A stretch of DNA of 38,659 bases from a virus. The notes below the pieces were generated by a model. It had not been told where the DNA came from, made no database searches, and saw only the letters and a list, made by a program, of their open reading frames with translations. The stretch is taken from IMG/VR virus record IMGVR_UViG_3300032224_000185, positions 1 through 38,659 of that record. One strand, written 5' to 3'. How positions within the stretch are numbered: position 1 is the stretch's first letter; every line of letters starts with the position of its first letter. This document shows, one piece after another, positions 1 through 38,659 of this stretch. The position numbers and the translations under genes are program-made.

Positions 1-1
1 A

Positions 2-679
2 ACAGCTTACCAAGGTGAAACATTAGGTAACTATCCTCTTCCAGATCCGTTTCATACTGGTAGTACACAAGGTTTAGGTATTTCAATTTATGAAAATGAC
101 TTTAACACACTTATTGGTACTGATTATACAGTAACTGGTTCTTCATCAACATTTGCATTGTCAAGTACAATCGTTGGTGGTGCAGGTGTATTAACACCAG
201 GTGGTGCTACAACAGCTACAGCAGCTTACAAAGCTGGTTCATTCTTACAATTCCAAGCTGGTAATCAGTTCTGGTATGAAGCAAGATTTAAAGCATCAGC
301 TGTATCAGGTGCTAAATCATTCTATGTAGGTTTACGTAATGGTTCAGGTGTAACTGATGGTTTATGGTTTGCTAAAGCAGCATCATCAACTTCTGTTAAC
401 TTAGTATCAACAGTAGGTTCTACAGCTACTACTTTAGTAACTGGCGTAGCAACAGCTGCAGCAGATACTTGGCTTAACTTAGGTTTCTACTACGATGGTA
501 CTGATTTACTAGTTTATTCAGACAATGCTTTAATAGCTCGTGTTTCAGCTCCAACAATTGGTACTTCAGGTACAACACTATCAAGCGTGTTAATGGCACC
601 TGTGTTCCAAATTACTCCAACAGCAACTGATACTTTAAGTGTTGATTTTGTTTTAGCTGCTCAAGAACTAGTACGCTAA
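2..679 (+). CDS. Virion structural protein, 5' end outside window
   Basis: The reading frame is open from base 2, so the N-terminus is missing; a TTG at 158 is only an internal codon. The visible 225 residues are rich in Thr, Ser, Gly and Ala. The stretch around FWYEARFKAS and WLNLGFYYDGTDLLVYSDN alternates in a beta-sandwich manner and resembles concanavalin/LamG-like folds seen in phage capsid-decoration or fibre proteins. It opens the row of small virion genes, 12 bases before the next one, so a head or tail role is likely. I do not recognise the exact family. The upstream neighbours (portal, capsid) are outside the window. Confidence 0.75.
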   Translation, partial: TAYQGETLGNYPLPDPFHTGSTQGLGISIYENDFNTLIGTDYTVTGSSSTFALSSTIVGGAGVLTPGGATTATAAYKAGSFLQFQAGNQFWYEARFKASAVSGAKSFYVGLRNGSGVTDGLWFAKAASSTSVNLVSTVGSTATTLVTGVATAAADTWLNLGFYYDGTDLLVYSDNALIARVSAPTIGTSGTTLSSVLMAPVFQITPTATDTLSVDFVLAAQELVR

Positions 680-691
680 TAGGAGAATAAC

Positions 692-1108
692 ATGGCTAAT
701 TCAGTTCAGATTCAAACGTTAGTTGATAGTGAACGTAACTTAGTTGTTAAGTTAGTAGGCCTTTTAGATACAAATAACGTAAGTTTAACTACATTAATTG
801 ACCCAGCACTTGTTGCTGCAGTTAATGCTTCAGGTTTAAACTCACAACAACCTACTAAAGTAGCAATTAAAAAAGTAACTTATGACGTAGAAGATGGCTT
901 AGCTGTTAACCTTTATTGGGATGCCACAGCAGATGTACCTATCTGGAGATTTGTAGGTAGGGGATTTGTAATGGGAGAACAAATTGGTTTCTTACAAAAT
1001 AATGCTGGTGCAGGTGTGACTGGTAAAGTTTTATATGATACAGACGGTTATTCATCAGGCTCTTTATCATTCAGTTTATTGATTGAATGTATTAAGCAGT
1101 GGAGTTAA
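692..1108 (+). CDS. Phage virion-associated protein, unknown family
   Basis: This encodes 138 residues beginning MANSVQIQTL. An AGGAG site lies just before the ATG, directly after the preceding stop. The protein has no membrane segment or catalytic motif. The pattern of short strands (VYNLYWD-like segments, IWRFVGRGFVMG) suggests a compact beta-rich structural protein. Comparable small proteins sit next to capsid genes in marine podoviruses; that comparison is from general memory. It ends one base before the start of the next gene, so the two are probably translated together. Confidence 0.75.
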   Translation: MANSVQIQTLVDSERNLVVKLVGLLDTNNVSLTTLIDPALVAAVNASGLNSQQPTKVAIKKVTYDVEDGLAVNLYWDATADVPIWRFVGRGFVMGEQIGFLQNNAGAGVTGKVLYDTDGYSSGSLSFSLLIECIKQWS

Positions 1109-1109
1109 T

Positions 1110-1460
1110 ATGGAAGAAATCATAGGATTATTGTTCCATGCACGTACTATAGCGCATATAGAGCATTTAAAGACTAAGAGCTATGCTCAACACAAAGCTC
1201 TTGGTCATTTCTATGATGATGTTGTTGAGCTAGCAGATGACCTTGCAGAAGCATTCCAAGGGGATGAAGGTATTATGGCTGACATCCCTTTGTTTTCTAG
1301 TATGCCTACAGACACTATTGACAACTTCTTAGTTAAACAAGTTAATATGATTGAGAAATTAAGAGTATCAGCGTCTAGTAGAAAAGCTGTTCAAAACATC
1401 ATTGATGAAGTAATTGCTTTATATCTAAGTACTATTTATAAACTAAGGAACTTATCATGA
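1110..1460 (+). CDS. Small all-helical protein (ferritin-like/DUF5856-like)
   Basis: The start is placed at ATG 1110, preceded by GGAG, rather than at the in-frame alternative codon 1083, which lies inside the previous gene. The 116 residues are almost wholly helical. The segment HARTIAHIEHLKTKSYAQHK, then GHFYDDVVELADDLAEAFQG, resembles the helical bundle of phage DUF5856/Dps-like proteins, with spaced His, Glu and Asp residues. Whether it binds metal is unknown. The stop overlaps the next start (ATGA), so it is coupled to the 51-residue gene that follows. Confidence 0.7.
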   Translation: MEEIIGLLFHARTIAHIEHLKTKSYAQHKALGHFYDDVVELADDLAEAFQGDEGIMADIPLFSSMPTDTIDNFLVKQVNMIEKLRVSASSRKAVQNIIDEVIALYLSTIYKLRNLS

Positions 1461-1612
1461 TAGCTACTGATGCTAAAGTAAAACAGATGGAGCTTTCTGC
1501 TATTATTACAAGAGCAGATGGAACTATTGAAGATCTTGGAACAATTCAGTATTGGCACAAGAACCCACTTAAACGTATTTTATGGAGAATTAAAAAATGG
1601 CTACACTATTAG
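1457..1612 (+). CDS. Small phage protein, 51 aa, unknown
   Basis: The ATG overlaps the stop of the preceding gene in an ATGA junction, and AAGGAA lies 8 bases upstream. The product begins MIATDAKVKQMELSAIITRA and ends in a basic, aromatic tail (KRILWRIKKWLHY) that could lie on a membrane or bind nucleic acid. Its last 16 bases overlap the start of the next gene in another frame. The tight packing at both ends supports a real gene despite its size. The function is unknown. Confidence 0.65.
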   Translation: MIATDAKVKQMELSAIITRADGTIEDLGTIQYWHKNPLKRILWRIKKWLHY

Positions 1613-1962
1613 TAAACACAGGTAAGGCTGTAGTTACAAACCGTATCAAAGGCTCTGGAACTGAACCTTCCTATGTTGCTTGGGGTACAGGTGCTGGAAC
1701 TACTGCGGCTACTGATACAACTTTATTTACTGAAACTGGTACTAGAGTTGCAGGTACATCAACACAACAAACAACATCAACAACTAATGATACATATCAA
1801 GTTATTGGTACACAAACAGCAGGTGGTTCTTTAACAATTACTAATGCTGGTTTGTTTGATGCATCTACATCAGGTAATTTATTTGTTAAAGGTGACTTTT
1901 CTGGTATCGCATTAACATCAGGCGATAGCATTCAGTTCACATTCAAAACACAATTTAGTTAA
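1597..1962 (+). CDS. Thr/Gly-rich virion protein
   Basis: This encodes 121 residues with GGAGA before the ATG. The composition (TTAATDTT, STQQTTSTTNDTYQVIGTQT, TSGDSIQFTFKTQF) is typical of beta-structured phage appendage proteins that present short antiparallel strands. The N-terminus MATLLVNTGKAVVTNRI resembles a family of small phage fibre or virion proteins. There are no catalytic residues or membrane segments. It sits between small structural genes, so a structural role is inferred from context. Confidence 0.7.
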   Translation: MATLLVNTGKAVVTNRIKGSGTEPSYVAWGTGAGTTAATDTTLFTETGTRVAGTSTQQTTSTTNDTYQVIGTQTAGGSLTITNAGLFDASTSGNLFVKGDFSGIALTSGDSIQFTFKTQFS

Positions 1963-1982
1963 TAAGATTGGGGGCCTGAGCT

Positions 1983-2810
1983 ATGGCTCTAAATCAATCA
2001 GCAATTAACGTAAAAGTAATAAACGGGGCTGAGACTACACAGTTTAGTCAAGCCCTGAATGTTACTGCTACAGTTACTGCTTCGTTCTTACGAGCATTAA
2101 GTGCTATTAAATCTATAGTTAGTACAACTACGTCTACACTTATTAGAAGTTTTGTATATATGAAGACTGTTACAACGTCTTTAGTTACTAGCTTAGCTTC
2201 GATAGCTCAAACTGGTCGTGGTAAAATATTAGAAGTATCTTCTACTAGTTTAAGTACTTTAGCTAATAGACTATCTTTACTTAGAACTTTAGTTGCTACT
2301 AGTACTATAGTTCAAACGCTTCAAAGAACCTTTGGTAAACTTGTTTTACAAGCAGAAGTAACAGTAGCTACAATACTAACAGCTACTAATAGACTTGTAA
2401 CACTATTAGCTTACTCAACAGCTACATCTAGTTTTACAAGAGCAATAGCTTTTAAAGTAACTTCAGTAGTCTCTACAGTAGCTTCTACTTTAACTACATC
2501 TAAAGCTTTAGTAAGAACAATTACAGCTTCTATAGTTAGTTCTATCAGTACATTAATAGCAGTTAAATTGTATTATCAAATCTTAACTGTTCTATCTACA
2601 ACAACCTCTACTTTAGTAAAATTAGTAGGAAAACCATTGACAATTCTAGTAAATTGTGGTATTATATTAGTTAAGGGTGTAAGTAAGTTTATTACATTAG
2701 TAGTTACTCCTATAGTTACATTAATTAAGAGTGTTATATCTTTCATAAGATACCCTTTAAATAGATTAATATATGCCGCTTCTAAAATTAGAAAAGTCTT
2801 TTATACTTAA
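1983..2810 (+). CDS. Repeat protein of about 20-residue Ser/Thr/Leu units
   Basis: These 275 residues are built from about ten imperfect units of roughly 19-22 residues. The units begin with V/I plus Ser/Thr and continue with Leu, Arg or Lys at regular places, for example VSTTTSTLIRSFVYMKT, VSSTSLSTLANRLSLLRTL and ITASIVSSISTLIAVKL. The C-terminal 60 residues are more hydrophobic and then basic (PLNRLIYAASKIRKVFYT). The regular pattern could be amphipathic helices or stacked strands. Similar repetitive proteins occur in virion regions of other phages, but I know of no function. The surrounding structural genes suggest a virion or membrane-contact role. Confidence 0.65.
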   Translation: MALNQSAINVKVINGAETTQFSQALNVTATVTASFLRALSAIKSIVSTTTSTLIRSFVYMKTVTTSLVTSLASIAQTGRGKILEVSSTSLSTLANRLSLLRTLVATSTIVQTLQRTFGKLVLQAEVTVATILTATNRLVTLLAYSTATSSFTRAIAFKVTSVVSTVASTLTTSKALVRTITASIVSSISTLIAVKLYYQILTVLSTTTSTLVKLVGKPLTILVNCGIILVKGVSKFITLVVTPIVTLIKSVISFIRYPLNRLIYAASKIRKVFYT

Positions 2811-2821
2811 GGATTTAGGAT

Positions 2822-3133
2822 ATGCCTACGGCTTTTTCATACAAAGTAACCACTGAAAACGAACAGTTTACTTTTGACTTTTCCCCAGCTATGGGTACAG
2901 GAGAGACTATCTCTTCTGCTACTAGTACTGTAGAACTAGTTTCTGGTACAGATCCAAACCCTACTTCTATACTTCAAGGGGGCCCTGTAGTTAGTAATCA
3001 ACAGGTAGGTCAAAGAGTTTATGGTGGTTTAGATGGTGTTATATATCGTATTGAAGTGACGGTAATTACTTCGGCTGCTAATACTTTAGTACTTTTAGCT
3101 GACCTACAAGTTCTTGCTCCAACTAGTGTCTAG
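2822..3133 (+). CDS. Gp77-like fibre/tail adaptor, Ig-like virion protein
   Basis: This encodes 103 residues with AGGA upstream. The pattern F(D)FSPAMGTGETISSATSTVEL, SGTDPNPTSIL, QRVYGGLDGVIYRIEVTV matches a widespread single-domain, Ig-like phage protein often labelled fibre-tail adaptor (Gp77-like), usually found near tail genes. The characteristic GETISSAT and GGLDGVxYxI blocks are present and the length is as expected. It lies directly before a zinc-ribbon protein and the large fibre gene, consistent with an adaptor role. The assignment rests on recalled family pattern. Confidence 0.6.
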   Translation: MPTAFSYKVTTENEQFTFDFSPAMGTGETISSATSTVELVSGTDPNPTSILQGGPVVSNQQVGQRVYGGLDGVIYRIEVTVITSAANTLVLLADLQVLAPTSV

Positions 3134-3142
3134 GATACTCAA

Positions 3143-3550
3143 TTGAGTTATATTGCTAGATATGATAAGGGAGATTGGATAGCCATATGTGACGTCTGTG
3201 GACGTAAGTATAAAGCTTCTAATCTTAAAAAACGTTGGGATGGCCTGATGTGTTGTGATGACGATTGGGAAATACGTCAACCACAAGACTTTGTAAGAGG
3301 TGTTGCAGATACTCAAATAGCACCTTGGTTAAGATCAGAACCTTCTAATAGTTTTATACCAGTAACCCAGGCTTTATGGGGTCAGTATGTTTCAACAAGT
3401 TCAGTAAGCTTATTAACATCAGTTATTTGGGCTCCTTGGAATCCACACTTTTATAGTACAGTAACAGCAACTCTATCATACGCTAGAGTACTTCCATCAA
3501 CACCAGAATCAATTAATGGTTCAGCAATCAACACTAAAACTTTAGGATAA
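3143..3550 (+). CDS. Zinc-ribbon phage protein near tail fibre
   Basis: The start is TTG at 3143: an in-frame stop lies at 3131, no ATG occurs near it, and AGGA sits 7 bases upstream. Cys residues in CDVCGRKY and GLMCCDDDW form a probable zinc ribbon. The block RWDGLMCCDDDWEIRQPQDF and then RG(V)ADTQIAPWLRSEPSNSF is a very common phage signature found beside tail genes. The C-terminal half is beta-rich and probably structural. The exact role is unknown; assembly or tail attachment is likely from context. Confidence 0.7.
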   Translation: MSYIARYDKGDWIAICDVCGRKYKASNLKKRWDGLMCCDDDWEIRQPQDFVRGVADTQIAPWLRSEPSNSFIPVTQALWGQYVSTSSVSLLTSVIWAPWNPHFYSTVTATLSYARVLPSTPESINGSAINTKTLG

Positions 3551-3554
3551 TATT

Positions 3555-5822
3555 ATGGCAGGATTAAATTTATTTACAAATAACGCAGCTACCACACTAG
3601 CTACAGGTATTAATAGCTCTGTTACCTCATTAACTGTTGCATCAGCTACTGGTGGTTTATTTCCAAACCCTACAGCGGGTCAATACTTTTACTGTACTCT
3701 ATCTAATGCAGCAGGTACTACAATTGAAATTGTTAAAGTAACTGCTAGATCAACAGACACATTTACTATTGTTCGCGGGCAAGATAATACAACTGCTTCT
3801 GCTTTTATTGCAGGTGATAAAGTTGAACTTCGTTTAACAAATTCAGATCTTATTAACTTTCCACAATTAGACTCAACTAATACATTTGCATCAGCTCAAA
3901 CATTTAGTTCTGCTCCTATTTTAACTCCTTTAACTGGTTTATTATATGGTAACTCTTCAAGTGCTGTAACTGCTGCAACAGCAGCTCAAGTAGTATCAGT
4001 TATTGGTTCAACTGCTGTTACTAATGCTACTAATGCAGTTAACGTAACAGGTACTGTAGGTGTAGCTAATGGTGGTACAGGTTTAACTACTGCTACTGCT
4101 TACTCTTTATTAGCAGGTGGTACAACTTCAACAGGTGCTTTTCAATCTTTAGCTTCAGTAGGTACCACAGGACAAGTTTTAACATCTAATGGTGCAAGTG
4201 CTCTACCTACATGGCAAAATGCAGCAAGCGGTGCTGCATCTGGTGCAACAGACTATACATTTACATCTACAACATCTAACTTTACTTTAACATCTTCTTC
4301 TAATCAAGTGGTAAGGTTATTAGGTAATACAACTAATTTAAATGGAACTGGTACTGCTTCTATTACATTACCAGCTATGAATAGTAGTATGACTGCTGGT
4401 AACAATAGATTTGTATTTCAAAACTATTCTCCTTACAGCGTAGCATTAAAAGATAGCGGTGGCACAATTAGGCAATTTATTGGAACTCAATCATCAAATT
4501 CATATGAAACTCACGAAAATTCATTAACAATTAAAGATATTGCTACCGCTACTGGATTTTGGTATACAGCAAATAATTTTATTGTAAATGCTGTAGTTAA
4601 TACTCTTTCATCAGCATCAAGTATATTAACAACAGCTGGAGATTATGTTGGAACTTCTGATCTTATTCCATTAACAAGCACTACATTTGCTGTAGTTTGG
4701 ACAGAGTTAGGTCCTAGTGGAACTGCTACTTACCAATATGGTGCTGTTTATGCTCAACATTTTTCATTAAATACAACTACAAATGTTATCACAGTATCTA
4801 ATAAAGTAACCGTAGGCTCAAGAGTTACTACAAGATCTATGGGGTATAATTATATAGGTTATGATGTGGATCAAGCGGGACACGCTTTTGTTTTAATTAC
4901 AGGACAAAATAATGGCGGTGCATGTTGTTCAAACTGGTACTCTAATGGTGGTGGTTGGTTTGGTTTATCTTCATCAGGAGGAACGCTATACGCATCAGCT
5001 ATTACAGAAACTGGAGCACGTTCAGGGTCTGGTAACATTGAACCTAAACAACTTTATGTATCTTATTTAGGTAGTGGTAGTGCCTATGCTTTTGCTTTTA
5101 CATATAGTACATTGTCTGCAAATAATTATTCATATTATACGGGAGGAGCTACTGTTACAGGAACAACTGCAGCAACATTAACTAACTCAGCAAATAATGC
5201 AGCAACATCTTTGGGTAATATGGGTAGTGCTAATGCTGTCAGTTATGCTTCAAGGACAAGTTTAACAACATTTACTTATGGTGGTACACAACCCAATGGA
5301 GATGGATTTGTTATATATGGTAGATATGCATCTTATACTCCAGCATCAAATACATTTACACAAGGTGCAAGAACAGCGACAACTCGTTTAGCTATTGAAC
5401 AATCATTCTTAAGTTCTTATTCATCTTTTGCTCAAGGTGGATTTATGTATTGTTCAGGTAAAGTAATATTTGGTAAATACGCTTGGACAATTACAAATGC
5501 TGGAGCTGCTGGAGTAACATCCACACAAGCAACTACAGTAACTGCTAAAGGATTCTTAACTCCTAACTATAGCACAGTAACTATACCAACTAATGGGCTT
5601 TTTTCAGCTGCTAGAAATGGATATGTTAGTGGAACAACTATTACCTCAGGTTATTTTAATGTAGATACAACAGCAGCAGATTTTAATGTAAATGGATTAT
5701 ATACAAGTGGACAGATAGGATCTATACTATCTACATCTAATGCTATTAGTTATACATTGTGGGGTACCTCTGGATACTTTTTTAATGTTATTGCTATAGC
5801 AACTCCAATTACTGCAATTTAA
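3555..5822 (+). CDS. Large tail fibre / receptor-binding protein
   Basis: These 755 residues are Thr, Ser, Gly, Ala and Asn rich. The N-terminal ~110 residues (NNAATTLATGINSSVTSLTV, FTIVRGQDNTTASAF, GDKVELRLTNSDL) form a conserved attachment module common to phage fibres. The middle has the fibre signature VANGGTGLTTATAYSLLAGG and GQVLTSNGASALPTW. The long C-terminal part is beta-rich and has aromatic clusters, as expected for a trimeric receptor-binding tip that varies between strains. No hydrolase motif is visible. It probably sets host range. Confidence 0.85.
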   Translation: MAGLNLFTNNAATTLATGINSSVTSLTVASATGGLFPNPTAGQYFYCTLSNAAGTTIEIVKVTARSTDTFTIVRGQDNTTASAFIAGDKVELRLTNSDLINFPQLDSTNTFASAQTFSSAPILTPLTGLLYGNSSSAVTAATAAQVVSVIGSTAVTNATNAVNVTGTVGVANGGTGLTTATAYSLLAGGTTSTGAFQSLASVGTTGQVLTSNGASALPTWQNAASGAASGATDYTFTSTTSNFTLTSSSNQVVRLLGNTTNLNGTGTASITLPAMNSSMTAGNNRFVFQNYSPYSVALKDSGGTIRQFIGTQSSNSYETHENSLTIKDIATATGFWYTANNFIVNAVVNTLSSASSILTTAGDYVGTSDLIPLTSTTFAVVWTELGPSGTATYQYGAVYAQHFSLNTTTNVITVSNKVTVGSRVTTRSMGYNYIGYDVDQAGHAFVLITGQNNGGACCSNWYSNGGGWFGLSSSGGTLYASAITETGARSGSGNIEPKQLYVSYLGSGSAYAFAFTYSTLSANNYSYYTGGATVTGTTAATLTNSANNAATSLGNMGSANAVSYASRTSLTTFTYGGTQPNGDGFVIYGRYASYTPASNTFTQGARTATTRLAIEQSFLSSYSSFAQGGFMYCSGKVIFGKYAWTITNAGAAGVTSTQATTVTAKGFLTPNYSTVTIPTNGLFSAARNGYVSGTTITSGYFNVDTTAADFNVNGLYTSGQIGSILSTSNAISYTLWGTSGYFFNVIAIATPITAI

Positions 5823-5834
5823 TAAAGGATATAT

Positions 5835-6008
5835 ATGAAATATTTAATTGATAAAAACTATAATGTAATTACAACAGCTGATGATGAGTATGAGTTTATG
5901 ATACAAGCAACAGCAACTGATTTTCCAGGTTCTGTAGTTATGGATCATGTACCTAAAAAACCAATACCAACAGATCAGCCACAATCTACAGGCACACAAA
6001 CTCTTTGA
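5835..6008 (+). CDS. Small acidic phage protein, 57 aa
   Basis: ATG 5835 follows AAAGGA and lies 12 bases after the fibre stop. The product starts MKYLIDKNYNVITTADDEYE and ends in a Pro/Gln/Thr-rich tail. The stop TGA overlaps the TTG start of the cupin gene (TTGA), indicating coupling. Small proteins of this kind often follow fibre genes and may cap or assist the fibre. That is context only; I do not recognise the family. Confidence 0.6.
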   Translation: MKYLIDKNYNVITTADDEYEFMIQATATDFPGSVVMDHVPKKPIPTDQPQSTGTQTL

Positions 6009-6295
6009 TAGCTTTACCACCAAAACATAGTTTTACTTATGATGGGGCTACCTGTGCTATATTTCATGCAAACATTGGGGAGGGTTTACCAATGCATGAG
6101 CATATGTATAGTCATGCTACAGTTTGTTTTAATGGTAAAATAGCTATACGCAAAGATGGGAAAGAAATAATAGCAACAAAAGAAGATGGTGCTTTTAATT
6201 TATTAGCTGGTGAACCTCATGAGATAGAAGCCTTAGAAGATAATACAGTATTTATGAATGTATTTGCAACAAAGTATGAAAGTAAAAAATATTAA
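6005..6295 (+). CDS. Small cupin-fold protein
   Basis: Translation probably starts at TTG 6005, which overlaps the preceding stop. The next Met is inside the conserved core, so the TTG is needed. The 96 residues show the cupin pattern: GEGLPMHEHMYSHATVCFNG as motif 1 with clustered His, and LLAGEPHEIEA as motif 2. Cupins bind a metal through such His residues, but the substrate cannot be told from sequence. A second cupin is encoded at 36421-36921. A role in modifying or capping virion components is possible. Confidence 0.65.
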   Translation: MIALPPKHSFTYDGATCAIFHANIGEGLPMHEHMYSHATVCFNGKIAIRKDGKEIIATKEDGAFNLLAGEPHEIEALEDNTVFMNVFATKYESKKY

Positions 6296-6309
6296 CAAAG
6301 GAGAAAGTA

Positions 6310-6507
6310 ATGGAAGTTAAAGATTTAATTAAAGACAAGATAGCAATTCTTTTTACGTTAGACGAAGTTAATGCAGTACTTACACAACTAGGTAAATTAC
6401 CTTTTAATGAAGTATTCCAACTTATTAGTCTTATTCAAATGCAGGGTAAAGACCAAGCTGAGAAGATACTTGAAAAACAAAAAGAAGAAGAATCTAAAAA
6501 GGATTAA
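6310..6507 (+). CDS. Conserved small phage protein, 65 aa
   Basis: An AAAGGAG site lies just before the ATG. The segment FTLDEVNAVLTQLGKLPFNEVFQLISLIQMQ is a pattern I associate with short helical proteins in T7-like and marine podoviruses, near the lysis genes. It is followed by a highly charged, coiled tail (EKILEKQKEEESKKD). It has no signal peptide and no catalytic motif. The position just before the 3-TM holin-like gene is typical. The function is unknown. Confidence 0.65.
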   Translation: MEVKDLIKDKIAILFTLDEVNAVLTQLGKLPFNEVFQLISLIQMQGKDQAEKILEKQKEEESKKD

Positions 6508-6514
6508 ACTTTAA

Positions 6515-6880
6515 ATGGATCCAATAACAATACTATCTGCGTTTGCTCCTGTAGTAATGGACTTAGGTAAGTCCCTTATTAATAAGTTTGTAGCACCTGA
6601 TCAATTTAAACCTGCAACTATCGAGCAGTATGCTCAGATGAAGAACATAGACTTAGAGTTCTTTAAGGTTATGAATGATGCTGGGGCAGGTAATTCTTCA
6701 TACCCTTGGGTAGAAGCTATTGTTAGATTAATGAGGCCTCTAATAGGCCTTCTTGTGCTTTCTACATGGGTATATATGCATGTATCTGGTACATCAACTC
6801 CTGAGGTAGATAACTTTGCTTCAGCTGTTGGATTTTACCTCTTTGGTGAGCGTAGCTTATTTTATATTAAAAAGAAATGA
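6515..6880 (+). CDS. Holin-like membrane protein (3TM superfamily)
   Basis: These 121 residues start MDPITILSAFAPVVMDLGKS. Near the C-terminus are RLMRPLIGLLVLSTWVYMHV and NFASAVGFYLFGERSLF, hydrophobic segments compatible with transmembrane helices. The layout matches phage holins of the 3TM superfamily, including the VRLMRPL and (F)GER motifs. Holins open the inner membrane at the end of infection. The stop overlaps the ATG of the SprT-like gene, and another membrane protein follows at 7215. Confidence 0.6.
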   Translation: MDPITILSAFAPVVMDLGKSLINKFVAPDQFKPATIEQYAQMKNIDLEFFKVMNDAGAGNSSYPWVEAIVRLMRPLIGLLVLSTWVYMHVSGTSTPEVDNFASAVGFYLFGERSLFYIKKK

Positions 6881-7215
6881 ATCTTATAACAGTTGAGTCG
6901 TGTAAGGCAGTTTACAGAATGTTACGTGAACTCCCTCCCTTCAACAAGTATAAGTTACCAAGCCCTTCCGAGATAGAGTTTTTAGTTGTAGATGATCCTG
7001 AAATGTACGGGTCTTATTCACCTGAACCTCACTGTATTACCATGAGTACAAGTAAGATGAGTCTACTCCAAACCCTAGAAAAAACAATGGCACATGAAAT
7101 GGTGCATCTTATACTATACCTTCAGGGTAAACGATATGAACTCCATAACAAAAACTTCTATAAACTAACATATCAAATAGCCGAGATCTACGGCTGGGAA
7201 CCCAAGGACTTATAA
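6877..7215 (+). CDS. SprT-like zinc metalloprotease
   Basis: This encodes 112 residues. The catalytic signature HEMVH (HExxH) stands in TLEKTMAHEMVHLILYLQG, with a downstream HNKNFYKL segment that can give the third ligand. Compact SprT-like proteins of this size are frequent in podovirus genomes close to lysis genes. The target is unknown; virion maturation or host protein cleavage are both possible. The start overlaps the holin stop (ATGA), and its last base overlaps the next ATG, so three small genes are translated as a chain. Confidence 0.75.
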   Translation: MNLITVESCKAVYRMLRELPPFNKYKLPSPSEIEFLVVDDPEMYGSYSPEPHCITMSTSKMSLLQTLEKTMAHEMVHLILYLQGKRYELHNKNFYKLTYQIAEIYGWEPKDL

Positions 7216-7394
7216 TGGAACATTTACAAGAATCAACTAAACATGTATTAGATACAGCATCTATTGCAACAGCAGTAGGAACTATGATGCAAGTGCTACC
7301 AGCAATAGCTGCTTTATTTACAATTGTTTGGACTTTAATTCGTATTTACGAAACTAAGACAATACAAAAACTATTAGGTAAAACTAAGGAATAA
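7215..7394 (+). CDS. Small one-TM membrane protein, holin candidate
   Basis: This 59-residue product begins MEHLQESTKHVLDTASIATA. It has one or two hydrophobic segments (TMMQVLPAIAALFTIVWTLI), then a basic tail RIYETKTIQKLLGKTKE. This arrangement, with the RIYET motif, is familiar from short putative holins of T7-like marine phages. The ATG overlaps the previous stop (TAATG). With two candidate holins in a row, one may be a holin and the other an antiholin or pinholin partner; the sequence cannot decide. Confidence 0.65.
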   Translation: MEHLQESTKHVLDTASIATAVGTMMQVLPAIAALFTIVWTLIRIYETKTIQKLLGKTKE

Positions 7395-7395
7395 T

Positions 7396-8394
7396 ATGGC
7401 TACTTCAGGTACTACTACATTTACCGTTACCAGAGATCAAATTATTGAGGCTGCTCTACGTAGTTTAGCAGTACTAGAAGAAGGTGCTACACCTGGGCCT
7501 AATGCTTTAGAGAATGCTTCTTTTTCTTTAAATCTTATTTTAAAGAAATGGCAGTCAGAGGGTATTAAACTATGGACTATTAAAGAGTATACACTACCAT
7601 TAGTTAATAACCAAACAAATTACACAATTGGACCATCAGCAGCCTACGATTATAATGGTGCTAAACCTTTAAGACTTATTCAATGTTATTTAAGAAACTT
7701 ATCTAATGCTACATACTCAGTAGGTAAGATCTCTTTAACATCTGGTGGATCAGGCTATACAGTACAACCAACTAATGCTGTATCCTCTACTGGTGGATCT
7801 GGTTCTGGTGCTACATTTAACTTAACATTTACAGGTACAACTGTAACTAATGCATTACTTGCTAACAATGGTGGTAGTGGTTATGCAATAGGTGATGTAT
7901 TAACAATGCAAGGTGGTACATTTACTACACCTGCTACTGTAAGAGTAGACTCTCTTTTAAGTGTATATACAGATATGCCAATGACTATTATTTCTCAACA
8001 AGAGTATAATATCTTGGGTGCAAAACAATCACAAGGTAACGTAAACACTGTATACTATAAACCTTGGAGAGACTATGGAGAATTAAGTGTATTCTTAACT
8101 CCTAATAATTTTACAGCTACAACTTATAATTTACATTTATTTGTACAGACACCTATTGAAGATATTACAGCAGCTAACCAGAACTTTGATTTCCCTTCAG
8201 AGTGGTTTTTAGCTCTTAAATGGGGTCTAGTTGCAGAGCTTGCATCAGATTATGAGAAGACTCTTACTGATAAACAATACTATGAACAAAAAGCAAATGT
8301 ACTTAAGAATGACTTAATGGATTGGGATATTGAATGGACTTCTACATTCTTCCAACCAGATGTAAGATCAGGCTTTAATAGGAGTTTTCGTTAA
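7396..8394 (+). CDS. P22 gp4-like tail accessory / DNA stabilisation protein
   Basis: This encodes 332 residues. The N-terminus TRDQIIEAALRSLAVLEEGATPGPNALENASFSLNLILKKW (given here as a region, residues 12-52) has the helical pattern of P22 gp4-type head-tail connectors, and the C-terminus (SEWFLALKWGLVAELASDY) also fits. Between them, residues ~118-190 form a Gly/Ser/Thr-rich module with GGSGYTVQPTN and GGSGYAIGDVL, not part of the classic protein. Gp4 extends the portal and holds packaged DNA. The gene overlaps the gp10-like gene by one base, as expected for a tail-closure pair. Confidence 0.75.
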   Translation: MATSGTTTFTVTRDQIIEAALRSLAVLEEGATPGPNALENASFSLNLILKKWQSEGIKLWTIKEYTLPLVNNQTNYTIGPSAAYDYNGAKPLRLIQCYLRNLSNATYSVGKISLTSGGSGYTVQPTNAVSSTGGSGSGATFNLTFTGTTVTNALLANNGGSGYAIGDVLTMQGGTFTTPATVRVDSLLSVYTDMPMTIISQQEYNILGAKQSQGNVNTVYYKPWRDYGELSVFLTPNNFTATTYNLHLFVQTPIEDITAANQNFDFPSEWFLALKWGLVAELASDYEKTLTDKQYYEQKANVLKNDLMDWDIEWTSTFFQPDVRSGFNRSFR

Positions 8395-10043
8395 TGCCTA
8401 TTGTTAATGTCCCGTTAACAACACCTATAAAACAACGTACCAATGATATTAGCAAAGATGCTAAGATGGTTAATTGTTTTAAAGAAACTATGCCAGGTGG
8501 GGCAACACTAGCTGTTAAACGTCCAGGTAAAGCTTCTTACCCAGTTACCCCTGCATTACCTGCCGATGGTAATGGTCTTTGGACATTTAATAATAATTTA
8601 TACGCAGCTGCTAGCACTAACTTGTATCGTATTACTGGTGGTACTTCAACACTTGTAAATGCAAATATGAGTGGACAAAACGTTAGTTGGGTTAATACTC
8701 TAGCTACAACAGCACCACACCCTTATATGGTCTTTCATGACCAAGTAACAGGGTACTCAATGAATTCTACAGGAACAGTTGTTGTAATAAATAAACAAGT
8801 AGCAGGAGTTACTTTAGTTAGTGGTGGTACTGGGTATACAGCTACTACAGGTACCTTTACAGTTACAGGATCTATTAGTGGTTCTGGTGCTGGTGGTACT
8901 TATATTTCTGATGGTACTACAGTAACAAGTGTAACTTTAACTTCTAATGGTTCTAACTATGCAGGAACATTAGCTGTTGTGTTTGATGTAGGTGGAACTG
9001 CTGTAGCTACTCCTTACTTAAATTCATTTCCTACAAACCCTGTTCCAGGTTTAGTATACCTTGATGGTTATGTATTTGCTATGGATCCTCAAGGTCAGAT
9101 ATTTCAATCTGATAATGAAAACCCAAATGTATGGGGACCTTTAAACTACACTTCAGCAGTATCTGAAGCAGATAAAGGCAAAGCTCTTGCTAGACATCTT
9201 AACTATGTTATAGCTTTTAAAGAGTGGACAGCTGACTTTTTCTATGATGCTGGTAACGCTGCAGGCTCAGTGTTAAGTATTAACCAATCAGCTCATATGG
9301 AAATAGGTTGTGCTGATGGTAACTCTATTCAAAACCCAGAACAAACTTTAATTTGGATGGGTACTGTAGTTGAAGGTGGTAGGGGTATTTATGTATTAAA
9401 TGGGTTATCACCAGACAAAGTATCTACTAAAGCAGTTGAGAACTTTCTAAACGCTAGTGACCTATCAGGTACATATTCTTGGTTATATAAAATTGCTGGT
9501 CATACTTTATATGGACTTGTATTAACAGATCAAAATGTTACACTTGTATATGATATGAGTGAGAACGAATGGCACTTTTGGACTACAAGTAAAGATTATA
9601 TTGGTGGTGGTGAGAATTACTTTGAATGTTCTTTTGTAGTACAGTTTCCATTTAATAGTGGTAACTTCTATGTATTAGATGCTGTTAATGGTCTAGTGTT
9701 TACCTTGAGTCCTAATAACTATGTAGATCCTTTTGGACCTATTAGAATGCGTATTGTAACTGACCGTATAGATTTTGATACATATGCTTTTAAAACTGGG
9801 TATGGTTTAACAATCTTTGGTGATAACATTAATGATGTAATGCAAGTTAGGCACACTGAAGATGACTATACTAATTGGTCTCAATATAGACAAGTACAAC
9901 TAAGTTTACAAAAACCTTGTTTATATCAACTTGGTAGATTTAGACGTAGAGCTTATGAGTACCTTTATACAGGAAATAACCCATTACGTTTAGAAAAAGT
10001 AGAATTTAATATTAATGGTAGATTGGATCTAAAACAAGAATAG
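8394..10043 (+). CDS. P22 gp10-like packaged DNA stabilisation protein
   Basis: These 549 residues have the start MPIVNVPLTTPIKQRTNDIS and the blocks VNCFKETMPGG and RPGKASYPV that mark the phage stabilisation protein family (P22 gp10, tail hub). Later segments such as FKEWTADFFYDAGNAAGS and GCADGNSIQ also belong to it. A Gly/Thr-rich insert around residues 140-200 (SGGTGYTATTGTF, TSNGSNYAG) resembles the insert in the neighbouring gp4-like protein. The protein plugs the tail with gp4. It is one of the most securely assigned virion genes here. Confidence 0.85.
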   Translation: MPIVNVPLTTPIKQRTNDISKDAKMVNCFKETMPGGATLAVKRPGKASYPVTPALPADGNGLWTFNNNLYAAASTNLYRITGGTSTLVNANMSGQNVSWVNTLATTAPHPYMVFHDQVTGYSMNSTGTVVVINKQVAGVTLVSGGTGYTATTGTFTVTGSISGSGAGGTYISDGTTVTSVTLTSNGSNYAGTLAVVFDVGGTAVATPYLNSFPTNPVPGLVYLDGYVFAMDPQGQIFQSDNENPNVWGPLNYTSAVSEADKGKALARHLNYVIAFKEWTADFFYDAGNAAGSVLSINQSAHMEIGCADGNSIQNPEQTLIWMGTVVEGGRGIYVLNGLSPDKVSTKAVENFLNASDLSGTYSWLYKIAGHTLYGLVLTDQNVTLVYDMSENEWHFWTTSKDYIGGGENYFECSFVVQFPFNSGNFYVLDAVNGLVFTLSPNNYVDPFGPIRMRIVTDRIDFDTYAFKTGYGLTIFGDNINDVMQVRHTEDDYTNWSQYRQVQLSLQKPCLYQLGRFRRRAYEYLYTGNNPLRLEKVEFNINGRLDLKQE

Positions 10044-10046
10044 TTT

Positions 10047-10463
10047 ATGCAAGTATCTATTGTAGACACAAAAGACATTGAAACTATGTGGCCCTTTATT
10101 GAGGGCTATATGAAAAGAGCAGCTAAGTATACTTACGGTAGATTTGAAGCTGAAGATATTAAAGAAGGATTATTAAAGCAACCTCAACAACTTTGGATTG
10201 CTTTTGATGATAAAAAGATTTATGGTGCTGTAGTTACTGAAGTAATTAAGTACCCTAGAATGACAGCTTTAACTGTACACTTTTTAGCAGGCATTGAGTT
10301 TGAAACATGGAAAGACCCTATGCTAAAACTAGTGCAACAGTTTGGTAAAGATAATGGTTGTAAATTAATTGATAGCTATGGACGTCCTGGTTGGGAAAGA
10401 GTCTGGGCTAACTATGGTTATACTAAACGTTTTATATTTTATGAATTACCTCTGGAGAACTAA
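10047..10463 (+). CDS. GNAT-like N-acetyltransferase domain protein
   Basis: These 138 residues have the fold order of a small GNAT protein: an N-terminal helix pair (MWPFIEGYMKRAAKYTYGRF), strands LWIAFDDKKIYGAVVTEVI and ALTVHFLAGIEF, then the C-terminal WERVWANYGYTKRFIFYEL. The classical acetyl-CoA loop (Q/RxxGxG/A) is not obvious, so activity is uncertain. Proteins of this type are often found between tail and ejection genes of podoviruses. It begins 3 bases after the gp10-like gene. Confidence 0.6.
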   Translation: MQVSIVDTKDIETMWPFIEGYMKRAAKYTYGRFEAEDIKEGLLKQPQQLWIAFDDKKIYGAVVTEVIKYPRMTALTVHFLAGIEFETWKDPMLKLVQQFGKDNGCKLIDSYGRPGWERVWANYGYTKRFIFYELPLEN

Positions 10464-10465
10464 CA

Positions 10466-11152
10466 ATGTACAAGATGTTTAACTTATTTAATTGGGTAAC
10501 TACTCTCGTAGAGTCTTTTACTTTTTATGGTGGTGGTAAAGGTGGTGGTGGTTCATCTACTTCTACTTCTACACCTGTAGACTTTTTTGGTGCGGGTAAA
10601 AGAGCTCCTTATGAAGAAGCCCTTCAAAACCTAATTATAGGAGGAGGACCTTCTCTTGACTATATTAAGAGTCAACCAGGGTTTATCTTAGGTAATCAAA
10701 TGGGTCAAGAAGGTATTGAAAGAAAGTTTGCTGCTACTGGTGTAGGTCCTAATGGTTACGAAAACTTAGCTATTAATAACTATAATAATGCATATGCTGG
10801 TGACTATATGCAAAGAATGATTACTAATCTTGCAACATCTTCTGGGGCTGGATTAATAGCAAACTCAACTTCATCTAGTTCTGAAGGAGCAAGCCAAATA
10901 CCTGGTATGATTGGTACTATTGGTGCTGCTCTACCTTGGAGTAAAATATTCTCTGATAAAAATCTTAAAACTAATATTGAACATATTAAAACTGTTAAAG
11001 GTATTAAAATATATAGTTTTAATTATATCTGGTCTTATATTAAATCAGTTGGTGTTATGGCTCAAGATCTTCTTAAGATGCCTGAATATAAAGATGCTGT
11101 ACATATGACTAATATAGGTTATATGGTTGACTACTCTAAACTACCTATTTAA
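10466..11152 (+). CDS. Virion/ejection protein with S74-type chaperone end
   Basis: This encodes 228 residues. The N-terminal half has a Gly-rich linker (GGGKGGGGSSTSTSTP) and an internal-protein-like segment (GFILGNQMGQEGIERKF). The C-terminal ~70 residues carry SDKNLKTNIEHI, GIKIYSFNY, VGVMAQDLLK and a final YMVDYSKL. This is the pattern of the peptidase S74 / endosialidase intramolecular chaperone, which helps trimers fold and then cuts itself off. In other phages the chaperone usually ends a spike or fibre; here it ends a protein placed with ejection genes. The role is inferred from order. Confidence 0.65.
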   Translation: MYKMFNLFNWVTTLVESFTFYGGGKGGGGSSTSTSTPVDFFGAGKRAPYEEALQNLIIGGGPSLDYIKSQPGFILGNQMGQEGIERKFAATGVGPNGYENLAINNYNNAYAGDYMQRMITNLATSSGAGLIANSTSSSSEGASQIPGMIGTIGAALPWSKIFSDKNLKTNIEHIKTVKGIKIYSFNYIWSYIKSVGVMAQDLLKMPEYKDAVHMTNIGYMVDYSKLPI

Positions 11153-11167
11153 CTAAGGAATATAATT

Positions 11168-12928
11168 ATGGCACAATCATTTGCTGAAGGCTGGGCAACA
11201 GGACTTCAAATTGCTAATTTAACAAGGCAAAGAGATTTTGAACAATCTATTGATGACGCTGGTAAATTAGTTCAAGACGAAATACAAAAAGAAAAAGACT
11301 TTAAAGCTCAACAAAGACAGCTTGTTGATAATTCTAAACCTGTTGATACAATGTCTGCAGAGCCTGTAAATCCTAGTGTTTACCAACAAGGTGACTCAAT
11401 AGGACTTAGAGGGTATCAAGTAGGTAATAAACCTATACAAACTACAGTGCCTATAGCACCCCCTGGTTATATGTCTCGTCCTGGTGAAGAGGTAACTCCT
11501 GGTATTGATACAAATGGTTACTATGAACCAGACCCTAATACCTCTGCTAATCCTGCTACAGCTCAAACATTAATAGGTAACTATGGTACTACTGCTTCTT
11601 TTAAAGGTGAGAAACCTACTACAGAAGATACTCGTATGATGCAGAAAGATACACAAAGACCTTTCAATGGTTCTCAAGATAATTCTGTATTAGACTTAGC
11701 TCAAATTAAACCAGAGACAACTCCTCAAGAAGCTGTTAAACCTAAAATATTAGATACTTTAAATGAGCATGTTACTACAGCTGATAGAGCTAAAGACATC
11801 TATGACTACAATACTCGTGTAATTCAAAAGCTTCAACAAAGTGGTAATGCTAGAGCAGCTTTAGAGTTTCAAGGTAAAGTTGCTACATCAGAACTTACAT
11901 TAGCTCAAGCTGATCATACAAAGTTTACAACAATGTCTTCCCTATCTAAAAAAGTAGGTGATATGGCTAGTAATGCTTTAGAATCAATGCAACAGCCTGG
12001 TGCTGATATTAATAAGATTTTCTATGATACTATGGCTAGTGCTAAAAATGATTTAGGTTATACTGGTAAAGTACCTTTTAGTATGGATCCTAGAGAGAAC
12101 ATTAAGACATTACAAATGTTAGAAAAGAATTCTCTCACTGTAGCAGAAAAAGCTGAACTTGGTATTAAACAATCTGTTGCTTCTCAAAAGTCTGTAATGG
12201 ATAATGCAGAACTTAGAATTAAAGAAGAGAAGTTAAATCTTGATAAGATTAGTACTGGCTTAGCTATGGGTAAAGAAAATCGTGAACAAGCTACTGCAAG
12301 CTTTAATCGTTTATCTGAGAATGTTAAACTACAGTTCCAAGCTCTTAATAGTATTAACTCTGTAATGGATGAAGACTATAAGAAAGCTTTAAAACCTAGC
12401 TATGATGCTAACTTAAAAGCTCTTCAAGGGTATGCTAAAGTACTAAATGTACCTATGCCTAACATTGCTGTGGGTACTCCAGGTAATCCTTTTGCTTCTA
12501 ATAAAACACAACCTGGTGCAGCCCCAGTTGCAGCTCCTGCAGTAGTTAACCCTTCACTTAATAATCAACCAGTGAACAATGCGTTCCCTGCTGATGTATT
12601 ACAAGATGCTGGTGTTGCTAGTGAGGCTGGTGGCTATGTACCTCCTACACCTAAAACTCCTGCTCAAGTGACACAAGAAACTAAAACTCGTGCTGCTACA
12701 AAAGAAAACATTAAAGCTCAAATTGAAGCATTAAAAGAGTCTACTAGATCTGCTCCTGTAAGAGGTACTATGGCTACAGTTAATGCAGCTAAAGCTGGGT
12801 ATAAAGCTACTGCTAAAGTACTTAATGAAGCTGGTAAATCTATGTCTGATTGGGCTGTTGGTAAAGATGAAGCAGAAGTACAAGCTAAAATTAAAGAACT
12901 TCAAAAACAACTAGACGCACTTAAATAG
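11168..12928 (+). CDS. Internal virion / DNA ejection protein
   Basis: These 586 residues start MAQSFAEGWATGLQIANLTR and are rich in Gln, Ala, Lys and Asp, with long predicted helices and Pro/Asn/Thr linkers. There is no enzyme motif. The size, helical nature and place between the S74 protein and the giant lysozyme protein fit an internal core or ejection protein (compare T7 gp15 or P22 gp20, by position only). The C-terminal 80 residues are strongly charged (DEAEVQAKIKELQKQLDALK) and probably coiled coil. It abuts the next gene without a gap. Confidence 0.6.
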   Translation: MAQSFAEGWATGLQIANLTRQRDFEQSIDDAGKLVQDEIQKEKDFKAQQRQLVDNSKPVDTMSAEPVNPSVYQQGDSIGLRGYQVGNKPIQTTVPIAPPGYMSRPGEEVTPGIDTNGYYEPDPNTSANPATAQTLIGNYGTTASFKGEKPTTEDTRMMQKDTQRPFNGSQDNSVLDLAQIKPETTPQEAVKPKILDTLNEHVTTADRAKDIYDYNTRVIQKLQQSGNARAALEFQGKVATSELTLAQADHTKFTTMSSLSKKVGDMASNALESMQQPGADINKIFYDTMASAKNDLGYTGKVPFSMDPRENIKTLQMLEKNSLTVAEKAELGIKQSVASQKSVMDNAELRIKEEKLNLDKISTGLAMGKENREQATASFNRLSENVKLQFQALNSINSVMDEDYKKALKPSYDANLKALQGYAKVLNVPMPNIAVGTPGNPFASNKTQPGAAPVAAPAVVNPSLNNQPVNNAFPADVLQDAGVASEAGGYVPPTPKTPAQVTQETKTRAATKENIKAQIEALKESTRSAPVRGTMATVNAAKAGYKATAKVLNEAGKSMSDWAVGKDEAEVQAKIKELQKQLDALK

Positions 12929-15900
12929 ATGGCAACTAAAGCTAAGCTAGATGAATCACCTTTCTTAAGTGAGGGTGAAGCTTTTACTAAAGATAAACTA
13001 TTAGAGTTTATTAAGGAAAGAGAATCCTTTAGTGCTAAAGCATACAAAGATGGAGATCATTACTCTATTGGGTATGGTACTAAAGCATCTGGCCCTGATG
13101 AAACTATCTCTAAAAAAGTAGCAGAACAACGTTTACTTCAAGACATTGACACTCGTGAGAAGTTTATTCGTAACTTTGCTAAGGTTAAAGGTTATGATTG
13201 GAATGACTCACAAATTAATAGTTTAGTTGACTTCCATTATAATACAGGTCAAAAGAACTTCTTAGCACTTACTGATAATGGTAAACGTTCTGATGATGAG
13301 ATTGCTGCTAAACTTCCAGAATATAATAAAGTAGATGGTGAGTTTAATCAAGGTATTCAAAACCGTAGATTTCAAAATCAATTAGCATTTACTACACCTA
13401 CTGAAACTAATTCATTACAAAACTTTGCTGGGGCTCCTCAAGAGCAACCACCTCAAGCTACTACTCAACCAGTAGCACCTATTAAAACAACACCTCAACC
13501 AGAAGCTACATCAGTAGCCTCTAATCAATCTACTTTTGTTAATACACCACCTATACAAGTAGCAGCTAATACAAATCCTAATATAACTAGTGATGTCCCT
13601 GCACCCATTGTAGATACTACTAGTAACCCTGAAGTACCACAATCTATGGGTCAGAAGTTTGGGTACGATGCTAACAAGTTTAAGTTTAACCAACCACAAC
13701 AGGCAGCCCCTGCTCCTACAGGTGAGTCTCCTTTAGACAAAGACTTTAATGGTAATGTCTATAAAGCTTTTGTTAAAAACAATGATAAGAAGCTAGCCCA
13801 GAGTTACTTTGATAACATTAGTACCTTTGCAAGTAAGGGTACACTACCTCCTAAAGAGTTTAATGGTGAGGTTTATAAGAACTTAATGGCTTATGGTGAA
13901 AAAGATTTAGCTCAAAAGTACTATAATAGTATGTCTAGTATCTATGCACAACAACCACAATCTCAACCTCAAGGTGCACCTACAACTGAAACTCCTCCAG
14001 CAGAACCAGTAAAAGAACAAGGTTCTTTAAGAGTACTAGGTCAAACAGCTTTAAAAGAAATTATCCCTACTGGTATTGGTTATGGAGTATCAGAACTAGT
14101 TGGTGCTGCTCTAGCACCTGAAACTGGTGGTGCTTCATTAGCATTAGTACCTTTACTTGTTAATCTTGGAGCACGTATTGGTACTTTCATAGGAGCTCAT
14201 GCTGGTGGTAGTGCTGTACAAAAGAATTTACTTCCAGAATCTATTAACAAAACCCTAGAACAAGGTGAAGCACAACACCCTACAGCAGCTATGGTAGGTG
14301 GATTCTTACCTTTTGGTTTATATGGTGGTTTTGGTTTGTCTACAGCTGCTCGTAAAGAACTAGGTTCAGCTTTTGATTTAGCTAAAACTGGTGATTATTC
14401 TAAACTTAAATCGTTAAAAACTTATTCAGAACCATTAGTTCAAGCTGGTTTTGGTGCTGGTATTGAAGGTGTATCACAAGCAGTACAAGGTGAGTTTGAT
14501 CCATCACGTATTTTAATTAGTGGTATGATGATGCCATTAGTAAGTGGAGACAAGACTCGTCTTGGTAAAGCTCTATCATTTGAAAACGTAAACTTTAAAC
14601 CTAAAGAATCAGCAGAATCTATTATTAATAGGATTTCAAAGAGTGAATTCTTTGTACCTAAACAAGTAGATGATATACCTATTATAAACCTTGATAAGGA
14701 GACTAAAGGTGAATATGCAACTAGACACAATATTACTGAAGCTGAAGTTGATGCTCATAAGGCTAATGAAGACTCTGTAAGAATTAAAGAAATTAAAAAC
14801 GTTCCTACAATGGAAGTGGACAATGCTAGTGTTATTAAAGAGTTTGCTAACAAAGCTTGGATTAAACTATATAATCTTCCTGAGAATATGTTTAAAGACT
14901 TCCAGTCTTACTTAGACTTTAAGATTCAAAGAACTAAGATTGAACATCAAGAACCTGAAAGTACTTTCCATGAAAAGAATGCAGAGTCATTAGCAGCATC
15001 TGAACAAGAGTCATTTACTAGAAGACAAGAGTATTATAATACAGTAGGTGATCTTCAAGCTGAAATTGATGGATTAAAAACATTACATCAATCAGAAACA
15101 AATCCTCAAGAAAAAGCTGATCTTACTAAACAAATTAATGATAAAGAAACAGAACTTAAAACATTAAAAGCAAATGAACCACCTGAAGCTTACATCTCTC
15201 ATAAAGAGTTTTTAACAAGTGAAGATACACACAATGTATTAACAGGCTCTACTACTATTGGTGAAGCTTTAGACCGTCTTGTAGAGGGTAGTTTAGGTAA
15301 CCCTGTTGAAAAAGCTTTATTTAAACTTCTTAGATCTAATAAATATATTAGTGAGATACCATTAAATCTTAATCCTAAAGTTCAACCTATAGATAAAGAA
15401 GGTTATATCATTTCTGGTTCTTATACTAGAAAGAAAATAGGTGAAGGGTTATTTGATAATGGTGCTTTAGATCTTAATAAAGATGCTAATTTACACACGT
15501 TTGGTCATGAAGTACTACATGCTGCTACTCTTAATGCAATGGATCATGATCCTGAGTTTGCTAAACAGATGGATGACTTCTTTGAAAAGCTTAAAGCTAC
15601 TGCAACTAAAGATGAAATGTGGGAAAGTCAAACTGAAAAGTCTTTCTACGGTTTAGCTGATGCTAGAGAGATGATTTCTGAAGCATTCTCTAATAATGCA
15701 TTTCAAAGATGGATGAGTGAAAGACCACCACTATTAGATGTTAAAGCTCCTAGTGCCTGGCAAGAGTTTAAAAACATTATTAAAGAATACCTTGGTAATG
15801 GTAAAGAGAATACTCAAACTGCATTAGATCAACTTATAGATCTTACACATCAGAACTTATCTAAAGACCAGAAGTTTGGTGACTTTACTAGAAAAGGTGG

Positions 15901-18193
15901 TCCATCAGACCTTAGGTATAAAGATAGTTCTTATCAATCTTATTTAACTCAAAGTGCAATGGAGCAAGCTTCTATTAACCCATTCTTTAATTTAGATAAC
16001 TTAGGTTTACCTCCAATGCCAACTAATGAAAAAGAGTTAGCAGATGGTGCTTTTATCTCAGCTAATGCTAAGATGATTGATAACATTAGAGGTATTAAAC
16101 TATACCAAATAGCTATGACTGAAGGTTTAACCCCTGAGATGCAAAACAATATTAGAATGCATTTAGAAGGAGTTGATGCACCTCCATTAACTAAAGCAGA
16201 ACAAGCACTTTTTGATAAGTATTATCAACCTTTAATTACTGAACTTACTAAAGCTTATGAATATCTTAAAGGTATTAACCCTGAGCTTGCTAATCAACTT
16301 GGGGAAATGAGGGGTAATAAGTTTTTCTTTAATAGAATGATGAACCCATTAACTCGTGAACAAATTAGAGCTATGCAAGAGAATGGTACTATAGAAAACC
16401 CTAACTTTTTTGGTAAGATTAAGAATGCTTTTGCTGAGATTGGTGGTAAATTAGAAGGTGGTTTTGATCCTAACTTAGGTAAACTATCTAGTGCTTCTAA
16501 GACTCGTTCATTCTGGGTTGTTGAAGGTAGAGATGGTGGACGTGAGGTAGTTCAGATTTCTAAAGATGGTAAGATATTTAAATGGGATAATCAAAAGGCT
16601 ACTCTTATTGGTAGAATGCCAGCACGTGAACAGATGTTACGAGAAGGTGATATATTCTTTGGTGGTAAACTAGCTCAAGGTACTATTGAAGAGATTGAAC
16701 AACATGCACCAGTAACTTATAATAAGAATTCATTTGCAGTGTTAATTCAAAAGATGAATGAAGCTCGTGAAGAGGTTCGTCAAGATGCATACCTTAGAGA
16801 ACTAATGGCATCTCCTTTAATGAAAGACATTGCCTTACCTACTCATGTAGATAACAAACTACAAGAAGTACCTGAAGGTTATACTGTACCTAAGAATGTA
16901 CAGAAGTATCCACCTTTAGCTGGTTATATGTTCCCTGTTCGTGTATCTAACATTATCAATGACTTTGCTAAAGTATGGGATCCTACAGTACTAACTAACT
17001 TAACTAACATCATTGTTAAGAATATGATGGTTAACCCTATAGCCCACATGTTAAATGAGGCATTCCACTTATTTAATGCTCGTGGTTTAACTGGTTGGGT
17101 AACTCCTGGTGGTATTGCAAGATTCCAGAAATATGGTAAAGAAGCTATTAATGATGTAGTTAACCTATCAGATTTCTATGAAGAAACTATTAGACTAGGT
17201 GGTTCTTTACTTGCACCTAATACTAGAGCATCTGCTTTCCAAGAAGCATTATTTGGTAAAGGTTTAAATGAATTCTCTAAGACAGGGGAATTTAAAGAGC
17301 TAGCTAATGATATGGGTGTATCTCTTAAACAGCTATACAATAACATATCTAACCAATCTAACAGAGCTATGTGGATTACTCGTGATATTATGTATATGCA
17401 ATATCTCAGAGAGATAATGGAAACTAAAGGATTAACACACCCTGAAGCTATTCAATATGCAGAACGACATATGCCTAACTATAGGCTTCCATCAATGATT
17501 GGTGAAAAGGTTGTTGGTGAGAACTTAGGTAGAGGTTTAAGTTACATCATGCAAAACCCTAACATCTCAGTGTTTAGTAGATACCACTATGGTATGGTTA
17601 AGTCTTTAGTAAACATGGTACGTGAGGTTGGTGCTATACGTGAAGGTGCAGCTGGTATTAAAGAGTTTAAACAAGGTGTAGACTCTGCTGCAGCTGTGGC
17701 TGTTGCACTAGCAGTTATGTATCCATTAATGGACATGATGGCTAAATCAATGACTGATAATGACAAGGCTAAGTTTAGACGTGCTGGTCCTTACCACTTA
17801 ATTCATTCTATGGAAGATGTAGTATCAGGTGCTAAGTCTCCTGCGGCTGCTATGAACTCTGTATTTACATTTAATCCAGCATTAAGTGGCTTAGTACAAT
17901 TAGGTATGAATACTAACTGGTATAGTGGTCAACCTATATTTAATCCACAAAGTGATCCTGTAACCCTAGCGTCTGACCTTGCTCGTTATGCTGGTATGCA
18001 ATTACCAATGGCTAGCCAAGCATTACGTGCCCAAACTGATAAATCAGGTGAGGGTATGGCTGCTATGGGTGCTAGACAAATTGATATTGAAGCTCCAACA
18101 TCTGCTCAGTTTGTATCTGCTGAGAAACGTAAACGCGAAGCTGCTAAAGATGCACTTAGACGTAATTTAGAAAGACAATTAAGGGGCTTTTAA
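12929..18193 (+). CDS. Giant injected virion protein: GH24 lysozyme, zincin, LPD38-like end
   Basis: This encodes 1754 residues. Residues ~20-155 are a T4-type lysozyme (GH24): IKERESFSAKAYKD with probable catalytic Glu32, and SIGYGT at 46-51. Residues ~271-341 hold two tandem copies of an FNGxVYKxxxxxxxKxLAQxYxxx unit. A hydrophobic Gly/Ala region follows near 370-470. HEVLH at 860-864, with a downstream AREMISEAFSN, suggests a zincin protease. The last ~200 residues (AVAVALAVMYPLMDMMAKSM, FNPALSGLVQLGMNTNWYSG) resemble the large polyvalent protein domain LPD38. By analogy with T7 gp16 it should enter the cell and open the murein during DNA entry. Confidence 0.8.
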   Translation: MATKAKLDESPFLSEGEAFTKDKLLEFIKERESFSAKAYKDGDHYSIGYGTKASGPDETISKKVAEQRLLQDIDTREKFIRNFAKVKGYDWNDSQINSLVDFHYNTGQKNFLALTDNGKRSDDEIAAKLPEYNKVDGEFNQGIQNRRFQNQLAFTTPTETNSLQNFAGAPQEQPPQATTQPVAPIKTTPQPEATSVASNQSTFVNTPPIQVAANTNPNITSDVPAPIVDTTSNPEVPQSMGQKFGYDANKFKFNQPQQAAPAPTGESPLDKDFNGNVYKAFVKNNDKKLAQSYFDNISTFASKGTLPPKEFNGEVYKNLMAYGEKDLAQKYYNSMSSIYAQQPQSQPQGAPTTETPPAEPVKEQGSLRVLGQTALKEIIPTGIGYGVSELVGAALAPETGGASLALVPLLVNLGARIGTFIGAHAGGSAVQKNLLPESINKTLEQGEAQHPTAAMVGGFLPFGLYGGFGLSTAARKELGSAFDLAKTGDYSKLKSLKTYSEPLVQAGFGAGIEGVSQAVQGEFDPSRILISGMMMPLVSGDKTRLGKALSFENVNFKPKESAESIINRISKSEFFVPKQVDDIPIINLDKETKGEYATRHNITEAEVDAHKANEDSVRIKEIKNVPTMEVDNASVIKEFANKAWIKLYNLPENMFKDFQSYLDFKIQRTKIEHQEPESTFHEKNAESLAASEQESFTRRQEYYNTVGDLQAEIDGLKTLHQSETNPQEKADLTKQINDKETELKTLKANEPPEAYISHKEFLTSEDTHNVLTGSTTIGEALDRLVEGSLGNPVEKALFKLLRSNKYISEIPLNLNPKVQPIDKEGYIISGSYTRKKIGEGLFDNGALDLNKDANLHTFGHEVLHAATLNAMDHDPEFAKQMDDFFEKLKATATKDEMWESQTEKSFYGLADAREMISEAFSNNAFQRWMSERPPLLDVKAPSAWQEFKNIIKEYLGNGKENTQTALDQLIDLTHQNLSKDQKFGDFTRKGGPSDLRYKDSSYQSYLTQSAMEQASINPFFNLDNLGLPPMPTNEKELADGAFISANAKMIDNIRGIKLYQIAMTEGLTPEMQNNIRMHLEGVDAPPLTKAEQALFDKYYQPLITELTKAYEYLKGINPELANQLGEMRGNKFFFNRMMNPLTREQIRAMQENGTIENPNFFGKIKNAFAEIGGKLEGGFDPNLGKLSSASKTRSFWVVEGRDGGREVVQISKDGKIFKWDNQKATLIGRMPAREQMLREGDIFFGGKLAQGTIEEIEQHAPVTYNKNSFAVLIQKMNEAREEVRQDAYLRELMASPLMKDIALPTHVDNKLQEVPEGYTVPKNVQKYPPLAGYMFPVRVSNIINDFAKVWDPTVLTNLTNIIVKNMMVNPIAHMLNEAFHLFNARGLTGWVTPGGIARFQKYGKEAINDVVNLSDFYEETIRLGGSLLAPNTRASAFQEALFGKGLNEFSKTGEFKELANDMGVSLKQLYNNISNQSNRAMWITRDIMYMQYLREIMETKGLTHPEAIQYAERHMPNYRLPSMIGEKVVGENLGRGLSYIMQNPNISVFSRYHYGMVKSLVNMVREVGAIREGAAGIKEFKQGVDSAAAVAVALAVMYPLMDMMAKSMTDNDKAKFRRAGPYHLIHSMEDVVSGAKSPAAAMNSVFTFNPALSGLVQLGMNTNWYSGQPIFNPQSDPVTLASDLARYAGMQLPMASQALRAQTDKSGEGMAAMGARQIDIEAPTSAQFVSAEKRKREAAKDALRRNLERQLRGF

Positions 18194-18639
18194 TGGCAAA
18201 TGGATTAGCACCAATACCCAATCAACCTATAAGTAATACCCATGAGTGGAGAGAATGGTTCTTTAATTTATGGCAAAGTTTAGGTGGTACTTCAGGAAGT
18301 ATCTTTTATACAGGTTTAAACTTTACAGGGTCTAACTTAACTAGTATCCAAACAAGAGCTCATAATACTTTACAAGGTTTACAAGGTGGTAATGTAGGAG
18401 CAACTGAGTACTACCATTTAGATGCTACTCAATATTCTACTTTAACATCATTGTCATTACCTTTATCTATTGCTAACGGTGGAACTGCTGCTACTACGGC
18501 AGCAACAGCTAGAACTAATTTAGGATTAGGAAGTGGTTTATCTGTAACTATTACTACAGCTAAACTTACTACTCTTGGTGCTAATGGTAGTATGACATTT
18601 GTTAATGGTATATTAACTGCACAAACACAGGCTACATAA
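18193..18639 (+). CDS. Fibre-associated small virion protein
   Basis: These 148 residues begin MANGLAPIPNQPISNTHEWR. The segment HNTLQGLQGGNVGATEYYHL is a well-known phage fibre motif, and SIANGGTAATTAATARTNLG is another fibre-shaft signature. It ends in a beta-rich GSMTFVNGILTAQTQAT. The protein probably forms part of a tail fibre or an appendage joined to it. It overlaps its neighbours by one base on each side, sitting between the giant virion protein and the DUF5675 gene. Confidence 0.7.
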   Translation: MANGLAPIPNQPISNTHEWREWFFNLWQSLGGTSGSIFYTGLNFTGSNLTSIQTRAHNTLQGLQGGNVGATEYYHLDATQYSTLTSLSLPLSIANGGTAATTAATARTNLGLGSGLSVTITTAKLTTLGANGSMTFVNGILTAQTQAT

Positions 18640-19031
18640 TGAGACTATCAATTAAAAGATTTGAATTTGCTAAGACCTATACTGTAGGTAAACTATATGT
18701 TAATGGTACGTTTTATTGTTACACTTTAGAAGACACAGTTAGACCTAAAGGGGAAAAGATAAATGGACAAACAGCTATTCCTACTGGCACTTATTCTGTC
18801 ATTATTGATGTTTCTAATCGTTTTAAGCGCAGACTACCTCATGTATTAAACGTCCCTGGATTTGAGGGTGTGCGTATTCACACAGGAAACTCTAGTGCGG
18901 ACACTGAAGGGTGTATACTATTGGGTACTACGTGGGCAGGGAAAGATTTTATTGGTAATTCTAAGATTGCTTTTGATCCATTGTTTGATAAGATGGAATT
19001 AGAAAAGACTATAGAACTTATAATAGAATAA
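18639..19031 (+). CDS. DUF5675 protein, L,D-transpeptidase-like fold, lysis candidate
   Basis: These 130 residues show the DUF5675 pattern: CYTLEDTVRP, GEKINGQTAIPTGTYSV, then VPGFEGVRIHTGNSSADTEGCILLG. The His of RIHTGN and the Cys of TEGCILLG are spaced like the active His and Cys of YkuD-type L,D-transpeptidases, so action on peptidoglycan is plausible. It is the last gene of the rightward late block and its stop touches a terminator facing the other way. Whether it is the phage endolysin is uncertain because other murein enzymes are present. Confidence 0.7.
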   Translation: MRLSIKRFEFAKTYTVGKLYVNGTFYCYTLEDTVRPKGEKINGQTAIPTGTYSVIIDVSNRFKRRLPHVLNVPGFEGVRIHTGNSSADTEGCILLGTTWAGKDFIGNSKIAFDPLFDKMELEKTIELIIE

Positions 19032-19055
19032 AAAAAGGGGAGCATTGCACTCCCC
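19031..19055 (-). terminator. Rho-independent terminator of the leftward operon
   Basis: GGGGAG (19037-19042) and CTCCCC (19050-19055) form a six-pair stem with loop CATTGCA. The A run at 19031-19036 becomes a T run downstream of the stem on the minus strand. The minus-strand genes read toward it, so it should end the early/replication transcript. On the plus strand no T run follows, so it would stop late transcription only weakly. Confidence 0.85.
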
Positions 19056-19064
19056 CTACTACAA

Positions 19065-19211
19065 TTAGCCCTTCAGAAAGGCTAGTACTTCATCAAAGGT
19101 TGCAAAGATTGCGATTTTGTTATCTTGTTGTTTAGACAAGACATCAAGCTTTGTTGCATTCACAATGTAACCATTTGATACTTTATTTACTTGCACGCCA
19201 TCATAACTCAT
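19065..19211 (-). CDS. Small phage protein, 48 aa
   Basis: TAAGGAG lies 5 bases before the ATG. The product starts MSYDGVQVNKVSNGYIVNAT and ends DEVLAFLKG. It looks like a short beta-hairpin followed by a helix. It is the last gene before the operon terminator. The strong ribosome site and tight spacing make it a likely real gene; the function is unknown. Confidence 0.65.
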   Translation of the reverse strand: MSYDGVQVNKVSNGYIVNATKLDVLSKQQDNKIAIFATFDEVLAFLKG

Positions 19212-19220
19212 ACTATCTCC

Positions 19221-19364
19221 TTATGTTAATGTAATTACTACTCTAAATATGAGAAGTTCTAATACTAAATAAGAACCATCGTCGTCTAACTCTGGTATAT
19301 ATTTAGTATCAACTAACTCAAAACCAAGTGATACACCGCATATAGGTTTAATTGATACTTCCAT
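19221..19364 (-). CDS. Small phage protein, 47 aa
   Basis: The ATG overlaps the stop of the ribonucleotide reductase gene by one base (TAATG), so it is probably translated by coupling. The product starts MEVSIKPICGVSLGFELVDT and has an acidic centre followed by a hydrophobic C-terminus (LVLELLIFRVVITLT). It lacks a recognisable family. The position just after the reductase may be chance or functional. Confidence 0.6.
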   Translation of the reverse strand: MEVSIKPICGVSLGFELVDTKYIPELDDDGSYLVLELLIFRVVITLT

Positions 19365-21241
19365 TATGCTATCTCACAACTTCCACCAGTACACGCTAGT
19401 GTCTGGGACCCTTCGGTATTATCATCCTTTTCAATAAGATCTTCCCAGTTAATATCACTAGGCATCTTGGATGCTAATTCTTTGTACTGCTCTTCTGTAA
19501 TATCTTCATATGGTGCTTGTTGATATGTATGATTTGAATGTGGTAAGAAGCTAATACCACTAACCTCATCAAAGTATTTCCATACCCATGCCCCTACTTC
19601 AGGCCATTCATTATCTGTTACTGTAATAGTTACAGAAGGTTTGTGTTCACACCAATGACGTTGATAGATTAACCATAAGTTAAGTTGTTCTATAGCAGTC
19701 ATATCATTACGAGTTATAGCACCCTTAGGGGCTTTTATCGGAAAGCTGAACACAGCTGTCGAGTCAGGGCGAAACACTTCGTCTTCCACTGGGAAACCTT
19801 TTTCCTTGAGGAACGAGTATACAGGATCCTTTTTATCAATACGTACCCTTCGTATGTAATGAGCATTGTGTCTAGCATGAATGCCACTAGCACTATCAAC
19901 CAACTGGGATACGGTACCTGAGGGTTTAACACAAGTGATAGAAGCAGAAGGAGGTATACCAAGTTCCTTAGAAAGTTGTTTGTTTGTCTCTCTCGCAGCA
20001 TCACGTAATTCCTCTAATAATAATGGATCAGGATTGCTAGTTACTTTACAATCCATGATACCTGTTAATGACACTCCTAGTAAACGTTCTTCTTCAGTAT
20101 TCTTTTTCCATTCTTCAGATAAGAATTGAAAGTCTATGAGTGTAGACTGTATAGTACCTAAGATTGTAGCTAATTTAACTTTTCTAAGTAAGGAATCTCT
20201 GGTATCTTTTTCCCGTACAACCACTTCCGTAAGATTGCAGAACTGTTTATCACGGAGGATAATTTCTGAACATGGATTGGTTCCGTAGCTGAGAGTTGGA
20301 TCTCGTCGTCCCCATCTTGCTGCTTGATTTTGAGAAGCAACTCTATTAAATACTCCTCGTTCACCTGATTTGGACTTAACCAAACTGACCCACTCTTCCA
20401 TGAAAGTTTCACTATCGGGTTTCTCAGTATACGCAACTGAATTGTTGGCAAGACCTCTGTACGGATAATCATTATACCATGCTCCTGTTTTAGCATCACG
20501 CATTCTTTTGTCTGTTAAATTACTTAAAGAGATAAGAGCTGATCTTCTTACACCCCCAACTACAACAATCTCACCAATCATACATAAGATGTCATGTACT
20601 TCTAAGCTATTAAGTTTTCTTCCTGCAGATCCTTTGCAAGTATCCACCGTGAACTTGAACAACTTTCGCAATGGGTCAGGCCCACTAGCTCTCCCTCCAA
20701 ATGTTTTAAGTCTTGCTCCAGCTGGTCTGACTTTGCTATAGTCAACTTTAGGGATGTCTCCTTCCCACAATGAGGACAGAAGCTTTTTAAATGCTTTAGC
20801 CCACCCAAGTTTTGAGTCTCCAACTGATATGACATCATCAACCTCCTTAAAAGTACTAGGTAGTGGGGGTAACTTATCAATCTCTTGACGTTCACATGAG
20901 AACCCTACACCAGTACCATTCATTAAAATGTAAAGAGCTTCAGAGAATGCTCTCTTGTTATTAATAGCAAGATAAGAACAGTTATAAGCTGAGATATTAT
21001 CTCTGTCACATGCTTCACCTGCGGTCATTAATAGACGCATAGATGGCATAACTTCTAGGTCTATAATAGATTGTTTTAAATCATCCCATGGTATAGACTT
21101 AGCAGTAGTTTTAATCTTTAAATAAGATACAAGTCTATCAACAGTTTCTTCCCAAGACTCTCGTCTTTGTTCAGCCTCAATGTATCTAGCGTATCGAGAC
21201 TTATGTATGAACTTACTGTAGTTCGTCAGTTTCGTAGTCAT
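19364..21241 (-). CDS. nrdJ: Class II (adenosylcobalamin-dependent) ribonucleotide reductase
   Basis: These 625 residues match the monomeric B12-dependent ribonucleoside-triphosphate reductase type. Visible blocks are NCSYLAI, MNGTGVGFS, RPAGARLKTFGGRASGP, GGVRRSAL, NPCSEIILRDKQFCNLTEVV (radical Cys region), PSGTVSQLVDSASGIHARH and the C-terminal redox pair in CTGGSCEIA. The enzyme makes deoxynucleotides for phage DNA synthesis and works with or without oxygen, but needs host cobalamin. It is somewhat shorter than the Lactobacillus enzyme (about 740). The start overlaps the end of the 61-residue gene upstream. Confidence 0.92.
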   Translation of the reverse strand: MTTKLTNYSKFIHKSRYARYIEAEQRRESWEETVDRLVSYLKIKTTAKSIPWDDLKQSIIDLEVMPSMRLLMTAGEACDRDNISAYNCSYLAINNKRAFSEALYILMNGTGVGFSCERQEIDKLPPLPSTFKEVDDVISVGDSKLGWAKAFKKLLSSLWEGDIPKVDYSKVRPAGARLKTFGGRASGPDPLRKLFKFTVDTCKGSAGRKLNSLEVHDILCMIGEIVVVGGVRRSALISLSNLTDKRMRDAKTGAWYNDYPYRGLANNSVAYTEKPDSETFMEEWVSLVKSKSGERGVFNRVASQNQAARWGRRDPTLSYGTNPCSEIILRDKQFCNLTEVVVREKDTRDSLLRKVKLATILGTIQSTLIDFQFLSEEWKKNTEEERLLGVSLTGIMDCKVTSNPDPLLLEELRDAARETNKQLSKELGIPPSASITCVKPSGTVSQLVDSASGIHARHNAHYIRRVRIDKKDPVYSFLKEKGFPVEDEVFRPDSTAVFSFPIKAPKGAITRNDMTAIEQLNLWLIYQRHWCEHKPSVTITVTDNEWPEVGAWVWKYFDEVSGISFLPHSNHTYQQAPYEDITEEQYKELASKMPSDINWEDLIEKDDNTEGSQTLACTGGSCEIA

Positions 21242-21398
21242 CGTTAATTTCTTTCTGAAGTTTATCGTAGTTATCTTCTATTAGATCTGAAAACCTTTCT
21301 ACCAAATCGTAAGAAGTAATGTTTAGTAACTCTAGAAGAGTTATTTCATCCAGTCTATCCGCAAGCCGTTCTTTTAACTCTTCTAAAGTTAGTTGCAT
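21213..21398 (-). CDS. Small acidic protein upstream of the reductase
   Basis: This encodes 61 residues, starting MQLTLEELKERLADRLDEIT and ending DYETDELQ. It is highly acidic and helical. Its last 29 bases overlap the start of the reductase gene, and it begins one base after the DUF3310 stop. Short acidic proteins with this LxxEELKERLADRLDE pattern recur in marine phages. A regulatory or adaptor role is possible; none is established. Confidence 0.65.
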   Translation of the reverse strand: MQLTLEELKERLADRLDEITLLELLNITSYDLVERFSDLIEDNYDKLQKEINDDYETDELQ

Positions 21399-21399
21399 G

Positions 21400-21624
21400 T
21401 TATGATTTCAATTCTTTTAATAGTTCTACATAATGGATAACTTTGTCTAAGTCTTCCACTCCACCTTTATCACGCCAACGGCAGATGTATTTAATAATAT
21501 TACCCTCAATATAAGGTATATTATTTTTAGTAATAAACTCAACAGGTTGTATTACATACTTAGTGTAATGTGTACCTGCCACTTGTTTAGTTATAGCTTT
21601 TTTTAGTTCTGGAAATTTAGTCAT
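21400..21624 (-). CDS. DUF3310 protein (T7 gp1.7-related)
   Basis: The 74 residues show the full DUF3310 signature: QVAGTHYTKYVIQPVEFI, IEGNIIKYICRW and GVEDLDKVIHYVELL. This small domain is widespread in phages and related to the nucleotide kinase gp1.7 of T7, so a role in nucleotide metabolism fits its place beside the reductase. There is no Shine-Dalgarno site: the -10 box of a promoter lies six bases before the ATG, so the mRNA is probably leaderless. Confidence 0.85.
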   Translation of the reverse strand: MTKFPELKKAITKQVAGTHYTKYVIQPVEFITKNNIPYIEGNIIKYICRWRDKGGVEDLDKVIHYVELLKELKS

Positions 21625-21630
21625 ACTATT

Positions 21631-21659
21631 ATTATACCATCCTTTTTAAACATTTACAA
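21631..21659 (-). promoter_or_regulatory. Extended -10 promoter for DUF3310 and reductase genes
   Basis: On the minus strand, TTGTAA (21659-21654), a 17-base spacer and TATAAT (21636-21631) with an upstream TG (TGGTATAAT) form a strong sigma70-type promoter. The expected transcription start, about 7 bases downstream, coincides with the A of ATG at 21624. It should drive the DUF3310, reductase and small downstream genes. Confidence 0.75.
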
Positions 21660-22392
21660 GCTTTGTAGAACCTTTTTCTTTAAGGTTCTTATTATCCCTA
21701 AACCAATTACCACAGGCACGGCATTGATATCGTTGATATTTACCTGCTACAGTCATGTTGTAACCACGTCGTTGGAAGTTTTTAGATGCACATGTAGGGC
21801 AACATAAGTCTGTACCTTCAACTAGGTTACGATTAAGGTGATTTTTAATCCAGGGTTTAAAACGTTCATAAACCTTTTCTAGAAGGATAACATCGTTTTT
21901 GTTATACTCTTCCATTAACTTCCAAGCTTTAGGAATACCCGCCATACATTGTACCCATAGTTCATGACCACTATGTTCAGTCTTTTTACCAAGCCCTAAC
22001 GATTGTGCTACATAGTCTAGTTTGTTAGATACAAATCTAAATCTGCCTTTAGCAACAGTTAGTAAATCAATTTCTTTAAAAGGTGCAGGAGGAAACATAC
22101 CATGTAATAAAAACTCTTTATTAAGAGAAGGTATATCAAAGCGTTTACCATTGTAGTGTATAACTGCATCTGCTTCGTCAAGAAGCTTATGTATACCAGC
22201 TAACATCTTTTTGTCACCAGACTTTTTAACTGAGTCAAACATCATCTTTTTATCGCCTAGCCATTTAGCAGCATAGCACATAACATAAGATGACTCTTGC
22301 AACTGATTGATACCGATGTTTTGATCCCAGATACCCCATACATGGGCTACGTTAGGAGCCATTTCAATATCTAATAGTAATATTTTACTCAT
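21646..22392 (-). CDS. DnaQ/RNase H-fold 3'-5' exonuclease with zinc ribbon
   Basis: These 248 residues start MSKILLLDIEMAPN; Asp8 and Glu10 form the first exonuclease motif. VIHYNGKRFDIPSLNKEF gives the second Asp and YNKNDVILLEKVY the third acidic motif, as in DEDD exonucleases. Residues ~197-232 form a C-terminal zinc ribbon (CCPTCASKNFQRRG, YQCRACGNWF) like those of transposase N-termini, presumably for DNA binding. It is separate from the polymerase proofreading domain. It overlaps the HNH gene by 4 bases. Confidence 0.8.
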   Translation of the reverse strand: MSKILLLDIEMAPNVAHVWGIWDQNIGINQLQESSYVMCYAAKWLGDKKMMFDSVKKSGDKKMLAGIHKLLDEADAVIHYNGKRFDIPSLNKEFLLHGMFPPAPFKEIDLLTVAKGRFRFVSNKLDYVAQSLGLGKKTEHSGHELWVQCMAGIPKAWKLMEEYNKNDVILLEKVYERFKPWIKNHLNRNLVEGTDLCCPTCASKNFQRRGYNMTVAGKYQRYQCRACGNWFRDNKNLKEKGSTKLVNV

Positions 22393-22745
22393 TTCTTTAT
22401 CCTTTGTTTTTTCTCTTTAAGAGTTTTCTTGTCGTGGCATTCTTTACAGAGCACTTGCAAGTTATCTTTGGTACAATAAAGTCTTTCAATGAATTCATCC
22501 CAAGATGTAAACCCAATCTTAACATCAACCACTGGTTTGATATGATCCACTTGAACTTGTTTAGCAGGGTACTCGTTTTTACAAGATTTACATTTGTAGT
22601 GCATACCCATGCGTTTAGTAAGCTTATTAACTTTTTTACCAGTTTGTGCTTCTTTAAGCGTTTCGTATTTAGGAGGCCAACGTCTGTACCCTCCACGCAA
22701 CACGGACGTAATAAATCCTTTGATTCTGCCATCAGTCCACTCCAT
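22389..22745 (-). CDS. HNH endonuclease
   Basis: These 118 residues contain a complete HNH module: YKCKSCKNEYPAKQVQVDHI, then CTKDNLQVLCKECHDKKT. The paired CxxC motifs bind the structural zinc and VDHI supplies the catalytic His. The N-terminus (FITSVLRGGYRRWPPKYET) is a frequent companion segment in phage HNH proteins. It may act in packaging, recombination or homing. It is embedded with overlaps on both sides in the replication operon, so it behaves as a resident gene and not as an intron-borne one. Confidence 0.85.
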   Translation of the reverse strand: MEWTDGRIKGFITSVLRGGYRRWPPKYETLKEAQTGKKVNKLTKRMGMHYKCKSCKNEYPAKQVQVDHIKPVVDVKIGFTSWDEFIERLYCTKDNLQVLCKECHDKKTLKEKKQRIKK

Positions 22746-23071
22746 TATAATGTAGGTTCCGTTTTATAAGTATTGTCTATCTTAGGATTAATAAGAAAGA
22801 CATTAGCAGGAAATCTGCTTTTGTCACCTTTGTACCATTGTATTACAATTTCATCACCTTCGTGGGTATAACATGCTAAAAGACGTTCACCATCAACTCT
22901 AGTAGCTACCGCAGTTAAAGGGTATAAGTCTTTAAGTTCTGGCAAAGGACAAGGAATATTAGAAATAGTTACAACAACGTTTTGGTTAAACCTGTAATGT
23001 AAATATTTAAATGCCTCAGCAAGTGCAACCGTGTTTAAACATAATCCTAGAATTATTAATAACTTTTTCAT
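22745..23071 (-). CDS. Small exported protein, unknown family
   Basis: These 108 residues start with a clear signal peptide: MKKLLIILGLCLNTVALAEA, with likely cleavage near residue 18. The mature part has two Cys (NIPCPLPEL and LLACYTHEG), possibly a disulfide, and the segments YPLTAVATRVDGERLLACYT and EIVIQWYKGDKSRFPANVFL. Such proteins occur in betaproteobacterial phages and hosts; I know no function. An exported protein inside a replication operon is unusual and points to action in the periplasm, such as blocking superinfection or changing the envelope. Confidence 0.7.
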   Translation of the reverse strand: MKKLLIILGLCLNTVALAEAFKYLHYRFNQNVVVTISNIPCPLPELKDLYPLTAVATRVDGERLLACYTHEGDEIVIQWYKGDKSRFPANVFLINPKIDNTYKTEPTL

Positions 23072-23101
23072 GACGCCCCTGAATAATGATGATAGTAGTA
23101 A

Positions 23102-23305
23102 TTACGGATACTTGGCCCGTTCTTCAAGCATTGCGTCTGAGACTTTATAAGATTGTTCAGCTAATGCTTTAGGATTATCTGACCAATTAGAATCAATGAA
23201 TGCATGTAAAGCTTCCATCGCTATGTAATCTCGTAAGTTCATACCAGTCCAGATTTGTTTCTTGTTATCTTGACACGGAAAGGCAGGTGAATTTCCTGTA
23301 CTCAT
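23102..23305 (-). CDS. Small conserved phage protein, 67 aa
   Basis: The start is ATG 23305 (MSTGNSPAFPC), not the ATG five codons upstream, because AAGGAG falls between them at the right distance. The block GMNLRDYIAMEALHAFI and the C-terminal SYKVSDAMLEERAKYP match a very common small phage protein of unknown function (the pattern GMTLRDYFAxxALxG...YxxADAMLxxR). A promoter-like sequence lies just upstream at 23332-23360. Confidence 0.75.
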   Translation of the reverse strand: MSTGNSPAFPCQDNKKQIWTGMNLRDYIAMEALHAFIDSNWSDNPKALAEQSYKVSDAMLEERAKYP

Positions 23306-23331
23306 GTTACTCTCCTTCATAAATTAAAACC

Positions 23332-23360
23332 ATTAGAGCTACCCAAAGTAAGATGATCAA
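23332..23360 (-). promoter_or_regulatory. Possible promoter before the 67-aa gene
   Basis: On the minus strand TTGATC (23360-23355), 17 bases and TCTAAT (23337-23332) resemble a sigma70 promoter, 4/6 and 5/6 matches by eye. It lies in one of the few gaps in the operon, 27 bases before the ATG at 23305. AT-rich sequence gives such matches by chance, so confidence is low. Confidence 0.35.
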
Positions 23361-23551
23361 TTAATTTGACCACCTTCTTCTTTAAATAAGTCTAGTTCTT
23401 GTTGTACTACATCAGTAGCAACTTCAAAAACACCTCTACGCACCAGTTCTTTAATAGCATAATCCATTAAGAAAGCTGCTTCTTTAGCATCTACATGAAA
23501 CTCAAAGTCTAATGACCCATCTTTATTCTGCACACAGTTTGATATAAGCAT
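23357..23551 (-). CDS. Small helical phage protein, 64 aa
   Basis: The product begins MLISNCVQNKDGSLDFEFHV and continues with a helix DAKEAAFLMDYAIKELVRRG. It overlaps the end of the 5'-3' exonuclease gene by 29 bases, which supports translational coupling. Short proteins with the F(H)V(D/N)xxEAxFLMxYAIxxL pattern follow the exonuclease in related phages, as far as I recall. The function is unknown. Confidence 0.65.
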   Translation of the reverse strand: MLISNCVQNKDGSLDFEFHVDAKEAAFLMDYAIKELVRRGVFEVATDVVQQELDLFKEEGGQIN

Positions 23552-24197
23552 CTAACCAATTTTCCTTTCCTTTTTGTCTAATCCAAAGAACCTGAGCATT
23601 CATTTTAAACTCTTCATCATTACTATAAGCATCTCTAACTGTGTCAAATAGATGTTGTTCTGTTTCACATTCAGCTAAAAGTTTATCTGCTTTTTTAGTA
23701 CCAATCTTTTCTATGCCTTTAATGTTATCAGACCTATCACCCATAAGACATTGCTTATAGAAGTGTTTAAGTCCTTCAAACTCAGTAACCTCATAGAATT
23801 CATTCTTAACAAAGTTAAAATGTTTACCAGGAATCATAAGAAGATCTTTATCTATAGAACAAATAATAGTATCATCTGTTTGATTTAAGCCAAGTGCATC
23901 GTCAGCTTCCATACCATCAATAATTTCTGCATTAAATGTAGCAATAAGATATTGACGAATAGACTCTAACCAGAATGGTTTTTCTTTAGGACGGTGGGCT
24001 TTATACTCAGGGTATATACTATACCTAAAGTTATTCTTACCCGTTAAATAAAGATTATACTCAGAAGCTTCAGTACTAACTAGGATATGATCTACTAAAT
24101 CTTCTGTCCTAGCATACGCAAAGTCCTGAGCATCATCATCTTGTAGCGTACAGGCAACCCTATACGCCACTATATCAGCATCAATAAGTGCTCTCAT
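23523..24197 (-). CDS. 5'-3' exonuclease (T7 gp6-type, FEN-like)
   Basis: These 224 residues carry the metal-binding motifs of the 5'-3' exonuclease family: ALIDADIVAYR at the N-terminus, YKAHRP, DGMEADDALG, ICSIDKDLLMIPG and GDRSDNIKGIEKIGTKKA, the last being the helix-hairpin-helix. It removes RNA primers and supplies nucleotides from host DNA in T7-like phages. It begins one base inside the SSB-like gene's stop (TAATG), in the usual SSB-polymerase neighbourhood. Confidence 0.9.
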   Translation of the reverse strand: MRALIDADIVAYRVACTLQDDDAQDFAYARTEDLVDHILVSTEASEYNLYLTGKNNFRYSIYPEYKAHRPKEKPFWLESIRQYLIATFNAEIIDGMEADDALGLNQTDDTIICSIDKDLLMIPGKHFNFVKNEFYEVTEFEGLKHFYKQCLMGDRSDNIKGIEKIGTKKADKLLAECETEQHLFDTVRDAYSNDEEFKMNAQVLWIRQKGKENWLDAYIKLCAE

Positions 24198-24724
24198 TAG
24201 ACTGGGATGTCATCTTCCATGTCATCAAAGTTTACTTCTTTAGTAGGATTAAGATCCTTAGCAAAGACATAAGCTTCAAACTGTTTAGCAGTTGCAATAA
24301 CTTCGTCAACAGATTTACCTTGACCTAGCAATTCTACTGCAGTGGATAAAGAAGACTGACGAATAATATATACTTGTCGTGCAGCACGTTCTTCTTTAGT
24401 CTCATAGTTACTACCTGTTACTCTACCACCTGCTTGTGCAGCTGTTGGTTTATTTTGTGTAGCCACTGGTGCATCTCCTTCATTACCAATACCTGTCCAA
24501 TCCCAAAAGCCTTTGGCATTTTTAACAGTTGTTACATTAACAGCATCCCCTTTAGCTAAACCTTTAATGTGATTAAACACAGAAGGATTACTAAAAGACA
24601 TAAGTTTTTTATTACTTACTTGACCATTCTCAGTCTTATAAGTTACTTCAATTTCTTGATAAGATCTACCATTAGATGAAGCTTTTGTACTAGGTGTTCC
24701 AACATCAACAATATTAATTAACAT
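24197..24724 (-). CDS. Single-stranded DNA-binding protein (T7 gp2.5-like role)
   Basis: These 175 residues have an N-terminal OB-fold-like half (INIVDVGTPSTK, YQEIEVTYKTENGQV, NVTTVKNAKGFWDWTGIG), a flexible Ala/Gln linker, a helical part and a very acidic tail ending FDDMEDDIPV. That tail is the hallmark of SSB proteins, which use it to contact polymerase and helicase. It lies between the polymerase and the exonuclease. The identification rests on architecture and context rather than on a strict sequence signature. Confidence 0.75.
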   Translation of the reverse strand: MLINIVDVGTPSTKASSNGRSYQEIEVTYKTENGQVSNKKLMSFSNPSVFNHIKGLAKGDAVNVTTVKNAKGFWDWTGIGNEGDAPVATQNKPTAAQAGGRVTGSNYETKEERAARQVYIIRQSSLSTAVELLGQGKSVDEVIATAKQFEAYVFAKDLNPTKEVNFDDMEDDIPV

Positions 24725-25433
24725 TAACTATCTCCATGTTACCCCAATTAGGTCCAACTTGACATTCGACCCTCATAGGAAGATTAAATTTAACCCCAAA
24801 TAACTTTTTAAAGTTAAGAGGGACATCTGTAAAACAACCATCTACTAATTTAACTATACTATTATTATCGCATAGTTTCTCATCAAAGTCAACTATAATC
24901 GAATCGTGAACAGTATTAATTAACTTAATTCCTTCTACTTTCTTTAGTCTATTAGCTAGACTTACTCTTGCTATAGCCATTAAATCAGCACCGAGTCCTT
25001 GCACTGGATAGTTAAGGATTCGTGTGCGGGGCCATTTAGCTTTACCATATCTTATTTCTGGTTCATAATTATATACCCTCCCTGTAGGCATAGTTATCTT
25101 TCTATCTCGCATAGCTTTTTCAACAATCTCTTTATGCCATTTACCAAGACCATTATACTTTTTATAAAACTCATCAATGACGTTTTGCCAGAACGATTCT
25201 ATTTTACTGGTATCAGTAAAGTTGACATCATTAGCATAACTATAAGCACTGCCTCCATAGATGAGACGGAAAACAAATGTCTTAGCAACGAGACGACTAG
25301 GTAAACCAAACCTAATCTGATTATCCGTATGCTGATCTGTTCCATTCCATATCTCCTCAATAGCTGTTTGATCTTGAGAAAGATAAGCTGCACATACCCA
25401 TTCAAGTGCTTTAGCATCAGCTTGTAACAGCAT
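24714..25433 (-). CDS. Family A DNA polymerase, C-terminal part (palm and fingers)
   Basis: This frame carries the polymerase catalytic motifs: LLQADAKALEW (motif A Asp), RLVAKTFVFRLIYGGSAYSYA (motif B, R...K...Y) and NTVHDSIIVDF (motif C). It continues the N-terminal part at 25417-26586 but in the +1 frame. ATG 25433 has GGGAG five bases upstream, so it could be translated as a separate subunit of 239 residues; otherwise a frameshift or an assembly indel joins the two. All catalytic residues are intact, so the gene is unlikely to be dead. Confidence 0.8.
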   Translation of the reverse strand: MLLQADAKALEWVCAAYLSQDQTAIEEIWNGTDQHTDNQIRFGLPSRLVAKTFVFRLIYGGSAYSYANDVNFTDTSKIESFWQNVIDEFYKKYNGLGKWHKEIVEKAMRDRKITMPTGRVYNYEPEIRYGKAKWPRTRILNYPVQGLGADLMAIARVSLANRLKKVEGIKLINTVHDSIIVDFDEKLCDNNSIVKLVDGCFTDVPLNFKKLFGVKFNLPMRVECQVGPNWGNMEIVNVN

Positions 25434-26586
25434 ATCTACTCCCAAATAATTGTTTAATTTCTCCATCAAAGTTTTGTAAGTTAGGTTTAGTTGACGATAG
25501 TCTACCTGTTTTAGCAACACATTGATTAAGAACCCCGTGTAACATACCTTCTTTCCAGTTCATAGTCTTGCGTAGTTCTACTAATCCTTCGTAGTATGCA
25601 GACAATCGTTTCTCTAATGTAGCCCTAGCTAAGATAAGTTCTATTAGTTCTTTAGCTTTTTTACTACCTTTGAGTGTTCGTAATGTCTGTTCATCGTTAG
25701 AGAAATAACCTTCTTTCTCTAGTTCAGAACCCTTTAAAGGATTGACTATGCGTTCAAAGTCTATGTTATATTCTTTCCATTGACTTTTTGGTAAGCCCGC
25801 TCTAGCCCCTGTTTTAAAAGTACCAACAACTTCTTGACGTCTGACTTTAATAGATCCCCCATAGAGAAGAGCACTAATATGTTCAGTGCTATTAGCATTA
25901 AACTCAGGAAGGTTATGATAAGTGTAAAGAATTGAATCAATACGTTCAATATCTTTTTTAGTTTCCTGCCCAAGCCTAACACACTCTGTTTCATTAAATC
26001 TAAGACCATTATATTCCATCTCCTGTAATATTAATAAATCTTGGTTATGTAAACTGATGAGTCTTTGCATTTGTTTTGTGTTATCCGCAAATTCCTCCAT
26101 CTGTTTATCGTATACTTTTTGCGTTAAAAGCAAATCTTGTGTAAGATAATCTTCTAACAAATCTTTAGGAATTTTGTCAGTATCTATCCCATTCTTCCAA
26201 TAATCAGTAGCAATGATATCAAGTTTACTACCCAAAGCATAGCTGTCAGCAACGCCATTGAGACTTGGATAGGGATGTTGTTGGCCCGTAAGTATAAAAT
26301 GAGCCAACTGACAATCCCAAATACGTTTATCCATAAAATTAATTCCATAGCGTCTTAACCAATGCAAGTCAAACTTAATGTTAAAGCCAACAATAATATC
26401 GTGACTGTCAATGCTTCTTTGTATAGCGTCAAGTCGTTCTCGGTTAGGACTTCCGCTATAATCAATGTCATATAGATAAGTCCCATCAGTACTATAGAGT
26501 CCAACATAACAAAGTTTATTCCTTTCATCAAATGGATTGCCTTTATTGCTTATGGTTGTTTCAACATCTAGTATTAAGCTGCGCAA
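25417..26586 (-). CDS. Family A DNA polymerase, N-terminal part (3'-5' exonuclease, thumb)
   Basis: This 389-residue frame begins at TTG 26586, with AAGGA eight bases upstream; no ATG precedes the exonuclease motif SLILDVETT. DIIVGFNIKFDLHWLRRYG is exonuclease motif II and DYLTQDLLLTQKVY motif III. The thumb and start of the palm follow, to CVAKTGRLSSTKPNLQNFDG and KQLFGSRY, where the frame departs and meets TGA at 25417. The rest of the enzyme is in the next frame (24714-25433). Joined, the protein has about 620 residues, as for T7-like polymerases. Confidence 0.85.
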   Translation of the reverse strand: MRSLILDVETTISNKGNPFDERNKLCYVGLYSTDGTYLYDIDYSGSPNRERLDAIQRSIDSHDIIVGFNIKFDLHWLRRYGINFMDKRIWDCQLAHFILTGQQHPYPSLNGVADSYALGSKLDIIATDYWKNGIDTDKIPKDLLEDYLTQDLLLTQKVYDKQMEEFADNTKQMQRLISLHNQDLLILQEMEYNGLRFNETECVRLGQETKKDIERIDSILYTYHNLPEFNANSTEHISALLYGGSIKVRRQEVVGTFKTGARAGLPKSQWKEYNIDFERIVNPLKGSELEKEGYFSNDEQTLRTLKGSKKAKELIELILARATLEKRLSAYYEGLVELRKTMNWKEGMLHGVLNQCVAKTGRLSSTKPNLQNFDGEIKQLFGSRYAVTS

Positions 26587-26726
26587 TCGCCTGTTCCTTG
26601 GTCTAGTGGATAGAATTTATTTACTGCATCTAACAAAGTTTCATTAGGTCCTACTAAATCTAGTATATCACCTATTTCTTCAGCAGTCAAGTCTGATCTA
26701 ACTAGTAACACTGTTTCTATACTCAA
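26574..26726 (-). CDS. Small phage protein with TTG start, 50 aa
   Basis: TTG 26726 follows GAGGAG by about ten bases and overlaps the preceding stop (TTGA). The in-frame GTG nine bases upstream would overlap the ribosome site and is less likely. The acidic product includes LTAEEIGDILDLVGPNETLL and ends in GDCAA. It overlaps the polymerase start by 13 bases, so it may couple polymerase translation to the operon. It is too short to assign. Confidence 0.55.
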   Translation of the reverse strand: MSIETVLLVRSDLTAEEIGDILDLVGPNETLLDAVNKFYPLDQGTGDCAA

Positions 26727-26866
26727 AATAAACACTCCTCAAATTCATTTAAATTAATCTTAGGTTCTTTAAACAACACAGTACCACTAGCGGGATAGTC
26801 AAACCATCTTATGATTGTACCATCCCAATCTAGTAATACCCATCTAGTCCATTTAGATATCGACAT
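26723..26866 (-). CDS. Small Trp-rich phage protein, 47 aa
   Basis: ATG 26866 lies inside the last codons of the helicase gene, a 14-base overlap. The product MSISKWTRWVLLDWDGTIIR starts with several Trp residues and includes a DWDGT segment; the tail is acidic (NLNEFEECLF). The DWDGT resembles a haloacid dehalogenase motif I only superficially, since nothing else of that fold is present. Its stop is followed at once by the TTG of the next small gene. The function is unknown. Confidence 0.55.
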   Translation of the reverse strand: MSISKWTRWVLLDWDGTIIRWFDYPASGTVLFKEPKINLNEFEECLF

Positions 26867-28094
26867 ACCTTGCTATATCCGCTTTAATTAGTACTTGTGT
26901 AGAACCATGTCTTAGGTCAGGTAAAGTGTCTGTGTCACCTACTAACTTATTCTTGCAGATATTAAAATATCTACTACGACTAAGGTTATCTTGTTCTTTA
27001 CCTATTCCTAGGATCCAATCGGCTTCACCTTGTTTAGCCGTTTTGGAGCCGTCAACTTGATCCATTGTTAGAAATAGCTTGCCTTCCGCTTCGCCCGATG
27101 CTTGCGATACAGCGATGACAGGTGCGTATGTTTTAGCAATCTCTCTAGCCCATTGATAAATTTGCTTAAGTTCAAGATCATTTCTTTCTCCTTTAAATCC
27201 CCTGATCTTATCTATCTGATCGAAGATAATTAATGCAGGGTTATATTGTTTAAGTACTGTTTCTATACGAGCTTTGTTACTTGAATCTTCAAAGTCTAGA
27301 ATGTGAATACGATTACCTGTTATTGTATTGTATCGTTCTTTGTTTTTAGCTTTGTCTTCAAACAACTCTTTAAGTGTTAAACCAAGCGTTGCTTGATACA
27401 CTCTAATGCCAACTTTCTTGCCTTGTTCTTCATTGTTAAACCAAAGTATATCACCGTCAGTTTGAGAGACCATATGAGTAATTTCACTCGCAAGGAACGT
27501 AGTTTTGCCCGTTTCAGGCCTAGCAAAGATAAAACCAAAGTCACCTTTACGAAGAGATCCAAGACTTTTATTAAGCCAATCAATACGCCAGCGTAAGCCA
27601 GGTGTAGATATCTGTGTGTCATACAAGTTATCCAAGTCCATGTCAACGGGTGTAATGTCATCTGCTTCAACCTCTTGATGTTCAAACTCATTAAATAAAT
27701 TAAGAAGATCTTCAGTAGACTTCTTACCTCCCTCTACATCTAGTGCCATCATAGCTACTTGTCCTGCTAGTGAGCGTCTACGATGCTCTTCTAGTAATGA
27801 CACTATGATATCTTTGTTAGTAGTATCCTGATTAAAGATGTCTTCTATAAGAAGACTTAACTCTTTACGTTCTTGATCACGTAATAAGTAATTACTATTA
27901 TAAAATATCTCTAATTCATTATTAGTAATAGTAGTACTAGTATTATATTTACTATAGTATAATGATACTATATTAAATAATTTATATATATCATTATAAT
28001 TAATCTTTATATAATTAATGTTAACATACTTGTAATACTTTGTAAAGAGATTTATATCTTCACAAAACAATTTAATTATTTGTTTCTCTACCAT
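26853..28094 (-). CDS. DnaB-type replicative helicase (RecA-fold)
   Basis: These 413 residues have Walker A ARPETGKTT at 191-199, Walker B LIIFDQID near 282-289 and the sensor strand PVIAVSQASGE, in the order of the DnaB/T7 gp4 helicase core. The N-terminal ~80 residues are Asn, Tyr and Ile rich and come from very AT-rich DNA (27890-28040). Primase is a separate gene just upstream, unlike the fused T7 gp4. The helicase should load on the fork with the primase and polymerase of this operon. Confidence 0.88.
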   Translation of the reverse strand: MVEKQIIKLFCEDINLFTKYYKYVNINYIKINYNDIYKLFNIVSLYYSKYNTSTTITNNELEIFYNSNYLLRDQERKELSLLIEDIFNQDTTNKDIIVSLLEEHRRRSLAGQVAMMALDVEGGKKSTEDLLNLFNEFEHQEVEADDITPVDMDLDNLYDTQISTPGLRWRIDWLNKSLGSLRKGDFGFIFARPETGKTTFLASEITHMVSQTDGDILWFNNEEQGKKVGIRVYQATLGLTLKELFEDKAKNKERYNTITGNRIHILDFEDSSNKARIETVLKQYNPALIIFDQIDKIRGFKGERNDLELKQIYQWAREIAKTYAPVIAVSQASGEAEGKLFLTMDQVDGSKTAKQGEADWILGIGKEQDNLSRSRYFNICKNKLVGDTDTLPDLRHGSTQVLIKADIARYVDI

Positions 28095-28105
28095 CTAACT
28101 CCCTT

Positions 28106-28336
28106 CTACAGACCACAAAATGCTTCTGTTAATTTCTTACTGTTGTATTTGTTTTCTTTATTGTAAACTTTTCTTTCATTTACATTCAGATACAAAGGCG
28201 TGAGCACAAAGTGATGCACGTCTTTGAGTCTGGTAACTTGTTGTAAATCTGCAGGAAGAAACGACCAAAGGTATTTAGCACGGAGTGCACCAGTAGTATC
28301 ATACTCTTCATACAGCCAAGCGTCAGGTTGTTTCAT
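28106..28336 (-). CDS. Small phage protein, DAWLYE start
   Basis: These 76 residues begin MKQPDAWLYEEYDTTGALRA and contain HHFVLTPLYLNV. The opening PDAWLYE and the later VTPLY-like segment are seen in many short phage and plasmid proteins of unknown function. It overlaps the primase stop by four bases (ATGA), and lies between primase and helicase, so a role at the fork is possible but not shown. Confidence 0.65.
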   Translation of the reverse strand: MKQPDAWLYEEYDTTGALRAKYLWSFLPADLQQVTRLKDVHHFVLTPLYLNVNERKVYNKENKYNSKKLTEAFCGL

Positions 28337-29025
28337 TGTTTATCCTTTATAATCAAGTCTATTTCTTGTGTGCTATATTCTTTAGGATCTTTATCTGTAA
28401 TAATAACATCAGAATCAATACCCTTCTGTTTTAAATTCCTAGCCATTTTAACGGCATCAATTGCCTTATCCCTATCCAACCATATCCAAACTTTTTTAAA
28501 GCGTTCTAGGATGGTTTCTGTAAGTTTTAGAGGCATACTTGAACCTAGTAGAGGACACCCTGTGTAATTATTGTTACTCTTGCTAACTTTAATTGCAGAT
28601 AAAATATCTTCCACTACAATTATTGTATCACTGTTACCGTAGAATAGCAAGGGTTTGTTTCCTTTAGACATATACTTAGGACCATCACCGAAGTTTCTAG
28701 CTTGGTAATAGTGTGGTAAATATACAAGCACTAAAGCTTTTTTTGACGGACACCAAGTAATGTGATAGGTATCACAATCCTTACTTGTTATCTCGTATTG
28801 CAATAGCCATTGCATTGGTTCTTTAGGAATGTCAAGTACTAAATCTAAATGTAAATCGTTAGGACATTCTTCGTCGATTGTCATCAATCGTCTGCGAACT
28901 CCTTCGATTGTGTTCTTAGACTTCCAGTACTTACATCCAAAACAAAACAAATGATCGTCATATTCTGCCAAGTTATCTTTGCTACCACAACTTGGACAAG
29001 GTATATGACCTATAAATTTACTCAT
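28333..29025 (-). CDS. DNA primase with zinc finger and TOPRIM domain
   Basis: These 230 residues have a zinc finger with Cys10, Cys13, Cys28 and Cys31 (CPSCGSKDNL, FCFGCKYW). The TOPRIM part has TIIVVEDILSAIKVS with the key Glu and WIWLDRDKAID with the DxD. It is shorter than the primase half of T7 gp4 but keeps all elements. It makes RNA primers for the separate helicase at 26853-28094. It is the first minus-strand gene after the plus-strand pqqA, so its transcript must read through that region or start close by. Confidence 0.88.
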   Translation of the reverse strand: MSKFIGHIPCPSCGSKDNLAEYDDHLFCFGCKYWKSKNTIEGVRRRLMTIDEECPNDLHLDLVLDIPKEPMQWLLQYEITSKDCDTYHITWCPSKKALVLVYLPHYYQARNFGDGPKYMSKGNKPLLFYGNSDTIIVVEDILSAIKVSKSNNNYTGCPLLGSSMPLKLTETILERFKKVWIWLDRDKAIDAVKMARNLKQKGIDSDVIITDKDPKEYSTQEIDLIIKDKQ

Positions 29026-29078
29026 GAATACCCTTAGATAAAGTTAAGTGTTACACGCATGATTGTTTTCATTCACTA

Positions 29079-29087
29079 TGTTATAAT
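29079..29087 (+). promoter_or_regulatory. Extended -10 promoter of pqqA
   Basis: TATAAT at 29082-29087 is preceded by TGT, giving the extended -10 form TGnTATAAT. No good -35 box is found at 16-18 bases, which is usual for extended -10 promoters. Transcription should begin near 29093-29095, directly at a perfect stem-loop, and run to pqqA about 43 bases downstream. It points against the surrounding operon. Confidence 0.75.
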
Positions 29088-29092
29088 AGTTG

Positions 29093-29112
29093 TATAGAAT
29101 GAAAATTCTATA
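29093..29112 (+). promoter_or_regulatory. Perfect 5' stem-loop in the pqqA leader
   Basis: TATAGAAT (29093-29100) and ATTCTATA (29105-29112) pair over eight bases around a GAAA loop (GNRA tetraloop in RNA). With the start predicted at about 29094, the transcript would carry this hairpin at its very 5' end, a layout known to slow RNase E decay of mRNAs such as ompA. The ribosome site AAAGGAA (29124-29130) remains free downstream. Confidence 0.7.
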
Positions 29113-29136
29113 TTAACTTTTATAAAGGAAAATATC

Positions 29137-29208
29137 ATGTGGACTAAACCAGCTGCTACAGAAATGCGTTTTGGCTTTGAAGTTACAATGTATGTAATGA
29201 ATAAATAA
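29137..29208 (+). CDS. pqqA: PqqA, PQQ precursor peptide
   Basis: This 23-residue peptide begins [12 protein letters not shown] and continues [11 protein letters not shown]. It fits PqqA: the MWxKPA start, the R(F/I)GFEVTMY core, and the Glu15 and Tyr19 pair (E-x3-Y) whose side chains PqqE joins to build pyrroloquinoline quinone. Length 23 is normal for PqqA. AAAGGAA lies upstream, with its own extended -10 promoter and a strong hairpin after the stop. It stands alone on the plus strand within the leftward operon; no pqqB-E genes are in the window, so host enzymes would do the maturation. Likely effect: more PQQ for methanol or other quinoprotein dehydrogenases during infection (inference). 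Confidence 0.88.
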
Positions 29209-29215
29209 TTACATA

Positions 29216-29259
29216 CCGTATGAATGCAGGCACCCGTGGGGATGCCCTGCGTTCTACGG
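29216..29259. terminator. Long hairpin after pqqA, enclosing a minus-strand stop
   Basis: CCGTA...TACGG form the base, GAA/TTC and GCAGG/CCTGC the middle, and CA-CCC/GGG-TG the top of a long stem. On the plus strand it follows pqqA by 7 bases and is followed by a U-rich tail (TTATATTTCTT), so it may end the pqqA transcript. On the minus strand it covers the stop of the 61-residue gene. It shares GAATGCAGGCACCC with the hairpin at 33201-33239. Confidence 0.65.
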
Positions 29260-29439
29260 ATTATATTTCTTAACAACCTCACCCGTGGACTTGTCAAGTT
29301 CATACTCAGGTAAGTCATTATTAGACATCTTCTGTTCTTTTATTTTCTTACCGAATATTTTATCCCAATTATCTTCACCTTCTTTAGATAATCTTTTATT
29401 GATAAGTCTATCACCCGTAATATTATTCCGCGATACCAT
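29254..29439 (-). CDS. Small phage protein, 61 aa
   Basis: ATG 29439 is chosen over the in-frame ATG at 29466 because AAGGAG sits eight bases before it. The product starts MVSRNNITGDRLINKRLSKE and has WDKIFGKKIK, a pattern (NxTGDRLxxK...YDxIFGKK) I associate with short conserved podovirus proteins. The start overlaps the previous gene by 17 bases, and the TAG stop falls within the long hairpin at 29216-29259. The function is unknown. Confidence 0.65.
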   Translation of the reverse strand: MVSRNNITGDRLINKRLSKEGEDNWDKIFGKKIKEQKMSNNDLPEYELDKSTGEVVKKYNP

Positions 29440-29644
29440 TGAAGAAGTCTCCTTGTAAGTCATCAAGTTCTATCTCGTCTTCGACATCGTTAGTTTCTCT
29501 TAAGTCTTCTCGTTCGAGAGACTCAATGTCATACTCAACATCATGAAAACAATGGTTACATAAGTCTACAAATTGTCCAGTCGTTGCCGACTTGCGTGTA
29601 GCCTCAAAATCATTTAATGCTTTGTTGCAAGCTAAACATCTCAC
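29423..29644 (-). CDS. Zinc-finger-like small phage protein
   Basis: These 73 residues start at GTG 29644, preceded by AAAGGGG. CLACNKALNDFEATRK and DLCNHCFHDVEYD provide two CxxC pairs for a zinc ribbon. The tail is very acidic (DDLQGDFFNGIAE). The pattern MRCLACNxxLxDFExTRKSxxTGxxxDLCNxC is common in T7-like and marine phages. It may bind nucleic acid or host RNA polymerase; no function is proven. Confidence 0.75.
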   Translation of the reverse strand: MRCLACNKALNDFEATRKSATTGQFVDLCNHCFHDVEYDIESLEREDLRETNDVEDEIELDDLQGDFFNGIAE

Positions 29645-29646
29645 CG

Positions 29647-29952
29647 TTATACCCCTTTAAATTGAAACTCCTGTTTACGATATAGTTGTCTAATTTTGTT
29701 ACAAATAGCGGCATACTGATGGTTTCTAGATTTTAATAATTGTCTAAGAGATTCTTTAGTATGAATCTGATATTCACTTATTTCAACTTTTATTAAACGA
29801 CCTGAATCATTTAAAATACCAAGGGTGTTATCATCTATTATTTCTTTTACTTCATAGAAAGTAGCATCATCAAGGTATCTTTCAACATCATGAACCCATT
29901 CAAAATCTTCAGTAATACTATGAAAACTAATTAATTCACCGACTTTAAACAT
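29647..29952 (-). CDS. Hypothetical phage protein, 101 aa
   Basis: This product begins MFKVGELISFHSITEDFEWV. The first half looks like a small beta-barrel (ATFYEVKEIIDDNTLGILN), followed by a basic helix (LRQLLKSRNHQYAAICNKIR). It has an AGGAG site at the very 5' end of the transcript expected from the promoter at 29973-30001. It is the first gene after the ATP-grasp gene. I do not recognise the family. Confidence 0.65.
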   Translation of the reverse strand: MFKVGELISFHSITEDFEWVHDVERYLDDATFYEVKEIIDDNTLGILNDSGRLIKVEISEYQIHTKESLRQLLKSRNHQYAAICNKIRQLYRKQEFQFKGV

Positions 29953-29954
29953 AA

Positions 29955-30704
29955 TTATAGACTCCTGTAGTAATTATAAATTGCTTTTGAATAATTGTCA
30001 AGCGTAGTTCCTTCTAATCCTGGGGCAGTATTAACTTCGAATACAAAGAATTTATTATCAACGACTCTGTGTCCGATATCGACTGCACCGAAGTCTAGAC
30101 CAAGCAATTTTACAGCATTGATTGATGATAGTAGTAGCTCTTCGGGCGGGGCTATCTCTGCCCTGGCATACACCCATCCGTTTGCATGGTTACGAATGCC
30201 TGTGCCGCCTACGGCACCATTACGCTTACGCTTCATTTGAACATCGAGTACTTGTCCACGGAATACATGGACACGATACTCGTGTTTATGTTTAGTCTTG
30301 ACAGTGTATAGTGGTGCATTGATAAGTTCATTAGTAGTGTTAGCAATAACAATACCACGACCACTATGTCCTGTAGTTGTAGTGCGACAATAGATTGTAT
30401 CACCCATATCAATAAGATGTTTAGCAATATCTTTTGATATAGTATATTGAGGGATATCTTCAAAGCCTTTACATTCTAGTTCAGTAAATGTATGTAGTTT
30501 ATTACTAGCTAATGCGATGGCATGAGGATTGTTTAAGTCTTGTTCCATCCACCTGAAATGTGGTGGTGTACTATTGCCCCAGTTAACTATTACATCTTTG
30601 CGTCTTGCATTATACGATGGTGAAACCCTTAGAATACCAAGGGTTCTAGCCAATCGTTTAGCAGACACACTACCTAACTTGTAAGGGAATATCTTAAGAC
30701 TCAT
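29955..30704 (-). CDS. ATP-grasp ligase
   Basis: These 249 residues have ATP-grasp landmarks: YCRTTTTGHSGRGIVIA as the nucleotide-binding loop, EYRVHVFRGQVLDVQMKRKR as the strand pair with basic residues, and FEVNTAPGLEGTT with the metal-binding E and N near the end. Enzymes of this fold join a carboxylate to an amine using ATP (RimK, D-Ala-D-Ala ligase, peptide ligases). The start overlaps the amidotransferase stop (ATGA) and an amidoligase precedes it, so the three likely act together in making or attaching a peptide-like group. Confidence 0.82.
   Translation of the reverse strand: MSLKIFPYKLGSVSAKRLARTLGILRVSPSYNARRKDVIVNWGNSTPPHFRWMEQDLNNPHAIALASNKLHTFTELECKGFEDIPQYTISKDIAKHLIDMGDTIYCRTTTTGHSGRGIVIANTTNELINAPLYTVKTKHKHEYRVHVFRGQVLDVQMKRKRNGAVGGTGIRNHANGWVYARAEIAPPEELLLSSINAVKLLGLDFGAVDIGHRVVDNKFFVFEVNTAPGLEGTTLDNYSKAIYNYYRSL
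29973..30001 (-). promoter_or_regulatory. Consensus sigma70 promoter inside the ATP-grasp gene
   Basis: On the minus strand TTGACA (30001-29996), exactly 17 bases and TATAAT (29978-29973) form a perfect consensus promoter. It lies in the last codons of the ATP-grasp gene. The start would be near 29966, at the AGGAG that serves the 101-residue gene. It should drive the 29254-29952 genes and perhaps the replication genes beyond. Confidence 0.85.
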
Positions 30705-31618
30705 TTAGATTTACCTTTCAATAAAGATGGTGATGCATATTGTTGATATGCAGGGATACCTACTGGATCAATAGAGTCATCTTCAAACTCATCTATAAAA
30801 GATAAAGAATGATAAGGAACATTATAAAGAAAAGAACTTTTACCATTGTAACCATCATGCATTAAGTCACATGTAAAATCTTTATTAACTGCAACTATCT
30901 CACATAGTTCACCAGTCTCATACACTGTAAGAGTACCAGGGTCAGCTACATCTTCTAGCAATTCTACCATTGCACCTATTGCTACTACTTTAGGTTTAGG
31001 TTTAGTAATAGCTACAGGTTTACGCCAGTTGCCATAGTTGTATGTATCATTAAGCCATGATGTTGTAACTGGTGGGACATAAGGTTTGTAACTGTTGTTA
31101 CTATACCATATGCCATCATCCCATTCACCCTTGTGTTCATTCATAATTTTATGGTTACCATGTCTATCTAAGAAGATAAGCTTGCTATAACCAATACGAG
31201 TTTCAAGAAGGTTAATCATAGGATCTTGGAATAAAGCTAAGTTACCCCATTTGTTTACTAACGGTTGAAGTATTTGTTCATTGAAGTGGATAGTGTCAGA
31301 CAAAGTCTTATCACCATCAAGCCCATTAATAATACCGTTGTGCACAAAAGCCAGACTGCTATTGACAGCGAATGGGTGACAGTTTGTTTTATTAATTTCA
31401 CCATGAGTTTTAATCCTAAAATGAATAACAACTTTTTTATCTTGATGTTTCTTGTATGCATTGTAAAAGGAATCAAAGCTAAAGAAACCTTTTTCAATAT
31501 TTAATTGTTTGTTATCAGCAAACATAAAGCCTGCACCATCTGGGTTAGATGAATAACATTCTTGTAATGTTGCTTTACTGATAATCTTTTCTTCTGGTTT
31601 ATAGATTGCAATACACAT
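30701..31618 (-). CDS. Class II glutamine amidotransferase-like protein
   Basis: These 305 residues start MCIAIYKPEEK, with Cys2 as the N-terminal nucleophile after Met removal. SNPDGAGFMFAD, VVIHFRIKTHGEINKTNCHP and LAFVHNGIING are the landmarks of class II (Ntn) amidotransferases such as YafJ. The last ~100 residues are a separate small domain. It may supply ammonia, or act as an amidase on a gamma-glutamyl bond. The gene overlaps the amidoligase by one base and the ATP-grasp gene by four, strong evidence for one functional unit. Confidence 0.82.
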   Translation of the reverse strand: MCIAIYKPEEKIISKATLQECYSSNPDGAGFMFADNKQLNIEKGFFSFDSFYNAYKKHQDKKVVIHFRIKTHGEINKTNCHPFAVNSSLAFVHNGIINGLDGDKTLSDTIHFNEQILQPLVNKWGNLALFQDPMINLLETRIGYSKLIFLDRHGNHKIMNEHKGEWDDGIWYSNNSYKPYVPPVTTSWLNDTYNYGNWRKPVAITKPKPKVVAIGAMVELLEDVADPGTLTVYETGELCEIVAVNKDFTCDLMHDGYNGKSSFLYNVPYHSLSFIDEFEDDSIDPVGIPAYQQYASPSLLKGKSK

Positions 31619-33171
31619 TATACAAACTCCTTTAAATGATAACTAAGTTCGGGAAACATACGCTTACGATTAGATAACCAACCCATGAATGCTTCATAAT
31701 GAGTTTGTTTCTTGAGGGATTCATTAGACTGAGCAGGCATACAATAGTCTACTAACGCTTGAACGAATTGCAATCTCATTGCAAATTCTTTATAGTTCAT
31801 TGGAGTAGCAAACAACCTAACCTCGACAGTGTTACTATTGTTTAGATTAAGTGCATTGTATCTATCGCCACCGTTCTTATTACGCCATGCATAAGTAACA
31901 GTACGATCACCACTTATACGAGCATATTGATTATCTATACGACCTGCAATATGATGAATGAATTGTTTGTTATCTAAACGATTAAGAAATTCAGTCATCT
32001 TGCCAAGAGTCAACTGGCTCAAGGGTTTCCGACTGATATGAACATGCATACCTACATTCTTTTCTGTCTTAAGATCAGGTGGTATGTTGTCATAGAATTT
32101 CTTAAAGATATCTAGATGTATATCTAATGTAGCTGGACATGTAACAATTTCAAAGCCGTTACGAATAGAACCATCAGACTTCATAAGTGCATGACCATGC
32201 ATTAGTTTACCTACTGCAAGTTGTGCACGATTACGATTGTTAGTTTCATATTCTAATTCACAGCCAAGGTAAACAGTATTAGGTCGTACCCTAGTAGCTT
32301 TAAACTTGAGCATGCTTTCTACTCGTGTTGAATAGTTATGTATTTTAAATGTGGCATCAAGACAATGATGACACACACCATCAATCATAAGTTCTGTAAC
32401 AGATTCATTACCACATGAAGAACATGTAGCAATATCTACTTCATTACGATTATATATCTCACCACCATGAAAGAATTGCTCAGGTTTGAGCCATATGTCA
32501 TGTCGTTCATTGAATGTATAACCATACAACCTTGGATCAGTAGATTTATGTATCTCAGTCCAGTTAGTTGAACCAAGTCTCATGCGTCGTTGACTGCCAT
32601 CAACATGATATTCAGTAGTTAAGAAGTCTTGATAGTATGCATAAGTTGGTATGTCTTTATCAACAAGATAGTCTTGAATAGTTATGTCACTTATAGTTGA
32701 CTCTGCTATTCTTATTGCTTCTTGTAACATAAGGTTAGTTACCCAGCTAGTACGCATAGCTTGCGAGCGTAGTCGTCTACGCAGTGCACCCCAGAAGCCT
32801 TTCTTTAGTGTACCATTTTGATTATAAAACACAGGTGCATTAGCTTTATAATATAACGCATCAATAATAGTTGATGCATTGATTCTATAACTTGGACTTG
32901 TTACAAGGTTTGTTTCATGAGCAGCTTCACGATAGAAATTATATACACTTAATCGTCTGCTGCCATTGCCTTCGTCATTGGTATAGAATTGTAATACTCT
33001 TGTATCTTTGTACCAAAGAGTTGACAATGTAAAGGTCTTACGAACAGTTGCCTGTTCTTGATAGTCCCATTGATTGTCTTCTTTAGTCCAGTAGGTTTGT
33101 CGTATGTCTGGATGTAACCATCCGAACATATTAAACCTGTTATTAAACTCACTAAAACTATATGGTTTCAT
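31618..33171 (-). CDS. Amidoligase (COOH-NH2 ligase) with zinc ribbon
   Basis: This encodes 517 residues. Residues ~250-270 form a zinc ribbon (CSSCGNES, GVCHHC). The amidoligase domain follows: GCELEYET (303-310), KSDGSI (331-336), FEIVTCP (340-346), GMHVHIS (374-380), RYNALNL (437-443) and TVEVRLF (448-454), matching the glutamine-synthetase-like amidoligase family. The N-terminal 240 residues have no known domain. Members are predicted to form amide bonds in peptides or protein tags. It heads a three-gene overlap cluster with an amidotransferase and an ATP-grasp enzyme. AAAGGAA precedes the start. Confidence 0.82.
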   Translation of the reverse strand: MKPYSFSEFNNRFNMFGWLHPDIRQTYWTKEDNQWDYQEQATVRKTFTLSTLWYKDTRVLQFYTNDEGNGSRRLSVYNFYREAAHETNLVTSPSYRINASTIIDALYYKANAPVFYNQNGTLKKGFWGALRRRLRSQAMRTSWVTNLMLQEAIRIAESTISDITIQDYLVDKDIPTYAYYQDFLTTEYHVDGSQRRMRLGSTNWTEIHKSTDPRLYGYTFNERHDIWLKPEQFFHGGEIYNRNEVDIATCSSCGNESVTELMIDGVCHHCLDATFKIHNYSTRVESMLKFKATRVRPNTVYLGCELEYETNNRNRAQLAVGKLMHGHALMKSDGSIRNGFEIVTCPATLDIHLDIFKKFYDNIPPDLKTEKNVGMHVHISRKPLSQLTLGKMTEFLNRLDNKQFIHHIAGRIDNQYARISGDRTVTYAWRNKNGGDRYNALNLNNSNTVEVRLFATPMNYKEFAMRLQFVQALVDYCMPAQSNESLKKQTHYEAFMGWLSNRKRMFPELSYHLKEFV

Positions 33172-33200
33172 ATATGATTTCCTTTATGATTAATAGCAGT

Positions 33201-33239
33201 GCCTAGAATGCAGGCACCCACAGTGCTGCATTCATAGGC
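33201..33239. other. Long hairpin enclosing a stop codon, before the amidoligase gene
   Basis: GCCTA/TAGGC, GAATGCA/TGCATTC and GCAC/GTGC stack into a long stem with loop CCACA and small bulges. On the minus strand it contains the TGA of the 51-residue membrane protein and lies 30 bases before the amidoligase start. No T run follows, so RNA processing or stability is as likely as termination. GAATGCAGGCACCC is shared with the hairpin after pqqA. Confidence 0.65.
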
Positions 33240-33387
33240 TTAGAACAAGTTGATACAAACATAAACTCATAAATGCAATAGCAATAGTTACGCCAAGTAA
33301 AACAATACCTACGAGGTATCTATCAACTAATGTATATTTATGTTTATATTTTGCAGTGCCACGAAAGTCTTCTTCATGATTACACAT
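33232..33387 (-). CDS. Small single-pass membrane protein, 51 aa
   Basis: The ATG at 33387 overlaps the end of the preceding gene, and AAGGAG lies about 9 bases before. A charged N-terminus (MCNHEEDFRGTAKYKHKYTL) is followed by one transmembrane segment (YLVGIVLLGVTIAIAFMSLC). It has a normal ribosome site and couples to its upstream neighbour. The stop lies inside the hairpin at 33201-33239. It might act in the inner membrane early in infection; the role is unknown. Confidence 0.65.
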   Translation of the reverse strand: MCNHEEDFRGTAKYKHKYTLVDRYLVGIVLLGVTIAIAFMSLCLYQLVLSL

Positions 33388-33559
33388 CTAATTTCTCCTT
33401 CATAAGTTGTTTAATATTGTCATTCATTTTACTTAATACAAATGCACAACCGTATTTGTCAATACAGTCTTGAAACTCTTGAATAGTCCAATAAAAGTGT
33501 GCTTCTTCTTGATCTATTTGACCTTCAAGTTCTTCATGATTATCAAAATCATCTGCCAT
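33380..33559 (-). CDS. Small acidic phage protein, 59 aa
   Basis: The start is ATG 33559 (MADDFDNHEELEGQ), preceded by AAGGGGA; the longer in-frame ORF runs back into the SleB gene and is not used. The first 20 residues are strongly acidic, followed by helices FYWTIQEFQDCIDKYG and MNDNIKQLMKEKLDV. Acidic early proteins of phages sometimes mimic DNA or bind host enzymes; here that is only a possibility. The family is not recognised. Confidence 0.6.
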   Translation of the reverse strand: MADDFDNHEELEGQIDQEEAHFYWTIQEFQDCIDKYGCAFVLSKMNDNIKQLMKEKLDV

Positions 33560-33569
33560 ATTATTCCCC

Positions 33570-33956
33570 TTAATAAAATACAAGATTGTCAAGTTTAACA
33601 GCTTTTTTACCCCACACATGCTTCATGTCAATTGAGTCATCATGAAAGTATAATGAACGACCGACAGGATTTGTTACTTTACCATAATACACATTTAATG
33701 CAATAAGTTTAGTTTTAAGTAAATCTTCTAAAGACGGTTCATCATGTTTATTGGTAAGCATATCTTGTATACCAATGAACTGACCTTTGCTATATACTAC
33801 ATCACAAATGTCTTTACCAAATTTATGAGACCTGACACGATTGAGGATTAGATATCCAACACCATGTTTTGTTTGTAATGATTGTGTATTAGCTTCTGCA
33901 TAAATAGCATAAGCCATACAACTGATTTGAGATTCTAGATTATTGATATCTGACAT
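33570..33956 (-). CDS. SleB-like cell wall hydrolase
   Basis: These 128 residues match the core of the Hydrolase_2 / SleB family: CMAYAIYAEANTQSLQTKHG with the probable catalytic Glu, YLILNRVRSHKFGKDICDVV, KGQFIGIQD, and NPVGRSLYFHDDS. These enzymes cut peptidoglycan glycan strands. It has no signal peptide. It is encoded in the early leftward block, not with the lysis genes, so it may be the endolysin in an unusual place or serve another purpose. A structured, gene-free 166-base segment lies just upstream. Confidence 0.8.
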   Translation of the reverse strand: MSDINNLESQISCMAYAIYAEANTQSLQTKHGVGYLILNRVRSHKFGKDICDVVYSKGQFIGIQDMLTNKHDEPSLEDLLKTKLIALNVYYGKVTNPVGRSLYFHDDSIDMKHVWGKKAVKLDNLVFY

Positions 33957-33987
33957 AATTAGATTCTTATAATTTGCCCAAGTAAAC

Positions 33988-34093
33988 AGTAGAATGAGCG
34001 ATAGCTCCTACTGAGAAACGATGATAGTAGTATGAGCAATCCAATTTTCTTGTGAAAGAAAATGGTTTTGGATATAAATCTGTGAGCGATAGC
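33988..34093. other. Chain of hairpins upstream of the SleB-like gene
   Basis: AGTAG-aat-GAGC-GATA-GCTC-CTACT (33988-34012) is a nested stem with a GATA loop. A second AGTAG at 34026-34030 could compete for CTACT. ATTTTCTT-GTGA-AAGAAAAT (34044-34063) is a perfect eight-pair stem, and another GAGCGATAGC occurs at 34084-34093. The density suggests a structured leader RNA or processing region. No credible gene lies here. Confidence 0.55.
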
Positions 34094-34105
34094 GAACAGA
34101 ACATA

Positions 34106-34134
34106 GAATTAAAACTTCGATGTTACTCGAAGTT
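34106..34134 (-). terminator. Terminator-like hairpin at the end of the 60-aa gene
   Basis: On the minus strand AACTTCGA and TCGAAGTT pair over eight bases around GTAACA, followed by TTTAATTCT. The loop contains the TAA stop of the 60-residue gene. The tail is only moderately T-rich, so termination may be partial, letting some transcripts continue to the SleB-like gene. Confidence 0.6.
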
Positions 34135-34305
34135 AGCTTCCATGTAGTCATGTTGAGCAGCTAGAAATTCTAGATAGTCTACTTCTGAAATCTTAGCTTC
34201 ACGCTCTACACGCCAGCCATGCATGAGATGATAGTCTGTAAGCTCATCGTAGAACATAGTTTTATTAGTTTTGATGTTACGAAGTTTATAGAATTTATCT
34301 AACAT
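34123..34305 (-). CDS. Small early phage protein, 60 aa
   Basis: The ATG follows AAGGATATC. The product starts MLDKFYKLRNIKTNKTMFYD and ends in an acidic helix (YLEFLAAQHDYMEANFE). It is predicted to be a small beta-alpha protein. It is the third gene of the leftward block and lies between two terminator-like hairpins, so its expression may be set separately from the genes on either side. No family is recognised. Confidence 0.65.
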   Translation of the reverse strand: MLDKFYKLRNIKTNKTMFYDELTDYHLMHGWRVEREAKISEVDYLEFLAAQHDYMEANFE

Positions 34306-34315
34306 ATGATATCCT

Positions 34316-34348
34316 TAAAAAGAAAAGGCAGAGCCGAAACCCTGCCTT
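34316..34348 (-). terminator. Rho-independent terminator after the 142-aa gene
   Basis: On the minus strand AAGGCAG and CTGCCTT pair over seven bases around GGTTTCGGCT, followed by TTCTTTTT. It lies 10 bases after the stop of the 142-residue gene. The ribosome site of the next gene follows at once, so read-through must supply the rest of the operon unless another promoter exists. Confidence 0.8.
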
Positions 34349-34357
34349 GATTGATAA

Positions 34358-34786
34358 TTAAGCTACGCGACCTGCGTCTGCTGATGTTGATTGATTCTCA
34401 ACAGTTAATTCAGGACGACCACGGTTAGCTTCTGTTTGCTCAGCTTTTAACGAAGCATTTGCATTGACATGTGCTGCTGTTTTTGCAGCTTGAACTAACT
34501 CTTGAGTTGACCATGTTTTAGCAATGGTTTTGTTAGTGCGTGCTTCAATGTTGCTTGTTGTATAAATTTTACGAGCGTTTGAGTATGTTTCAATTTGGTC
34601 TTCTAAAGCATAACCTAATTCAATTAAAGGCATTGCTCTGTAACGCATATCACTTGAGAGGACATCTTTCATTAATGAACGAGCGATTGCTACTTTAGTA
34701 CCTGCACTTGGTTTGACAACAGCTAACATATCGTTGAACTGAGTGAAGTCAAATTTACCGTCTGTGAATGTAATTGTTAAAGCCAT
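34358..34786 (-). CDS. Early phage protein, 142 aa, unknown
   Basis: GGAGATATC precedes the ATG. The product begins MALTITFTDGKFDFTQFNDM and is followed by a helical centre (VAIARSLMKDVLSSDMRY, ALEDQIETYSNARKIY) and a disordered tail rich in Ala, Asn and Thr ending ADAGRVA. The gene stands between two strong terminators, so it forms its own transcript unit or gets far more transcripts than genes beyond. Such an isolated position is typical of abundant early proteins. The family is not recognised. Confidence 0.7.
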   Translation of the reverse strand: MALTITFTDGKFDFTQFNDMLAVVKPSAGTKVAIARSLMKDVLSSDMRYRAMPLIELGYALEDQIETYSNARKIYTTSNIEARTNKTIAKTWSTQELVQAAKTAAHVNANASLKAEQTEANRGRPELTVENQSTSADAGRVA

Positions 34787-34829
34787 GTGATATCTCCATA
34801 TTTAAGTTGATTTAATTTACTACGAGGAA

Positions 34830-34861
34830 AAGCGTCCTCACTAAAAGTGGGACGCTTTTTT
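34830..34861. terminator. Strong bidirectional terminator
   Basis: AAGCGTCC (34830-34837) and GGACGCTT (34850-34857) pair over eight bases, extended by CAC/GTG around loop TAAAA. Six Ts follow on the plus strand, and AAAA on the left gives TTTT after the stem on the minus strand. It ends the transcript of the 47-residue gene at 34869-35012, reading leftward. Confidence 0.82.
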
Positions 34862-34868
34862 GATGAAA

Positions 34869-35012
34869 CTATTCATCTAATGAATCTAGATATGCTTCAT
34901 ACTCAGCATTGAACTGTGATAACGATTGAATGTCATCATGGTCTTCTGAGTCCATGTCATCATATTCAGGGTCCATATAGTTGAAGAGACAAAGTTGTTT
35001 AGGTTCTAACAT
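34869..35012 (-). CDS. First gene of the leftward block, 47-aa acidic protein
   Basis: AAGGAG lies eight bases before the ATG. The product starts MLEPKQLCLFNYMDPEYDDM and stays extremely acidic (DSEDHDDIQSLSQ, AYLDSLDE), with few basic residues. Its position at the head of the early block and its charge suggest a host-interacting protein, such as a DNA mimic, but that is speculation. A strong terminator follows after 8 bases. Confidence 0.65.
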   Translation of the reverse strand: MLEPKQLCLFNYMDPEYDDMDSEDHDDIQSLSQFNAEYEAYLDSLDE

Positions 35013-35040
35013 AAGATACTCCTTGAAAAGTTATAGAAAG

Positions 35041-35280
35041 ATATGTGAGAGTCACACATCACAGCAATAATCCACAGAATAGTCAATACAAACGCGTAGC
35101 GTTTCTCGCTGGAACGTAGTGGAAGGTATTGACCTGTGGTATTATGTCCGCTGTGTGTGTAGGCCCGTGCGGCCTTGGAGCACACCTTATTGGAACGAGA
35201 TGATGCAGTGAGAGAGCGAAGCGGAACGAACTGCTAATGCGAAGTGATTGAGTCGTGAAGATGGGGTATCTGAGCGACCA
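35041..35280. other. GC-richer hairpin zone, possible origin or leader RNA
   Basis: No gene is seen here. The zone has visibly more G and C than its surroundings. It holds TGTGA-GAG-TCACA (35044-35056), an inverted repeat CCACAG/GTCAATAC against GTATTGACCTGTGG (35072-35089 and 35126-35139, with AATA extra in the left arm), AACGC-GTA-GCGTT (35091-35103), AGGCC-CGTGC-GGCCT (35161-35175) and GCGAAGC (35216-35222), a known very stable DNA mini-hairpin. It could be a replication origin or a structured leader of the leftward transcript. Confidence 0.5.
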
Positions 35281-35289
35281 TATATTAAC

Positions 35290-35319
35290 TTGACATCATG
35301 GTATTAGATGTAATATATT
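35290..35319 (+). promoter_or_regulatory. Candidate plus-strand promoter for a short RNA
   Basis: TTGACA (35290-35295) is a perfect -35 box. TATATT at 35314-35319 follows after 18 bases; TAATAT at 35311-35316 gives 15. No gene begins for 500 bases, and hairpins with T-rich tails follow at 35420-35505, so the product would be a noncoding RNA of roughly 130-180 bases. Confidence 0.5.
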
Positions 35320-35353
35320 GTGCGTTCTAGATAGCACAGCGTGCGTTATAGAT
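35320..35353 (+). repeat. Pair of 13-base direct repeats, 21-base period
   Basis: GTGCGTTCTAGAT (35320-35332) and GTGCGTTATAGAT (35341-35353) differ by one base and start 21 bases apart, two helical turns. They lie right after the -10 box of the promoter at 35290-35319, so they may be operator sites, or iteron-like origin repeats. Confidence 0.55.
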
Positions 35354-35419
35354 GGGTATATTATGGAATGATTATGTTCATGTAAGTTATTGATGTGTAT
35401 AGTTGGTGATATACACACA

Positions 35420-35525
35420 CTTATTCCCACACATAGGGGGGGAGGGAAATAAGCATTCTTTAATTCTTGAAGAGGGGCACTCTTCTAGATTTATTATAAT
35501 TTTTACAATAGGGTCTAGTCAGACC
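35420..35525 (+). terminator. Tandem hairpins with T-rich tails
   Basis: CTTATTCCC/GGGAAATAAG (35420-35453) has a one-base bulge and is followed by CATTCTTTAATTCTT. GAAGAG-GGGCA-CTCTTC (35469-35485) is followed by TAGATTTATTATAATTTTT. GGTCT-AGTC-AGACC (35512-35525) comes next, and CCCC-ATA-GGGG (35533-35543) just beyond. The first two may end a transcript from the promoter at 35290. Confidence 0.5.
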
Positions 35526-35628
35526 TTGTACTCCCCATAGGGGGAACACTGGATTAGGTCCTCGGTAAAGACGACCTCGGACTACGCTAGTGCTTCGTCC
35601 TTCGGTATCACGTTAGGTACCCTCTCTA

Positions 35629-35760
35629 GTAATTACTAATTACTAATTAGTAGTATTATAATACTATAGTATTATTATATTATATATTACTATTATAATA
35701 ATATAATTACTAATTAATAATTAATAATTATAGATTTTAACACAATATTATATTCTTGTC
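35629..35760. repeat. Very AT-rich palindromic stretch between divergent promoters
   Basis: There is almost no G or C over about 130 bases. It contains overlapping perfect palindromes TAGTATTATAATACTA (35651-35666) and ATAATACTATAGTATTAT (35658-35675), and many TAATTA and TTAATAA words. Such sequence melts easily and may be a DNA-unwinding element or promoter upstream element. No gene is present. Confidence 0.6.
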
Positions 35761-35762
35761 AA
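35734..35762 (-). promoter_or_regulatory. Leftward early promoter
   Basis: On the minus strand TTGACA (35762-35757), 17 bases and TAAAAT (35739-35734) with an upstream TGT form a strong sigma70 promoter with extended -10. The first gene in this direction starts at 35012, so the transcript would have a leader of about 700 bases that includes the hairpin zone. It is divergent to the promoter at 35797. Confidence 0.7.
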
Positions 35763-35796
35763 TATAAAAATATATTAACTTGCCCTTATATACTTC

Positions 35797-35825
35797 TTGA
35801 CAAATACTAAATCTTGTGCTATACT
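35797..35825 (+). promoter_or_regulatory. Rightward promoter of the packaging genes
   Basis: TTGACA (35797-35802), 17 bases and TATACT (35820-35825), with TGC before the -10, make a near-consensus extended promoter. The expected start, seven bases downstream, is the A of ATG 35832, so the small terminase mRNA should be leaderless. It drives the terminase block and, on a circular map, the late genes. Confidence 0.8.
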
Positions 35826-35831
35826 ATTACT

Positions 35832-36431
35832 ATGAGTGAAGATCAGAAAAGTGAAGAAGTGTCAAGTGGCTATTACTATGAAGGTAAAGAAATATCTTTA
35901 ACCCCTAGAAGAGGTAGACCACTTAAAGCCTCACACCACGCTCCTGATTGGTTTCCTCAACAGACTAAAGTAGATGCATGCACCCTATACTGCGTATATG
36001 GTGATGCTGACGAAGTAAGTAAGTTAACTAATGTACCAGTTAAGTACATCCGTCAATGGAAAGAAGAACCATGGTGGAGTGAAATACAGAAGAAGGTTTT
36101 TACAGAACAAAATGAAAAGTTGGCTTCTAGAATTAACGGTGTGCTTGATAACTCTCTTACTCATATTGTCGATCGACTCGATAACGGAGACTATCTTTGG
36201 GATGTAAGGAAATCTAAACTAGTCCGTAAACCCATAGACACTAAAGTCTTATCCAACCTATTCAATACCCTTGTCCATAGACGACAGCTTATAAGGGGTG
36301 AACCAACTAACATAACAACGCAAGTAGCTGTAGACGATAGACTAAGACTCTTAGCTCAACAGTTTGAGAAGTTTGCTAACGCTAAAGAAATAGAGAGTGT
36401 CCCTGAGGTTAAGAACCCAGATGAAGGATGA
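35832..36431 (+). CDS. terS: Terminase small subunit
   Basis: The start is ATG 35832 rather than the in-frame TTG at 35814, which would lie upstream of the predicted transcription start and within the promoter. The 199 residues begin MSEDQKSEEVSSGYYYEGKE. A helix-turn-helix, VDACTLYCVYGDADEVSKLT then VPVKYIRQWKEEPWW, is followed by helical oligomerisation segments. This matches small terminase subunits that bind phage DNA before packaging. A DNA-binding role and nearness to terL support the call. There is no Shine-Dalgarno site, as for a leaderless mRNA. Confidence 0.78.
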   Translation: MSEDQKSEEVSSGYYYEGKEISLTPRRGRPLKASHHAPDWFPQQTKVDACTLYCVYGDADEVSKLTNVPVKYIRQWKEEPWWSEIQKKVFTEQNEKLASRINGVLDNSLTHIVDRLDNGDYLWDVRKSKLVRKPIDTKVLSNLFNTLVHRRQLIRGEPTNITTQVAVDDRLRLLAQQFEKFANAKEIESVPEVKNPDEG

Positions 36432-36921
36432 TCTTGAAGAGTTTCTAGAGTGGTGGTTAGAACATAAACCTACTTGTCCTCCTATTACTAAACCAATCAT
36501 CTATGAAGGTGATACCCGTGGTGTAGTGCTATATAGGCAAGGACACTTCCAAGTGGAATTGTTTATTGTTAAACCCAACGTTGAGATTGTACAACACATA
36601 CATCCTAACGTAGACTCATATGAAGTACACCTTGCAGGTGATATAAACTTCTATTGTAATGGTACCCTGTTCAACGATGGTAAACCTGTAAGAGTTAAAC
36701 CAGAGAGTTGGCATGGTGGATTTTTTGGGCCACAAGGTGGGAGCTTCCTATCTGTACAGAAGTGGCTAAACGGAGTTGAGCCAACATTTGTTGGTGATGA
36801 CTGGAAAGCACACGATGGTAGTGTGAACTATAATGAAAGTACTTTAACTAAGGGGAAACAATATGGCAACACCAATGAAAAAACCAATGAAAAAAACAAC
36901 AAAGCCAATGAAAAAAGGTAA
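36421..36921 (+). CDS. Cupin-domain protein with low-complexity tail
   Basis: ATG 36421 overlaps the terminase stop by 11 bases; the in-frame codon 24 bases upstream is less likely. The 166 residues have VELFIVKPNVEIVQHIHPNV with HxH, SYEVHLAGDINFYCNG, and RVKPESWHGGFFG, the two cupin motifs. After residue ~145 the tail (GNTNEKTNEKNNKANEKR) is low complexity. It is encoded by the same bases as a 21-codon ORF in another frame (36863-36928). The substrate is unknown; it is a second cupin besides 6005-6295. Confidence 0.7.
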   Translation: MKDDLEEFLEWWLEHKPTCPPITKPIIYEGDTRGVVLYRQGHFQVELFIVKPNVEIVQHIHPNVDSYEVHLAGDINFYCNGTLFNDGKPVRVKPESWHGGFFGPQGGSFLSVQKWLNGVEPTFVGDDWKAHDGSVNYNESTLTKGKQYGNTNEKTNEKNNKANEKR

Positions 36922-36928
36922 GTGCTAA
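36863..36928 (+). CDS. 21-aa lysine-rich peptide, overlapping frame
   Basis: AAGGGGAAACA precedes ATG 36863, a very good ribosome site. The peptide begins MATPMKKPMKKTTKPMKKGK and ends in Cys, with PMKK three times, reflecting a CCAATGAAAAAA repeat in the DNA. It overlaps the cupin tail in a different frame. Tiny Pro-Met-Lys-rich proteins occur near terminase genes of other phages. Its function is unknown; DNA binding is plausible from charge. Confidence 0.55.
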   Translation: MATPMKKPMKKTTKPMKKGKC

Positions 36929-36931
36929 TCT

Positions 36932-37084
36932 ATGGCTACTAAGCCAGGCCTATATGCTAACATCCATGCTAAACAAGCTAGGATTAAAGCTGGTTCGGGT
37001 GAGAAGATGCGTAAAGTGGGAGCGAAAGGTGCTCCTACTGCAAAAGATTTTAAAAAGAGTGCTAAAACAGCAAAGAGGAAATAA
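36932..37084 (+). CDS. Small basic phage protein, 50 aa
   Basis: The product starts MATKPGLYANIHAKQARIKA and contains GSGEKMRKVGAKGAPTAKDF, a familiar pattern of short, highly basic phage proteins found upstream of terminase genes. It begins 3 bases after the preceding peptide. The composition (Lys, Ala, Arg, Gly) indicates binding to nucleic acid. No function is established. Confidence 0.7.
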   Translation: MATKPGLYANIHAKQARIKAGSGEKMRKVGAKGAPTAKDFKKSAKTAKRK

Positions 37085-37089
37085 CAAAC

Positions 37090-37272
37090 ATGGCAACTAA
37101 ATCTAAAAATTGGATTGCTTCTGCAATCAAAAAGCCTGGAGCTCTTAAAAAGTCTCTAGGAGTTAAGAAGGGCGAGAAGATTCCTGCAGGTAAATTGGAA
37201 GCTGCTGCTAAAAAACCTGGTAAAATGGGTCAACGTGCTCGTTTAGCACAAACACTTAAAGGATTTAAATAA
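37090..37272 (+). CDS. Small basic phage protein, 60 aa
   Basis: The sequence begins MATKSKNWIASAIKKPGALK and contains VKKGEKIPAGKLEAAAKKPG and MGQRARLAQTLKGF, a conserved pattern in phages and phage-like elements (WIxxAIKKPGALxxxLGVKxGEKIP). It is a compact, basic helical protein. It is the third in a run of Lys-rich genes with minimal gaps. DNA condensation or packaging support is possible but unproven. Confidence 0.72.
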   Translation: MATKSKNWIASAIKKPGALKKSLGVKKGEKIPAGKLEAAAKKPGKMGQRARLAQTLKGFK

Positions 37273-37273
37273 G

Positions 37274-37546
37274 ATGGCTACCAAAAAGAAGGGTGTAAGT
37301 CTTTCTATTGGTCGTGGTGAGAAGTTACCAGTGTCTAAAGGTGCTGGACTTACGGCTAAAGGCCGTGCAAAGTACAATGCTGCTACAGGTTCACACTTAA
37401 AAGCACCTCAACCACAAGGTGGACCTCGTAAAAAGTCCTTCTGTGCCCGCATGTCTGGCATGCCTGGCCCAATGAAAGACTCTAAAGGACGTCCAACACG
37501 TAAAGCAGCTGCACTTGCTAGATGGAAATGTGGCAATGCCAAGTAG
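37274..37546 (+). CDS. DUF6321-like small basic protein
   Basis: The 90 residues contain GAGLTAKGRAKYNAATGSHL, then KKSFCARMSGMPGPMKDSKG and ALARWKC. This is the DUF6321 pattern as I remember it (LTxKGRAKYN...RRKSFCARMSGMxGPMKDxxGxPTRKAxALxRWxC). The two conserved Cys may hold metal. Genes of this type commonly lie just upstream of the terminase large subunit. It overlaps the HNH gene by 11 bases. Confidence 0.75.
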   Translation: MATKKKGVSLSIGRGEKLPVSKGAGLTAKGRAKYNAATGSHLKAPQPQGGPRKKSFCARMSGMPGPMKDSKGRPTRKAAALARWKCGNAK

Positions 37547-37793
37547 TCCTAACTATAAACGTAACTATAAACAAGAGTATCAGTTGTATGACTCTTCTAC
37601 CAAAGCTAAAAAAGAAAGAGCTGCTAGAAATAAAGCTTCTAGAGCTAAAGGTGCAGGACCTACTGATGTAGATCACAAGAAACCACTACGTGCTGGTGGA
37701 TCTAAAGCTTTAAGTAATACAAGAACACGATCAGTGTCAGCTAATCGTAGTGACAACGGCCATAAACCTGGCGAAAAACAGAAAAAGAGATAA
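37536..37793 (+). CDS. HNH-type endonuclease, small
   Basis: The start is placed at ATG 37536 (MPSSPNYKRNYKQE), because the upstream TTG at 37515 is deep in the previous gene. The 85 residues are very basic. DVDHKKPLRAGGSKALSNTR and SVSANRSDNG form a reduced HNH motif, without the CxxC zinc pairs of larger forms. HNH proteins next to terL commonly support terminase cutting during packaging. It is directly followed by terL with no gap, which supports that role. Confidence 0.75.
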   Translation: MPSSPNYKRNYKQEYQLYDSSTKAKKERAARNKASRAKGAGPTDVDHKKPLRAGGSKALSNTRTRSVSANRSDNGHKPGEKQKKR

Positions 37794-38659
37794 ATGGAAT
37801 TAACAGCTGAGCTGATACACGGCTTTGCTGGGTCAATGTTAGCTAAAAGGTATGATGGAGCGACACCAACCCCGCAATGTCATATGGAATGGTGGGATCT
37901 TTGCGCAAGTAAAGACCCTTTAGTAGCTATAGCAGCACCTCGTGCTCATGGTAAGTCGACAGCAGTGTCTCATGCTTACCTACTAGCTGCCTTAATGTTT
38001 AGAGAACGTAAGTTTGCACTTATAGTTTCAGACACTGAGAACCAGGCTATTAACTTCTTAGGGGATATCTCTAATGAGTTAAAAAACAACGATGACCTTA
38101 TCAATCTTTTTGGTATTAAAGAGTTTGTTAAAGAATCACAGACTGACATCATTGTAGAGTTTACAGATGGTGAACAGTTTAGAATATTAGTACGCGGTGC
38201 CGAACAAAGAGTTCGGGGTTTGAAATGGGATCAACGTCGACCAGACTTAATTATCTGTGATGACTTAGAAGGCGATGAACAAGTACAAAGCAAAGACAGG
38301 CGAGAGAAATTCAGAAGGTGGTTTTATGCTGCACTTCTTCCTTGTAGGTCTCAGCATGGTATTGTACGTGTTGTGGGAACTGTGTTACATCTCGATTCCT
38401 TACTCAATCGTATTATGCCTCCCGATTATGATGGCGATCATATTAAAGTTGAACCATTAAAGACTTATAGTACTCGTAAGAAAGTTGAGTGGAGAGCTGT
38501 ACGATACAGAGCTCACTCTGAAGATTATCAGCACATACTGTGGGCTGACAGATACACAGCAGAGTTCTTTAAGGATAAGAAAGACGATTACACTAAACAG
38601 GGTATCCCTGAAGTGTATGCACAAGAGTTCTTAAACTATCCTATTGATGAGTCTACTGC
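37794..38659 (+). CDS. terL: Terminase large subunit, 3' end outside window
   Basis: The frame is open from ATG 37794 to the window end (288 residues), so the protein is truncated here only by the window. Walker A is APRAHGKST near residues 48-56 with the upstream adenine-binding Q/W region (PQCHMEWWDL), Walker B is LIICDDLEGDE near 152-162, and VVGTVLHLDSLL is the coupling motif. It is the ATPase motor that packages DNA into the head; the nuclease half would follow. It sits in the usual order after terS, small basic genes and HNH. Confidence 0.9.
   Translation, partial: MELTAELIHGFAGSMLAKRYDGATPTPQCHMEWWDLCASKDPLVAIAAPRAHGKSTAVSHAYLLAALMFRERKFALIVSDTENQAINFLGDISNELKNNDDLINLFGIKEFVKESQTDIIVEFTDGEQFRILVRGAEQRVRGLKWDQRRPDLIICDDLEGDEQVQSKDRREKFRRWFYAALLPCRSQHGIVRVVGTVLHLDSLLNRIMPPDYDGDHIKVEPLKTYSTRKKVEWRAVRYRAHSEDYQHILWADRYTAEFFKDKKDDYTKQGIPEVYAQEFLNYPIDEST

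Follow-up and report, generated by a model that had tools for sequence, protein, structure and literature searches.

The pqqA gene and its flanking signals

The window, a 38,659-base IMG/VR virus record analysed over its full length, contains a plus-strand ORF of 23 codons plus a stop that translates to a PqqA peptide (Table 1). The peptide matches both the Pfam PqqA family PF08042 (42.4 bits against a cut-off of 21.1, E = 6e-11, model positions 1–19 of 19) and the NCBI PqqA equivalog TIGR02107 (40.4 bits against a cut-off of 20, model positions 1–21 of 21), each above the curated threshold, as the first-pass annotation of this DNA had anticipated. Translation also bears out the features it had read from the letters, namely the MWTKPA start, the GFEVTMY core and the Glu15/Tyr19 pair (Glu-x3-Tyr) that PqqE cross-links. 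The window holds a single match to a loose PqqA motif, against none in 300 codon-block shuffles, PHROGs holds no family for the gene, and Rfam and tRNA scans of the window found nothing. The ORF is short and independent with its own ribosome site, and its 23 aa fall within the PqqA range of about 22–30 aa. It is not linked to pqqBCDE and the phage has no PqqE, which is not disqualifying because Methylophilaceae leave most of their pqqA copies unlinked. Judged from its sequence, the ORF is a genuine pqqA, the gene for the PQQ precursor peptide.

Table 1. Features at and around the viral pqqA (positions in the window)
Feature	Positions	Strand	Basis
Upstream divergent neighbour, DNA primase	28333–29025	−	phrog_47, E 7e-20
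Candidate extended −10 promoter element TGTTATAAT for pqqA	29079–29087	+	Consensus match only
Shine-Dalgarno AAGGA, ATG 7 nt downstream	29125–29129	+	Sequence
pqqA, 23 codons plus stop, PQQ precursor	29137–29208	+	PF08042, TIGR02107, identical peptide in 10/10 close relatives
Hairpin just 3' of the pqqA stop, likely terminator toward the convergent gene	29216–29259	+	Predicted fold
Downstream convergent neighbour, hypothetical protein	29254–29466	−	ORF only

Both neighbours of this solitary gene are encoded on the other strand, and the region around it holds primase, helicase, polymerase and virion genes; a Pfam search of the downstream protein gave no match. A Shine-Dalgarno-like 4-mer precedes pqqA in every viral cassette tested, compared with 16% of shuffles. 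TATAAT is retained in most of 17 aligned relatives, with variable flanking sequence, and a generic promoter scan did not report the candidate element of the window. A perfect TATAAT lies upstream in 51% of viral cassettes, 19% of shuffled sequences and <1% of host cassettes, percentages that are descriptive since related sequences are not independent. Upstream of host pqqA, perfect TATAAT occurs at 0.8% compared with 6.5% in shuffles, a hint that hosts use a different, probably regulated, type of pqqA promoter.

The hairpin after the stop (−26.9 kcal/mol, z −4.0) overlaps the last 6 nt of the downstream opposite-strand ORF, and hairpins in this position are usual in phage copies. Its stem is conserved in 10 relatives, with no compensatory changes across them, and a terminator scan that needs a U run did not call it, there being no long or strong U run. 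It is probably a transcription terminator, possibly acting in both directions, but with no U-rich terminator and no compensatory changes, termination remains a proposal only.

Distribution and conservation in phages and hosts

A tblastn search of 50,697 phage records with the peptide matched nine Methylophilales phage records (Venkman, P19250A, MEP301, MEP401, MEP402, and four Melnitz), which are all the Methylophilales phage records found in GenBank, a set that leaves out MEP431–434, phiMB624-A, HIM624-A, Venkman EXVC038S, MG-MtP1, and RSA-MfP1 listed in NCBI taxonomy. One uncultured phage, MW202481, matched as well, and a different PqqA used as query returned an identical record set. The pqqA-bearing Methylophilales phage genomes are unrelated and range from 35 to 142 kb; each complete phage checked encodes exactly one PqqA and no PqqE. 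The expectation that so short a gene would escape gene callers held, as pqqA is correctly annotated in none of the GenBank phage records: in five the position is blank, and MW202481 and Melnitz-1 carry a hypothetical ORF on the other strand.

The hypothetical proteins annotated opposite pqqA (MW202481.1, 2067–2195; MZ577095.1, 74848–74943) are probable wrong-strand calls arising from a length cut-off. Two "Acinetobacter phage" matches were not counted as phage, as they carry ppk and pqqBCDE alongside pqqA and resemble a bacterial chromosome fragment. In CAKLQF020000010.1 ("Acinetobacter phage MD-2021a"), ppk, pqqA, pqqB, pqqC, pqqD, and pqqE follow in chromosomal order, and the record is most likely a mislabelled bacterial contig.

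We searched IMG/VR by two degenerate DNA pattern scans (at least 120 matches each), which recovered at least 157 distinct pqqA loci; pooling all sources gave at least 204 de-duplicated viral cassettes in 24 gene-content clusters. Since the core residues are built into the first pattern, a second one, specifying the N-terminal half alone, served to check whether copies are intact. Among the matches listed, the second half was intact in 120 of 120 viral copies selected in this way, with Ile replacing Val16 in four, and the frame damage that the first-pass annotation had named as a ground for refutation was absent. E15 and Y19 are invariant in 111 of 111 tabulated viral ORFs, partly by search design.

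Relatives of the window phage were retrieved through the neighbouring primase and the ATP-grasp protein, that is, without using pqqA. All 10 relatives with 92–97% primase identity carry an identical PqqA peptide at the same locus, and together with the window they comprise 6 distinct DNA sequences with pS 0.24 and pN 0. At 52–62% primase identity, pqqA is absent from the window site and lies elsewhere in the genome where longer contigs exist. Every one of the 11 contigs of ≥30 kb that are related to the window phage has it, sometimes at another locus; the search for this ORF in related phages, which the first-pass annotation had proposed as a check, thus came out in favour both in GenBank and among long relatives. 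It is absent from distant relatives with ≤36% primase identity, including three contigs of ≥30 kb at 30–34%, and from the GenBank phages MW202796 and MW202697, relatives in replication genes. That presence is kept while position shifts argues for a function of the product, not of the place.

Across 84,980 bacterial and archaeal species, the same pattern matches almost only Methylophilaceae, which together with the phage matches upholds the earlier suggestion that the gene points to the host group. Six host genomes hold 1–12 pqqA copies each, and a single pqqE exceeded the cut-off in each of four host genomes tested, consistent with a published description of 3–12 pqqA per single pqqBCDE in Methylophilaceae, where stand-alone extra copies are normal (PMC4109929).

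The window peptide is identical to a host Methylophilaceae PqqA, being the second commonest host form among collected copies; phage copies differ in their flanks, in lacking linked pqqBCDE and, for about half of them, in having a consensus −10. Viral ORFs average 92% identity to the best host ORF, whereas the flanks, at 31% and 28%, are at chance level, indicating that the ORF alone was kept. AGA encodes Arg11 in 31 of 111 distinct phage ORFs compared with 1 of 112 host ORFs, and TAG stops are commoner in phage copies. In a 72-nt tree, which carries little signal and was used solely for this count, phage/host labels change 41 times compared with 81 ± 4 for shuffled labels, suggesting a separate history for the phage copies, punctuated by repeated exchange. 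Among seven divergent phages pN/pS is 0.15, with variable sites mostly at codon position 3; it is 0.12–0.15 overall and 0 in the window's clade.

One host contig (Methylophilales bacterium LSUCC0135 contig 15, 885–6540) has two near-identical direct pqqA copies flanking ∼5.6 kb that encode a tyrosine recombinase (5424–6335) adjoining one of the copies, a HigA-like antitoxin and a Fic-like protein. The segment may be an integrative element that makes use of pqqA or duplicates it, and it could explain part of the host pqqA multiplicity.

A probable substrate-only auxiliary metabolic gene

The gene is phage-encoded, host-like and outside virion and replication functions, and the low pN/pS together with the undamaged copies indicates maintenance by selection. 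We therefore favour, at a probability of roughly 80%, the reading that it is a genuine phage pqqA acting as a substrate-only auxiliary metabolic gene (AMG), acquired from the host, under purifying selection, separately transcribed, and feeding host PQQ synthesis for methanol dehydrogenase. According to this model, phages would have acquired pqqA from Methylophilaceae hosts and held it as a stand-alone cassette, transcribed in infection from its own sigma-70-type promoter, in the window antisense to the replication operon around it. Once translated, the 23-residue peptide would be bound by host PqqD and modified by host PqqE, which would cross-link Glu15 and Tyr19, and host proteases, PqqB, and PqqC would complete PQQ. 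The cofactor would then load periplasmic methanol dehydrogenase (XoxF/MxaF), so that electrons and formaldehyde keep flowing during phage replication, with an effect on PQQ and on phage yield. The maturation steps follow established PQQ biochemistry, reviewed in work that PMC9851590 cites. Because one PqqA is consumed per PQQ and the enzymes are catalytic, a phage would need to bring the substrate only, and the strategy would repeat the host habit of many pqqA per single pqqBCDE set.

Some considerations temper this reading. With several pqqA copies already in the hosts, it is not evident what the phage would gain, and a lytic cycle may be adequately served by the PQQ that existing dehydrogenase already holds. 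Overexpression of pqq genes in a methylotroph raised PQQ only modestly (PMC9851590), so substrate may not be limiting. The lack of pqqA in MW202796, MW202697 and the distant relatives likewise counts against the reading.

The peptide or its RNA might instead have a role other than PQQ supply: the peptide could, for example, compete for PqqD/PqqE and so slow PQQ production, or the transcript could act on the replication operon as a regulatory or antisense RNA. This would suit the location of pqqA in the window phage and in many of its relatives, where it sits antisense amid the genes of an operon running the other way. We regard such a role as unlikely. An inhibitor could lose Glu15 or Tyr19, yet every residue that a competent substrate needs is retained (E15, Y19, W2, P5, and GFEVT). 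Antisense action is not what the cassettes share, since pqqA is found in co-directional and convergent arrangements too, and selection acts on the peptide.

Close identity to host DNA could alternatively mark an attachment site, the phage integrating into host pqqA and restoring the gene much as at tRNA att sites. Exact sharing of 50–88 nt with a host copy in 61 of 204 viral copies agrees with this idea, as does the recombinase beside one of the two direct pqqA copies in the LSUCC0135 contig. However, a tblastn search with host integrases found no integrase-like gene in 248 viral loci, and the longest exact match between the window and any host copy covers 48 nt within the ORF, where silent changes interrupt it. 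Conservation tracks codons rather than DNA, with many synonymous differences around a constant peptide, and phage copies appear to have their own promoters and are often antisense inside operons. Integration at pqqA is thus less probable still.

It is very improbable that the ORF is a non-functional piece of a host gene captured recently, or that the assembly contains host DNA here. The gene is short and its DNA is 92% like host copies, as such an origin would predict, but pqqA is found in complete genomes of cultured phages, ten close relatives retain it at the same locus with silent changes only, no broken copy was seen among the 120 listed matches, and the count of tree label changes gives phage copies a history of their own. 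We give almost no credence to the opposite-strand ORF at 29076–29318 (80 aa) as the real gene and pqqA as its shadow. A reverse ORF of this kind is annotated in GenBank for MW202481 and Melnitz, and the coincidence of third codon positions keeps the frame open in relatives, but the curated PqqA matches, the identity to host pqqA, the ribosome site before every sense ATG in the viral cassettes and the end of conservation at the sense start and stop all contradict it.

Beyond the AMG assignment in the window, we lean, with less assurance, towards pqqA being a near-universal and overlooked auxiliary gene of Methylophilales phages, present in several lineages in one copy each, repeatedly gained or moved, equipped with phage-type promoters and driving host PQQ synthesis through the peptide substrate alone. 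The sequences suggest that these viruses may keep host methanol oxidation supplied during infection.

Earlier reports and implications

Phage PqqA is itself already known; the novelty lies in how common the gene is and how often it has been overlooked. Coutinho et al. (2020) described PqqA and methanol dehydrogenase in Lake Baikal methylotroph viruses (PMC7678222). Their VP_266, like the window phage, encodes PqqA, was predicted to be a Methylophilaceae virus, and was proposed to support methanol oxidation. It is, however, a single T4-like virus population that also encodes methanol dehydrogenase, whereas the window phage belongs to a small-genome lineage with replication genes common to MEP401/402 and without PqqE, and pqqA alone recurs here across many lineages. 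Viral pqqA, pqqD, and pqqE also appear, in a different context, in a 2026 reservoir survey (PMC13188868). The publications describing MEP301, MEP401/402, and Melnitz say nothing of pqqA, though these phages carry it, and our literature search, with subscription journals outside its coverage, found no report of general pqqA occurrence in phages.

Cyanophage psbA and similar AMGs are host genes for turned-over or consumed products that are carried by several phage families and sustain host energy metabolism in infection. Phage pqqA resembles psbA as a host gene with a consumed product kept by phages, and differs in that this product is a precursor peptide rather than an enzyme or reaction-centre protein, and in that the gene is shorter than gene callers usually accept.

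If our reading is right, a 23-codon gene invisible to standard callers would rank among the metabolic genes that methylotroph viruses retain most consistently, with a role comparable to that of psbA in cyanophages, and viral infection would be tied to methanol and lanthanide-dependent C1 cycling in the ocean and lakes. It would then also provide a simple sequence marker for Methylophilaceae viruses, and gene-caller-based AMG surveys would be missing precursor-peptide genes. Phage–host pairs already exist in Venkman or Melnitz on H5P1 and in MEP401/402 on FZCC0133.

Elsewhere in the window, three adjacent genes at 29955–33171 (−) encode an ATP-grasp protein like ribosomal S6 glutaminyl transferase (phrog_2599), a class II glutamine amidotransferase-like protein and an Amidoligase_2-like protein; amidoligase and GATase genes similar to those of this cluster have been reported in MEP401/402-type OM43 phages. 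A ribonucleotide reductase (phrog_367) at 19364–21241 (−) shows weak matches to B12-dependent class II domains.
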